Source: Hesseltinella vesiculosa (taxonomy: Eukaryota > Mucoromycota > Mucoromycetes > Mucorales > Cunninghamellaceae). From it: a stretch of 64,000 nucleotides of DNA. The notes beneath the pieces were generated by a model that had not been told where the DNA came from, made no database searches, and saw only the letters and a program-made list of their open reading frames with translations. Location of the stretch: the NCBI GenBank assembly GCA_002104935.1, contig MCGT01000002.1, positions 1,240,001 through 1,304,000 of the forward strand. Direction: 5' to 3'. Positions 1-64,000 of the stretch are shown here, in pieces (the first letter of the stretch is position 1; every line of letters starts with the position of its first letter). The translations under genes and the position numbers were made by a program.

Positions 1-1391
1 CCACGCGTCCCTCTTCCCCGTCACAGTATCGACTCACCCATGGCCACGCCTCCAGCCCTGACCACCTCCTCCAGCACCTCCTCCATCTCTTCCGCTTCAT
101 CCTTGGACTCCTTAGCTAACAACATACCCAACTCATCTTCCCTCGCATACCCTCTCCAAGACATGGTCAACTTTCCCGATTATTTGCAAGGTCCCTTGTC
201 TCCTTCACCAAGTCCCCACCCTGAATGCCCCGCCTCCATGTCTTCCATTCCCGCCCTGGTGCCTGTCCCCGATGCTGGCCCTACTGCCATGTTGGCCACC
301 CCTTCCCAAGCTTCCATGCCTGGCCTCTTGCCTACCGATGATATCCTCTCCTCCGACTCTTTGATTGCCACCCCTGTCTCCATCATGGATCATCCCATGA
401 CCGTTCGCCCTCAAGACATTTGGCCTCATCGTAAGTTGCCTAAAAAAAAAGTGCAATCATGTGAGAGATTGTAAAAAAAAAAAAAGTTTTAAGGATTGCT
501 TTTGCCTGAAATGGAAAATCTTGGCTGACGGCCTTTTTTTGCGCCTCCTTCTTAGATGGCATGCGATCCCAATCCGTTTCCATGGCTACCATCCATTCCA
601 CCCCGGGCTCTTCTGAACCTTCCCATCATCATTTTGACCGTGCCCTGAGCGATCCTCCTGTCGCCACCATCGACCCATCTAATCTCCTGATGAACCCTTC
701 CTCCCAACCTCTCCCCACCCCATCTCAAGATAATACCACTTCGCATGACACCCACCCACCCACCCCCACCCCCTCATCCCATCCCGAATACGATGTCTAT
801 CTGAATTGCACCACCCTCACCATTGGCACTTGGCATCGTTTGAAGCTGCGTGCCTCCGACCTGGTCTGCGTGCTGAACGGCAAGAATTTTGAATGGCACA
901 TCGAAGACGCTGGCTGCCATTTCAAGATGGAAATCCCCCTCTCCTCCGTGGCCAGCATCGAATACATGGAAGACGCCAACGGCCTCGCCGACGTCCACTT
1001 TGATATAAGCGAATCCCCCTCATTTTACATGGAAACGACAAATGAAAAGACAAAGACCCATGCCTGGATTCAATGCAGCGACTTCACCGAAGGCAAGCAA
1101 GCCTCCCGCTTCTTCCGCCACACCCTCAAAGGCGTCGCTCACCAAATCAAACAAGACCTGATGATCCTGATGGACAAATACCCCGACACGCATCGCTTGA
1201 TTCGCTTCTTGGATCAAGCCTATTACCCCTCCCCATCCGCATCTGCCTACTACCCCGCTGACTCCTCCAACCTCATGTTGCCTTCCTCCTACATGTCCAT
1301 GGCCAACGCAAATCCCTATTGGAATTCTGTTTGCCAAGTCCCCCCTCAACCCACCATGCTTATGACTGGCGCGCCTAGCTATCCTGTCTAA
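1..1391 (+). CDS. Transcription factor, C-terminal part (homeobox-associated domain), 5' truncated by window edge
   Basis: Exons <1-430 and 556-1391, joined by a GTAAGT...TTAG intron. The frame is open to the left edge, so the ATG at 40 is probably internal. The first exon is low-complexity Ser/Pro/Thr sequence. The second carries a folded domain of about 150 residues (from about 785 to 1230) with the pattern L-T-I-G-T-W, F-K-M-E-I-P, and W-I-Q-C-S-D-F-T-E-G-K-Q-A-S followed by R-H-T-L-K-G. From memory, this pattern follows the homeodomain in many fungal homeobox regulators, so the DNA-binding homeodomain would lie upstream of the window. The remaining C-terminus is Tyr/Pro/Ser-rich. Exons are GC-rich, while the intron holds A and T runs. 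The class assignment is recall-based inference; the exon structure is seen directly. Confidence 0.6.
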
Positions 1392-2705
1392 AAAAAACCA
1401 ACCCTCTTCCAAAACCTCCCCCTTTTTTTATTTATGTTTGCTCTCATCCTGTACCCCCCCATGTATTACCAACTTTTCCCCACCTCGCTTCTCCTCTTCT
1501 CGCTCATGCACTGTATTTCATTTTTTGTACTGGTTACCTTGACCCCCTGGTTATTTCCCTTTTTTTTCCATTCTATTTATTTGTATGATTTTGACAAAAA
1601 GAAATAATTAAAAAAGACGTTGCACTGTCTTCCAGAATTGATAAGCGACCTGAAGGGCCTACTACCATATTGGATCATGGTGCTTTTTTTTTTTTTACGC
1701 CTTTCTTCTTTGCTGAAGCCTCCTCTCTTTATTGACTTCGGTCATCCCCGAGCAAACCGTCGTCCGTCCTCACTTTGTTTCTGCAACGTGGCTGGGACCG
1801 AGCAGGAGAAAAAAAAAAAAAGCCTGGCTGGGAAGTGGCGGGAATTGAAAGGGAGGGGGTTCTTTTTTTCCAGTCGCTCATGTCACACATTTGCCGTTCG
1901 GACACCTTGCCTAAAACCCAAGGAGGCTCCTCCTTTTTTTCAGCCAACAAAGAACGAACACGCTGGTTATTGTTTGATTTGGCTTGGATCGAGGATGAAT
2001 TTTCCTCTGGAACTCCGGCCGCTCTCTTGATGATGCGCTATCATCACACCGAGGGCACTTTGACGGCGAATGAATCAAGCTTTGATCAACAAGAGATCCC
2101 ATTTCTCGCAAGCTCAGGCAGACCAAACCAGTCTGTGCTCATCAAGGCTCTGCATGCCAAAGTGATGTACAGCTCGATATACTCACTTTGGAAAACAGAT
2201 GTGAGCATTTTAGAGCATTTTTATTATCATTTTTATTATCATTTTTATTATTTTTTTTTAGGTTGCTTGGAGAAGTCTGACCATGCACGCACGTGCACCG
2301 ACCAGGAATTGCAGACACCGCGCGGAAGTTGAATTTGGCAATCAGGTTTCTTTGTTTTTTTTTTTTTTTTTTTTGGAGCGGCGCAAAAATCTTTTGCGGG
2401 TGTGCAAATGCACAAATGATGGTGATGCTGAAAAATCAGGTTGCTTGGCGACCAGTTTCGCTTGGACGCCTCCAATTCCCCAGCCTTACGTTCTAGATGA
2501 AAGGCAAGGATACCGAAAAATCCAAGTTCATTGTCACCTCCTTTTGCCCCCGCCATCCCCCCACCAGTAAGCTGCGAGTCGAGTCTAAGCCAAAAAAATA
2601 AAACTCGTCGAGGAACGTACCGATAGAGCAAGAGACGGGTATGAAAAGAGACTGATACTGTATATTGTTTATTCTACATGATGGATGCTATATTTTTTTT
2701 TTTAA
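1392..2705. other. Intergenic spacer between convergent genes
   Basis: About 1.3 kb between the 3' ends of two convergent genes. Open frames here (for example 1775-2332) are rich in Phe/Lys homopolymers from T and A runs and show no recognisable domain. A 12-nt tandem repeat lies at 2217-2250. An AT-rich 3' UTR with TTTTTT tracts follows the left gene. No gene or RNA is supported. Confidence 0.5.
2217..2250. repeat. 12-nt tandem repeat, 2.8 copies
   Basis: Unit ATTTTTATTATC, two perfect copies plus ten bases, immediately followed by a T run and TTAG. Simple AT-rich microsatellite in the spacer. Confidence 0.85.
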
Positions 2706-5700
2706 TCATTTGTCAATGAATTTCAGCTGAAAGACCCATTCGTTGCCGGTCTTGTCATCTTGCATCACGCAGTAAATGGTATCCAGAGGATCGGGTTTCA
2801 GACATCGAATATCGCTTCCAGGTATCACTTGTACAATTTGGCCCTGTCAGATGAAAAAAGAGGTGAGTGCTTTTTTTTTTTTTTTTTTAGGTTGGCTGGG
2901 TATTACGGAATCGATATCGCGAATCTCAATAAAGTTGGTGTCAAAGGCAATGATATAAGGGTATCGAAAGGCAAAGGCGGTGGGGTTGCCTTCCCATTGA
3001 ATCAACCAATCTGGACGGGATCTACGGCCCTTTTTGTCAATATAAAAGGCCAAGGCTGGGGAAAGAAAAGGCAGGGCAAAGTTCAGCATGCGGTCCCTCT
3101 CTCATTCTGTGCGGATGACTTACTGTTATAGCATAACAGGATATCACCGTTTGGATGGCGGAACATGGAGATGGGGCGTAATTCATACTTGGTTGTCAGC
3201 CCATTGTGGCTATCATCACTTGGATCTAACACACCTAAAAAAATGACCAATGGGGTTGAATGTTTTTTTTGCTCCTTTTCTGCCTTTTCCCTCTGGCTGA
3301 CTTACTTTGCACGCCAGCGGAGCCGACATCGACCATTTGGAAGCCCTTTTCGCTGCCGACACAAAGGACGTTTTTGAAGTACTGGATGGAGGTGGCTTCG
3401 CCAGGGATGTAGAGGTCTTTGTAGACGCGCAGGCCTTCGTGGTTGTGGCGGAGCAGGGTGCCGAGCTGTTTGGTGGTTTTGCGGCGCAGGCTCTTTTTGT
3501 GCTTGCTTTTGGGCGAGGCAGAGTCGTGTACTTCGAGGGCGCGGATGGTGGAGGTCATGGCATTGTAGCGGACATAGCACACCAGGGATTTTTCGCAGGG
3601 GTCCTGGCCCTGGAGCTTTTCCATCACGCGGCCGACCTTGAAGAAGGATACGTGGGTGGAAATCTTTCGACCGCGTCGGAAATGGTTGTGGGTGTCGTCG
3701 TCATCCTTGTTGATGTGCTTGGCCTCGTCGTCACTCGGGGAAGCAAATCGGTCGTCTTCTTCGGAGGTGCGGTTGCTGCCGGCCAGGTCTTCGCCGATCA
3801 ATGAGTCGACTGCGTATGTATACAAGGTCTTGTCTGCCAGGGCCAGCATGAACTTGTTTTCCAACGTATCGATCTGCGACACTTTGGGCAATGCCAGCAG
3901 CCGGGTCACCTTTTTGCCGGACTTGTTGCCCGAGATCATGTACACACCTTGGTCACTGCCGATCAGAATGGCATCACCTAAAAAAAAAAAGGCAGGGCGT
4001 CAATGTCGGTTATCCTGTCGGTTTTTTTCTAGGTCCTTGGATTTACCAAAGGTAGATGCGCAGTTGACTTTGTTGAGGGAATTGAAAAAGTCCTTGTTGA
4101 TGGGCACGAGGTCAAAGACTTTGTTGTTTTCCAGGACGTTTTGGCGATAGGCATCGACACGATGGACCCATTGATGTCGTGTGGTTGCGGTGGAAGCGTA
4201 AAGGGTGGTGGCAGTGCCGCCATGGCGACCAAGATGGATGAAGTTGATGGGATAGCCATTCTTGCCAGCAGGAGGTTGTGGTGTGGGGGTGATGGTGTGG
4301 AGGGAGGTTTGCGAAGACATGGCGTTGGATAGGGTACCGTGAATGCCGTTGAAGGGGTTAACGATGTCGTACATTTCCATGGCCTGTGATCGTTTCTCTT
4401 GGTCTGGCAAGGACACAGACAAAAAGTTTAATGGGATTGGCTAGAGAAAAAAAGGGAATGAGCGTCTTTGGTAGGTAGGGGATGATTGGGTTACCTTTCT
4501 GTACAGCTTGATTTGCTCGATGTTGTTGACGATTTTGGCCTTGGTGATCAATAAGTAATGGTCCAACAGATACACCTGCAATGCCATGGATTCCGACCCC
4601 GAGCTCTTCTTCTTCAGCGGTCCCTTCATGATGATTTGCCGGTTTTCATGCAAGAGATCTAGGCGCTGTATCAAAAAAAAAAAAAAAAAAAAAGAAAAGT
4701 CAATGGCGGCGTCCCCCAACATTTTTTTTTTGTCTTACCACGTCGGCCAAATGTGGGGACTCTTGTAATTTGTCAGACAGGAGGCGCAAGTTGAAGCGGT
4801 TTTCCGTCTTGCCAGTTTCGTAATTCATGTTGCTCAAGAGGTCGGCAATGACTTTCATGGCAGCGGTCAGCGAGTCCTGGTCGGGATGATCTTTGGGGGT
4901 GTGTTTGAGGATTTCTCGGATGAGGAGGTTGTAGCGGCCCAGGCGAGTGGTTGGTTTGGTCAAGTAGCCATTGAGTTCCAATTTACGGGATACAGGCAAC
5001 CGTTCGGTCGTCTATTAAAAGCAGCAAGGTCAGTGATTGGTGCCCACTCTGTCTGTTTTTCCTTTTTTCTTTTTACCTGGACAAAGCGAGCAAAGGCGGG
5101 GTTGGCGCTCTTTTCGGTTTCAAAGCAGGATTTGCCGATGATTTGATGGGCGCCGTATTTGACAAAGGGAGAGAAGTGGCCAACGTGGTCGAGGATCAGG
5201 TCGCCGATGGCTTGCACCACGGGGTTTTTCTTCTGGCGGGCCTGTAAAGCCTTGAGGAGTAATTCGTTGGTGTCATGGACTTCTTGGAGATTCCAAAAGA
5301 CGTCACGCACAAACGGCAGGCGGCGTTCCGGTGGCTGGATGATATCCTGGGTCAAAAGGGGTTGGATCCAGTACTTGTACACATACGCCAAATCGTCGAC
5401 AAAGTCCTTTTCTGTGTAGATCAGTTCAAAGATGTTTTCCTGTCGTTTGCGATTCATCTTGTCTAGTCCGTCCACCACAGCCTTGGGCACGGTCTTGGCC
5501 CACAGCCGATCCTCCTGGGAGGTGAAAAAAAAAAAAAGACAAATCAGACACCAGGGTTTATGACGCATCAGCTCTCTTTCCATTTACATGTTCGTTCAAA
5601 GAGGTGCGGCTGGAGCTGCGATGTAACGATCGATTGGCGTTTCGGCGCGATTGCTAAGGAGGAAAAATATCAATACTCCTTTCTGAGGCCGAGTGGGTGT

Positions 5701-7106
5701 TACCTGTTCTAAACGGCGGGGACAAAAGGCGCTGTAACAGACGTTGTCGCGGGAGCAGGTAGGCGAGTAACACTCGGTTAGGAGGGTGAAGACGCCTTGG
5801 GGCACATGTGATTCGATGGTGGTGGCGAGGGTGTCGATGGGGCTGTCTAATTCGACATGGGTGGTGGCCAAGGACTCGGAGGATTCCATGGGGGAGGGCA
5901 GGAAGCGAGGGACATTCAACCATTCGGTAAATCGATACAGTTCGTTTCGTGAGTCGCGTAGTCGATGTTCATAGTTGACGTCATGGAAGAATTTTTGTGC
6001 GTCCAGAGCACGGCCGTACAAAAGGGCTAGATTGCGGTCCTTTGTCTTGATCAGTAAAGCCAGTTTGTCCTACCCCAAATAAGATACAACAAAACAAACA
6101 TGCAAAAAAGAAGGTGAGCGCAAAAAAAAAAAAAAGGGGGGGGGAAGAGGTCCAATTGTTCCAGAAAACCCAGCTTCAAAGACTTACCACGGCTTCCACG
6201 CCATCAAAGGCATCCTTGTACTTGATACTATCTTTGATCTTTGTTCCCATGGTGACACGTTCCTTAAAGGTCATGGCGACGTTGGACAAAAGAGCGACAT
6301 TAAAGGAGGGTGGGGTGGTTTCTTTGACATTATCTCGCGTGAGTTGACTGGATTGGCGGATGGTTTTTTCAAAGGTGAATGACTGAGCACGTTCACCTTG
6401 GGATCGACGGCCGGTGATGCGAAGGGCTGCGGTGGTGGGTAAATTGTAGACGCTTTCGGCTGACCGGCGTAGGGGAATCGAGAGGGACGAGATCATTTCT
6501 GCCTTTAAAAAGTCTAAGAAAAAAAGGAATGTGAATGGTTTGCAGTGAACAAAAAAAAAGCATACTTGTTCTTGACATGGCCGAAAGTCTGGCACGCATA
6601 GGAGCGGTGGTTTTGGACAGTTTGGAAAGGAGACTTGCTTTGTCAGAGGATTTCTTTGGAGGGGCGAGGACGAGGGTGGAGGGTTTTTGACGCAGGAGGG
6701 ACAGGGAGGGTTTGTGGGTGGGGCGAAGTTGGCTGTCAAAGGTTTGGATGCTGCAAATGGATTGATTGGTGGTATCATCGTCCTCTGTGTCGTACTCTGT
6801 ATGCAAGCTAAAGAGGGATGCATCCTCAGGTTTCACGGTCAGGTCTGGACTTTTCAAGGGTGCAAAGGCTATGGCTCCTTCTGGTCGATAGTCAAAAATA
6901 TTGTCATCATCCTCTACTTCGTCATGTAACGAGTAATCAAAAGAAGGTCGTTTTACATTGGTAGCTACAAGTTCGCATTCTAGTTTGGGAGTAGACGTTT
7001 TGGATGATAGGTTAGGTCGGATGCCATGTTTGCGATAATATTGATCTCGAATGGACGCGGATGGTGTCAGGTGAGTTGTACGAGCTGAGGTTGTTTCTAA
7101 GGTCAT
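2706..7106 (-). CDS. ROM2: Rho1 guanine nucleotide exchange factor, Rom1/Rom2 type (DEP-DH-PH-CNH)
   Basis: Twelve exons on the minus strand (7106-6566, 6513-6188, 6069-5704, 5653-5588, 5514-5077, 5011-4739, 4665-4495, 4440-4047, 3977-3306, 3234-3124, 3055-2907, 2843-2706) join in one frame to about 1,214 aa, the usual size of the family. Order: disordered N-terminus; DEP domain about 230-330 (F-D-G-V-E-A-V and A-L-D-A-Q-K-F-F-H-D-V); DH domain about 450-650; PH domain about 680-840; CNH (citron homology) domain about 855-1195 with D-W-L-I-Q-W-E-G. Known role of the family: loads GTP on Rho1 at the plasma membrane, feeding cell-wall-integrity signalling and glucan synthesis. The start ATG at 7106 opens a Ser/Thr-rich leader. 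Introns are 50-118 nt, several carrying A/T runs. ROM1 versus ROM2 orthology cannot be decided from sequence alone. Confidence 0.9.
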
Positions 7107-7544
7107 GGTAAATGGTAAAGGTTATCAAAAAAAAAAGGAGAGAGAAGGGGGGGGGGTAGCTATTTAGGTATATCAATCAAGGATAACAAAGAGAGGGCAA
7201 AAAAAAAAGGACAATAAAAAAAGTGGTTGGATGTTTGAATAGGTGGGTTATGACATGTAACTACAAACCGGATGGGGCAATGTAAAAAAAAAAAAGAAAA
7301 AAGGGAGACGAAGAGAATCAAAAGGAGAAAAGACCCAAACGATCCAATGCTGCTTGTTTGATAGAGTTCGTTGTCAAGTTGAAAAAAGGGAGAAGCAAAG
7401 CGAGAAGCAAAAAATTGACTAATTTATTTTTTTGGGTGCGGTCTTCTTTTTTAGGTTTGGCCATTGCCCAAAAATAACGATTCCATTGTCATATGCATGC
7501 AAATTTTCTTTATTTGTCAACTAAAAAAAAAGACCGGAGGGTGC
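7107..7544. other. Intergenic spacer (promoter side of the RhoGEF, 3' side of the methyltransferase)
   Basis: 438 bp of AT-rich DNA with several A runs. It holds the upstream region of the minus-strand RhoGEF and the 3' end of the next minus-strand gene. No gene recognised. Confidence 0.5.
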
Positions 7545-10500
7545 TTATTCTATAATAACCGAAGCGTTGAGGATGGAGCGAACAAGATGAGGTAAAGGGT
7601 GGGTTTGTAAAAGATCATGATAGACTCTCCATTGGGTGGTGAGGGACAGCTGTAATTCTTGTTCCAGAGCCAAGCGCAAGTCCCAAGGTATGTTGTACAG
7701 GTCAAACGTGACATGATCAATGGCATATTGCAACAGGGACTGGACGATCATTAGCCGCACCAATTGATCGGCCGGAGACCCGCCGCCTTGAACGACGTCC
7801 TGCACCACTGACAAATCATTCACAACAATGGGTTGGACGGATTGGTTGACCAGGGTCATTTCCAACGGCGTCAGGTCCCACATACACAGCCGGACCTTTT
7901 CGAGAAACAGCCGTTGTTTTGGTTCAGGCAGTTGCTTGAGCATGTCATAGAGCAGTTGGCGTGTCTGTCGTTGTTGATCGACAAAACCGACCATGGTCTG
8001 GGCTAGTTGGGTATGATGCTTGTTGTGCAGGGGCGAAGCATAAGGAATCTTGGCCATGCTCTTGCTGAAAAAGCGGGTACGGCCTTGTTGATCATAGGAG
8101 CAGTGCAGCTTGATAAAAAACTGGATCGTGCTGGAGTTGAGTAGGCCCAGGAAGAAAAGGTAGGCCGACGGGCTGGAGGGTGGCGAAGAAAAGGGAGGGT
8201 GGAGGACGGTGAAGTACATGCACTGGTTGGTGACGCAGTGGGCGTCTTGGTCCAAAAAGAAGCGCTGTCTTGGCTGGGTCTTGCTAAAGTAGCCAAAGTT
8301 GATGGGGTGGATGAGCTTCATTGGCGTGTCGTGACCACACTTGCTAAAAGCACACCACGCCAGGGTCTTGTCGGTCTGCGATGGCTGGAGCTGGACCCGG
8401 GCGTCTTGGAGATACTGATAAAGCGGCGTGTCTTTCTGCAGCACCTCGGCCCGGTCCTTGTCCACCAGAATGAGCGAGTAGTGGGCCATCGGCCAGGCCG
8501 CAAAGGCCTCGGCGCACGAGTTTTCCTTTTTGGTCAGTCGTCGAGGATCCCGACCGGCCCAGAACCGCGCTTCCTTGTTGTCCGAGGTGCCGGTGTCATC
8601 GCTGTTGGTGTCGCTGGTGGGCACGCGGTCCCGTTTACGTTTGCAAGGTCGGCGCTTGTTGGTGAGCTCTTGCATGGTTTTGCCGTTCCAATAGAGGACC
8701 GGTCGGAGCCAGGCAGCACAGTCCTTGGCGCCAAATCGCTCCAGCGCCCAGGCAGATCGTACGACCAGGGCATACACGGGGTTTGTGTTGGGTCCTCGGT
8801 GCCAGAGCAAAGGAGAAGGATCGGCCGGGTCGTCGTTGGTCTGACAGAGTCTGGGCATGTGCTGGGTTCGTTGGAGCATCTGGTCGGCCACCATGGAGGT
8901 GGGGTACAGGCTGCCAAAGGAGCCTTGCATGTGGCTGTCGATAGCTTGAGGGTCGTCGGTGGAGGTGGTCTTGCATTGCAGCAGGTGATCGTGATGTTGC
9001 TGGGGGTCGAATTGCATATACGCGTCAAGGATCTCCTGCAGGGTCATTTTGCGAGATTGGTGGCGCAAGAACATCACGGGCGGGCAAGGTTGGCTTTGGC
9101 GTTTGCTGACGCGGAAAATGAGCGAGTCTGTCTGGACCTTGGGCCATACCTTGAATGGCTCAAACTGGAAGCATTCCAACAGTTGGAAATGGTGCCACAT
9201 CCATATCCTTTTGAAGCAAGTCAGCGACCCTGTTTTTTTTTTTAAAAAAAAAAAAAAAAATTACCTGAGCTGCTCAGCAAAGGACAAAACGGTCCATTGG
9301 CTGGGGGTGATAAAGCAGAGCTGGCCACAGGCGGGGTCAAGCCGTTGGAGACACAGCCACATAAAATACATGTAGGCCTGGGTACCCTTGCCCAGGATAG
9401 CAGGATCGTAAAGGGCCCGGTCAGGCAAAGTGATAAAGCCAGTCTTGCGGATCATGTAGGGCGGGTTGGTGACAATATAGTGGAATTGTAATTGGGTAGG
9501 ATCACGCAGTTTGAGCAGCTGGGCATGCTCCCAAGGATGGGAGATGGGATCCGGCAGGGTCAGACGGAGGGCATCGTTGCGGAAGAGGCACAGAGGCGTC
9601 AGACAAAAGGTGTCGATGCCGAGCTGTAGTAAGCGGTGATACAGCGGGAACAGGTGAAGTAGAATGTTCAGGGTGGCAAGTCGATAGGCAAACGGGTCGA
9701 TTTCCACGCCCCAGAGGGTATCGGGCAACCGGGCAAAGAGCGATTGAAGGGCTGGGCCATTGTGCCAGTAGTCGGGGTGTTGCTGGAGGAGTTGGATGAG
9801 CTGGGTCAAGTAGGCACAGAGAAAGGCCCCGATACCCATGCATGGGTCAAAGACATTTGGCAGGCGGGCAGGTGAGAAGGGGCGGTGCTGGAAGCAGCGA
9901 GACCACATGAATTGGACGACGGGGTGAGGGGTGTAGAACTGACCATGGTCCTTTTGATGACGCTGAGCGACAGGTTGCAAGAGATGCAGGGTATAAAACT
10001 GGGTCAGGACGGTGTCGATCAAGGTCAAGGAGCGAAAGGTGACACCCAGCTGCTGGATGGGTTTGGTCAGCAGCAGCAGCAGATCGGAGCGGTGGTGATG
10101 GTGGTACCAAGTAAATGGATCATGGGATGAACTGATAGTATGACCCTGGTGATGGACAAATAATCGAGCAAAGTCATCCCATGGCGAGACTGGCGAAAGC
10201 ATCATGTCTGACACAACCAAGTCAAGCAGGGCCAGGTAGACGGACATGAAGGCGACCATGCGGCAGTAAGTGTCGGCGGCCCAGGCAGGATCCAGTTCAT
10301 CGCCGGTTTTTTTCTGCTGCTGGACTTGGTATAAAAACGTTTTGATGCTCGTCATTGGGATAGCAGGGATGGAGCCAGCTTAAAGAAAGGGTCAATGAAG
10401 GTTCAGGCGGTGTTGGAGACACTCACCTTGCTTCTGCTGCTGCTGCAGCAGGTGGGCGAGCACGAGAGGTTGGACTTGATTCAAGGCATCCCCCAACAAT

Positions 10501-10712
10501 TGAATGATGGATTGAGCATCGGTCATGTCCAATGGCAAATCCGAAGTCATGGAACTCGGCGTCGCCATGTCACCATGGATGCATGGTGATCCTAGATCCA
10601 AGGCGAGATCGGCTAGAGCGGTCTCAGGGGGCGAGTGCTGGGCGTGCACAGACAATGGAGGAGAAGTGTGTCGGTTAAACAATGGCGATTCGGTCATTGC
10701 ATCATTAAACAA
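7545..10712 (-). CDS. Bacterial-type N6-adenine DNA methyltransferase (Eco57I/TaqI-like, gamma class), intron-containing
   Basis: Three exons (10712-10427, 10378-9265, 9207-7545) give about 1,020 aa in one frame; introns are 48 and 57 nt, the second with a CTGAC branch-site-like motif. Residues about 1-230 are helical/low-complexity with no nuclease motif seen. Catalytic core: G-Q-F-Y-T-P near 241, F-D-P-C-M-G-I-G near 262-269 (AdoMet motif I), W-G-V-E-I-D-P near 308-314 (motif II), N-P-P-Y at 390-393 (catalytic motif IV), I-T-P-S-Q-W near 452. The C-terminal half has V-W-P-K-V-Q-T-D-S-L-I-F and L-L-N-S-S-T-I-Q, as in TaqI/Eco57I specificity domains. Family knowledge: such enzymes transfer a methyl group to adenine N6 in duplex DNA. 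A basic stretch at 651-661 could be a nuclear signal. All key residues are present, so it is probably active. It may be an old bacterial acquisition; the target site and role are unknown. Confidence 0.85.
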
Positions 10713-11299
10713 AACCCTATAGACTGATAATAAAAATGAGTGGAAGTGGGAGAAGCCAGGGTCAATGAAAAGGTCGCAATGAACAAAAATGAAAAAAAAA
10801 AATGAAAGAAACCCATGGACGTCCCGCTTTTTTTACCATTTTCGGCGGTTGCGCGCAACCTCACCCTTCCCCCCAACTTGCACACATGTTCCCAAGGTCT
10901 TTTTTCATTGTATTTTAAGGTTTTATTCTTTCTTCTTTGTCTTTGAGATGGTGTACACGGGTTCATTTGTAAAAATATAAAAGAAGAGGGTGAACACCAA
11001 TGGGTTTCACGCTCATTTTATCCATCCCTTTTCAACCATGACCGAGTTTCATTAAGACAAAAGGTGCCAACAGTTTGCTAGGAACACGGAGAAAGGAAAA
11101 CGATAAATCGGCACAATGAAATTGGCAACTGTGAGGGCACTTGTCTTTTTTTTTTGGTGGGGTTGTTTCTTGAACCAAAGCAAAGTACCTGGGGCGGGAT
11201 TTCAAATTATTCGCATGTGACAAAACGAAAAAAAAACTTCTTTTGGGTCTGCCCTTTTTTCTGCCTCTTTCTTTCTTCATAATTACCCTTGAATCGATC
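10713..11299. other. Divergent promoter region between the methyltransferase gene and CDS1
   Basis: 587 bp separating two divergent start codons. It contains T/A runs and a pyrimidine-rich stretch just before the CDS1 ATG. No TATA box stands out. Small open frames here are homopolymer-driven. Confidence 0.45.
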
Positions 11300-12956
11300 A
11301 TGGTGAAAAAAGGTGGAAAGCGCAACACAAAAGCCAACGGGCCTTCTTCACCAAACGCCAGTGGCACGGTACTGTTGATGGACGAAAAGCCAAAAAAGAA
11401 ATGGCAAAACATGCTGATTCGCACCGTGACCACGTTGATGATGATTGGCGCCTTCTTCCTTGTGCTTGCCTCGGGTTATATCTGGTCCATTGTTGGTGTC
11501 TTGTCCATCACCGTCCTGGTTTACAATGAAGTCATCAAGATCTCATGTCACTCTGAAAAAGAATCCACCATTCGTTGGTTCAAAACGATGAGCTGGTAAC
11601 CACATGGTCGTTTTTATTATGAAACAACAAACTCACCCTCTCTTTCTTTCACAGGTATTTCTTGATCACGACCGAGTACTTTTTATATGGCGAGTCGATT
11701 ATTTATTACTTTCAGGAAATCATCATGGTGGATGCCTTTCTACAACCTTTTGCCACGCACCACCGATTCATTAGCTTCATGCTCTATGTCATGGGTAAGC
11801 CGAAAGGAAAGGGCAACCGGGTGCTTATCTTTCTTTGACGGTAGGTTTTGTTTTCTTTGTCATGAACCTACGTAGTGGACAATACAGGACGCAAATGGCT
11901 CAATTTGGTTGGACGCACATGGCCTTGTTTCTGATTGTGGTGCAGAGTCATTTCATCGTCGACAACATCTTGGAAGGCTTGATTTGGTAAAGCCACGCCT
12001 GAGAGAGACAACGGGGTGCCCCTGGCAAAAAAGAGGGACAGGGCAGGTGGCTGACCCGAGTAAACTGGACTGACGCCTCTGTTTTATGTCTTCAGGTTTG
12101 TGTTGCCTGCAGCCTTGGTGGTGCTCAATGACGTGTTTGCCTATCTGTGCGGTTTCTTCTTTGGTCGTACACCCTTGATCCAACTCAGTCCCAAGAAAAC
12201 CGTTGAAGGGTTTGTCGGTGCCATGCTCTGCACCGTGCTCCTCGGTTTTGGTGCTGCCAGCTTTTTGATGCAATTCGACTACATGATCTGCCCCGTCCAG
12301 GTAAACCATATCAAACGGTATCGGACCAGGGCTCATCTCTCCTGTTCATTAGGACTTGGCTGCTTCAGCATGGTCAGGTGTCTCATGCGAGCCCAAAAAC
12401 CCCGTGTTTCGTTCAGTGCCTTGGCTGCTACCGGCTGTGGTGCAATATGCCATCAAATTTGTCTCGGGTTATGATGTGGAACATGTGTGGATGGCGCCTG
12501 TGCAATTGCATGCCATCTCCATGGCCTGTTTTGCCTCGTTGATTGCTCCTTTTGGTGGTTTCTTTGCCAGTGCTGTCAAGCGCGCATTCAAGATCAAGGA
12601 TTTCGGTGACAGCATCCCTGGCCACGGCGGCTTGACCGATCGTATGGACTGTCAATTTTTGATGGGTTTCTTTGCCCACGTGTATTATACTAGCTTCATC
12701 AAGGTAAAAAAAAAAAAAAAAAAAAAACGGAGGAAAACAGTCAGACACATCGACTCATCCTTTTCTGTCGTCTTAGCAATATAACATGTCTGTTGGCACC
12801 GTCTTGACTTTGATCATCAACAACTTCACTGCCAAGCAAAAACTGGAACTGCTGGAACTGTTACAAACGTACCTGATCAACCAAAGCATCTTGGAGAGTG
12901 AACAAGTCCCTCAATCCCTGTTGGAAAAGGCTCAAATGTTGATCTCCCGCATGTAG
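11300..12956 (+). CDS. CDS1: Phosphatidate cytidylyltransferase (CDP-diacylglycerol synthase)
   Basis: Six exons (11300-11595, 11655-11794, 11845-11986, 12096-12300, 12353-12703, 12777-12956) give 437 aa, close to the yeast enzyme. It makes CDP-diacylglycerol from phosphatidate and CTP in the ER membrane, the precursor of phosphatidylinositol, phosphatidylserine and cardiolipin. The protein has a basic cytosolic N-terminus, multiple hydrophobic segments, the [10 protein letters not shown] motif, and the family signature K-R-x4-K-D-x-G-D-x-I-P-G-H-G-G-x-x-D-R-x-D in exon 5, with the metal-binding Asp residues intact. The chosen ATG precedes a Lys-rich leader. An AATAAA lies about 135 nt after the stop. 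The gene is divergent from the methyltransferase gene. Confidence 0.95.
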
Positions 12957-13091
12957 CTCCCTTTTTGCATTATCCCTTCATTTTCATCGTTCCTCTTAAA
13001 CCTTATCCATCCTCTACTCCGCCACCTCTCGTATGGTCTATTTCCCCCCCCCCCCCTCTCTGTACATCTACATACCACTGTTTCAAAAAAA

Positions 13092-13097
13092 AAATAA
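13092..13097 (+). terminator. AATAAA polyadenylation signal of CDS1
   Basis: AATAAA in the AT-rich 3' region, about 135 nt after the CDS1 stop codon. Position and sequence fit a canonical poly(A) signal; the cleavage site was not determined. Confidence 0.5.
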
Positions 13098-13228
13098 ATA
13101 AACAGATTCATTTCTCTGGTTGAATTAGCGAGGTGTTGCGTCGATGGGAGGCTCTAGTTTCAATTCTTTTTTTTAAAAAAATTTGTCGCTGCTCAAAGCT
13201 ATGTAATTGGATCAGACAAGGTAGCAGT

Positions 13229-14601
13229 TCATCGTTGTTTGCCCATGCGCCGTTGCTGTCGTTGCATTTCCAATTTTTCTTCCAGCAGATCTTCCTTGCG
13301 ACCCAAGCGAGCACTAATTTAAAATAAAAAGAGGGGTGAATCTTCTCCTTTGTGGTATGTGCTGCCTACCTTCGCTTTTCTTCCATAAGGATCTGTCGTG
13401 AATCCGCTTCCATATCATCGTCTGAGTAATCATCCACATATCTACGAGCAGAAAACCAGGTCAGCGGATGCAAAGGACATCCGTTTTGTTTGTTACCGTT
13501 TGCGGTCATATTTGAACATTTTTTGGATTTCGGACGAGTAGTCGTCCTCGTCTTCTTCATCACGCACAACAAAGTCATCTTCTTCATCGTATTCGTCCTC
13601 CTCACCATAGTACCTGGACCGACGTGGGTCGGGGGCTCGGCGAAAAGGCATGCGCAAGGGCCGTTGTTGGTCGCGCGCGGGTGGACGAGGTTCTTGCTGC
13701 GACCGTTTTTTACGCAGTTCCTGCTGGATGTCTTCAATCGACTCGCGGTCTCGTTTAGCTCCAGTGACTTTTCGTGGTGCCATTGACTGTAGCTTCAAAC
13801 GTTCTCGGGTTGTTAAGGTGGATTGGGTGGAGGAGGAGGCCAATGGTTTGGCGGGGCTGGCTCGTTTTGCCACAAACAAATGACTGCTGGGCCCAGAAGG
13901 TGGTGGTCGACGGGGTGGGGCGGCCGGTCGTTTCAATTCTAGAGAGATGGAGAAGTGGGGTTAGGACGAACCTCAGGCTTTCTTCCCGTGAGCATTTACC
14001 AGAGGCAGAAGGTTTTGGTCGGGGTGAAGGGGCAGGGCGAGGCTCAGGTTCCGATGGTAGGCTTGGCTTGGGTATCTTTGGTTTGGACTCAGGCTTCCCT
14101 TTGGCAATGGCCATGACTTCTTGATAAGACATGGCTCGCTAGACATTAAGAACAGGTGAGTCACATTGGCTGATGAGGAAAGACTGGCACCTTTTTTTCA
14201 ATGGCAGGACTCTTGTCTTCAAAGACAGGGAGGGTTTTTGATGATGGACGAGGCGATGGCTTTTTAGGATGGCGGCGTTGCTGCAGAGCATTGTTTTTGC
14301 GAGCGATGGATCGTTCAGCAGTTGATGTGGCCGGAAGCTGCTGACGTTGCCCTTTTTGTTGTTGCAATTGCTGGTGGCGTTGATCGATGGCGGCCTGTTT
14401 GGTCTGCAGAGCCCTGACTCGTCGTTCTCGTTCAGAGTTGGCCTCTTCTGCCTTTGCACGACGTTTCTCTTCCATGGCCCGTTTCCCTTGTTCTTTGGAG
14501 GACAGCAATGATTGCTGATTCTTGCCCACCTGAGTGGCACGAGCCATCAGCTGCTCATACGTGAGATTTTTTCCATGGGTCCTGTAAAAAAAAGTAGCCA
14601 T
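13229..14601 (-). CDS. SPT2: SPT2 chromatin protein (histone chaperone)
   Basis: Five exons (14601-14191, 14138-14000, 13938-13497, 13441-13370, 13313-13229), about 382 aa. Coiled, Lys/Gln-rich N-terminus (L-T-Y-E-Q-L-M), a Pro/Ser-rich basic middle, and the conserved C-terminal SPT2 block: acidic run, S-E-I-Q-K-M-F-K-Y-D-R-K-R-Y, then M-E-A and E-E-K-R-S-A-R-L-G-R-K-E-D. Known role: binds histones H3-H4 and DNA during transcription elongation and limits cryptic transcription. The first residues are uncertain. The ATG at 14601 lies directly before TTTTTTTTACAG, which looks like a 3' splice site; an alternative first exon with an ATG near 14650 and a GTACGT donor would give an N-terminus starting M-K-T-H-G-K. 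Confidence 0.88.
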
Positions 14602-15211
14602 CCAATCATTAATTCAATCCACATCAGATCATGTTGCCTACGTACTTCATTCATGAACAAAAACAAGCAAACGCACAATATATTTTGGGGTAAAAAGAAT
14701 CAAGTGATCAATATGAAAAGGAATGAAAAAAAATAATAAAAAGATTGGTTGAGCAAAGAAAAAAGGGCACTGTCCCAATTTAGGAATGCTCTGAACTCCT
14801 ATAAATCTTCTCTGGCCAGTGTGGCAAAAAAAAAAAAAAAAAAAAGCTAATGGATCCTGGTCATGGGATAGATAAGGAGACCCTAGACAATGATTCTTTC
14901 GTGTCTTGGCATTGAGTTAAGAAGGAAAACTTGTCAGATAAAAAAAACCGAACGAACGCGGAACTGGCGGGTGATACAAGAAGGAAATGCATGACACAAA
15001 GGAATGCCATTTTCGACGTTGCCTCGGTCAGGGAGGTCTTGACGCAAAAGCAAAGGAGACTTCCAGACCCAGAAAGGTAATAAACAGCCCAGCCGTGCGC
15101 ATACAAACTGCTTAATAAGATGTGCATGAAAGGCGTGGTTTACAAATGAAGAAAAAGCGAGCCTCCGCTTTTTTTTCTTCTCTTCTTTTGCTTCTCTTCT
15201 CTTTCACCGCT
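14602..15211. other. Divergent intergenic region between SPT2 and the MFS transporter
   Basis: About 610 bp. It holds a long A run near 14827, AT-rich DNA, and a CT-rich tract (15170-15205) immediately before the transporter ATG, typical of the leaders of many genes in this window. No RNA gene recognised. Confidence 0.45.
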
Positions 15212-17196
15212 ATGGCCATGACAGGCATCCTTGAAAAGATATCCGTTGATCAAGCTGACACACAATCAACCACCTCACCAAAAAAGCATGTCTATTCACC
15301 GGCCGAGAAGCGCTTGAAGTTGAAAATTGACCGATTGTTTCTGCCGATGCTGTTTTGTATTGTCTTCATTCAAGTAAGCTAAAGGGAATGAAAAAATACA
15401 GACGGCCAATGGCGTTTTTTTCAGTTCATGGACAAATCCATTTTGAATTTTGCTGCTGCGATGAACATCATGGAAGATACACATATCACCAGTGATGACT
15501 TTGCTTGGCTTGGCTCGATTTTTTATATTGGTTTCTTAGTTTTCCAGGTCCGCGTGACAGCCAAGTCCATGGTGATTCCATGATGATTCTCACTCGCTCT
15601 TTATTATTGCAGATCCCAAACAACTTTTTGATTCAGTGGCTGCCGATTGGAAAATATTTGGGCGGTGTTACCATAGCTTGGGGAGTCACGTTTGCATGCA
15701 CGGCCCTTTGCAAAGATTTTACAGGTTTGATCATCACGCGTCTTTTGCTTGGTATGGCTGAATCCGTGACGTGAGCTCTACACAACGAAAAGAAGAAGAA
15801 AAAAAAATACTCAGGTCCGTTTCCTTTTAGGTATCCTTGCATTTTCATCCTGATCAGCACGTTTTACCGTCGCCAGGAGCAAGTCGTTTGTGTTGCAGCT
15901 ATGTTTTTAGCCAATGCCGTGGCCATCATGGTGGGAGGCTTAATTGGATTTGGCATAGCCCATCTGCAAGGCCTGCATGGTCTCTCTGCCTGGCAATACT
16001 GTAACTTTCCCTTTCTTTTCCTTTTTTTTTGTGGGGCACGTTCTCTTGTACCACATACCCATCATTCATCTCTGCACCTCCTCTTTTAGGTTACATCATT
16101 TTCGGCTCCATCACTTTTACTGTTGGCATTGTCTTTTTCTTCACTTTACCCGACACCCCCAAATCCAAATGGTTCTTTTTGACTGCCGAAGAAGAACTGC
16201 TTGTGGACGATCGGCTCAAAGACAACGGCCAAGCCGTCAACACCACTTTCAACAAAGCCCATGTGCGCGAAGCTCTAGCGGAGCCTCGTTATTACGCTGT
16301 CATCGCCATCGTGTTTCTCGGCTCCCTTCAAAACGGGGCCTTCACTACTTTTTCCACCCAGATCATCCAAGCCCTCGGCTTCACTGTAAGGAAAAAAAAA
16401 AAAAAAGAAACTACGCCTTGGCTTGACTCGTATCTTTTCTCATTTCTCCAGAACTTCCAATCGATCTTGATGAACATCCCAATGGGCGTGTGCAGTGCCA
16501 TATTGATCTGTATCATGACCTATTTGTCCAAACACTTCAACCAAATATGCTATATCGCCATGCTCAGTATCACCATCTCCTTCACTTCTATGTTGCTCCT
16601 TATTGTCTTGCCCAACACACCTGTCAAATTGGTCGGCATCTTGCTATCCTATTCTGGCACTCCGTAGGCAGGCTCTTCTTTTTTTCCACCACACGCGTAA
16701 CTCATCGATCAATCTCCGATTGGATCACAGGACCTACCTTTTGACCCAAACATTGATTATTAACAATGTCAAGGGCTACAGCAAAAAGGTTTTCTACACC
16801 TCCTCCCAATTAGGTAGGACAGACAGTTTAGATGGTCTGGATCCAGGCTAATGCGTTCCTCTTGTTTTTACCAGTTTCTTACAGCTTGGGGAATTTTGTT
16901 GGACCTCTGATGATGCTCGGGTAAAAAAAAGGAATCGAGGGTTCCCTGTTGGAAGGCGCCCGTTCACATGAGCTTTTTCACCTCTCTTTTTCATCAGTGG
17001 GCAGAAACCTCGCTATTTTGGGGCTATGGCAGGCTACACCATAGCCAATGTCATTCAATTCCTCTTGTTTGCATTTGTGCGCTGGTCCCTGACAAGATCT
17101 CTGTTCAAGCGCAAAGACGTCGTGCTCCATGGCTCCGACCGCGAAATCTCAGATCTCACCGACAAGGAAGATCTCACATTTGCCTACCGGCCATAA
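15212..17196 (+). CDS. MFS transporter, anion:cation symporter (allantoate/nicotinate permease-like) family
   Basis: Nine exons (15212-15373, 15425-15547, 15613-15770, 15831-16000, 16090-16385, 16452-16663, 16731-16813, 16875-16920, 16998-17196), 482 aa with about 12 hydrophobic segments. The N-terminal K-I-D-R-x-x-L-P-M-L and F-M-D-K-S-I-L-N-F-A, the L-L-G-M-A-E-S helix and the central L-P-D-T-P-K-S-K-W loop are typical of ACS-family carriers (DAL5, TNA1, and vitamin or organic anion permeases) of the plasma membrane. The substrate cannot be read from sequence. Start chosen at the ATG after a CT-rich leader; an in-frame ATG at 15148 would only add hydrophobic translated leader. The second intron has a weak GTCCGC donor. 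Confidence 0.87.
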
Positions 17197-19196
17197 ATCG
17201 TCACTTGATTTCCAATAAATCACACGCCAAAGTGCTTGATGCAAAAGGTCCCCTTTCGACTTTTGAGAATCTCTGATGGTCAGGTGGCCTCCAATAAACC
17301 GAGTTGGAGTAATCTCGCCAAACAGCCCAAAATCCAAACATCGGCTGAGATTTTGGCAGTGTTTTTCCTAGCGGAGGATGGCCAAAAGCCCTAGTGGAAG
17401 CTTTCGCTAGACCAAATGGAACCTTCTTTCTCGTCTGTGCTCTTTTTTTTTTTTTTTCCTTTTTTTCATTCGCTTTTTTTTCTTCTTGTTCTCGTGTGTG
17501 CGTCAATAAATCATCGAATATTTGTTATGCACCAATCCAGTCCAGATTTTTTTCATAAGCCTTGCATAGGAGGAGAGGTCGATAGCGAAAACTCAAGCCT
17601 CCTGACACCAATCGGTGGGCTAAGACTAAGAAATCCCCAAGTAAATAAGAAAAAAAGTGGCCTTTTTTTTCCCCCATGAACGCTAGCAATCCCATGCAGG
17701 TACTAGTGCACATGATGGTAATCTTTGATGGCCAAAAACGTAGCCTCCCTAGCTTGCATGACGTATAATAGCAGGTCTATGTATCATAGCTTAACGCATG
17801 CGTAGTGCCAACTTCAAAATCTTAACTTTTCTGGTTTGCTCCCAAATGACTCCCCAACAAAATTATGCATATGTAAAGTCATAGCCATACTTCAAGGCAC
17901 GTGTGCTTTGACTACGTTTATGCAGAAATGGGAATGTGCCGTCTACTGGCAACATCAGCTTCATCGAAAGGTGAAAAAAAAAATCTGGCAGCCAGGGGTA
18001 GGCGGGTGATAAACGACGACAAAGTGAGAATTTGCGAGACATCCCATCTGCTCCATCAACTACTGACATGTTCGATGGGACAGTGACGAGAAAGAAAAGA
18101 AAATGGCGGCAGAGATTGGTGCTGAAAGAGGAAGCTGGGCCAGACACATGGAGCAACACAACAGACCATGGGAAAATGGAAATGAAACATTCCCACTGGA
18201 ACCCTGTGCTCAAGACCATTCCAAGGCAGTGCGCAGCAAAAAAAAAAAAAAAAACGTCAAAATACCTGTCATAGGGACGCTGGTGTGCCTTTTTCTATCA
18301 GTTGCGAAATCCTTTTTTACTCTTTCAGATAACGACCAACTGCTTACTGCACACTACGGTGTAATACAAGAGAAAACCTACTGTGCCTATGGGAGAGTGA
18401 TATGTAAGAGTATGTCAAGCAGCAGTGGCGAAGGTAATGGTACTGAAAATTGGTTACTGCGAAGTGCCATCAACAATTAGCTATCGTAAAACGCAAGGAA
18501 TGAGCCAGAGCCTTTCTCTAATACAGCATTCAACAAATGACTTCATAATAGCACGTATGCACGGGCATACTGGAACTGAAAAGTATGATGTGAAGTAGCA
18601 GCTGTTATAGTAGCAGGTTGATCGCCGCTTGAGGATAGAATATGAATGCAAGGTGGCACAACGTTTTTTTACGGGAACGTGCAACTTCATGGTGAAAAAG
18701 ATATCCTGCACGCAAGGACGGCGCATCATTGAAGAGCTTGGTGAACAGTATCGAAAGTGGTGGCGACTGATTGATCGCTACTAGACAAATAAAATAAAAA
18801 AAAAGCGAGAGAAAATGAATAGCTCGATGATACAGAGCTTCTTCCATAGCATCTCTGTGAGGATGTCATGGCCGCTAAAGCATGTCATGAACTCAGATAG
18901 ACTTCGCATCGTTTATTGCGAACATCATGCACCTTCAGTTAATTATTGACATATTCTTTCCTGCACAAATCGAGCCTGCAGGTGACGGCGACTGGAGGAG
19001 CAGTGTCGACGGTGGGGACGGTTGGTTTGGTTTTGCATGAATCCATTAAAGCTCCGCTCCAGGCTCTCTTCTTGTTCTCTTCCCAGCCTTTTTTCGTCGC
19101 CTTCTCTTTGTATTATTTTTTTTTTTATTTTTATCTTTCCAGAGATTGGAATCATTGATTGCATTGACTGCTCTCTTTTATTTCCTTTTTGAATCC
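17197..19196. other. Two-kilobase spacer without recognised gene
   Basis: AT-rich to mixed sequence between two plus-strand genes. It includes a small inverted repeat (CCAAAATC at 17327-17334, GATTTTGG at 17349-17356), T runs, and CT-rich DNA before the fasciclin gene. Frames longer than 60 codons occur on both strands but none shows a domain, splice-consistent structure or coding composition. A decayed mobile element is possible but unsupported. Confidence 0.45.
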
Positions 19197-21024
19197 ATGC
19201 ACAACCCTATTCTTGTGGCTTTTTTCTACTTGCCATGGGCACTGGCCATGGACGAAAGGAAAAAGTCGTTTCGCCAAGCCTTGCAGGACATGAACTGCAC
19301 CAAGTTTATTCAGCTCTTTGAAGACAATGGGTTTTCTACTTATCTGGATCAGCATGACAACCAACAATATACACTCCTCGTTCCTCCAGACCATACCATG
19401 GATGAATCGCTCATTGCAAAAAACGAATTAAAAGACTGGCTGATGGTAAGCGATGACCTTTTTCACGTTGCCGGAAGAGTCCATTGACTTTGCTTCTATT
19501 AAACGTGAATAGTACCATGTCTTGGACAAGCCTTATGCTGAAAAAGAACTGGTCGATAACCAGCTGTTGATGACCGAAGCAGGGGAAACTTTCTTGGGTA
19601 AAGGCGCCAAGCAACGCTTACGTGTGCAGGTGACCAACCAAGACCAATTGGTGATTGGCCCAACCAAGAAATCGATTCAGTTTGGCAACACACAGACGGC
19701 CAGTGCGCCTGGTAAGTTGGCCCAACAACATGGGAGAAATAACAAACCTCATTCCTCCTTTGTAGAATATGTTGACAAACAAGGCTATGTATACCCTGTG
19801 GACGAGGCGCTGCAGCTACCGGGCGACCTGATGCACCAACTGCCTACTCATTTGGATCTGTCGACATTTGTAGCAAGCATGTTCGCGTCCAAGACCATTG
19901 ACATGATCCAACTCCAACGCGGCATCACCCTTTTTGCGCCGACGAATGCTGCCTTTGAACGCCTGGGGCTAGTGACAAAGTACTTTTTGCATCCCAAACA
20001 CAAGAGCGAGCTGGCCCATCTGCTGCGATTCCACACAGTGCATGGGGTTTACTATCAAGATTCCTGGACCGATGGCGAGCAGTCATTGCCCACGATGTCT
20101 CAACGCCACGGTCAGATCGACCAGCTGCATATTAACAAGACCGTCGATGGGTCGATCTATGTGCGCGGCCACGGTGCCTTGGATGGTAACGATGCGAGTG
20201 TCATTGCCCGAGTGGTGGCCCGGGAAACCCTGATGCGCAATGGCGTCATGCACCGAATCGACCGAGTCCAGATGCCCAAGTCGCTGATCTTCACCCACAA
20301 GGACATCCTCGCTGCCTCGGGCTGCTGCAATGGGTTCCTGGACGTGATGGAAAAGGCTGGCCTGATGCCACTGCTGGACCGGCCCACGGCCTCCCTGGAT
20401 GCCAAAGCCTACACAGTCCTTGCCCCCAACGATCGTGCGTTTGCCAAGTTGAATCTGACCCGGCTCTTGCAAGACACCAGCCTCCTGGAACGGGTTGCCC
20501 GCCTGCACATGATACCCGCAGCAATGCCTGCCACCCGTCTGCCAGCGCCGTCGGATGGCCACCATCACAAGAAGAAAAAGGAAGCCGACAAGAAGCACGA
20601 CTCGTTGGTCTTGCCGACAATGCACGATGAGCACAGCGTGGTGCTGAAACGCGCCGACGACGCCGAATACTATGACGAGGTCCATGTCCAAGGCTTTTCA
20701 CAAGATCGTGCAGACGTGGTGACCACCGGCCGAGTGACCAACGGCGGCGGCGTGCTGGTGATCGACCAAGTGCTTCTGCCTGAGCAAGATTTTGACCATG
20801 GCTTGCCATGGTGGCAAGTGTTACTGATTGCAGCCCTGGTGCTGATGTTCTTCGCCATACTGGGTGCTGTGGCCTATTATATTTGGAAACGCTGGCAAGC
20901 TTACCGTGATGGCTATGCCCGTATCGAAGACCAGCCCAACCCCGACACTGTCGATGAAGAAGCCAACCATGAACCTCAACAGCGCCAACCTCCACAAGAC
21001 TCAGATGACGATAATATCGCTTAG
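19197..21024 (+). CDS. Fasciclin (FAS1) repeat membrane protein
   Basis: Exons 19197-19445, 19513-19711, 19766-21024; 568 aa. Signal peptide about 1-17 ending A-L-A, which is why this ATG was preferred over the in-frame one at 19146. Three FAS1-like repeats follow, marked by L-L-V-P-P-D, I-T-L-F-A-P-T-N-A-A-F and Y-T-V-L-A-P-N-D-R-A-F. A His/Lys-rich spacer leads to one membrane helix near 498-523 and an acidic cytosolic tail of about 45 residues. By family knowledge, FAS1 proteins of this topology sit in the secretory pathway, vacuole or cell surface and act in adhesion or vacuolar/autophagic functions; the exact role here is unknown. The second intron is 54 nt with no in-frame stop, so retention would insert 18 residues. 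Confidence 0.85.
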
Positions 21025-21211
21025 CTGATTCCTTAAAACAAAAAAAAAAAGCCTTTCCTAAATAAAAAGTATAGCGCAAAACATCACTGGGCTTGGGCTC
21101 GAAACCCTCGCACAAATCGGAGTGTGCGTCGAAAAACCCATTTTAGTTTTTGGAAGCTTTTTTTTTTTCTTCCTCTCATTTTTTTTTTTTCTGCAGACAA
21201 CAACTTCCGTG

Positions 21212-23007
21212 ATGAAGGTCAAACGTATCAAAACGGCCCTCCATGATACCTTTTCCAGTCGCATCCTTGCTATTACCTCTGAAGTGCTAGCTGCGGTCTG
21301 TTCACTCACCAGCAACAAAAAAAAAAAAAAAAAAAGTTACCCCTAGCGCAATGTCTCACCTTTTTTTTATTTTATATTTTTTTTTTAAAAGCTCATGGGC
21401 ATAGCCTTGATTGTAGTTCAGGTGATTTGTTTCCAAAGTAAGCAAAGCGATCTATAGAGATATGGTCTCTCACACCTTCATGCTCTGTTTATATTAGATT
21501 GGTCCAAGAGTGTGGCCATGATCGATTATGACATTTATTTGGTTTTGACTGGGCTGGCATCTGTGATTGTGTTGGGCATGGTTGTTTTCACCCGCAAGGT
21601 AAATCAAAAATAAGTGGACAACGGTATTGTATTAAAAACTCGTTTTTTTTTTTCCCTCGGGAACAACAAGCGCACGGTGAGGAAATTGGGCTACATGCTG
21701 TGGATCTCTGCGTTTATTACGCTTGCACAATTTATCGTTGGCCTGGTGCATAGTATTCTGATCTATGCGACGTACCGGTTGACATTATTGGTACGTTGCT
21801 TTCATCGGTCCGCCCCAGACTCTTGGAATATCTTTGGCATCTCCCGCACTGAGGCCGTACAAGCATGCCACCGTGATTTCAAACGTTTCTTCCTGTTCAA
21901 CTTGCTCACCTGCTTTGGTTTTTCCATTTTGATGGTAACAAGCGGCTCCCATCTCGACAAGCGAATCAGGAAACTCACTTTTTTTTTTTTTTTCCTCCCT
22001 CGTCTCTCTAAAAGACCGTCTGCCTTTATCTGGTGTATCGCTATTACCGTAGGCTAAAGATCCGCGAAAAATCCAACCTGGCCAAGCTGGTACAGCCCTC
22101 GGACGAACACATGATCAGCCCTTCTGAAGAGAACCCCCTGGACAACGAGAGCGGTTATGACACGTATGATCCTACGACGCATCTAGGCCAGTACTCACCT
22201 CGAATGCCGGCCGAAAGCAGAGAAGAGGCCGAGCATCTGATCGATGAATCGCGCGACCAGCGCCAACGGCTCTATGACGAAATTGCCAAACGTAAGCAAC
22301 TCGAACGCTTGTTCCACGACCCCTCGCGTCCTCGCCGTAGTCTGATGTTCCTCAGCCCTGCCAAGCGCTACTCGCTCCTGTCCACCCACCAAAGCATGGA
22401 TGACCTGCCAACCACGACAGCCCACCCTTACTATGATACGCGCGAGTATCCCGCCAGCACCGATGATCTGCATACACATCATGATGCGATGGCCATGCCG
22501 TATCAACGACCCCGCAGCAGCACCGATCCACCCCGGCCCTGCTACTCCGTCCTGCTGGACGAAGCCCGCTACAAGGATTGGGCGGTGCCCAATGACACTC
22601 AGACTGCTGAGTATACCAGCCGTCCGGTGGATGCAACGGACGACGAACCGCAACGTCTCCATCATCACCAGCGCACCCCATCTGGTGTGTCCCAGCGGTC
22701 CAGCCGTTATCATTTCTTCCCTGCTCAGGATCATGACACCTCTCCTCCGTCTTCGGTCGTGGCCACCAAGTCGATTGTCTCGCCTATCCCCTCTGAGCAT
22801 ATCAACCCGCTGGATGAAATGCCAGGCTCCTTTATCCAAAGCCCCGAGTCCACCTATATGGAAACAACGTCCTTTCAACCTCAAGATCGTGCTTGGGAAT
22901 TAGCCAACCCTAGCCTGTCTCACACGCCCGTGGCCGACTCGCCCGCTATGGACCATCATGATCCTGATGAGCGTACGCCTTTGAATCCATTTGAGCAGAA
23001 TGACTAG
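21212..23007 (+). CDS. Four-transmembrane protein with long disordered cytosolic tail, function unknown
   Basis: Exons 21212-21295, 21392-21437, 21498-21598, 21671-21934, 22015-23007; 495 aa, frame kept at each junction. Hydrophobic segments near residues 17-44, 50-73, 82-112 and 143-175 suggest four membrane helices. A loop with two cysteines between helices 3 and 4 may form a disulfide. The remaining 300 or so residues are hydrophilic, with an Arg/Glu-rich coiled stretch (R-E-E-A-E-H-L-I-D-E-S) and Ser/Pro/His-rich disorder. The overall plan recalls tetraspan plasma-membrane organisers (Sur7/MARVEL-like), but no signature motif was recognised. The first intron donor is GTCTGT, weak, so the first exon junction is the least certain. 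Confidence 0.7.
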
Positions 23008-23148
23008 ACTACTAATCTATATAAAGAAAAATCTGTATCGAGCAATTTTTTTTTTAATGGTGGTAAACAGGACTGGTGTGACGGCCAAAAGATTGATACA
23101 AAAAAAAAAGAGCAAGAAAGGTAAAGCGTCGAGGGGGGGGGGGAAAAT

Positions 23149-23775
23149 CTATTCAGCATCGTCAGGACGAGCCTATGGTGTTTTTAAAAGAAAAGGATAT
23201 GAGTTGATGAGGAAGGTAGTTGAGAGTAGACACTTACACCACGGGGTCGCACATCGCCATCGCGGTAACCCAAGCTCTTCTTCAAGCCATCATAAGGGTA
23301 GGTGCGCTTGACAGCAGGGCTTTCAGGGTGGGTCTTGTAAATGATACCGGCAACACCAGCAAGGACACTGGCAGCCAAGGCCAGTTGAGCAAGAGCCTTG
23401 TAAGGGCTGTAAGTGTGGAGATCAGGAGCCCACACACCATACAGTTCATCTTCTTCATGGACCTAAATAAAAAATGCAAAAAAAACAAGGTCAGACTTAT
23501 TGCTGGAAGATGGTAGCGATTGGTTGTTTCGTTGTTGTTGAGGAAATATCGTTGGGTGGCATTACATCTTCACCAAAGTTACGCTTGTCTTGGGGATCCC
23601 ACCAGCCAAATGGACCACGGGATTGGGCGCTGTATTGAGGCAAGTTGGGATAATCACCGATTTGAGGATCGTCCAAGACTTTGCCGGTATCCAAGGTCGA
23701 TTGGGAACGAGAAGAGACCACAACAGGTCGTTGGATGAGACGGGTGCTCAACAATCGGGTGGATGATCGAAGCAT
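23149..23775 (-). CDS. NDUFB8: Mitochondrial complex I subunit NDUFB8 (ASHI)
   Basis: Exons 23775-23566, 23462-23238, 23172-23149; 152 aa. Arg/Ser-rich mitochondrial presequence, then the family core: G-D-Y-P-N-L-P, P-F-G-W-W-D-P-Q-D-K-R-N-F-G-E, V-H-E-E-D-E-L-Y-G-V-W-A-P-D, followed by one membrane helix (A-L-A-Q-L-A-L-A-A-S). Accessory subunit of the proton-pumping NADH:ubiquinone oxidoreductase membrane arm, in the inner mitochondrial membrane. The last exon is only 24 nt and encodes seven residues plus stop. It implies a respiratory chain with canonical complex I, unlike Saccharomyces. Confidence 0.88.
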
Positions 23776-24510
23776 TGTAGTAAACTGGAGGAAAAAAAAA
23801 AAAAAAAAAGAGACTGCCCCAGTTGTTTGTTTTTTTTTGGGTCTGTCTCTCCTCTCAGCACAGTCCGCTGCCAGGCTTTGCCCGAACTGGGCTCTGATTG
23901 GCCAAGCTGTTTGGCTAAACGCTTTTTCGTTTTTGTACCAAGCACACGTTGGTAAGACTACCTGGGGGAAAGAAAAGGCCAGTTTACGGCCTCGCTGTTC
24001 TTCTTTAGCTTGAGGCTGCCAAAAAGTGAAGAAAAATGACCATGGAACAAGACAAGCATCGCAAGCGGCTGGGGTTCAATCAAGAGCACGCGCGGTTTTA
24101 ATTGGTCAGGTGCAAGCAAAAAAAAAGCTGGCACTAATCAAACAAAGCTTTTGGAAAGACGTTGCGCAAGCTGCGTAGCTTTTAAACCTTTTTTTTTCAC
24201 TTTTTTGTTACGACGTGGGGAATGTGGGGCGGGGAGGAATGGAGATGGTGGAGAGGGATGTGTCAACAAATTGATCAGCCTGTCATTGCTTACAGACCAT
24301 TGGTCTTGTTTGGTCACACCATGAAAAAATTGAGCAGCAAGGGGGAAATTGAGGAGCCTCCCTCGCTTGCCTAATTGGTTTGCGGGTACCCCAAAAAATT
24401 TAACTTTTGCACGAAACTTTTTTTTTTTCCCTTTTTAAGCGGGTTCGAGCTTTTTTTTTTTTTTTTTTCTGTTCTTTCCCTTTAAACTCTTAATTTTTTT
24501 TTTCTGTATC
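23776..24510. other. Divergent intergenic region between NDUFB8 and the ATO transporter
   Basis: 735 bp with many A and T runs (for example near 24419, 24451 and 24494). T-tracts directly precede the transporter ATG. No gene recognised. Confidence 0.45.
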
Positions 24511-25283
24511 ATGTCGACATCCGAGCAGCCTCAAGCAGCTGAAGAAGGCAAGCAACAAGTTGTTTTCCAACAACCTGTGATTGCTGGCCCCACAATCGCC
24601 AATCCTGGTCCTTTGGGTTTGGCTTCTTTTGCCTTGACCACCTTTGTCTTGTCACTTCACAATGCCGGTGCCGGCTTAAGTGCCTCTGGACCAAATGCCA
24701 TCATCATTGGTCTCGCCTTTTTCTATGGTGGTCTCGTTCAAGTAAGTGTTAAAAAAGTGAAATCACCAAAAAAAAAAAAAAAACGTGACTGGTGGAAAAG
24801 CCGTGATGACAGGAAAGATGGGCAACGCACTGACGTTTGGACATTGCATAGTTGCTTGCTGGTATGTGGGAATTCCGTACAGGCAATACCTTTGGTGCCA
24901 CAGCCTTTTCTAGTTATGGTGGCTTCTGGATGTCGTTTGCTTTCACTATCACTCCCGGTACTGGCGTGATTGCTGCTTATGGAGGAGATGCAAAGACGTT
25001 GGATCAATCGCTGGGGATCTACATGCTGGCTTGGGCCATTGCCACCTTGCTGTTGCTGATTGCCTGTCACCGTTCCTCGGTGGGAATGGTTGCCTTGTTC
25101 TTTTTCTTGTTCATCACCTTTGTGCTTTTGGCTGCTTCCAAGTTTAATAACAGCTTGACCACCCAAGTGGCTGCCGGCGCTTTCGGTGTCATCACTTCTC
25201 TCATTGCTTGGTACAACGCTCTGAGTGGTTTGCTCACTCCCGAATCCAGCTACTTTACCCTGCCCACTGGTCGCTTCAACTAA
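24511..25283 (+). CDS. Acetate/succinate transporter, GPR1/FUN34/YaaH (ATO) family
   Basis: Exons 24511-24741 and 24852-25283, 220 aa. It carries the family signature N-P-G-P-L-G-L near 31-37, then six hydrophobic segments, the [14 protein letters not shown] motif after TM2, and a Y-F-T-L-P ending. Plasma-membrane uptake or export of acetate and related monocarboxylates is known for the family. The intron acceptor is CATAG directly before TTGCTTGCT; the A run inside the intron is typical of this genome. A divergent relative lies at 45407-46210. Confidence 0.92.
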
Positions 25284-25978
25284 AGCTCTTTTTTTTTTTT
25301 TTTTTTACCCTTGGTTACACCATGTGAAGCGTCTTTTTTTTGACCTCAACCCCCATGCCCGAATTCTTTACTCTTGTAATTTATATAACCTTTTAATGCA
25401 GTAAAATCTCTTTTGTTTATCCTTTTACGGAAATATCCTTTAACCGAGAAAGAGAGTTTAACTTTCTCTACGCATGACCAGGAGGTTTCAATCGGTGACA
25501 AACAAGGTTTCCCGATGACCCAAATTTTGACACCACTGTACCGGGCAGTTGTTTCTCCATTTGGAAGAAGTACCATTGATAGGTTACAGCCGAGGTTGGG
25601 GTCCTTTTTTTCATGGGATCTCCTCCTGCCACTTTCTATCGAAAAAGATGGTTACAAGATCTAGAAAAGGGTCGGTTTGAGGGAATTTTAATGAATGAGC
25701 GGAGCAATTCGTTCGCGCGAATGGCCGTTGCATAACCACAAGCTTGGCCGAGTGTCACAGACATCCTCTTGCTAAACCAATATGGGCTAGGAGCACGCAC
25801 GCTGTTTACCATTCTAAACAAAAACTATTTAATACTCGACGCAGTCCATCCACATCGTTGAAGTGTATGTGATGAATAACTTTGGGAGAGTTAAGTGCTT
25901 AAAAAAGGGGGGAGGAGGGGAGGATATCATGCGGGAGATCGGAAAGTAAACAAAAGTCGACATTAAAAATAAGGAGGC
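25284..25978. other. Convergent intergenic spacer
   Basis: 695 bp between the 3' ends of the ATO and TPR genes. A T run follows the ATO stop. No recognisable coding or RNA feature. Confidence 0.45.
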
Positions 25979-27736
25979 CTAGTCTTCGTCCTCGTCATCT
26001 TCAAACAAGTGCTGATCAACAAAGTCGATGAAATCGCCATCCATGGCGTCGTTGTCGTCGGCGAGTCGGCGGAACAGGTCCTGGTGGCCACCACGCTTGA
26101 CCCAAGACACCAGGATCTTGAGCGCGTCTTGGGAGCGATTGTCTTCGCCGGCCCAGTCTTCCAAAGCCCAGGTGGCATAGGCCCAGCCAATCCAACCGCT
26201 GGTGAGCACCTGCCCATTGACTTCCACGGCTTGCTTAAAATAGAATTGGGCATTCTTGAGAAGCTGGACTTGGTTCTTCTCAGCTACAGGCAGGTCCAAT
26301 TGGGCTCGAGCCATGCTGACATCGCCAGCCTTGTTCAGGATGTGTAGGTTCTTGGGCTCCAGTTTCAGTGCCTGCTGGAAGGTCTCGGTCCCCTTGCCAA
26401 ACAGCTGCCACACGTCCTTGCCGGTTGTTTTGCGATCCAGCCCAACCCCACGCTGCTGCGTATCATCCAAGATGGCTTGCGCAAATCGGGAATACACATC
26501 GCCCAGATCGCACCAAGCCTCGACGTTCTTGGGGTCCAGCTCGTTGGTGACTTGCAGCAGCGGCTCCAGGGCGGCTTCATACAGCTTGGCATCGACTTGG
26601 TTGGTGGCCAAGAATGCGCGGTCGGCCGATGCACAGTAGGTATGACCACGCTTCAGGTTGATCTGAACGCGCGCCTTGGCGTGCTCCTTGTCGTTGGGGT
26701 CGGTATCCATCAGCAGCCACCGCTCCGCCCGGTCCAGCTTGTCCAGGGCCCGCTGGAACACCTTTTTCGCATCTGGGTACACAGCCATCATCGACGCCAT
26801 GGTGGTCAGTGCATCGGCACTGGAAGCCAGCGTGTCAATCAAAGAGTAGGTTGTGGTTGCCTCCATTTCCGTGACGGTGGTGAACGCCTGCTCGTCGTCT
26901 TTGTTGTCTGCTGTCTTGGTGGTGTCGTCGGGTTCCTCGGCGGCGGGTTCCTCGGTTGGATGGTCGTGACTACCATCCTCATGGGTGTGGCCGCCTTGCT
27001 TTTGCTTGAGATAGTCTTGCTCTTGCACTTGATACACATCATCGAACAGTGAAATGGCTTCTTGCAAAGCTACAACGGAGAAAGACACCTGCGTTTCAGT
27101 TTTCCCTGTCCAGGTGTTGTTTTCTTGTTTTCTTTGCTCTTTTCTTACCAACCGCAGATTGGCTGTAAGCGTCTTCGATATCGCTGGTTTCTTGCAGCAC
27201 TTCGGATCGCATGTGCAAGGCTTGGGCCAAGTTAAACTCGACGTCGGTTTTGCTGGCGCCTGTCAACTGCAAAGCCCTGCGAAACTTGTCGATGGAGGCG
27301 TCCAGCCTTGGCACCTTTTCTTCGGGCGTGGTATGGGCTGGCAAGAAACCCATCAAAATAAAAAGCACGCGTCCCCTAGATCAAACACACAAGCAAAGTG
27401 AGACACAACAGGCTCATTGACCAAGCTCTGTGGCAAAGCCATTTTTTTTACCAGTTATAGAGACAGTCGGGATCATCGGCTTTCAACTGATGGGCTTTGG
27501 TGTACATTTCAACAGCACGTTCATAATAGCGTTGCGATCGCTCTCCAGAAGCATAGCGCTCACCTTGTTCTTCATACCCAATAGCATCTAGCAGCAAAAA
27601 CGAGAAAGATCAGCGGCCGACGTTCTTCACGATGGCACTTACCCTCCATAAAGTCATCAAAGGTTTCGGGTTCCTTGGCCTTTTTGGTCTTGTTTTGCTT
27701 GGAAGCAGGGTTCTTTTTTGCTTGGAATCGGCCCAT
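25979..27736 (-). CDS. TPR-repeat protein, acidic C-terminus
   Basis: Exons 27736-27643, 27587-27452, 27375-27149, 27069-25979; 515 aa. A Lys-rich leader is followed by helical TPR-like repeats (R-A-V-E-M-Y-T-K-A-H-Q-L; D-C-L-Y-N-W-G-R-V-L; F-Q-Q-A-L-K-L-E-P-K-N-L), interrupted by a His/Glu/Asp/Thr-rich disordered insert around residues 195-250. The protein ends in an acidic D-E-D-E-D tail. TPR arrays are protein-interaction scaffolds. One possibility is the Ett1/Nro1 group (translation termination and hypoxic regulation), but no diagnostic motif was seen, so only the TPR assignment is made. The gene is divergent from the zinc transporter gene. Confidence 0.75.
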
Positions 27737-28173
27737 GATCAGAATTGGCAATGATCACTTGGAAAAGAAGTACAAGCAAAAAAAAAAAAAAATCAGAATA
27801 GGGCTTTTTGACAAAAAAAAGAAAGTCCGCCGCCATGGCAGTCAGCTGGTGAATTTTGACACTTCTTTGTATGAAAAAGAAGCAAATGGGTTGTCCATAA
27901 GAAAACGTGGCCATTTCGTTCAAGCCAATCAGCATGTCTTTTACTGTCAACAGCTGGTGATTAATGTTCCTTGATTGCCACTGAAAAAAAGTTTCAGAAT
28001 GGCTGAATGGAAACGTTGGAAAGAAATTTTTGCTTTGGCCTTGGCAGAGCCTAGAAATTTTTCTATGAAGCAGAAATTTTTCTATCCATTTAATTCAGGT
28101 GGGGTGATGCGTTAAAGGCTTTCTTTTCTTTTCTTTTTTTTTTTTTACCTCCCACACGCCAAATCCATATACG
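27737..28173. other. Divergent promoter region between the TPR and ZIP genes
   Basis: 437 bp. Contains several AAATTT motifs (around 28024-28080) and a T run before the ZIP ATG. No gene recognised. Confidence 0.45.
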
Positions 28174-29614
28174 ATGAAGCAAGTGTTGACAGCTTTGCTG
28201 CTTTTCCTTGCCATCAGCATGATTCATGCCCAAAGTAAGACCATGCCCTTCCTGCTCAGGCTCACTGCTCACTAGGCACTAACTTTTTATTTTTCCCTTT
28301 GAACTAGACGAAGCCGATACTCATGCTGATGACGGCGTTGCTGACCATTCTCATCATCCCCATGTCGCCGGCTACGACGAGGAAACATGTCTACTTGAAG
28401 TCAATCAACATTACAACATGAACTTGCGCATTGGTGCCATCTTCATCACTGCCGGAACCAGTGCTTTTGGTAAAAAAAAAAAAAAAAAAAAATGGTTCTT
28501 ACACTCAGCCAACTCACCTGTTGCTTTTCTTTTTTTTTTTTTTACGCTGCAGGCGTCTTGCTTCCCGTTTTTCTACATCGCATCCAACCGAATTACTCGG
28601 ATCGTAGCATTCGTCACTGGATCCTGATGCTTGGCAAGTTCTGTAAGTGCTGTGCTGGTCGACCCAAAAAAAAAAGAGGGGATGAGCTGACATTCAACAT
28701 TTCGTTCCCAGTTGGCAGTGGCGTGATATTGGCTACAGCGTTCATTCATATGTTACCTGAAGCCATGGAGCGGTTTCATTCGCCCTGTTTGTCGGAAGGC
28801 TGGCACGAGTACCATGGGTTTGGTGGCGTGTTCTGTATGCTGGCCGCGTTTGTACTTCAATGGATCGAGCTTATCGCGGTGTCGCGCATCCACAAGCAGC
28901 GACAGCAAGAAGCTGAGGCGAGCCAAGCCCAGAACGACAAGTTTGCCTATGACGACGGTTCGGAAGTCGCGCTTCCCAGCAAGTTTTCCGACCCCGAAAC
29001 CGGATGCCACCAGCATCTCTACGCAACCCAGACCAATCACCACTCCATTGCCTTGGCCCGCATCAGCACAGTTCTCCTTGAGCTTGGCATTGCCTTGCAC
29101 TCGATCATCATTGGCTTCACCTTGGGCACCTCGACCGAGGATACATTTGTGATTCTATTGATCGCCATGGTGTTCCACCAGGTAAAAAAAAGAAAAGCGG
29201 GATGGCGCAAATAGAAAACTCATTGCCTCCTATTTTCCCTCCGACGATTTGTGATGCTGGGATCAGTTCTTCGAAGGCCTTGCTCTGGGGACTCGTATCA
29301 ATGAACTCGGGTACGAAACCTGGTTTAAGCCCTTCCTGATGACGGCGGTGTATTCTGCAACGACACCGATCGGCCTGGTGATTGGCATTTGCGTGCGACT
29401 AACGATGGATCCACCCAGCAGTATTCTCGCCCAAGCCATCCTAGATGCCATCTCAGCCGGTATTCTGCTCTACAATGCCTATATCTCGCTGATGAGCACG
29501 GAAATGAACCACAACGTCGCCTTTCACGAGCTTTCGTGGACACGCAAAATTATGTGCCTGCTGACCATGTACGTTGGTGCTGCCATCATGAGCATCATTG
29601 GTATCTGGGCATAG
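28174..29614 (+). CDS. ZIP-family zinc (divalent metal) transporter
   Basis: Exons 28174-28234, 28308-28469, 28553-28642, 28712-29181, 29267-29614; 376 aa. Signal peptide-like start (A-L-L-L-F-L-A-I-S), His/Asp-rich extracellular N-terminus, and about eight TMs. Diagnostic motifs are G-S-G-V-I-L-A-T-A-F-I-H-M in TM3, L-E-L-G-I-A-L-H-S-I-I-I-G in TM4 (metal-site His) and F-H-Q-F-F-E-G-L-A-L-G-T-R in TM5 (H-x-x-x-E metal site). Known role: imports Zn2+, sometimes Fe2+, into the cytosol, from outside or from the vacuole. The cytosolic loop between TM3 and TM4 holds a spaced His cluster as in family members. Exon junctions keep frame throughout. Confidence 0.93.
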
Positions 29615-30069
29615 ATGGCCCTGTCCATTTTTTAGGAACCACGGACGCAATCTTTTTAGCGATTGCGATAGTTTTATACCATATTCAAGCATATAATATA
29701 CATCCCATCCATCGCCCTCTTTGCTTTGATAAAGGGCGTGCCCCATCGCCATGCACACCCGCCAAGTACCAGGGACTGGCGGGTTGTGAATGTTATCAAG
29801 AAGCTTTTCATCCAATACTTCATTAAAATTCTCTTTTTTTTCTTCGCCCTGTTTTTTAGCGAGAGCGTCTCCTCTTAGCGTCCAGTAATAAATCCATCTC
29901 TCTCCCTGGTTGACTTCACTTTACATTGGAGGTACTTTGTCAACATTCCATGGAAAAGCGTGTGCCACCAGTTCAAGCCGGACGTCGGCCGTTCAAAAAA
30001 TTCATAAAAACTTCCCACTCGCCCGATCTGCGGCTGTTTACTTTTTCAACATCTTTCAAGTGTTCCACC
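29615..30069. other. Intergenic spacer upstream of arsC-like gene
   Basis: 455 bp. The in-frame ATG at 29926 would extend the next protein by 48 residues but lies in non-coding-looking sequence. No other feature recognised. Confidence 0.4.
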
Positions 30070-30471
30070 ATGGGCAAACTCACCATCTACCACAATCCCC
30101 GTTGCAGCAAATCGCGTAATGCCTTGGCGGCATTGGAAAAGGAGCAAGACAATGGCATTGAAGTGGACGTGTGCAAGTACCAACAGGACCTCCCATCGAC
30201 CGATGTGTTGAAGAAGCTGGCCGACTACTTGGGATTGTTTGAAAAGGATGACGCCACCCGCCCTTGGGATGTGCTGTTGCGGCCCGAGGCTCGCAAGCAA
30301 CTGGGTTCCTGGGATGAGGTGTGGCCGTTTTTGCAAGAAAACCCCAACCTGCTGGAACGCCCCTTTGTGATCGACTGGGACTTGAAGAAGGCGGCCATTG
30401 GTCGCTCTGTGCCTGGCCACGACGACTTGCGCCAAGTGGAAGACTTGATCAACGAAAGCAAAACTCAATGA
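30070..30471 (+). CDS. arsC: ArsC-family reductase (glutaredoxin-type arsenate reductase)
   Basis: Single exon, 133 aa. Starts M-G-K-L-T-I-Y-H-N-P-R-C-S-K-S-R-N with the catalytic Cys at position 12, the same place as in bacterial ArsC of plasmid R773 type. The later arginines that bind the oxyanion have counterparts in R-P-E-A-R, E-R-P-F-V-I-D and I-G-R-S-V. The bacterial enzyme uses glutathione and glutaredoxin to reduce arsenate to arsenite; some relatives (YffB/Spx-like) have other roles. Yeast reduces arsenate with the unrelated Acr2, so a bacterial-type gene in a fungus is notable. No arsenite exporter gene lies alongside. An in-frame upstream ATG at 29926 could supply a targeting extension, but the ATG chosen opens the conserved fold. 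Confidence 0.85.
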   Translation: MGKLTIYHNPRCSKSRNALAALEKEQDNGIEVDVCKYQQDLPSTDVLKKLADYLGLFEKDDATRPWDVLLRPEARKQLGSWDEVWPFLQENPNLLERPFVIDWDLKKAAIGRSVPGHDDLRQVEDLINESKTQ

Positions 30472-31317
30472 CTACTGTCACGCCTGTAGAAAAAAAAAAA
30501 AAAAAAAAAAAAGTAGGACCCAGCCTGTGTCCTGCAATAAAACAAGACAAGGTAGTAGCCCTGTACCAAAGTTTATGCGGGTAATGAGGAGGGTAGGGTG
30601 AAAAGAAAGTCTAAAAAAAGATGCGGTGCAAACAGACAAAAGTAAAACTACCGGGTCAGTCTGCAGATGAAACCATGACCACGATGGGCGATGGGTGTTT
30701 ATTTTTGCTTGGCAAAAACGCAATGATCCAACTGATCAGTCATCCGTAGCATCTTTCATATTCCTTTTTTAGATGACGCTTTGTGGTTCGAAGAGCAGCT
30801 TCCCGGAGAAGGGGGCGATGGTCCATTGTTGGCCAAGGCTCCATCTCCATGTGATCAACCAGCAGAGATATCATCCTTCGCCTCTTATCCATAGGAAGGC
30901 AATTTATTTGCTATTGGCAAATAAAAATAGGCTTTTTTTTTTTTTTAGAAACATGCATACGACATGTGTTTTGAGGTGCTACTGCCATTTTCATGGAAGG
31001 TTGAACATTTTGGTGTGTTGGCTATTCTTCGCTGTGAACAAGCATCCTCCTCCAGATTTTTTCTTCTGCAGCCGACAAAGAAGTGGGCGCGTGCTCATCT
31101 ACCGACGGTAAGTCCAATTGGGCACCCAGAAGAAACGCTGGCGAGGATTGACAAGACGATGTCAGGGTGGTTTGGACAAGATACTTGGCCATTTGTTATT
31201 TTTGGGACAGTGGGAAAAAAAGCCTGGTGGTGAGGTGGCTCTGCTTGGGCCTGGGGGAAAAGGTATAAAAAGCAATGGCCGCTTTTTATTTTGCCATCAT
31301 CCATTCAACTTTAAAAA
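30472..31317. other. Intergenic region upstream of the small secreted protein gene
   Basis: 846 bp with A and T runs (23-nt A run at about 30490). A TATA box sits near the right end. No gene recognised. Confidence 0.45.
31264..31270 (+). promoter_or_regulatory. TATA box of the small secreted protein gene
   Basis: TATAAAA 48 bp before the start codon at 31318, in an otherwise mixed-composition upstream region. The short distance implies a brief 5' leader and a possibly highly regulated gene. Confidence 0.55.
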
Positions 31318-31620
31318 ATGGCTCGCATTTTGAACATGGTGTTGTTGTTGGTGGCAACGTTGATGGCAGTGGTGGCCTATGATGATCGGGTGGATTTCAA
31401 GCCCAAGAGCGGCCAGACCCCCGCTGAGTTTTGCAAGAAATGGCCAAGCAAGTGCAAATCTGTGGCTCGCAAGCATCATGCACCCGGCAAACTGTACTTT
31501 GTGTGTGAGTTGGGCCCCCGCCCGGGTCTGGCAGAGGCCTACTGCGATATGCTCGATGGGACGAAGCGCTTCCAATATGCGGACGAGGTTGGTCGAGATT
31601 TGGGTGCTACCCAGGTTTAA
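31318..31620 (+). CDS. Small secreted four-cysteine protein, unknown function
   Basis: Single exon, 100 aa. Hydrophobic signal peptide of about 20 residues (L-L-L-V-A-T-L-M-A-V-V-A) followed by a mature domain of about 80 residues, rich in Lys/Arg and with four cysteines (F-C-K-K-W, S-K-C-K-S, F-V-C-E-L, A-Y-C-D-M) that could form two disulfides. No family recognised. A TATA box lies close upstream and an A run follows the stop. Small cysteine-containing secreted proteins of fungi act at the cell surface or on hosts and competitors, but nothing here shows which. The gene is unspliced, unlike most neighbours. Confidence 0.7.
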   Translation: MARILNMVLLLVATLMAVVAYDDRVDFKPKSGQTPAEFCKKWPSKCKSVARKHHAPGKLYFVCELGPRPGLAEAYCDMLDGTKRFQYADEVGRDLGATQV

Positions 31621-31863
31621 GCTTTGAAAAAGACAAAAAAAAAAAAAAAGAGCCTTTTGGGTCCATTTCATGAATAGCCATTCGCCTTATTTCCCCAATA
31701 AACACGCATGCCCTGGTGTCCGTATAAAAACGTTGCTAAGAACTGTTCCAAATTGGTCGGAGCGTTTGGTGGCTTGCAATTTTTTTTTTTTTTTTCGTTG
31801 GCACCCCTCTTATTTTTTTTTTGTTGCGCTCTTCTTTTATTTTCTTTATTGTGCTTCTACATT

Positions 31864-32292
31864 ATGCTTCGACAAATTGGTCAACAAGTGCGAAACTATG
31901 CTACCAAAAGCAAAGCGCCCAACCGAAAAATGACTGCGCAAGTGCCAGTGGAAAAGGTCATCTTGCCTGACGGCTCCAAATTCATCACTCGGCGTGCGCC
32001 TGTGTCTGACAGCCAACAACAGGCTGTAGGCCCTGTGTTGCATCCCCGTCAACCTCAAACCAAATTGACCGACGAGCAAATCAACAGCATCCGGTCCTTG
32101 AGACAGCAAGATCCTGAAACCTGGACTCGTAAAAAGCTCGCCGACAAATTCAACTGCTCGCCTCTTTTCATCAGTATGATCGCCCCCACCCCTTCTCGCG
32201 CTGCCACGCCCTCTGCTCTCCAATCCACCGCCGCTGGTTACCGTCGTCAACTCATCACCAAGAACAGACAACGACGAAAGGAATTGTGGTAG
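31864..32292 (+). CDS. MRPL20: Mitochondrial large-subunit ribosomal protein mL58 (MRPL20)
   Basis: Single exon, 142 aa. Mitochondrial presequence-like N-terminus (M-L-R-Q-I-G-Q-Q-V-R-N-Y-A-T-K). The core has T-K-L-T-D-E-Q-I-N-S-I-R-S-L-R, then D-P-E-T-W-T-R-K-K-L-A-D-K-F-N-C-S-P-L-F, the conserved block of the fungal Mrp-L20 family, and ends with a basic tail. Structural component of the mitochondrial 54S subunit. The longer upstream in-frame ATG at 31708 would translate a T-run-rich leader, so the ATG at 31864 was preferred. Confidence 0.85.
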   Translation: MLRQIGQQVRNYATKSKAPNRKMTAQVPVEKVILPDGSKFITRRAPVSDSQQQAVGPVLHPRQPQTKLTDEQINSIRSLRQQDPETWTRKKLADKFNCSPLFISMIAPTPSRAATPSALQSTAAGYRRQLITKNRQRRKELW

Positions 32293-32780
32293 ACATTCCG
32301 ACCATGACCAACCCCCCACCCTCCAGCTTTTTCCCACTCCCACTTGTTGATTCTCAAAAAATACCTGTTAGAAAATGGCCACTCCTTTCTTTTTTTGCAT
32401 TCACCCTTGTTCACCTGCTGCAGACAGGCGGACCCACTTGTTTTTATCTTGTACATTTTTATTTCTCTTGTCGCCCATTCCCAAAATAAAAATAAAAAAA
32501 AATAAAAAAATCCACAGCAGTGTCAAGGAGAGCTCTGGAGGACGCCTAGGCTGGTGTCAGCCTAAGGATGTCAACACGGAAGGATGTCGAAAAAGCACCA
32601 CCGGTGCTTTTTCTAAATCTCTGTCTAGCCCCACCCATGAACCATCCAAAACCAATCGTCCTCTCCATTCTGAGAGGAAGGTCTTTTTCGGCTCCGCCGC
32701 ACACTGGATGGACACAAACACGTCCAGCAGTTTTCTTTTTCTCTTCCTTTTTTTTTTTTTGTATACCATTGCAATTCACC
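32293..32780. other. Intergenic region upstream of Ku80
   Basis: 488 bp with A/T runs and a T run at about 32748, just before the Ku80 start. No gene recognised. Confidence 0.4.
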
Positions 32781-35277
32781 ATGGCAAACAAGAAAGCGAC
32801 AGTGTTTATTTTAAACTGCGGACCGTCCATGAATCTCATTTACCCTGGTCAAGAAGTCTCAGCCTATAAGCAAGGCGTGGATGTGATTATTGACGCTCTT
32901 GGTGAAAAAGTAGAAGCCTGACGAAGATAGACCTAATATCCATGGCACAGTTCTCATCGCCGCTCTTCTTTTTTTAATTAGGTGCTTGCCAATCGTAAGA
33001 CCGATCTAACGAGTGTGGTTCTTTCGGGTACCCAAAGTAAGGTGGCCATCATCAAAAGGCATCGTTGCTTGGTCCATGACGGTTTTTTTTTATTCACTCA
33101 CTTGTTTCTTTTCATGGGCAACAGAGACCGATAATTCCCTTGCCGAGAAAACGGAAGGACAGTACCTGCACATCACATCTCTCAGCCCTCTACAACAGCC
33201 AACCTATAAAGATCTTCAAATGGTGTCTGAACGACCGCCTACTGCGCCCACGGACCCAACCGCGGACAGTAAGGGACACGCTCTTCGTTTTTTTTTTTTT
33301 ACCGTGTTCCCTCTCTTTCCTTTGGTTTTCAATAGTTATGGATGCCCTGATTTTGGCGATTGACATGATCATGAACAAGTGCAAGCACCTCAAGTACACC
33401 AAACAGATCGTCTTGATCACCGATGCCGCAGAACCCATCGACTGGCGTGACGCTATCGAAGTCCAGGAGATGATGAATCAAAATGAAATCTCACTGGTTC
33501 TTTTGTAAGTGGTGCCCAGCTCCCTCCAACGACTGACCCTTCGCTCGTAGGGGCGCTGATTTTGACGGCAGTGGTCTGACGAAAATGGAAGACAATGACC
33601 CCGAGTTGACAGCGATCCGGGTAAGGCGTTGGGGGAAGAGCGATGCCGGTCAAGCAGACTCATCTGTCTTTGACAGGAACTCAACCAAAAGCATTGGGCG
33701 CACGTTGTGACGGGGGATGCCAGGCACAAGCTGATTGGACTGCAGGAAGCCTATACGATGGCTCTTGGTTTTAAGGTCAAGGAAGTCATGCCTGTGGCGT
33801 CCTACCGCGGCCACTTGACTTTTTCAGAAGGATTGGAATGGAACGTCAATATGTTTAGCTATACCAAACCCGTTCGGGCCGCCTCCCTGAAAAAATGGTC
33901 GACCCTGCCTGACACGATCTTGGACGAGCCAGAGACATCGTCGTCTGCACAACCTGTGACCCACCAGGTGAAGATGGTGCGCTCGTTCCGCATCAAACCC
34001 AAGGAACAGACCGGTGCCCAGGAGGAGAACGTGGACCGACTGGATGACTTGGACTTGTTGGCCGAAGCAGGCGACGCCCTGCCGTCGGTGGACGAATCTG
34101 CACTGGAAAAGGCCTATCCCTTTGGCAAGGTCCTGGTCATGATCACTGCTGACGAAGAAAAACTGCTGAAACTCGAGACCACTCCCAGCATGTTGATCCT
34201 TGGCTTCTATACAGCTGCCAATGTAAGGGCGGTGGGAATGTCGCTCTGGACCCTCACCGCCTTTTTTTTTTTTTTTTTGAATCTTGCCTAGGTGCCTCGT
34301 CATTTTTACATGGGGCCGACCTATCTGCTGATGGCAGGTAAGATCGACGCGACCAAAGCTCGGGATGGCATGGCTGCCTTGGCCCAGAGTCTGTATGAGA
34401 AGGACGTCGTCGCCCTGGTGCGCTTTGTGAATCGCGTGGACGCCAGCCCCAAACTCGGCGTGCTGTCACCCTTTTTCGAAGGTGGCGTCCGGTGTTTGCT
34501 GTTCTGCCAGGTAATAAAAAATGGGCTGGGACAGGACCCATGATGTTCACCGGTCTCTTACTTGATACAGGTGCCCTTTTCTGAAGACTATCGCCCCTTC
34601 AACTTCAGCTCGCTGGATAAGATCAAGATGAAGTCCGGCAAGGTGGTGACAGAAAACCACCCATTGTTGCCCACGCAGGACATGAAGGATCAAATGAACC
34701 AATTTGTGCGCAAGATGGATTTGATGGATGTGTAAGTAGAAAGTTGCTGGGCCATGGGTCTTATTTTTTTGAACAGGGACGGCGAGGAAATGTTTGCGCC
34801 CGAAGACAATTTCAATCCCGCTGTGTGGCGAATGAATCAGGCCATTATGGCCCGTGCTTTGAATGACTCGGCCAACTTGCCAGCCTTGCACCCTCGCTTG
34901 CAAAGTCAGACCAAGCCTCCTTCGGCTCTGGTGGATCGTAGCGCGGCATTGATCAAGACCATGACCAATACCTTTCAAGTCAAAAAGAGTAAAGCCCCGT
35001 TTTTTCATTGGTTTTTTTTTTAGCAACCCGTCGGAAGGGGAATCCAAAAGGACACTGATGCCTTCTTTCTTTGGTAGTCAACACTGATAAGAAGCGCACA
35101 CGTTACGGCGCTGGTAAAGGGCAAGAGGAAAGCCGTAGTGCCGCCCATTTACAACCCATTGACGCTATCCTTGTGCAAAAAAGCACCGCGGCTGCGACCG
35201 AAGCTGGTCAAGAGCCAGCCAAACGACCCAAGGTGGAACTTTTGTCCAGTTGGTTTGATGAAGAGGACTTGATGTAG
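32781..35277 (+). CDS. KU80: Ku80 subunit of the Ku DNA end-binding heterodimer
   Basis: Ten exons (32781-32909, 32982-33036, 33125-33268, 33336-33504, 33551-33620, 33677-34222, 34292-34510, 34571-34731, 34777-34988, 35078-35277), 591 aa. N-terminal von Willebrand A-like domain (T-V-F-I-L-N-C-G-P-S-M; K-Q-I-V-L-I-T-D-A), the central Ku beta-barrel region (G-K-V-L-V-M-I-T-A-D; L-V-R-F-V-N-R; G-V-R-C-L-L-F-C-Q-V-P-F-S-E-D-Y-R) and a helical arm. Ku loads on double-strand break ends for non-homologous end joining and also acts at telomeres. The protein is shorter than animal Ku80 and lacks the C-terminal DNA-PKcs-binding region, as is usual in fungi. It ends with a short acidic tail. Confidence 0.92.
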
Positions 35278-37110
35278 CGCGATCCCAAAAAATTAAAGTT
35301 TGATTCCTCCCCCCCTGTTGTCGTTTTGAAACTCAATGTTGGATAATCTTTCAGGCGGAAGTGGCCAACAAGTCATGAGAACACCTCTTTCCATTTCTTT
35401 GTTGATAGCACCATTGCCGTCACCAGGTAAAAAGAAGAAACAGGGTGCGTGATTTGAAAAAGTGGATGCCATTGGGATCAGCCTCGTGCCTGCCCAGTTC
35501 TGTCAATGTCGGGGTTGAATTTTTGGCTGGAAAATTCGCTTCAGCCCAGAGCCAATGAAGTTTTTTTTTTTTTTTAACCTGTCGTTTGACAGACGAAGGG
35601 TGGGGCATGGTTGATAATGAACAGTATTTCGTAGAATCGAGAAAATCTCTTGGGTGCTCATGCACACCCTGACGACTCATGTAGGTCTTCGTTTCTACTT
35701 TTACAGTCAAATAAACCTGCCTTTTTTTTTTTACTTGGTCACAAACCATGAATCTCCGGTTCATGGGCCCCTCGCCCCCTTCTTCCTAGCTCCAAGACGT
35801 GGTCGATGTTGATCCCTTGTTGACTTTATTTATTTATTTATTTCTGGTCAGTCCCAGGGTTCAAAGGCTTAAAAAAAAGGCTGGGATGCACCCAAAGGAG
35901 AGTGGAGGATCTTTTTGGTTGATCAAGCGTGGAGAAACAAAGTTTCAGGCACATACCAAATTTCTGTTCACTTCCTTTTTAGAAAAATTTGTCGTTTTTC
36001 TTTCCCCCCCCCCCAAAAAAAAAAAGCATCTATGAATTTTATGAACGGAGCAAGTTTTCCGAAAGAACAAAAAAGAACTAAAGAAAGCCTCCATCGCGGA
36101 TTTATTATAACCACTCGTTTCCTTTTGACCGAGGCAGTGGAGTATGAAACCCCTTCGTTTCACACCGCCCCCCAAAAAAAGTCTCCACTGTTCCCATCCA
36201 TTTAAAGAAAATTCAAATCAAAAAGAGGAGGCTGGCCATTCACTGAAGCAAGCACGACATCGTAATAACTTGATCTTCCCCCTTTTTTTTTTTAATAGGA
36301 CATGAATGTTGTCACAATACGAGGAGGTGGCCCACCATCGCCAACAAAAGGCAACGTTTTTCTTGACATTAAAAAAACGAGGACGACGCCCCTTGATTTT
36401 TATTGGCGTCTCATTGTTCAGTTTGAATTTTTTGTGTTTAAAAAAAATGCCAACGAAACACCCTTCTTATTTTGTGCAGGTTGCTCAAAATCTTAAATAG
36501 CAAAAGTGACAATGGCGTCCTTCTTAAAAGTTGAACTAAATAAAAAACCAGTCGACCCTACGGGAACTGGGAAGAGTGGTTCATGGTCCGTGGTCGTGTC
36601 AAAAAAGTAAAATAAAATGGAGTTTGAAAACCAGCGGTGCATGAAACAATGACATCCGCTTTTTGCCTCCCCCCCCCTCCTCTTTTTAATTGAACAATCA
36701 AGAGCGTGTCACACTAAAAGGAGGCCAAGAAGAAACATGTCATTGCAGCTTGATTTTTTTTTTATTTATTACTTGATGAGATGCAGTTAAAAAACAGTGA
36801 AAAAAACAAGTGTCTATTGCCAATTCCAGAAAATGTCAACATTGGGAAAAAAAAAAAAAGGAGAGGCAGGGTAACAAACGATCGTTGATTGAAAACATGT
36901 AAAATAGGGGGGGAGAGAGGGTATGTTGCTTCTTTTTATGATTTTTTTTTCTTCTTTTTTTTTTTTTTTTTTTGGAGGGGTGGGCAAATTGGTAACATGA
37001 AAAAAAGGGGGTGATCATAAAAAAAATTTTTGTGCCAGCAAAGAATAAAAAAAAAACCATCATGCAAAAATTTGAGAGTAGCCGGCGATCCCCTTTGCCA
37101 TGAATGCAGA
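35278..37110. other. Convergent intergenic spacer of 1.8 kb
   Basis: Lies between the 3' ends of Ku80 (+) and the HMG-box gene (-). Very rich in A and T runs, plus C/G runs (for example at 36006 and 36671). Short open frames are homopolymer-driven. No gene or RNA recognised. Confidence 0.5.
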
Positions 37111-38396
37111 TCAATCCTTTTTAAGTTTCTTGTGCATACGAGCTTGAAGCATAGGTGAGTAGGAAGGGGCATTGTATGGAGCAGAGCCAGTGGACGCCGA
37201 GGAGGTGGAATTGGATCGCTTGGGACAATAGCGATATTCGGGGAAAGCTTCTTTGTGGGCCAATTTCTCTTGCTCTGCAAGTTGATGCCAGGGTCGTTTT
37301 TCATTTTCAGACAGCAAGGACCAGCGGCGAGAAGCACGTCTGATAAAAAAAAAAACCAAAAGTTCGGTGAGTTTCGCTGACGGCAAAAAGGGAACCTGAC
37401 TTACTTTGAAATTTCTTCAGCTCGTAAGCTTGGATCTTGCGTTTTTAATGCTTGACCATAATGACAACGGAACTAGAGGGGAAAAAAAAAAGTAGATCAG
37501 AACCAAGAGGAAGGAGGGGGGGGGAAGAGAAAAAAAAGGGGGAGAACTTACATGGATCCAAGCATTACGAGGGCGTTTGATGTGGGCATTTTTGGTCAAG
37601 AACATACTTTGATCGACGATTTTCTTTTCATCGTCGGAACGATGGTGATGGTAATAATAAGGATGGTTGGCAGGAGGATGAGTCGAGGTATGCAAGTTGG
37701 CGGCAGAAGCACAGGCGGCAGCCAAGGTGGGGGAGGTGCTGGGATCCTGGCCTTCGAAAGGTGACAGACTGGAAGAGACGACGGAGGTGGATGGGTGGGT
37801 GGAGGGTAGGGTCTGGCGCAAGGGGCTTTGCACGGGAGAGGTGGAGGCAGAGGTGGATGGGGTGTTTGGGTAACGATCAAACATGGGTGATGAGGTGGAG
37901 GGGCGTTTTTGTGGCAACAGCACCGGGTCTAGAGATTGGGATGCAGAACGGCGAGGGCCTTCGATGGACGGCAAAGGTGAATGATCGCCAAGGGTGGGTG
38001 CGGTGGCTCGTCTCGCTGTAAAGGGAATCAAAGGTGGAGCCAGGGCGTGGTAGAATTGAGGTCGAATATGCTTCAGCATGGCTGACGAAGATGGTTCGCT
38101 CAAGGGCTGAGGTTCCAGATAGGCAGGGAGGCAGCTACTTTTGTTGGGTGAGGATGGTGAAGGTGGATGGACCAATCTTGCGTCTACAATCAACCGTCAG
38201 ATAAGCTAGCCTATGTCATTGTGGTTTTACCTGACAATCGATGCTGAACTCCTGGCAAGGGTGGCAAATCCATGGGTGAGGCCGAATTGGGAGGCGTGGG
38301 AGTGGTGCCTGAAAATGTATACGCGGTCATGGTGGAAGACGGAGCAGGATCCGTCACTGTCAAAGGAGAAACCATGGTGGAAGCCATCGATTGCAT
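37111..38396 (-). CDS. HMG-box transcription factor (MATA_HMG type)
   Basis: Exons 38396-38231, 38183-37552, 37472-37405, 37339-37111; 364 aa. A long Ser/Pro/Thr-rich N-terminus with a His-rich patch is followed by one HMG box near residues 255-325, split over three exons: H-I-K-R-P-R-N-A-W-I-H, F-R-C-H-Y-G-Q-A-L, E-E-I-S-K-R-A-S-R-R-W and E-K-R-P-W-H-Q-L-A-E-Q-E-K-L-A-H-K-E-A-F-P-E-Y. This is the sequence-specific HMG class (Ste11, MAT1-2-1, SexM/SexP relatives), which bends DNA in the minor groove. Neighbours are not the triose-phosphate transporter and RNA helicase that flank the Mucorales sex locus, so it is probably another HMG regulator. Confidence 0.88.
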
Positions 38397-40026
38397 GGTG
38401 TCAAAAAAGAAATATAAAAAAAGAAGAGGGGGAAGAAGCGGAAATGGCAAGTGAAAAAAATGGAGATGTGGAAAAAAAAGGGAGTACAACAAAAGAGAAA
38501 AGAGATCAAATGGGTGGTATCAGCAATAAATAAACAGCTAGGAAATGTTCTATGAAAGGCCAATCAAATCAAGGGCGGAAGATGATTGTTGTGTTGCGGA
38601 GGAAAAGGGGATGTTTAAAATATATACAAGTCCAGAAGGAACGACCACGCAAAGCACAAGTAAAAATGACCAAAAAAAAAGGGGAAGAACGTGAGCAATG
38701 TCAAAACTAAAAGGAAGGTAGAGAGGGAAAGGAACAATAAAAACGATAAAAGAAAGAAAACGGGAAATGTCCAGAACAATAAAAAAAACAAAAGAGTAAA
38801 GAAGGGGGGGTTTTTTATAGTTGGTGTAAGAAAGAAACAAAAAAAAAAGCTAAAAAAAACAATGAGGGTCGTTTTAATGGACGGGGCTCTCGCTCGCTGA
38901 CGGAGATCCAAATTACAATTTGGTTCAAAAAAAAAAAAAAAAGGGGAGCGAATAAATGAATCACACCCATTCAAAATAGCATGCCTTTACATTTTCCCTT
39001 TGTCTTCTATTGCCAAGCAAGCCAATTTGCATACTTTTTTTTTTTTTTTTTTTTTTGTCATTTGTGCCTTGCTCTTTTGTCTTTAAAAAAGGATCCCGTC
39101 TCGAGTCACCAATTATTTAAACCCAGTCGGAGCTTCAATCATTTTGATCTTCAGATGTCACTCGCCTTTTCGACTTTTCTCTTCCTTCCCCCCTTTTTTT
39201 TTGTTGATAAGCAACCTTTTCTTATTGCTCCCCCTCGTTATTGAGCCCATCCGATTTTTTTTTTTTCAAACAAAACGTTCGTTTAAGATGTCTGTGCCAC
39301 TGTCTTTTTTTTTTTTTTTTTGGTTTCGTGTTGAATCCCACCGTTCCCATGATCCTCGAGGAAGAATAAAAAATAGTCAATGGGCCTCGGTCTTGTCCTC
39401 CCCTCCTCTTTTTCTTTTCTCCTCTGTCTTCTTTTTCATCATTTCACAATGGTCCTTCCTACATTTTTAAGGACCGCGTGTGTTTGAACCACTCCCTTCT
39501 TTGATCTCGCTCTCAATGACTTTTTGCCTAAAAATAAAAACAGCTCTCTTTGTTTCCCCTGACCTCCTTGCCCACCTGTTTCCACTCCTCTTTTTTTCGT
39601 ACCTCCTCTACCCCCTTTTCTTATTTCATATTGTTTCCTCAAGAAAGTAACTTGACAACAATGAAATTTAAAAAACCGGATACCATGGTCGGATCCACTT
39701 GAAGCCACTTCTCCCCCCCAACATTCACAAAAAAACCAAGTTTTCACAGAGGAGTGTGAAGTCATTTGAAAGTTTTGTAATATAAAAAAGTGCAAGGCAA
39801 TTTGAGACATGAGGGGAGAACGTTTTCTTTGCCTTTTGAAATCTTAGTCAACCCAATAGGAACAATTCCTTTTTGTATCACTAACCAGCAGAGGGGGGGG
39901 GGTGCAAAACGAGGGGGGTGTTGCCTCGCCAGTTAAAAAAAAACTCCCCAAAAAAAAAAAAAATAACAAACTCCACTCCACCGCCACAAAAAAAAATAGG
40001 ATCCTTGGGTGCCCTCCTTTTTTTTG
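38397..40026. other. Divergent intergenic region between the HMG-box gene and HEM4
   Basis: 1.6 kb. Purine-rich A/G tract (38400-38860) upstream of the HMG gene (a CT-rich leader on its strand) and T runs up to 22 nt (39035-39056). No coding feature recognised; T-run frames were discarded. Confidence 0.5.
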
Positions 40027-40791
40027 ATGGTGATGCAAGTGTGTTTTTTTAAACATCAAAGTGACGAATACCAAAACCAGTCACTGGACCACAACTATGA
40101 TCCTTTGTTCATTCCAGTCCTTGATCAGCAATATACCCATGAGCATCTCACCCAGGTGTTTCGCCAAGGCCCTCAAGCCGGCTTCCAAGGCATCCTTTTA
40201 ACATCCCAACGATCGGTCACCACCTTGGTGACTGCCTGGCAACAGCTCGATCCCGCCCAAAAGCAACCTTGGCGTCAAACCTTTCTAGGCATTGTTGGTG
40301 ACAAAACCGCAACGATGCTTCGCGACAGCTGGACAGAATGGCAGGGCACTCTTGTCACCGCCGACACAGCCACGGCTCTGGCCAACACTCTTCTCCACAA
40401 CTCCACCGCCACGGGCTATTTCCTGTTCTTGGCCGGCGACAAACGACGCGATGTGCTACCGGAACGACTCAGACAGGCTGGTTATGAGCTACAGGAAGTC
40501 CAGACCTACGCGACCGTAAGCCATCCCGATCTTGCCCAACAGCTGCTGCTCCACCGCCCATCCCTTGCCAACCCACAACACTGGGTCGTCTTTTTTAGTC
40601 CATCTGGTGTCAACTATATCCAACCTCATTTGCCTTTTGATCTGCACCAAGTCAAAATCGCCTCCATTGGCCCCACCACCACCGCCCACCTAAACCAGCT
40701 GGGCTATCCTGTGCATGCCACTGCCAATCGGCCAGATGCTCAACATCTGTTACAAGCCATCCATTCGCATGACCAATTTTCCTCCCTCTGA
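40027..40791 (+). CDS. HEM4: Uroporphyrinogen-III synthase
   Basis: Single exon, 254 aa from the ATG at 40027 (other in-frame ATGs at 40009 and 40033). Two-lobed HEM4 fold: P-L-F-I-P-V-L, then Q-G-I-L-L-T-S-Q-R-S-V, L-G-I-V-G-D-K-T-A, Y-F-L-F-L-A-G-D-K-R-R-D-V-L-P-E-R-L, Y-A-T-V, W-V-V-F-F-S-P-S-G-V and I-A-S-I-G-P-T-T-T-A-H-L. It closes hydroxymethylbilane to uroporphyrinogen III with inversion of ring D, the branch point to heme and siroheme, in the cytosol. Length matches the family. The start is uncertain by a few residues because a T run precedes it. Confidence 0.9.
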   Translation: MVMQVCFFKHQSDEYQNQSLDHNYDPLFIPVLDQQYTHEHLTQVFRQGPQAGFQGILLTSQRSVTTLVTAWQQLDPAQKQPWRQTFLGIVGDKTATMLRDSWTEWQGTLVTADTATALANTLLHNSTATGYFLFLAGDKRRDVLPERLRQAGYELQEVQTYATVSHPDLAQQLLLHRPSLANPQHWVVFFSPSGVNYIQPHLPFDLHQVKIASIGPTTTAHLNQLGYPVHATANRPDAQHLLQAIHSHDQFSSL

Positions 40792-41577
40792 CTTTTTCGT
40801 TACCCCAATTTAAAAACTCATCCTCCCCCCCCCCAAATAAAAAGAGTCCAGAAGCCGTTGTGTAAAAAAAGTCGCAACATATTATTCGTTTGAACTTTCG
40901 GTTTGCAACACCCTTCCAAGGTTACCAATCACCCTCCCCCCCCCCTTTTATTGATCCCATCTCCCCAACAAACAATAAACGAGGAAGGAAACCATGACCA
41001 TCGTTCAAATCACAAGTCACACAAAACAGCCAAGTCGAGAAATGCACAGACCCCGAATGAGGAAGAAAAAAAGGCAATTCCTTGACAAATTTAGCAGGGG
41101 CGATAATAAAAAGCACATGATGGCCCAAAGATGAGGAATGAAAACCAGGAAGCCAAGACACTTCATGTTGCACCAACAATTTTCAGCGGCCGAAATGAAG
41201 GTGCCCTTGACCTGTCGTTTATGGGTAGCCCATACTTAAAAATAAATGATGTTTCCCCTAAAAAAATAAATGCGTCAATTGGGAAAGGCTCGTGCCACCT
41301 GCTCGCCCATTGTTTCCGACACAGTCTCCCATCCTCCTTTATATCTTCCTCCTCGTCAAGAAAAAGGATCTGCCTCGGCAGATCCTTTTTTATTTGCTCT
41401 GTCTCTCCCGAAAAAAAAGTCAAACCTGAAGCTTCCCCTATTTTCTCAAAGCCACGTTGAATGATTTTTCGAACAGCGAGTTTTTTTTTTTTTTTGATGT
41501 CAAACCAAAAAAAAAAAAAACCGTTTATTTTTTTTTTTGCTACTATGTACAGGATATCCTACAGCTCATGTTTTGTT
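40792..41577. other. Convergent intergenic spacer with a perfect palindrome
   Basis: 786 bp between the 3' ends of HEM4 (+) and the thaumatin-like gene (-). Contains C runs, A/T runs and a 14-bp-arm palindrome at 41361-41390. No gene recognised. Confidence 0.5.
41361..41390. repeat. Perfect inverted repeat (14-bp arms, 2-nt spacer)
   Basis: Left arm AAAAAGGATCTGCC (41361-41374), spacer TC, right arm GGCAGATCCTTTTT (41377-41390), an exact reverse complement. The geometry would give a GC-rich hairpin followed by a U-tract on either strand, looking like a bacterial intrinsic terminator, although it lies between convergent fungal genes. Confidence 0.9.
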
Positions 41578-42285
41578 TTACTTGGCGGGACAGAACACAA
41601 CGGTGTAGGTGTCAGCTTGGCAAGTAAAGGTACTGGTGGAGTCATCGTAAGCAAAAGAATAGGCATCGGGACAAGCACTCTTCATTTGGGTAGCGAATTG
41701 ATTGGCCTTGCAGATCTTAGGGTTGTTGAAGGAGCCGGTGCAGCAGTCCGAGTCCTTGTTGGTGGCGGAACAGGCGCTCTTACAGGCGAACATGGAACCG
41801 TTGCTGCCATCCATCTTGAAGTTATCGGGACAAGTGGGAAGCGTGGCACACTTGGGAGCACCGCAGTTGTACTTGCCTTGAGCCACCGAGCTGTTCTTGC
41901 CACCGGAAGGCACGATTTCCACAGGCAAGTTGAAGCCATCGACAAAGGAGATGTCATAATAATCGTTGCCACCCCATCCACCAAAAGTGAATTCAGCCAG
42001 AGAAGCAGGGCCAGCAGCACCAGCAGTGGTGCAGTTGGTGTCGGAGCTAGAACAGGCCCCCACACGAGCCCAGAAACGGCCAGACCAGTCATGGGCCGTG
42101 GCGTAAGTCTTGCTTTGACCTTGGGCAAGAGGAGCCAAGTCACCAAAGGCTTGGCCATTGGTCATTTGAGCCACAGTCAAGTCATAGTTGCACTTGTTTT
42201 GAATTTGCACTTGCTTCCCACCAGCAGGAGCAGCCAAGCCAGTAGCGGCAAGCGTCATCAAGGAAACCAAAGTAGTGTAGAGCAT
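41578..42285 (-). CDS. Thaumatin-like secreted protein
   Basis: Single exon, 235 aa. Signal peptide of about 19 residues (L-M-T-L-A-A-T-G-L-A-A). The mature domain has V-Q-I-Q-N-K-C-N-Y-D-L-T-V, the thaumatin-style W-S-G-R-F-W-A-R-V-G-C/A-C start, L-A-E-F-T-F-G-G, D-Y-Y-D-I-S-F-V-D-G-F-N-L-P, a Cys-rich central loop and a final Y-x-V-V-F-C-P. About 14 cysteines match the disulfide-rich thaumatin fold. Fungal members are secreted and some hydrolyse beta-1,3-glucan or bind cell walls; the acidic D-x-S-F-V-D-G face typical of glucan binding is present. A TATA box lies 88 bp upstream. Start chosen by the signal peptide. Confidence 0.93.
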   Translation of the reverse strand: MLYTTLVSLMTLAATGLAAPAGGKQVQIQNKCNYDLTVAQMTNGQAFGDLAPLAQGQSKTYATAHDWSGRFWARVGACSSSDTNCTTAGAAGPASLAEFTFGGWGGNDYYDISFVDGFNLPVEIVPSGGKNSSVAQGKYNCGAPKCATLPTCPDNFKMDGSNGSMFACKSACSATNKDSDCCTGSFNNPKICKANQFATQMKSACPDAYSFAYDDSTSTFTCQADTYTVVFCPAK

Positions 42286-42372
42286 TGTTGTGATATGGAA
42301 AGAGTGTTGGGTAGTAGAGATAAAGATCAACTTTAAGTAAAGAAGAATCCACTTTCCTCGATCGCCGTCCCT

Positions 42373-42380
42373 CTTTTATA
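42373..42380 (-). promoter_or_regulatory. TATA box of the thaumatin-like gene
   Basis: TATAAAAG on the minus strand, 88 bp upstream of the start codon, the usual spacing for an inducible secreted-protein gene. Confidence 0.5.
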
Positions 42381-43379
42381 CTTTTTTTTTTCCCTGTCAT
42401 CGTGCCTTGAATTCTGCTTGTCAAAAAGAGTGGAAGGGACCTGAGCCGAGCGCCAAGGCAATCGTGACCTAATGAAAATAATACTTGACGAATAAAAACA
42501 CGTCCCTTTTGGCAGAGCCATTTGTTACTTCGACACATACCAAATCATCGGCTGGATGTTTCACCGTGATGTTTCAGTGCTATTAAAAAATTCAGGAGAA
42601 AAAAAGGACCAAGAAACGACTGGAATAAGCAGAAAGCTAGGCAGGCATTCATAGACTATTTTTCTGCAATGAGGAGGCACTCTTTTTTTTTACAATCATG
42701 CAGGCTGCATAATCTTTGAAACTGTTTTCGGTTTAGTGTTGTTGCACCAAGCTTTGCAGTTTTGGGGAAGCCCAAGAAGATCGCTTCAAAACTCCGCCAG
42801 GCCTCTCTTTTTTTGCTCGCTCCGCTTCATTTGAAGAAAAAAAATAGAAAAAAAAAAAAAGGTACTCATTGATGAGACACCTCTCAAATCAAATCGTAGG
42901 ATACATGTTCAAACAAATGACAGAATTTGAAATTGAGTTGTGAAAAGGCATAGCCTCTAACATTGACCAACCCCTTTTTTTCAGGTCCCGTTTTTTTTTA
43001 GTCCCATTCTTGGATGACGTTTGGGTTATCGAATGATCGTGGCTGGATGGAATAAACGAATATTTCCGGCAAATCACCGTAGCCTGTCATCTCGGATCCG
43101 AGGAATCATTGCCTGATCCTCTCGAAGTCCATATTTTATTTTAAGACTAGCGTCTTTTTTTTTTTTTAGATGTAAAACTTGACTGTGCCCATGCTTCCTA
43201 TGAAAGAACGTCCACAGGAAAAAACACCCTCCACTTAGAAAGAGGGGATGAAGCAGGTAGGCTTTGAGGAACGCGCCAGCAAAAGCAACGATGCCGGTGT
43301 ACATCCATTGGAACATTGGTATCTGGTGGCAATACGGCACCCAAGGCTAATAGTCTCCCATGTCATGTGTCTCATCGAC

Positions 43380-43409
43380 AGAAAATAAAGAAACAGAAAA
43401 TAAAGAAAC
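43380..43409. repeat. Tandem duplication of a 15-nt unit
   Basis: AGAAAATAAAGAAAC occurs twice in perfect tandem, followed by AGAAAA and an A run. A recent slippage product in spacer DNA. Confidence 0.85.
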
Positions 43410-44078
43410 AGAAAAAAAAAACGGCCGAGAACCAGCCCGATTAGCCAAGCACAGATGGCAGAAATGGTGCACAGACCAGACTGCTATTTCTTGTAGCAGC
43501 TTGCGTCATTCGATTTCCAGCTTGTTGCTTCCTTTCTAGTTCTCAGCATGCCCTTTCTTTTTCGACATCCTTTGATCTAGAAGCTGCACGTGGGCAGGCA
43601 GAGGCTCATGAAAATGCTAAGCAAACCGGAGCCTGCCTTTTTTTTTTGCATCTCTCCGTTTTTTCACTCCGCTGCCAAACAGGGCTTTCATAGGGTCAGC
43701 ATCTCACATCAACCTCAGTGGTTTCAGTGCCTCTCCCACTCCTTTTGCCCAAAGAAAACAATAAAAAAAACGATAATCATCCGGACTGGCATTCGCTTGA
43801 GCACCTCTCCAATGACAGCCAGTAGCGACCAGCCCAGAGACCTCGTTGACTCCAGCGGACAGTTCTGAAACATCCCCACTAAACAATGGCTGAAACTGGC
43901 GCGGAACCGATCGACACTCCAGGGCCCAGCCAGCATTCCTTAGACGTTGTGCATGGCGTCTTTGAAAAAAGGTCGTTGTGATTGTAGCCGAATCAAAAAA
44001 GGAGCGTTAGCCTTTGTTCTCAAACCTGTGTCGGGCCATCATTGCCAGGTCGCCTTCTTCTTTCGCTTCTTTTTTTTT

Positions 44079-44112
44079 TTTTAGCTGGAACATCGGCGGC
44101 GTCAAAACGAAA
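44079..44112 (+). repeat. Dispersed 34-bp repeat, copy A
   Basis: TTTTAGCTGG followed by ATCGG, GG, GT and AAAAC blocks. Matches copy B (45032-45065) at 26 of 34 positions, same strand, about 950 bp away. Confidence 0.55.
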
Positions 44113-44189
44113 CATGCTCAGAGATGGCATAGTGGTCCAGGCCGATCGCCTTGCTTTTTTTTTCCGGCACCACCATCATTCATTCATAG

Positions 44190-44468
44190 ATGCCCACACC
44201 CTTGCAAACTGTCAAACTGACCCACTTGATCAAAAGCACTGCACCCTTTTCTTTTTCAACATGGCCACTACCCTCGTCCACGGAGCCCTTTTTGGATTTA
44301 GCCAAGGTAGTCCATGCCATTCCTTCGAAATTAGCGCAACCCAAAACTATCACATATGCCATACGTGAAGGTCCTGATTCAACACATGCAACCCTCAGAC
44401 GTCGTGAAGAAGAGATGGTAAAACAGAAAATCACACTCAGCCAGCCGACACCTGCTGGGGACATTTGA
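44190..44468 (+). CDS. Small open reading frame, 92 aa, unknown function
   Basis: Unbroken frame from the ATG at 44190, unusually free of homopolymer-coded residues for this spacer. It encodes a hydrophilic, slightly basic protein with the run T-I-T-Y-A-I-R-E-G-P-D-S and a charged R-R-R-E-E-E-M-V-K helix near the end. No domain recognised. It is convergent with the small gene at 44558-44920; 89 bp separate the two stops. The ATG lies directly after CATTCATAG, which could be a 3' splice site, so an upstream exon is possible. Support is composition only. Confidence 0.3.
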   Translation: MPTPLQTVKLTHLIKSTAPFSFSTWPLPSSTEPFLDLAKVVHAIPSKLAQPKTITYAIREGPDSTHATLRRREEEMVKQKITLSQPTPAGDI

Positions 44469-44557
44469 ACCTCCGCTTTTTTTATTTCGTCCTGGCACCT
44501 TTCCCGCTCACGGGTCACAACGTCAGAGGCTGCAGCGATATTACCCAAGTGACGTCT

Positions 44558-44920
44558 CTACCAGACCGCAGACAATGGGTTTGAGGTAATGGAAGGTGTC
44601 ATCGTGGGGCCAGGGGGATTGGAGCAGTATCGGGAATTGAAACGTGCAGCCACTTTCTGAAAAAAAAAAAAAAAGACGTTGTGAATGAGGCAACGTAAAC
44701 TATTGCACTTGTGCTGGACGATTCGGCTATGTGACCTTGTCTTGCCATATACCTCGTTTACGGTGGCAAAGTCGGGGTTTTTGTTGAGCTGTAAACAGCA
44801 ACTTTTGTCGGGTGAACCAAGTTCGTGCGAAATCATTCTCAGCGCATGTTTGCCAGCCTTCAAGCTCTTCACTTGGCTGCCTGAGAGAGCTGCAACTTTA
44901 TCATCGTCTTCCCTCGTCAT
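44558..44920 (-). CDS. Small two-exon gene, 88 aa, unknown function
   Basis: Exons 44920-44753 and 44656-44558 with a GTATAT...TTTTCAG intron of 96 nt preserving frame. From the ATG at 44920 the protein is 88 aa: a charged start (T-R-E-D-D-D-K-V-A-A-L), a basic helix (S-L-K-A-G-K-H-A-L-R-M), a C-C pair, the join N-P-D-F-A-T-V-N-E to K-V-A-A-R-F-N-S-R-Y-C, and a Pro/Ser-rich end. An in-frame ATG at 45028 would add 36 residues. No family recognised. The clean splice structure and lack of homopolymer residues favour a real gene over chance. Confidence 0.45.
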   Translation of the reverse strand: MTREDDDKVAALSGSQVKSLKAGKHALRMISHELGSPDKSCCLQLNKNPDFATVNEVYGKTRSHSRIVQHKCNSLRCLIHNVFFFFFQKVAARFNSRYCSNPPGPTMTPSITSNPLSAVW

Positions 44921-45406
44921 TTTGAACTCGTGGGCAAAATTTGGGGTGAATCGACTTGACCGATGTTGCAGTGTGATTTTTGATCCGATCGCCTGGGGAT
45001 CCCCTGGTGAAAACGGCCGATTTTTCATGTTTTTTAGCTGGGAGATCGGAGGTGTAAAAACAAGGCTGATCAGACGTTGGCTGGGAGACCTTCACCAATC
45101 GACCTGATTTTCTCAACACCATCATTACTCATGCAGATGTGCTGCCATAGAAAATAGCAGGTCAATCGGATCACTCAAAAGAGCTGTATAACTTTTCCTT
45201 TTTTTTTTTCAAAAATGAACAGAATTTGGCTGGTCAGATTCAACTTCCGCACATCCACAGAGTAGCCGGCCATCAGTGACAGAGGCGAGATTTCAAACGC
45301 TGAAAGACGGCAGCTGGTGTGACTGTTGTTGCGAGGCGGCCAAGGAACGTTCTCTGACATGGATGATGGAAAGGGTAGATTTATTTCATTGATGAACATG
45401 ATTGGA
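44921..45406. other. Spacer between the 88-aa gene and the divergent ATO gene
   Basis: 486 bp. Carries repeat copy B (45032-45065) and a T run at about 45201. No gene recognised, apart from the possible N-terminal extension of the 88-aa gene to 45028. Confidence 0.4.
45032..45065 (+). repeat. Dispersed 34-bp repeat, copy B
   Basis: TTTTAGCTGG, ATCGG, GG, GT and AAAAC blocks in the same order and spacing as copy A at 44079-44112. Confidence 0.55.
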
Positions 45407-46210
45407 TTAAAACAAAGGTAGCTTAAAATAGGTATCAAGTGTGGAATAGACCTGTTTGAAACAAGCAGTGAGTGACTGACTTGGAAATGCCTTGTTTTTT
45501 TTGTCTCCTTACCATTGCAAAAGAAATATACCAAGAGGTGAGGCCAATAGCAATATCAAAGAACCCACCGGCATTGTTCACAGCATTACTGTTAATGGCG
45601 TTACCCACGCCATAGAGAAGGCACGAACCGATAGCCAGCAACAGGAGGAAGCGGATGATCCAGAGGCCTTGTTTCAGCGTGCCCAAAAAGAAAAAGATCG
45701 TCGGCACAGCATAGACAAAGCTGATGATCGACGTTGTGAGCTGAAGTTCCCGCGCCGACAGAGTTGTCAATAAGCCATTGCTTGGCAGATAGATCACCAA
45801 GTAAGAAAAGTAATACCCAGCGTACACGCCGAAGATAGTCCCGGTAAACACATTGCCTACGTGTGATAACATGTTAGAAACGACGGCTAGTTTTCATCCT
45901 TTTCCTTACATTGCAGCAGCTCAGCAATGGCTGCAATAAGTAGACCCAATGATGCGCTGCCAGCGCACATCCCTACCGCCATTTGTGGCAAGGCACCTTC
46001 AGGAAGAGCCATGACACCAACCACATTGGAAAGGCCAATCGCACTGGAGCCAAGACCTAAGCCTTGGAAGGCCAGCGTCACGAAATTGTACTTGGTCATC
46101 AGCGGGAATTCAGGCACTACATCCTGTACGGCAGCACGCTCTTTACTGCTGTGGCCAGTTTCGATGTCCATATGTTCAACAATTTCTGTAGTATCACTTT
46201 TGTTCGTCAT
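45407..46210 (-). CDS. Divergent GPR1/FUN34/YaaH (ATO-like) membrane transporter
   Basis: Exons 46210-45910, 45856-45513, 45451-45407; 229 aa. Acidic N-terminus, then six hydrophobic segments in ATO spacing: F-V-T-L-A-F-Q-G-L-G-L-G-S, A-L-P-Q-M-A-V-G-M-C-A-G-S, a join C-N-V-F-T-G-T-I-F-G at the place of the usual G-N-T-F-G, and Y-F-K-L-P at the end. The N-P-A-P-L-G-L signature of acetate transporters is absent, so the substrate may differ. The last exon is only 45 nt. A TATA box sits about 90 bp upstream. The family assignment rests on topology and motif placement. Confidence 0.75.
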
Positions 46211-48298
46211 CTTGATGTGTGAAAATAAAAAAATCCAGCTGAAAAAAAAAAAAAAAAAAGGTTGTTTTAGACCACCGCCAAGAAGTGGAAGCGGCTCCGC
46301 TATTTATACTCGACGCCCTGGCCATGACAAACAAAATTATCCTGAAATGGTCATTTTTTTTATTTTACTTTTTGCCCATGGATCAATGAAGCGAGGGACC
46401 AACACCCTCCCCGGATGTTTATCACCTGCTCGTCGCCTCTTTTCACGGCTTTTTTTTTCCCACGCGTCAATTTGACCCGATCCCCACGTTTCAAACGCCA
46501 TTGGCCATGCGTTTCATCCTGGGCAGCCTCCATAGATGCCTCATACACTTTGCTTAAGAGAGTCATTGCAGGGTGGTGAGGGTAGTAAATTCTAAAACTC
46601 CAGCCTCCTACCATTCTTGAATTTAACCACCCATGCTCACTTCCGCACTGTCGTGTCTTGTCCCAAAGTTTTTTTGTAGATCAGAGCCATCCAATCATCG
46701 CTGCATTTGGCAAAAATTGTATTATTTATTTATGTGAACAAAAGATGCTTGTTGGTCAGCTCGATCTTATCAAGTCATCAGGAGTTGGCCCTCTTTTTTT
46801 TAATTTGATCCATTTAGGAAAGTGGCTTTCCCACGAGGTTGTTTTGTTTTCTTCTGATCTTTCCATTTCAAAAAGAGAGAGGGTGAGAAAGGCGTCAAGA
46901 AACAACAAAGCTTGGCTACAGCACATGGTCCAACTAGACGTCCCATTCACAGACCATGCCAGGTTACCCCAACAGGAAATGTCATCGGAGAAAAGCATTC
47001 AGGGGTGGGGGGCGTGACCATCTCGTAACATGATCAACAAGATCGTAAACGTGCTGCAGATCACTCGAACTGAAACTCATTGTCCCTTTCCAACACTCCT
47101 CGTTGCGTTTATTATTTTTTGTACTATTATTTTTACGTTGGCAAGGACAATCCGTGGAACAGACTGATCTGCCCCCCTTTTCCAAAATAAATTTTTCTCG
47201 GTGGATAACTCTGCAAAGCCAGGCAGTCGACCTTGTTTGATTATCATGCGTCCAAGAAATGGAGTTGACGTCGAAAGTAAACTAGCAGTGGGATGTCAAC
47301 AGTAAGTTCTCACAACCGAGTCGCCGTTTAAGATGCTTTACATAGAAGCTTATATGAACCTCCTTGATTTGGAAGCGCCTCGGCGTTCTTGTTTTTCTTT
47401 TTTTTTTTTTAAGAAAAACTGCAGCTTTCGTATCACATCTCCTTTGCCATCGCCCTTCACCGTCAAGGCATGGAGAAATAACAAAAAAAAAAGAGGCATT
47501 TGTTTCGCAATGATCATCAAAGGGCACAGCAAGAAGCATGTCTTTCTTCTCAATCCCGAGGTATATGAATTGGCATAAGCACACGTATCCGTGGGACGGC
47601 TGGAATGGAAATAAATTAAATAGGGGATATACAGATGTCGCGCGATGGCAGATGGCTACATGAACACAAGAACTGGCACCTGCTGCTCTATTGATTTGTT
47701 TTGGGAAAAAAAGTTGGGGGAGGGGGGTTATTACAAACAACAGTAGACTTCCAGATCAGATGCATGTGTCCAGATCGTAAACCACAGAGGCACATTAACA
47801 GCTTATGCATTGCCCCGGAAGAAACGAACCTTATGCGCCTGGCGCTAATGGAAACCGCGTTTATCATTGCGCCTAACATGGCATCCTTTGGCAATCGCGT
47901 CTGAATTCATAGAGAATAGGAGCTCTGGCTAAAGAAAGTACCGGCGCAATATCATACAAGTGCTTCATCCCACACCTTACATACGGGTAGGATCTGATGA
48001 GAACAGGATGGTCAACCGCCAAAGCGTCAGCATCCATCGATTGGAGATAGAGAAGGCACTGGCACACCTACATGTCGCTGTAAAAACACCCACGCCAAAA
48101 AAGCCCAGTCCCTCAAACCGGGCATCGATCCTGACTATCACCTAACAATGGCATCCATGAGCGGTGTTTATTTTCATAATCATGGTGAAGAGTGAGCCAG
48201 CACACTGAATTCGGTGCCAGGGGAGGGTTGCAGCCTATGTGTAAGAAAATAAAAAAAAAATGAAGGATCTGGCACCAGAAAAGTTTGCGGCTGGCAGT
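46211..48298. other. Intergenic region of 2.1 kb
   Basis: Upstream of the divergent ATO gene and downstream of the dioxygenase gene. Contains a TATA box at 46301-46308, A/T runs and a few short frames without domain or splice support (46360-46614, 46658-47017, 47688-48067). No RNA gene recognised. Confidence 0.45.
46301..46308 (-). promoter_or_regulatory. TATA box of the divergent ATO-like gene
   Basis: TATAAATA on the minus strand, 91 bp before the start codon at 46210. Confidence 0.5.
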
Positions 48299-49474
<1,176 letters not shown>

Positions 49475-50184
49475 TTTTTTTTTTATAAAAAGACAGGCGG
49501 TGTTCACACGGGGAAGGGTTTTGTTTTTGGTGTGCGCATGAATGATTGGAGCCAGCTTAGTGGGCTGTGATTGGCTGAACCGCAAACAAAATATACTTTT
49601 TGGAAACCTTAATTCTTTTTTTAGCTTTTGGCCAGATCGTCTCGATCGTATTAATATCGTCTTTTATTGTCCACTTTTGCCTCAATTCATCAGCATCACA
49701 AAGGAGTCCTTTATAAAACTAAAAAAGTGGGTTTACCTACGAAAGTATCAAGGTTGGTTTTCTCATAGATGGTTACCGAGAATATGTCCAAGAGAGCACG
49801 GCAAACGGGGATTTAAATGACGTGGTGGTACACGCCTTTTTTCGGACCCCTCCTTTTTTTTCGTTCTTCAGCTTCATTGTGGTTTTCTTCTTTACCTTCT
49901 TTATTCTTCCCTTTTTTTTTATTTTCTAATCCATATCTTTTTCATTCTTGAATGATCTTCTAACCCTTGACACATTCCTTTACATTTAATCACCCTCTAC
50001 ATTCCTTTAGACTCTCTCTATTTTTTTTTCTTCTTCTCTCTGCATACACTCGTTTTTTTTAATCTCATATTGATCCATATCCCCCTCCGTTTTTATTAAC
50101 TTGGTAAGTTTACTTTGTTTGACAGTAACATTAGGAAGGGAAGAATTGACGTTTCTTTTTGCCCTGATCTATAGTAACACCACT
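49475..50184. other. Divergent intergenic region; CT/T-rich leader of the DH-domain gene
   Basis: 710 bp. The right half (49830-50100) is strongly pyrimidine-rich. A probable 5' UTR intron (GTAAGT at 50104, CTATAG ending 50174) precedes the ATG at 50185. Confidence 0.5.
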
Positions 50185-53175
50185 ATGTATTCCTCGTCTT
50201 CTTCCCTTACTCCCTCTTCAGCATCTCCGTTTAATTTCAGCCCTGCCGTCTCTACCACTTCTTCGCAATCCTCGCAAGGGTCAGCCAATGTCAAGTCATC
50301 TCGTAACCTCTTCACTGATTTGATGGATGCTGAAGCCAACTACATGGCCACCTTGAAGATCATTGACTCGGTAAAAAATGAGGCAGCTCCCCTTTCCCCA
50401 GAGTTTCTCATGCCCCTGGATTTCACAAAAAAAAATAATACTTTTATTGACTTTTTATTTATCTATTTTTTTTTTTTTTTCATCAGGAAATCGCCCCTCT
50501 TTGGATGAAGCAGACAGTTCAAGCTGTGCCTGAATTTACCGAGTTGATCAAGAACGTGGGGGACCTTGTCAAAGTCAATCGCCAATTTTCGTCTGTAAGA
50601 ATCTCGGCGAAATTAAAGCGGCCGAAAACGATGACTCACTTTTTCTCTCCTTGTTAGAATTTATCAAAGTATGCAGGCCCTGCTGGACAATCAGGATCAG
50701 AGCTTGGTGATATGCTGATGCGATGGGTAAGCAGTAAATGCCACGAATGGCTGACCAAAGACGCTCACTCGCATTCTTCTAGGTACATGACTTGGAAGCA
50801 CCCTATGCGAACTATGCTCGATCCTATATCCCTAATTTGAATAACCGCAGTGATATCCTGGCCAATCAGTCCATTGATAAACTGCTCAGGGTAAAAGGAA
50901 AAAAACGCCGTAATGGCTTCTGTCATAGGCGGCTAACGTTTTATTTTTTTTAAATTAGGATTTGTCGTCGTCGGCTGCATATGACATCACTTTGGAGTCT
51001 CTGTTCAATGCTCCTATCCAGCAACTAAAATACTACCATGGGTTGTATACCCGATTACTAGACTCGGCCGACCCGTCTCGCCGTGACTACAAACAGCTGG
51101 TGGATGCTACCAAACGCTTGGATACCATTCTTGCTCTTGTGTCTCATCAAGCCAAACAAGGATCCTCTTTGACATCGCCGCCAACGGTGGATACAAAGCG
51201 CACTATCCACAAGAAGAAAAGCATTTTGCGCCAGGAAGATTTCTTTTCGTACTATGCAGAAACTGGCGAAGTGTCACCCATCAGCTCCGACGAAGAGGAT
51301 GGCTTTGAAGGCTACGGCCGTGACTCCCATTCCGAAAAGGTGCCTCCCTTGCCTCAAGACGACCTGGCCAACATCCAGCCTCGAACTGTCAAGATCTTAC
51401 CCCAGGTGCCTGCCAACAACAACCTGCCCCCTGCTCCGGCCCCTGCTCCGGCCCCTACTCCCCCCACCAAAAAGCCATCCGAAGCTGCTGTCAGTATGAC
51501 CTACATCAAGCCCGCGACTGCCAAAATTGATCTGCCTACCACGTCACCGGAACCGGCCAATCATGTCAATGCTGTGCGAGCTGCCTTGACAACCCCTCCT
51601 GCTCCTTATCAAGCCCAGCAACCCTCCTCCTCCATGCATTCCTTGGCTCCTTCGCCTACTGCAGAATCGCCCACTCGCCCTGTGTCACCTCGTGCGGTCC
51701 AGGTCCAACAAGCCGTCACGCCTGTGGCTGCCATGCAGGCTGTTCCGCAAAAGACGAACGACTATTTTTCCACTCCTGTCTCCTCTTCCAACGATCGCAC
51801 CATGTTACCTCGCTCATCATCCAAGCGTGGCAACAATCCCCCCACCGGTGATCGTGCCCTCAATGTCGATCCCACTGCTCGGTCTGTACAACCTCGACCC
51901 ACCGCTCCTCCTCCATCTCAACCTCAGCAACAGCCATTCCAGTCCCCTCGTGCCAACTACAATGCTCCTGGCCCCCAACCTCCACAACAACAGCAACGAC
52001 CCCCCTATTCCTATGGTGCCGGCGGCGCTCCCATGCCTCCACAAGGCCATCCCCATGGCCAACCTCCCGCCGGTGGCATGATGCCTCTCTCCCGCTCATC
52101 ATCTCGCCAGCAAGACATGCCGCCTCCCCGACCCGGCCATCCTCCCATGCATGCCATGGCCAACAACCGCCCTCCTCCTCCCGGCGGCATGGTCGGCCCT
52201 CCCCATCCAGCCTACCCTTCCCCTTCACCGCAATTCAGACCTCCTCAGCAACCTCAGCAACATTCCCCTGCCATGATGGCCAGCCGGTCTCTTGGCACCC
52301 GCACGCCTCCTCCTGGTGGCCATGGCATGATGGCTCCCTTATCGCCTCGCACGCCTCCTCCCGGCGGCATGGAAGACCCTCAGCATGGCGTCAAGCAAAT
52401 CTTGTTCAATAATAACCAGTGTGAAGTGTTCCATTGGAAGGCCCAGTCGTGGTATGCCGTCGAAGGCCAGTGCATCTTGCAAGTGCGCCTCACCTTCAGC
52501 AACCGATCCTGTCTTGCTATCCAACTCCAGCCCTCGGGCCAATTGTATTTGAACGCCTGGATCACACCCACCATGGTCATCAGTCAACCCTCCCCCACCG
52601 ACGTCAGCGTGTCCTTTTCCATGATGAACAAGCAAGAAAACTACCTGATCCATCTCCACCATCCATCCGACGCCTCCAACCTCTTGGCCATGCTGCACCG
52701 CATGCATCATGAAAGCACCACCCCGCCTCCTCCTTCCGATCCTCGTGGCTACCCATCCTCCTCCAACAATGCCGCCCTACGCCGTCAAGATACCGCCGTC
52801 GAGCTCCGTGATGAAACGCCCTCGGTGGAAGATGTGCCCCAGACCTTGAAGCCTGTCTTCCAATGCAAGTGCAAGTTGTTTGTGCAAAGCGAAACCTCAA
52901 AATGGACCCCCATGGGCTCCACTGCCATGAGGATATCCCAACAACACCCCAGCCAAAAGATGCACATTTACATCCAGGACGATAAGAACAAGCTGGTCAG
53001 CTCTGTTGTCCGCAGTGGCAATATCGAGCGTCTCACCTCCAAACGTCTCACCTTTTTGCTTAATGACGAAGCCTCCAAGGCTAGTGTTGTCTATTTGATC
53101 CAACTCAAAGACGACAAGACTGGTAACAAAATCTATGATTATCTCAAGACTCAAAATGCATCCAACGGTTGGTAG
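50185..53175 (+). CDS. Dbl-homology (RhoGEF-like) domain protein with proline-rich middle and tandem C-terminal beta-rich domains
   Basis: Exons 50185-50370, 50487-50594, 50658-50726, 50783-50890, 50959-53175; 895 aa. Residues about 40-235 resemble a DH domain (F-T-D-L-M-D-A-E-A-N-Y-M-A-T-L-K-I-I; S-L-F-N-A-P-I-Q-Q-L-K-Y-Y-H-G-L-Y-T-R-L-L), which catalyses nucleotide exchange on Rho/Cdc42 GTPases. Then come a long Pro/Gln/Ala-rich disordered stretch (about 300-620) and two beta-rich segments at about 635-735 (Q-C-E-V-F-H-W-K-A-Q-S-W-Y) and 789-885 (C-K-C-K-L-F-V-Q-S-E-T-S-K-W) that look like diverged EVH1/RanBD/PH-type folds. It may act at the polarity or cytoskeleton cortex. No PH domain directly follows the DH. 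The DH call is from helix patterns, not a full alignment. Confidence 0.7.
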
Positions 53176-53232
53176 ATCCTCCCTCTTTCACTTTCTTTTT
53201 TTTTTTTTACTTTTATAAATATTTCCCCTTCC

Positions 53233-53255
53233 CACACACACACACACACACACAC
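53233..53255. repeat. CA dinucleotide microsatellite
   Basis: A run of alternating C and A, 23 nt, in the 3' UTR region 58 bp after the DH-domain gene stop. Confidence 0.9.
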
Positions 53256-53289
53256 TTTTTATTTTCCTTTTTCTTTCATACTTGCAAAC

Positions 53290-53295
53290 AATAAA
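53290..53295 (+). terminator. AATAAA polyadenylation signal of the DH-domain gene
   Basis: AATAAA about 115 nt past the stop codon, shortly before an A run. Canonical sequence and distance. Confidence 0.5.
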
Positions 53296-53693
53296 ATACC
53301 GTATTTAAAAAAAAAAAAAAAAAAAGATCCTGCCTCAGAAACGTTTGGCTTTTGATTGGTGTGGAGCAGGATCCAGGAACTGAAAAGATTTTTTTTCCCA
53401 GTCAGCTGGTTACCATGGAAACACACAGGAGCAGTAAAAAGATCAAAAGGGATGTTGATGAATGGACAAAGAAAGAAATAAATGAGAGAAAGTAAAAATA
53501 AATATAGGCACTAGTGCTTGTAACATGCGACGATACAATAAAAAAAAAAGAACCTTGACTCGGTGATCAGGCAAGCCCTTTATGGTAAACTTCAAGCGAT
53601 TGGGGCATTTTTTTTTTATTTGTTTGCCCTGTTTCTATTTTCTTTCTTCTTTCCTCCTCCTTTTCCCCACTCTTTTTTGTCTATTTTTCAGCC

Positions 53694-55017
53694 ATGACTG
53701 ACGTTGCCACTAGCCCTGTCCTGCTTGCCGAAAAGAAGCAAGCTGTCAAGAAAAAGTAAGTGAGTGGGATCAAGTGGGGAAGAGGCTTGTTTTTTTTCGA
53801 TCAAGATCATTTCCTTGAAAGGCTGAATGCCACATTGGATCCTGACCGTTCTTGTTTCAACACTTGTAGCCAAGCTCTTATTGACTGTGCCAGTGGCACT
53901 GTAGGTGGTATCTTGCAAGTGCTTGTTGGTCAGGTAAAAAAAAAAAAAGTCTTAAACAACTTTATGTATTTGCGGACCGCTGATCCCGTTCCTTTTTTGT
54001 CGCAGCCTTTTGATACTATCAAAGTGGTAAGGTCTTTACTTTTAAAGAGAAAGGAACTTGTCTAATGTCACGTTGTTTAACATAGCGTCTCCAAACGCAA
54101 TCAGTGACCAACCCTATCTACAGCAGCATGATGGACTGCGTGCGTAAGACCAAGGAAAAGGAAGGTTTCAAGGGCTTCTACAAGGTAAGCGACAGCTTTT
54201 GAGACGCACGCATGAACAAAGACTTATGTCTACTTTTAGGGAACCATGACTCCTTTGGTAGGTATTGGTGCATGCGTGTCGATCCAATTTGTCGCCTTGC
54301 AAGCCATGAAACGCCACTTCTCTCCCAACGGCGATCTTTTGACCAACAGCCAATTGTACATTGCTGGTGCTGTGTCGGGCGTGGCCAACTCTGTCGTGTC
54401 TGGTCCTGTGGAACACATCCGTACCCGTCTGCAAGTCCAAACCGGCGCTCCCGGTCAAGGCATGTTCTTCCGCGGCCCCATTGACGCCATCCGCCAAATC
54501 TACACCAACTATGGCTTGGCTGGTATCTACAAGGGCCAGGCCATTACTGTGGCTCGTGAATTCCAAGGCTATGGTGCCTACTTTTTGGCCTACGAATGGT
54601 TGGTCCAGCGCTCCATGCAAACCCGCGGCTGTCAGCGCAATGAGCTTCCTACCTGGGAAGTCATGGCCTATGGTGCCAGCGCCGGTTATGCCATGTGGTT
54701 GACGGTGTACCCCATTGATGTCATCAAGTCCAAGTTGCAAACCGATGCCTTTGACCCTGCTCAACGCAAGTATGCTGGAGCCCTCGACTGTGCCCGCAAG
54801 ACCATTGCCGCCGAAGGAATGGCAGGTCTGTTCCGTGGTATTGGCCCTTGTTTGTTGCGTGCTGCTCCCTCCAACGCCGCCACTTTCATGGGGTAAGCTG
54901 GTTTTTTTTTTTTTTTTTTTTTTTTTTACCTCTTAAAATATGTCCTCAACCAATCGCTCACACCTTTTTTTTTCATCCTTTAGCTTTGAATTGGCCATGC
55001 GTGTCTTGTCCAACTAA
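53694..55017 (+). CDS. Mitochondrial carrier family protein (YMC1/carnitine-carrier-like)
   Basis: Exons 53694-53755, 53870-53933, 54006-54026, 54086-54184, 54240-54892, 54984-55017; 310 aa, six TMs in three repeats. Three carrier signatures are visible: [22 protein letters not shown] and [11 protein letters not shown]. The opening [13 protein letters not shown] resembles yeast Ymc1/Ymc2 and carnitine/ornithine carriers of the inner mitochondrial membrane. The exact solute cannot be fixed. The third exon is 21 nt and encodes precisely P-F-D-T-I-K-V. The last intron has a 26-nt T run, the longest in the window. Confidence 0.92.
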
Positions 55018-55134
55018 GTTACCCCCTCGTTTTGCATTTTTACTACTTGTATTCTTTTTCGTTGCTCATGGTACATTTTTATCCGCTGATTTGTTAAACA
55101 ATTAAAGCATTAGACTATTTTTTTTATTATTACT

Positions 55135-58100
55135 TCAATGCTCAGGGGAGTCGGAATCGTCAAGATTAAAGTTGGCAGCACGCAGAATGGTGGCCATCCA
55201 ATCCAAGGCGCTGATGCTGTAAATGTTTGTTCCTCGGGTACGGTTGTTCTGTTGCACGTTGCGCAGCACAATTTCATCACTGTCGGCCATACAAGATCCT
55301 TCGTAGGCATTCTTTGCAATGGGTGCAAACAGCTTGACGGAGTCATCGATACCGGAGATAGCCATGATCGGCAACGTCGGATGGCCAACAATGTTATTCA
55401 CCGTGTCCTGGTCGCCTTTTAGAAGCTGCATCAATTTGCCAGTCGCCTTGTCCCAAACATACGCTCGGCCATCGTCGCTTCCCGACACGACATATTCATC
55501 ATTGGCTCCAAAATAATTGACATCCTTGATCGTCTAAGTTGCATAAAAATAGAAAGGGTCAGGGAAATCAATGTGATAGCACCCATTTGTTCTACCTTGG
55601 CATTAAGATGGCCGATGTATCGTTTCTGGGGACGAAGGATGGGGACGTCGGTTTCAAAGGCCGTGCGGATCGATCGTTGCCGACAATTGAGTTGCTGATA
55701 GCCAAATTCTTCGCTGTCTTGGATATCAAAGGTGTAGCCGTGGTCGTCGCTGTCGTCATCACCCACATCCATAGGCTCATCGTCACTGTTGAGCCAGTCA
55801 CCTACAAATTGGAAATCGGCTTCGCCGCTACTGCTGCTGTCCTCTTCGTGGCTGGCGCTTTCATGAGCCTCCGCATCTTCTGCAAATGTATGGGCCGCGT
55901 CAACGTCGTCACTGTTGCCAGACTCGGACGACTCCTGGCTGTCGCTATGTGTGTCATCAGGCTGGGGCTCGGTGTCTTCACTTTGATCGAGATCTGACAG
56001 CAGCGGTCCATCACCGTTTTCGCTGGCGCCTTCGTCGGAGCAGCCACTGCTCTGGGCAACATTGGCAGGGGACTGAGCGTCACTTTCGCTCTGGCGGAGC
56101 TCCGCTGGCGATGAGCCATTGTCGTCGCTTGAGGTGTGATCATATAGGCTGTTTTGGCCGAGATCAGCAGACAGAGAACTGCTGCTTCCGTAGAGGCCAG
56201 ACATGGAGGGAGAATCGCTGGTTCGGTGGTGATCAGAATGTGACGAAGAATCGCCACTTTGGTCGCTGTCGGTGTCATCTTGGTCGGTAGTCATCAACAA
56301 GTCACTGCTATCGTCTTGGTAGCTGTCAGTGGCTTGGTCTCGATCGAGCATGGGTGTATCAGAGTCACTTTCAGCCTGGTCATTAGCAGAAGCGTCATCA
56401 AGTTCGGAGAGGCTGCTGTCCAGCGAAGGCGACCGGCTGCCAGATCTACTGGCATCGGTGCTTTGGGCGCTCGGCAGTGGGTGGGCCGCGACGGCATGGG
56501 CGTCATCGTTGTGCTGGGTGGCGTTGGGGCTGGTGCTGACGGAGCTGGTCAAAGAGGCTACGTTCAAACGCGTGCTGGTTGAGGGGAAGCATCGGTTGAA
56601 AAAATCGAGAGTGGCAGCGCCGTCGCCCGACCAACAGCTGGAGACTTGTGGGGGATCCACTGAAAAGTATACTTGGGCGTCGGTGTTGCATAAACATCGC
56701 AGCCATTGGGAAGTGGACAAAAAGCCGGGGGGCTGGGAAGGGATGATGGCATCGTTTCGCGTAAAAGCAGCCGCCTGAGCACAGTCAGAGAGGTGCTGGA
56801 CGAGCTCTTTGCAGGGTCGCTGCAAGTCGACGGGGATCATGGGCCTGCCAATGGGCGGTGGCGGAAAAGATTTTTTATGGACATCCCCTAAACGCCAACA
56901 ATAAACAAAAATAAAAATAAAAAGTTAGCAGGGTGATCTTCCCCATTGTTCAATGACTTGCACAGGAAATCCGATTTTTCGCAAAAGGCTTCGGCCTGTG
57001 ACAGCCGAGGTACCAAGTGGGAGTATTGGCGATCGCCCAGAGGATGCTCGGCGTATTTGGGCATGGCATAACCATGCGCCTTGTATTGGTGCCAATAGAG
57101 CTGCATGGCATCATTCTCGCCGCACAGGAGCCAGTAGGTCACCATGATGACCCAAGCGCCTTTCCAGTTGTTGGGGGCATATTCAAGCGCTCTTGTCAGC
57201 TCCACCTTGACAGCCAAAAGGTCGTCGCGAAGCTGCTCGCAGGCTGCAGCGTGCTGCGAGTCGCTATCGATGTCATTTGCATCACTGCTGCTGCTGTTGC
57301 TGCTGCTACTGTTGCTGTCGGGTGGTGACAGAGTTTGTAGCTTGAGCCGTTCACATCGGGCAGCCAATCGGTCAGCGGTGTGTTTAGCACGATAAAAAAA
57401 CACAATGGCAAGCATGCAACGGATCCATGTGTGGCGTAGGCGGGTGGTTTGGCGTTGGATGGCTCTCTGCATGAATCTTTTGAGAGAATGCTTCTTCGGC
57501 GGGCTGGGGCGTGCGTCGGCGGCGCCGTTGGCACTGCTGGCATCGGAGCTTGGGCCGTCGGACGACGACTCGGGTGAAGGTGGGTGGTCATGGTGGTGCA
57601 GCTGTGAGTCGTCGTGGGCGATGCAATGGTGGATGTTATTACGGGAGGTTTGTAAGCTCAGGTAGTAGTCATTCAGGGCGGCAATAGCGTCGACAAACCG
57701 CCCTTGCTCCAAGGCGTCGATGATTTCTCTGCGGCGGCGTTCAGGAGTGGCAGTTGGGCACTGGGCATAAGCAGACTTCCAGGTGGTGGTATAGGGAGGG
57801 CTGGTGACAGGGCTGTTGGTAGAGGAGGTGGGCCATGGCAACGGTTCTGATTTTTGGCGGTCCTCGTCCAAGAAGGGCACATCCAAAGGCGCTGTGCGGA
57901 TGTTGATGGTGGTCTGGAAGTTCGCTGGTGTCATTGTCTCGGCAGTGGCGGTAATGTCAAACAAGTACACGGCCTCGCCAGCCCAACTTCCTAGGAGCTC
58001 ATCCCCGTTGGCGTCGCTGAATTTGCAGGCGGTGATGTAACGGCTGATGCCTCTGGTACTGTCGTTGCCACGGTCGGGCTGGAAGCGACGCACGCAAGGC

Positions 58101-59229
58101 GGCGTAGCTCGGTGGGGGCCATGTGTAGTAGATACAGGCATCATGCGACGATCGAGCAGATACATAAAATCATGCATACCAGCAACCGCGAAGTAATATG
58201 GCCGTAGCTGATTCAGGGACATGCAGTTGATATCTAGGTCAAAGGGGCTGTAGTCAAGCAATGGGCCGGGGCAGCCTTCTGAAAGCGGGCGTGGGCTAAC
58301 TCTGAAGTGTTGGGAGGTGTATAATGGTGTCATCCGACGACGGCTGGAATTGAAGCTTTGCATATAATGGGGAGGGCATCGATGGGGTTGACGCAGATCA
58401 AAATGGCGGACGGTGCCTGTTTCGACGTAAAAAAAAAGGGGGGGTGAGGTGTTGTCCGACAGCGGGAGGGTGGGTAGGTCTCGAGGTGCTTCGACTTACT
58501 GTCTTCGGAGCAGGTGAGGAATTCGTGGGGACTGGAGCCAATAGGAGCGACGTGTTTGACAGGATGGCTGTGGCAGACATAGATGTGTTCTGGGATATCG
58601 CCAGAATAAGAGAGATCAAACACTCGGACTTCAGCATCACCAGCCCCAGAGACAATGACTTGATCGTTTGTATTCGGCATAAATTTTGCGGTGAAGATGT
58701 TGGACGAGTGGCCTGGGGCGTAAAAAAAAAAAAAAGTGTCAGAATGGAGGTGGTCACGGGTAAGATGGCGAAAGATTCACCTGTACTAATGATATGTTCT
58801 TTTTTGATGGCATTGTCAAATGGATACCAAATGCGCAGAGTGTTGTCGTCTGAGCCTGTCAGCAGCTTGTCACCCTTTTCAGACCAACTAAAAAAAAACC
58901 AAACAAATAAATGGTGAGTGACGGGGATGGGGGGGGTAATGCAACGTTTGTTTCAAAGTGACTTGCAATAAAGTATTGACGCATCCATTGTGACCTTTGA
59001 GTTCTTGCCATTGCTTCATTCTGTTTAAGAAATAAGGTTGGCCATACAGCTCTTGCACTAGAAAAAAAAAAAAAAAAAAAAGACGCATTGCGTGTTTGCC
59101 ATTGAGCAACAACAAAACATGAGAGTGGTTACCTATGCGTCTAGGATATCTGAGGCACTGTGTGGGATTGGAACATGCTGGATAAAGCCTTCGTTTCCAA
59201 AGCCATTCATTGATTTCGGCTGAAGACAT
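55135..59229 (-). CDS. DCAF6/DCAF8-like WD40 protein (CRL4 ubiquitin ligase substrate receptor)
   Basis: Seven exons (59229-59133, 59057-58967, 58887-58781, 58712-58500, 58416-56962, 56887-55596, 55533-55135), 1,217 aa. N-terminal WD40 repeats: L-K-G-H-N-G-C-V-N-T-L, L-L-T-G-S-D-D-N-T-L-R-I-W, V-I-V-S-G-A-G-D-A-E-V-R-V-F-D, T-V-R-H-F-D-L-R, the D-x-R motif of DDB1-binding DCAFs. A helical TPR-like section follows (E-I-I-D-A-L-E-Q-G-R-F-V-D-A-I), then a very Asp/Ser-rich insert (about 797-1017), and finally F-G-A-N-D-E-Y-V-V-S-G-S-D-D-G with V-W-D-K-A-T-G-K-L. Known relatives recruit substrates to Cul4-DDB1; fission yeast Iqw1 and human DCAF6 share this plan. Two introns use GC donors. Confidence 0.88.
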
Positions 59230-59512
59230 TGTAAAAGTAAAGGAAAAGAAAAGAAGAGCGCCCGCCGCGAAAAAGCACCGCTGCTGCGTTTTGGCAAGGC
59301 GTGCGCTTTTGCTGTCGTTTTAGCTTGTGTAGCATGCACACTAGTCTGGGTAGGTGGCTTTGACTGGGATGATCATGCACGCAAACCGTGTGCCTCCAAA
59401 TCAGGCAACCTCCATCAACTGACATGGCTGGCAGCTGCGTGCTTGTCATTTAAAAAAGAAAAAAAAAAGGTCAATCTTTTACGTTCATCTTCATTCGTTC
59501 TTCTGCAAAGCC

Positions 59513-59904
59513 ATGGGTTCCCAGTATAGTTATTTTGACCCGTATATCTTCCAATACATGTATGAAAGCGACAAGAAAAACTGGGAAATCATCGTAAGCC
59601 TAGGTCAAAAAAATAACTGTCGGTCTTGGGCTCCCTTTTACCAATTTGTTTCTCTCTCTCTTTTTTTTTGCCCTAGAATCAAGGACGGATGCCCGGGGTG
59701 CCGTTAAACTATGGGTCGTATCCTCCGAGCAGTTACGGCTACGGAGGCTATGGACACGGTGGTTACGGATACGGAGGCTATGGATATCCCTATCATCCTT
59801 ACCATTTACCTCAGCCTGGTGGCCATCGGCCTGCTCGGCTCCCTGGCACTCTACCTTACAGCTACCCACCAGTTAGTTACGCAAAGCCATATAGCAACTA
59901 TTAA
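59513..59904 (+). CDS. Small Gly/Tyr-rich protein
   Basis: Exons 59513-59593 and 59677-59904; 102 aa. The first exon gives an aromatic acidic N-terminus (S-Y-F-D-P-Y-I-F-Q-Y-M-Y-E). The second holds repeated Y-G-G-Y-G units followed by Pro/Tyr/His-rich sequence. Both splice sites are canonical (GTAAGC, CCCTAG). Low-complexity Gly/Tyr proteins can phase-separate or bind membranes and RNA, but no family was recognised. It is divergent from the DCAF-like gene, with about 280 bp between starts. Confidence 0.65.
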
Positions 59905-60143
59905 TTAAATAATCTTCATTTTTGAAGGACAAGAAAATGAGAACACTCATCGTCCCAAAGTGCTTGTGCGCAAAAGGCAAATTCACATGCGCTCATTGAA
60001 AAATGTGGGCCATCGGCAGCCCCGCTGACTCCTTTTTTTGCATCTTGGGTTTCATGTCTTTCTCTTTCTTTTTTTTTTTTCATCTCGCGTTTTCGCACTC
60101 TCTGTCTTTCTATTTATTCTCTTTGATTCCTTAACGTGTCAAC

Positions 60144-61609
60144 ATGGGCGGTCTCCTGTCAAAGGAAAGGGTAAGTCATTGACAAGAAAAAAATAAATAA
60201 GGAAACGTGCAATGGCGTATCACTCGACAATGGCTGGTTTTGACTCACACGGCATGCCCTGCTGGTTACGTATGTTTAGACAGATCCCAATGATTATGAA
60301 AAAGTGCTCTCGGAACTCGATGCTAATATCCAAAAAGCAGAACTACGATTGACCGAGATCAAGCTTCGCCAACGTCGCACCGGCCTCCTCTGGGTCATCT
60401 ATGCCACTCTAGCCTGGCTTGTGTATGTAGCCTATTGGTTCTTCACCATCCAAGATGGATCTTGGAATGCCAATGCCATTCAAGCAGCTCCGGTCTTACT
60501 GATTCCCGTCGGGTAAGCGACCAAAATGAAAGATGTCTTTCTTGATAATGGCATGCATTCTTATTTTTTTTTTCTTCGTCACAGCATCTACTATATGCGC
60601 AAGGGCCTGGCCTGGTTCTATACCAAGAAACAATCGTCAGAAGAATCGCATCTGGCAACGTTACGTGCACAGCAAAAACTCAAGGTCGAGGAACTGAAGA
60701 AGAAAACATCTTATTATACCACGCAATCTCTACTGGAGCGATATGATGCTGAAGCCATGGCACGAAAGAAACAACAGCAGCAAATGATCGCGCAACAGCA
60801 GCAAAAACAGCAAGACCTGCGTCAACGGAAACCAGGTAAAGATGGGTTTGGAGCTGACAATGACAAGGTGAGACCGTGAATCTTACACCTTTTTATGATG
60901 GCCGACGCAAAAGGGAACCAAGGCATGGCGCGTCCTCCCTCAGGCTTGCCCCAACAACCTCAACAGCCTGGCATGACAACCTCTCCGATGCAACCCAACG
61001 GTCAGCAGCTGCAACAGCAGGTCACGATGGCACATCATCCGCCTGTCTTGCCTGCACCACGTGGACCTCCTCAGTGGTATGACAAGTTGATCGATGCTCT
61101 TGTTGGTGAGGATGGCCCTGAAACAAAATATGCCTTGATTTGTCAATATTGCTATATGCACAACGGCCTCATTCTACCCAGTGAAGTAGAGACAATTCGT
61201 ATGTTGGCGATGAAAAAAAAGCAGAACGTGTTTGCCTGTGTGCTGCCATTCACTCATCTTTTTTTTTTTTTTTTTTTTGCGCATCGATAACGATACTTCC
61301 AATCTATCAGAATACTCTTGTCCGCATTGTAAAAAATTCAACCCAAGTCGAAAATCACGCCAGCTACACCCTGATGGCCCAGTGCTCCCCATTGATGACA
61401 AGGCAAAACCTGACGCTTTACCACAAGATACCACCGTCCCCACGTCGCATGACGACCCCGCCCCCTTGGATCCTGATCACCCAGAGGAAGAGCTGGATGC
61501 TGACTCCATTGCCTCAAGAGTACGCCACCGCCGAAAACACAGCGTCGACCACACTGATGAACCGGTCAACAACGACCATCCCGCCCATGATGACGAATCT
61601 ACAGAGTGA
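60144..61609 (+). CDS. LNP1: Lunapark, ER three-way-junction protein
   Basis: Exons 60144-60170, 60280-60512, 60585-60835, 60914-61198, 61311-61609; 364 aa. Starts M-G-G-L-L-S, a potential N-myristoylation signal. A coiled coil is followed by two hydrophobic hairpin segments (L-L-W-V-I-Y-A-T-L-A-W and P-V-L-L-I-P-V-G-I-Y-Y-M-R-K-G), a second coiled coil with Gln runs, and the lunapark zinc ribbon (C-Q-Y-C and, across the last intron, Y-S-C-P-H-C-K-K-F-N-P). The C-terminus is acidic and disordered. Known role: stabilises tubular ER three-way junctions with reticulons and atlastin/Sey1. The third-to-fourth exon junction was chosen at GTAAAG (60836), since the GTGAGA site at 60868 breaks the frame. 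Confidence 0.9.
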
Positions 61610-62760
61610 ACCCCACCAACCTACCCCCTTTTTTCCCCTCCATTTTTGCGTTGAATGATTGTTAATTTTTTCGCCACCTGTCTCATACAGTAAAAAAAGA
61701 GTCAATGAACTGAGGTCAGCATGGCTATCGGAGATGAAAAGCCCAACAGGCTAAAAAAAAAAAACGGAGTTGTTCCCTTTTGTTCACTCTCTCCATGGCA
61801 TACTGTATAATCACACGTGAGCAAACACAATGTTTGCTGTTGTGTGTGGAAGGAAATGAAGAGAACATCGCAATGTTGAGTGAACGCATCAGTCATAGGG
61901 ATGACTTTTGTGAAACTTGCTACAAACGACGTTGGGTGACCCCATTGATGACATCAATACAAGACACATCAGCCAAGTGTCAAATACCGAACAGGACATG
62001 ACGCAGGAGATGATTCGAGCCATTTGGCCATATGTCTGCCTCCAAATATATGCTTCAATTCCTGAGCAACACTGATCAAGTTGTATGCTTGGTGACCATT
62101 GACTACGCTGGTCGGACGACGAACGTGGAAGACTTGGCAGGTTTTAAAGTAAACATCGCAATAGCCAACAATAATATGAACTAATTTTTTCTAATAGTCG
62201 TGTAGTAAAACTATATTCGTCCACAGCTATCGAACGCGATGCTTTGATCCAGCAATATCCTCGATATTTTTGACTGCCGCACAAAATGCGTACCATGCCA
62301 TAACCACCCCCATTGACATTTTACTCCGATAATTTCTGGACGTTGCAATAATTGAATTCGAAACAAAAGAATGCACACAATGCTTGATCACGAGATAGGA
62401 CCATTGCAACATAATGAAAACTGAAAAGAAACAGGAACTGACTTCAATCCGATGACCAAGATGGCAACCCCCATAACCAGCATTTAGAAATATGAAACGT
62501 AACCTATGAAGCCGCTTAAATATACGGTAGTTTTTCGCAGGCTTCACTAGCTCTGATCATTCACCTCCTTTTTCAAGAGCTTATTACGCTTCATATCCCC
62601 ATTGCATTTCATCAAGAGACTTCATAAAGCTGAAATTTAATCATGCAAGCTGGGTTCAAACCCTTAAGGTTTCTCAGTGACCTGGATTTATTTTTTTCCT
62701 CCTCTTTCTTTTGCTTTCAACATCGTCTTTGGCTTCCTCTGACTATTTTACCTGGTCGTT
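61610..62760. other. Intergenic spacer of 1.15 kb
   Basis: AT-rich DNA between lunapark and the FHA-RING gene, with an A run at about 61753 and CT-rich DNA before the next ATG. No coding or RNA feature recognised. Confidence 0.45.
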
Positions 62761-63713
62761 ATGGTCGTCATGCATTCTTTGCCAATTCCTATAAGGGCCA
62801 ACCCAGCCAGCCAAGCGAACAGCAAGAACCCCAAAAGCGACAGAACCAGCTTTCCTTTTATTGAGTTACAGGTCCAGCGAGGAGCGCCCGCGAATAAGAC
62901 AACAAGCCCGATCAGTGTCGGCAGCCTGAAACGGCGTCTCCTTCCGGATGAGTCTCTCTTCCTCGGCCGCCATTTGGACCATCACTTGGATAACTGCCAT
63001 ATCAACTTCCAAAGCAAGGTCGTCAGCCGGCAACATGCCCGGATTTGGATGAACTCTGACATGGAGGTAAAAAAAAAAAAAAAAAACAGACTCGTGATGC
63101 TCTATCCTTTCTTGTCTCAAAGTAACACGACATAGACGGCACTCTCCAAGGAAATCAAACCGACTCGGTCTCACGCCTGTGTTTCTCTCCTAGTTTTTCA
63201 TTCAAGATTGCGGGTCCTCGACTGGCACGTTTTTGAACGGCCAGCGAATGAGCCCTGGTGGTCAAGAGTCCGAGATCCAGCCACTGAAAGACGGAGACGC
63301 GCTCCGTTTAGGCAGCAGCCACCGAGGAGGACTGACGGGTACGAACAAGATGGAAACGAGGTTTTTTTTTTTTTGTTTGTGCTAACACCCAATTTTAGAC
63401 ACAGACCGCTGCGTCAACGTGCAAGTGCGGCTCTACATCCAGCCAAAGCTCAACAGTTTCAAGTAAATCCGACAGTGTTGTCACCTTGATCAAGCTGACT
63501 CGCCTTTTTTATTATTATTTTTTATTTTGACCAAGTTTGGAAGAATGCTGCATCTGTCTGAATTCGATGACCCCTGGCCAAGCCTTGTTTGTATCCTCCT
63601 GTGGCCACCTCTTCCATTACAAATGCTCACGCCCCTTGCTCCTGGGCGTGGTGACCTTTCACTGTCCTCTGTGTCGCACCAAAGTCGATCTGGATGAAGA
63701 TTTTGACACCTAA
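62761..63713 (+). CDS. DMA1: FHA-RING E3 ubiquitin ligase (Dma1/Dma2, CHFR-like)
   Basis: Exons 62761-63066, 63194-63338, 63399-63462, 63536-63713; 230 aa. FHA domain about 40-165: L-F-L-G-R-H, S-R-Q-H-A-R-I-W and D-C-G-S-S-T-G-T-F-L-N-G, all phosphothreonine-binding landmarks. C-terminal RING: C-C-I-C-L, S-S-C-G-H-L-F-H-Y-K-C-S and F-H-C-P-L-C-R. Known role: ubiquitin ligases of the spindle-position and mitotic checkpoint and septin control. It is shorter than yeast Dma proteins because the N-terminal tail is brief. The first ATG is uncertain (62761 or 62770) since T/C-rich DNA precedes both. Confidence 0.9.
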
Positions 63714-63903
63714 TTTCCAAGCAAGCCATCCCTTTGTTAGCATCTCCCTCATCCTATGTACTGCCACCGCTTGAAACAAAGCAACAACAAAACATTTGCA
63801 AAACACAATGGGTAAAAAAGAGGGACATGACCTTTGCTTTTTTTTTTAATCTTTAATTCCTTCAGATCAAATGCACATGAAGAAGAAAAAAATCAGAGGA
63901 GGC

Positions 63904-64000
63904 TTATTCTTGGCTACGGAGCTTAGCTTGGGCATTGATGACCTTGACGTTAAGTTGAGCAGCACGTTCGAGGATGGCAATGCGGTTCTTGGAAGAGACG
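63904..64000 (-). CDS. 3' end of an unidentified gene, truncated by the window edge
   Basis: An open frame on the minus strand from the right edge to the TAA at 63904 encodes 32 C-terminal residues: N-R-I-A-I-L-E-R-A-A-Q-L-N, then V-K-V-I-N-A-Q-A-K-L-R-S-Q-E. Codon choice is like the highly expressed exons nearby. The product was not recognised; the amphipathic Lys/Arg/Gln composition would suit a ribosomal or other abundant protein, which is only a guess. Confidence 0.5.
   Translation of the reverse strand, partial: VSSKNRIAILERAAQLNVKVINAQAKLRSQE

What the first reader, a model, noticed from the sequence alone, without database searches (positions are those of the whole stretch)
7545..10712. 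Bacterial-type N6-adenine DNA methyltransferase domesticated in a fungal chromosome
The three-exon gene encodes a complete gamma-class methyltransferase: GQFYTP (9927-9944), DPxxGxG (9858-9881), an acidic motif II and NPPY (9486-9497), plus a TaqI/Eco57I-like recognition half with LNSS. Family knowledge says such proteins are restriction-modification or phage-defence enzymes of bacteria. Early-diverging fungi are known to carry abundant N6-methyladenine, usually credited to MT-A70-type enzymes. Two ordinary host introns and flanking fungal genes argue against contamination. A fungal enzyme of this class with its own recognition domain could be a sequence-specific epigenetic writer not yet described.
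Basis: partly seen in the sequence, partly recalled or inferred. Interest (0 to 1): 0.88.

Follow-up and report, generated by a model that had tools for sequence, protein, structure and literature searches.

The report
Fungal MetB DNA adenine methyltransferase
The gene is real and intact, but it is the copy in this fungus of MetB, a bacteria-derived enzyme that marks DNA adenines and that was described and knocked out in the related mould Mucor in 2024, so it is an ordinary member of a known family rather than a new kind of epigenetic writer.

Summary
Window 7545-10697 (minus strand) carries a three-exon gene for a 1015-aa gamma-class N6-adenine methyltransferase (GQFYTP, DPCMGIG, GVEID, NPPY) with a C-terminal recognition domain, on a 1.5-Mb contig. 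Two of the motif coordinates given were 30 bases off. The central claim, that no such enzyme has been described, does not hold. Lax et al. 2024 (PMC11258239) named this family MetB, deleted it in Mucor, lost asymmetric 6mA and its AAA6mACA motif, and proposed bacterial transfer. Here a profile of 51 fungal relatives scores the window protein at 1185 bits, the best of 17 bacterial-type matches at 106. A tree separates 32 fungal rows, window included, from 10 bacterial rows (100/100). The recognition domain is about as conserved between fungi as the catalytic domain, so the same target type is likely. The closest solved fold to the Mucor relative is CamA, a nuclease-free bacterial methyltransferase that reads CAAAAA. 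This suggests a mechanism; one search found no paper holding both names. Function in this fungus is inferred, not shown.

The parts
10427..10697 (-). exon 1 (start codon at 10697), poorly conserved N-terminus
   Evidence: spliced in frame; the only in-frame ATG of the open frame before the conserved part begins
10379..10426 (-). intron 1, 48 bp, GT-AG
9265..10378 (-). exon 2: N-terminal helical part and most of the catalytic domain
   Evidence: open frame of 372 aa
9927..9944 (-). motif X, GQFYTP (aa 236-241)
   Evidence: G236 Q237 Y239 T240 P241 invariant over the 20 rows
9828..9848 (-). motif I, DPCMGIG (aa 268-274), SAM binding
   Evidence: D268 P269 C270 G272 invariant
9696..9710 (-). motif II, GVEID (aa 314-318)
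   Evidence: G314 and D318 invariant
9456..9467 (-). motif IV, NPPY (aa 395-398), catalytic
   Evidence: invariant
9208..9264 (-). intron 2, 57 bp, GT-AG
   Evidence: this acceptor keeps the conserved frame
7545..9207 (-). exon 3: end of the catalytic domain, target recognition domain, C-terminal helices, stop
8022..8804 (-). target recognition domain, about aa 597-857 (WHRGPNTNPVYALVVR, HPINFGYF, PRQRFF, VTNQCMYF, LNSS, YDQQGR)
   Evidence: conserved blocks; fold of the Mucor relative matches CamA over catalytic and recognition domains; TaqI_C weak
8625..8657 (-). basic stretch KRRPCKRKRDR (aa 646-656) in a variable loop, possible nuclear localisation signal
   Evidence: sequence only; inference

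Best explanation
This is the metB orthologue of a Mucorales fungus: a stand-alone, nuclease-free N6-adenine DNA methyltransferase of ancient bacterial origin. It most likely binds a short, non-palindromic, A-rich site through its C-terminal recognition domain and flips one adenine into a cage of F238, Y398 (of NPPY) and W483. It then transfers a methyl group from SAM to N6, so that only one strand carries 6mA. Shown here: gene structure, intact motifs, family membership, grouping with fungal MetB, conservation of the recognition domain, and fold (predicted, of the Mucor relative). Shown by others in Mucor: loss of asymmetric 6mA and of the AAA6mACA motif on deletion. Inferred: activity, target site, cage residues and role in this species. 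MT-A70 genes, probable writers of symmetric 6mA, lie elsewhere in the same genome.
Against: No methylation or expression data for this species. The structure predicted is that of the Mucor relative, not of the window protein. Searched as a single sequence, neither the window protein nor P0029 finds CamA: the best solved structure is a type I HsdM subunit, 3ufb, at E 0.043 and 0.01; CamA comes first only with the profile and the fold. The recognition domain of the window protein passes no Pfam cut-off (TaqI_C 0.04), and the PF20466 domain reported for Mucor by HHpred did not appear with hmmscan in 25 members at E <= 0.1. The place of the window row inside the fungal clade is not supported, its letter make-up is flagged as unusual, and the bacterial branches are long. 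The residue pairing in the recognition domain rests on a 3.6-bit segment. P0029 is taken as Mucor MetB by organism and family, not by accession.
Confidence: 0.92

Rival explanations
1. It is a MetB paralogue with changed specificity: same chemistry, but the recognition domain now reads another site.
For: Gongronella butleri has four diverged copies (P0006, P0012, P0014, P0098), none with the YDQQGR block. In the three copies measured the recognition blocks are 35-56% identical to the window's, against 48-68% in the 27 other fungal relatives. So changed copies exist near this lineage.
Against: The window protein keeps YDQQGR, PRQRFF and WHRGPNTNPVY, is 58% and 51% identical to Mucor in these blocks, and is the only full copy found in its genome.
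Confidence: 0.07
2. It is a recent bacterial gene, contamination or an assembly chimera.
For: The solved structures nearest in fold are bacterial.
Against: Two short GT-AG introns, a 1.5-Mb contig, host-like codon usage (r = 0.92), a fungal-only side of the tree, and 35-54% identity to 19 fungal homologues.
Confidence: 0.01
3. It methylates RNA or protein, as HemK or METTL proteins do.
For: NPPY is also found in HemK-type glutamine methyltransferases (recalled; the HemK-like L002 has it).
Against: The Pfam families over cut-off are DNA methyltransferases; the Mucor relative has the predicted fold of CamA bound to DNA; the HemK-like gene is elsewhere (L002); deletion in Mucor lowers DNA 6mA.
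Confidence: 0.02

Closest known systems
MetB of Mucor (Lax et al. 2024, PMC11258239)
   Same: N6_Mtase domain, C-terminal recognition domain, fungal clade, catalytic motifs
   Different: Different species, 41% identity overall to the M. circinelloides protein; activity not tested here
CamA of Clostridioides difficile (PDB 7lni, 7lt5; PMC8187626)
   Different: 13-18% identity in the fold alignments; alignment starts at model residue 156, so the N-terminal helical part has no counterpart; reads CAAAAA, whereas Mucor 6mA sits in AAA6mACA
Type IIG/IIL enzymes (MmeI 5hr4, DrdV 7lo5) and BREX PglX/BrxX (8c45, 9ewz)
   Same: Helical part, methyltransferase and recognition domain in the same order; aligned from model residue 22-32 to 914-937, rmsd 5.2-7.5
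   Different: MmeI and DrdV have a nuclease before this part (recalled; the alignment starts at their residues 161 and 143); none found here. BrxX works in a defence system. NCBIfam PglX models match far below their cut-offs
Type I HsdM subunits (3ufb)
   Different: HsdM has no own recognition domain, a separate HsdS supplies it (recalled)
Mad2 methyltransferase of the MADS defence system (PADLOC)
   Same: Best PADLOC model, 3e-12, over aa 233-510, the catalytic domain only; NCBIfam MAD2 25.6 bits
   Different: NCBIfam cut-off 720 bits not reached; no partner genes looked for
MT-A70 writers (Mta1/AMT1)
   Same: Write 6mA in fungal DNA (PMC11258239)
   Different: Different family, DPPW motif, symmetric sites; present elsewhere in this genome

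Membership tests
MetB (fungal clade 1) | N6_Mtase domain PF02384 | tested here: met
   2.2e-13, 50.6 bits against a cut-off of 20.4
MetB (fungal clade 1) | falls with fungal, not bacterial, sequences | tested here: met
   100/100 branch, 32 fungal against 10 bacterial rows; 1185 against 106 bits
MetB (fungal clade 1) | intact catalytic motifs | tested here: met
   GQFYTP, DPCMGIG, NPPY
MetB (fungal clade 1) | C-terminal recognition domain, reported as PF20466 (MmeI-like) | tested here: inconclusive
   Recognition domain conserved and, in the Mucor relative, folded, with MmeI 5hr4 among the matches; TaqI_C matches 18 of 25 members (best 3.6e-7); PF20466 itself not listed by hmmscan; HHpred not available
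MetB (fungal clade 1) | writes asymmetric 6mA at AAA6mACA | not testable with these tools
   needs long reads or an assay
Type IIG/IIL restriction enzyme | fused nuclease domain | tested here: not met
   No nuclease family among the Pfam matches at E <= 1 (filters drop most matches above 0.1); the PADLOC type IIG models matched only in the catalytic domain, among the 25 of 32 rows shown
CamA-like orphan methyltransferase | same fold over catalytic and recognition domains, no nuclease | tested here: met
   on the Mucor relative; on the window protein
CamA-like orphan methyltransferase | reads CAAAAA | not testable with these tools
   the published Mucor motif differs
MT-A70 | PF05063 domain with DPPW | tested here: not met
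   No PF05063 among the Pfam matches at E <= 1; motif IV is NPPY
HemK/PrmC, MetA/N6AMT1 | small stand-alone methyltransferase without recognition domain | tested here: not met
   1015 aa with recognition domain; the HemK-like gene is L002 (name by recall from its motifs and length)

The most novel reading that the evidence does not exclude
MetB is a CamA-type A-tract reader whose recognition domain was frozen early in fungal evolution, unlike bacterial relatives whose recognition domains change fast (recalled). It would make one fixed, strand-specific 6mA code shared by Mucorales, Glomeromycota and Mortierellomycota. In Gongronella, four copies with altered recognition domains would have broken out of this code. 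In this genome, metB fragments inside inverted repeats could feed small RNAs against metB.
Probability: 0.25. Interest if true: 0.55.

Novelty: already known. Interest (0 to 1): 0.25.

Why it matters
It is a further case of a bacterial-type, sequence-specific DNA methyltransferase that has become a standing part of a fungal chromosome next to MT-A70 genes. The new hints are the close fold match to CamA, which suggests how one-strand A-rich sites are chosen, and the conservation of the recognition domain, which predicts a shared motif across these fungi. Both can be tested with long-read 6mA data.

Tried and rejected
Rejected: a new, undescribed family (PMC11258239; paper searches; sections). 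Rejected: contamination or bacterial gene. Rejected: HemK, N6AMT1 or MT-A70 membership. Rejected: restriction-modification function, since no nuclease family appeared at Pfam E <= 1. A scan of viral contigs with P0029 gave 2 pattern matches and no relative. A scan of bacterial and archaeal genomes gave 9 weak loci, best identity 28%, matching parts of the catalytic domain, so the donor lineage remains open. The DNA search for further copies in the own genome found only the gene itself, although a protein search found three fragments: the DNA tool is the less sensitive one here. Pfam on seven open frames of the window named two, fasciclin and TPR (2 of 7), so the fungal nature of the neighbourhood rests on introns, contig and codon usage. 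NCBIfam gave four matches, all far below their cut-offs. The strict pattern for motif I failed in 38 of 90 fungal-type sequences of 840 aa or more (X 88 of 90, IV 89 of 90): 37 of the 38 read DPCLGVS instead, and one partial sequence lacks the stretch. The species was not identified.

Full report
What is there. The minus strand of window 7545-10697 encodes a 1015-aa protein in three exons (10697-10427, 10378-9265, 9207-7545) with introns of 48 and 57 bp. The second intron uses the acceptor CTTCAAAAG; the nearer CAG would lead to a stop after about 22 codons (read by eye). Pfam finds Eco57I (1.6e-15) and N6_Mtase (2.2e-13) over their cut-offs, and MmeI_Mtase (0.0018) and TaqI_C (0.04) below them. 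GQFYTP, DPCMGIG, GVEID and NPPY are intact.

It belongs to the host genome. The window is part of a 1.5-Mb contig of a 27-Mb genome in 85 contigs. Codon usage agrees with six other long open frames of the window (r = 0.92; GC3 0.675 against 0.594-0.726). It is the only full copy found in the genome; a protein search added three short fragments. The other N6_Mtase match, on contig C1, is a HemK-like gene (that name rests on recall from its size and NPPY context). The same genome has MT-A70 matches at three places (4 matches), one with DPPW, one with DPPL and one resembling METTL4 (label by recall).

Relatives. A search of 5.8 billion proteins gave 86 matches with E <= 0.001, from 7989 scored candidates. 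A second search with an alignment of 52 sequences gave 137 at E <= 1e-10, of which 120 were listed. It added Basidiobolus and, far below (127 bits and less, against 326 and more), bacterial-type proteins P0119-P0125. A profile of 51 fungal-type sequences that did not include the window protein scored it 1185 bits. Of 17 bacterial-type sequences that passed E <= 0.001 (8 proteins, and open frames of 9 bacterial loci) the best reached 106. In a maximum-likelihood tree of 42 rows all 32 fungal rows, window included, lie on one side of a 100/100 branch (root at the midpoint, several bacterial branches long). Inside the fungi the window stands nearest to Cunninghamella by path, without support.

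What is known. Lax et al. 2024 (PMC11258239; abstract, sections 6, 11, 13, 14 and 24, and passages) named the PF02384 protein conserved in early-diverging fungi MetB. Its deletion in Mucor cut 6mA by 70-75%, mainly asymmetric 6mA, and removed the motif AAA6mACA. They reported a fungal clade distinct from bacteria, with an ancient transfer, and a second transfer in Glomeromycota. A 2025 paper (PMC12695648, passages) and a 2026 review (PMC13297926, passages) cite this. P0029, annotated as Mucor circinelloides, is taken here as the Mucor MetB; this rests on family and organism, not on an accession.

Recognition domain. Over 30 fungal relatives the identity to the window protein is 38-62% and 49-77% in the two catalytic blocks (medians 49 and 63), 35-68% and 39-61% in the two recognition blocks (medians 64 and 54), but 23-43% in the linker between them (median 31) and 12-45% in the C-terminus (median 26). 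The recognition domain is thus about as constrained as the catalytic one, which predicts a shared target. Of the 103 invariant residues, 43 lie in aa 591-860 and 48 in the two catalytic blocks. The exception is Gongronella butleri, with four copies that all lack YDQQGR; the three in this comparison give the lowest values in the recognition blocks, and without them the ranges are 56-68% and 48-61%.

Limits. There are no data here on methylation, expression or protein activity in this fungus. PF20466, reported for Mucor by HHpred, did not appear with hmmscan in 25 members, while TaqI_C matched 18 of 25 and MmeI_Mtase 15 of 25 at E <= 0.1. The bacterial donor is unresolved: the nearest bacterial sequences match mainly the catalytic domain, and their branches are long.

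Verdict. A real, intact gene, correctly recognised as a bacterial-type adenine methyltransferase in a fungus, but a member of the published MetB family. Interest is low to moderate; the fold match to CamA and the constrained recognition domain are the parts worth following.

Noticed in passing
L011:4497-4643 and 7855-8001; L012:3771-3904: Three fragments of 134-147 bp, 80-81% identical to metB exon 3 (window 7905-8052), lie in repeats elsewhere in the genome. Two of them sit in the arms of a 1276-bp inverted repeat whose arms are 99.8% identical; all three share a one-base deletion against metB. They could be a captured piece of an old metB copy and a source of small RNAs; not tested.
   Followed up: partly
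P0006, P0012, P0014, P0098 (Gongronella butleri): Four diverged MetB copies in one species, three of them from contigs given with the same length (933,292), all with NPPY but without the YDQQGR block; two also lack QTDS. Possible change of target site.
   Followed up: partly
P0087 (Basidiobolus ranarum): A full MetB relative outside Mucoromycota, scoring 1111 bits with the fungal profile, with GQFFTP in place of GQFYTP. Section 13 of Lax et al. names Conidiobolus and Paraphysoderma as the carriers outside Mucoromycota; Basidiobolus occurs in that paper only in the reference list.
   Followed up: no
the 37 proteins listed with DPCLGVS, such as P0049, P0056, P0088: MetB relatives, those named being Mortierellomycota genera (assignment recalled), with DPCLGVS in place of DPC.G.G in motif I and often 1300-2250 aa long.
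   Followed up: partly
G000 contigs C67, C52, C23 (L003-L006): MT-A70 matches of the same genome: one with DPPW, one with DPPL and one METTL4-like by recall, so the symmetric 6mA machinery is probably present too.
   Followed up: partly
window 19513-21024: Open frame with two fasciclin domains, plus strand (2.3e-34).
   Followed up: no
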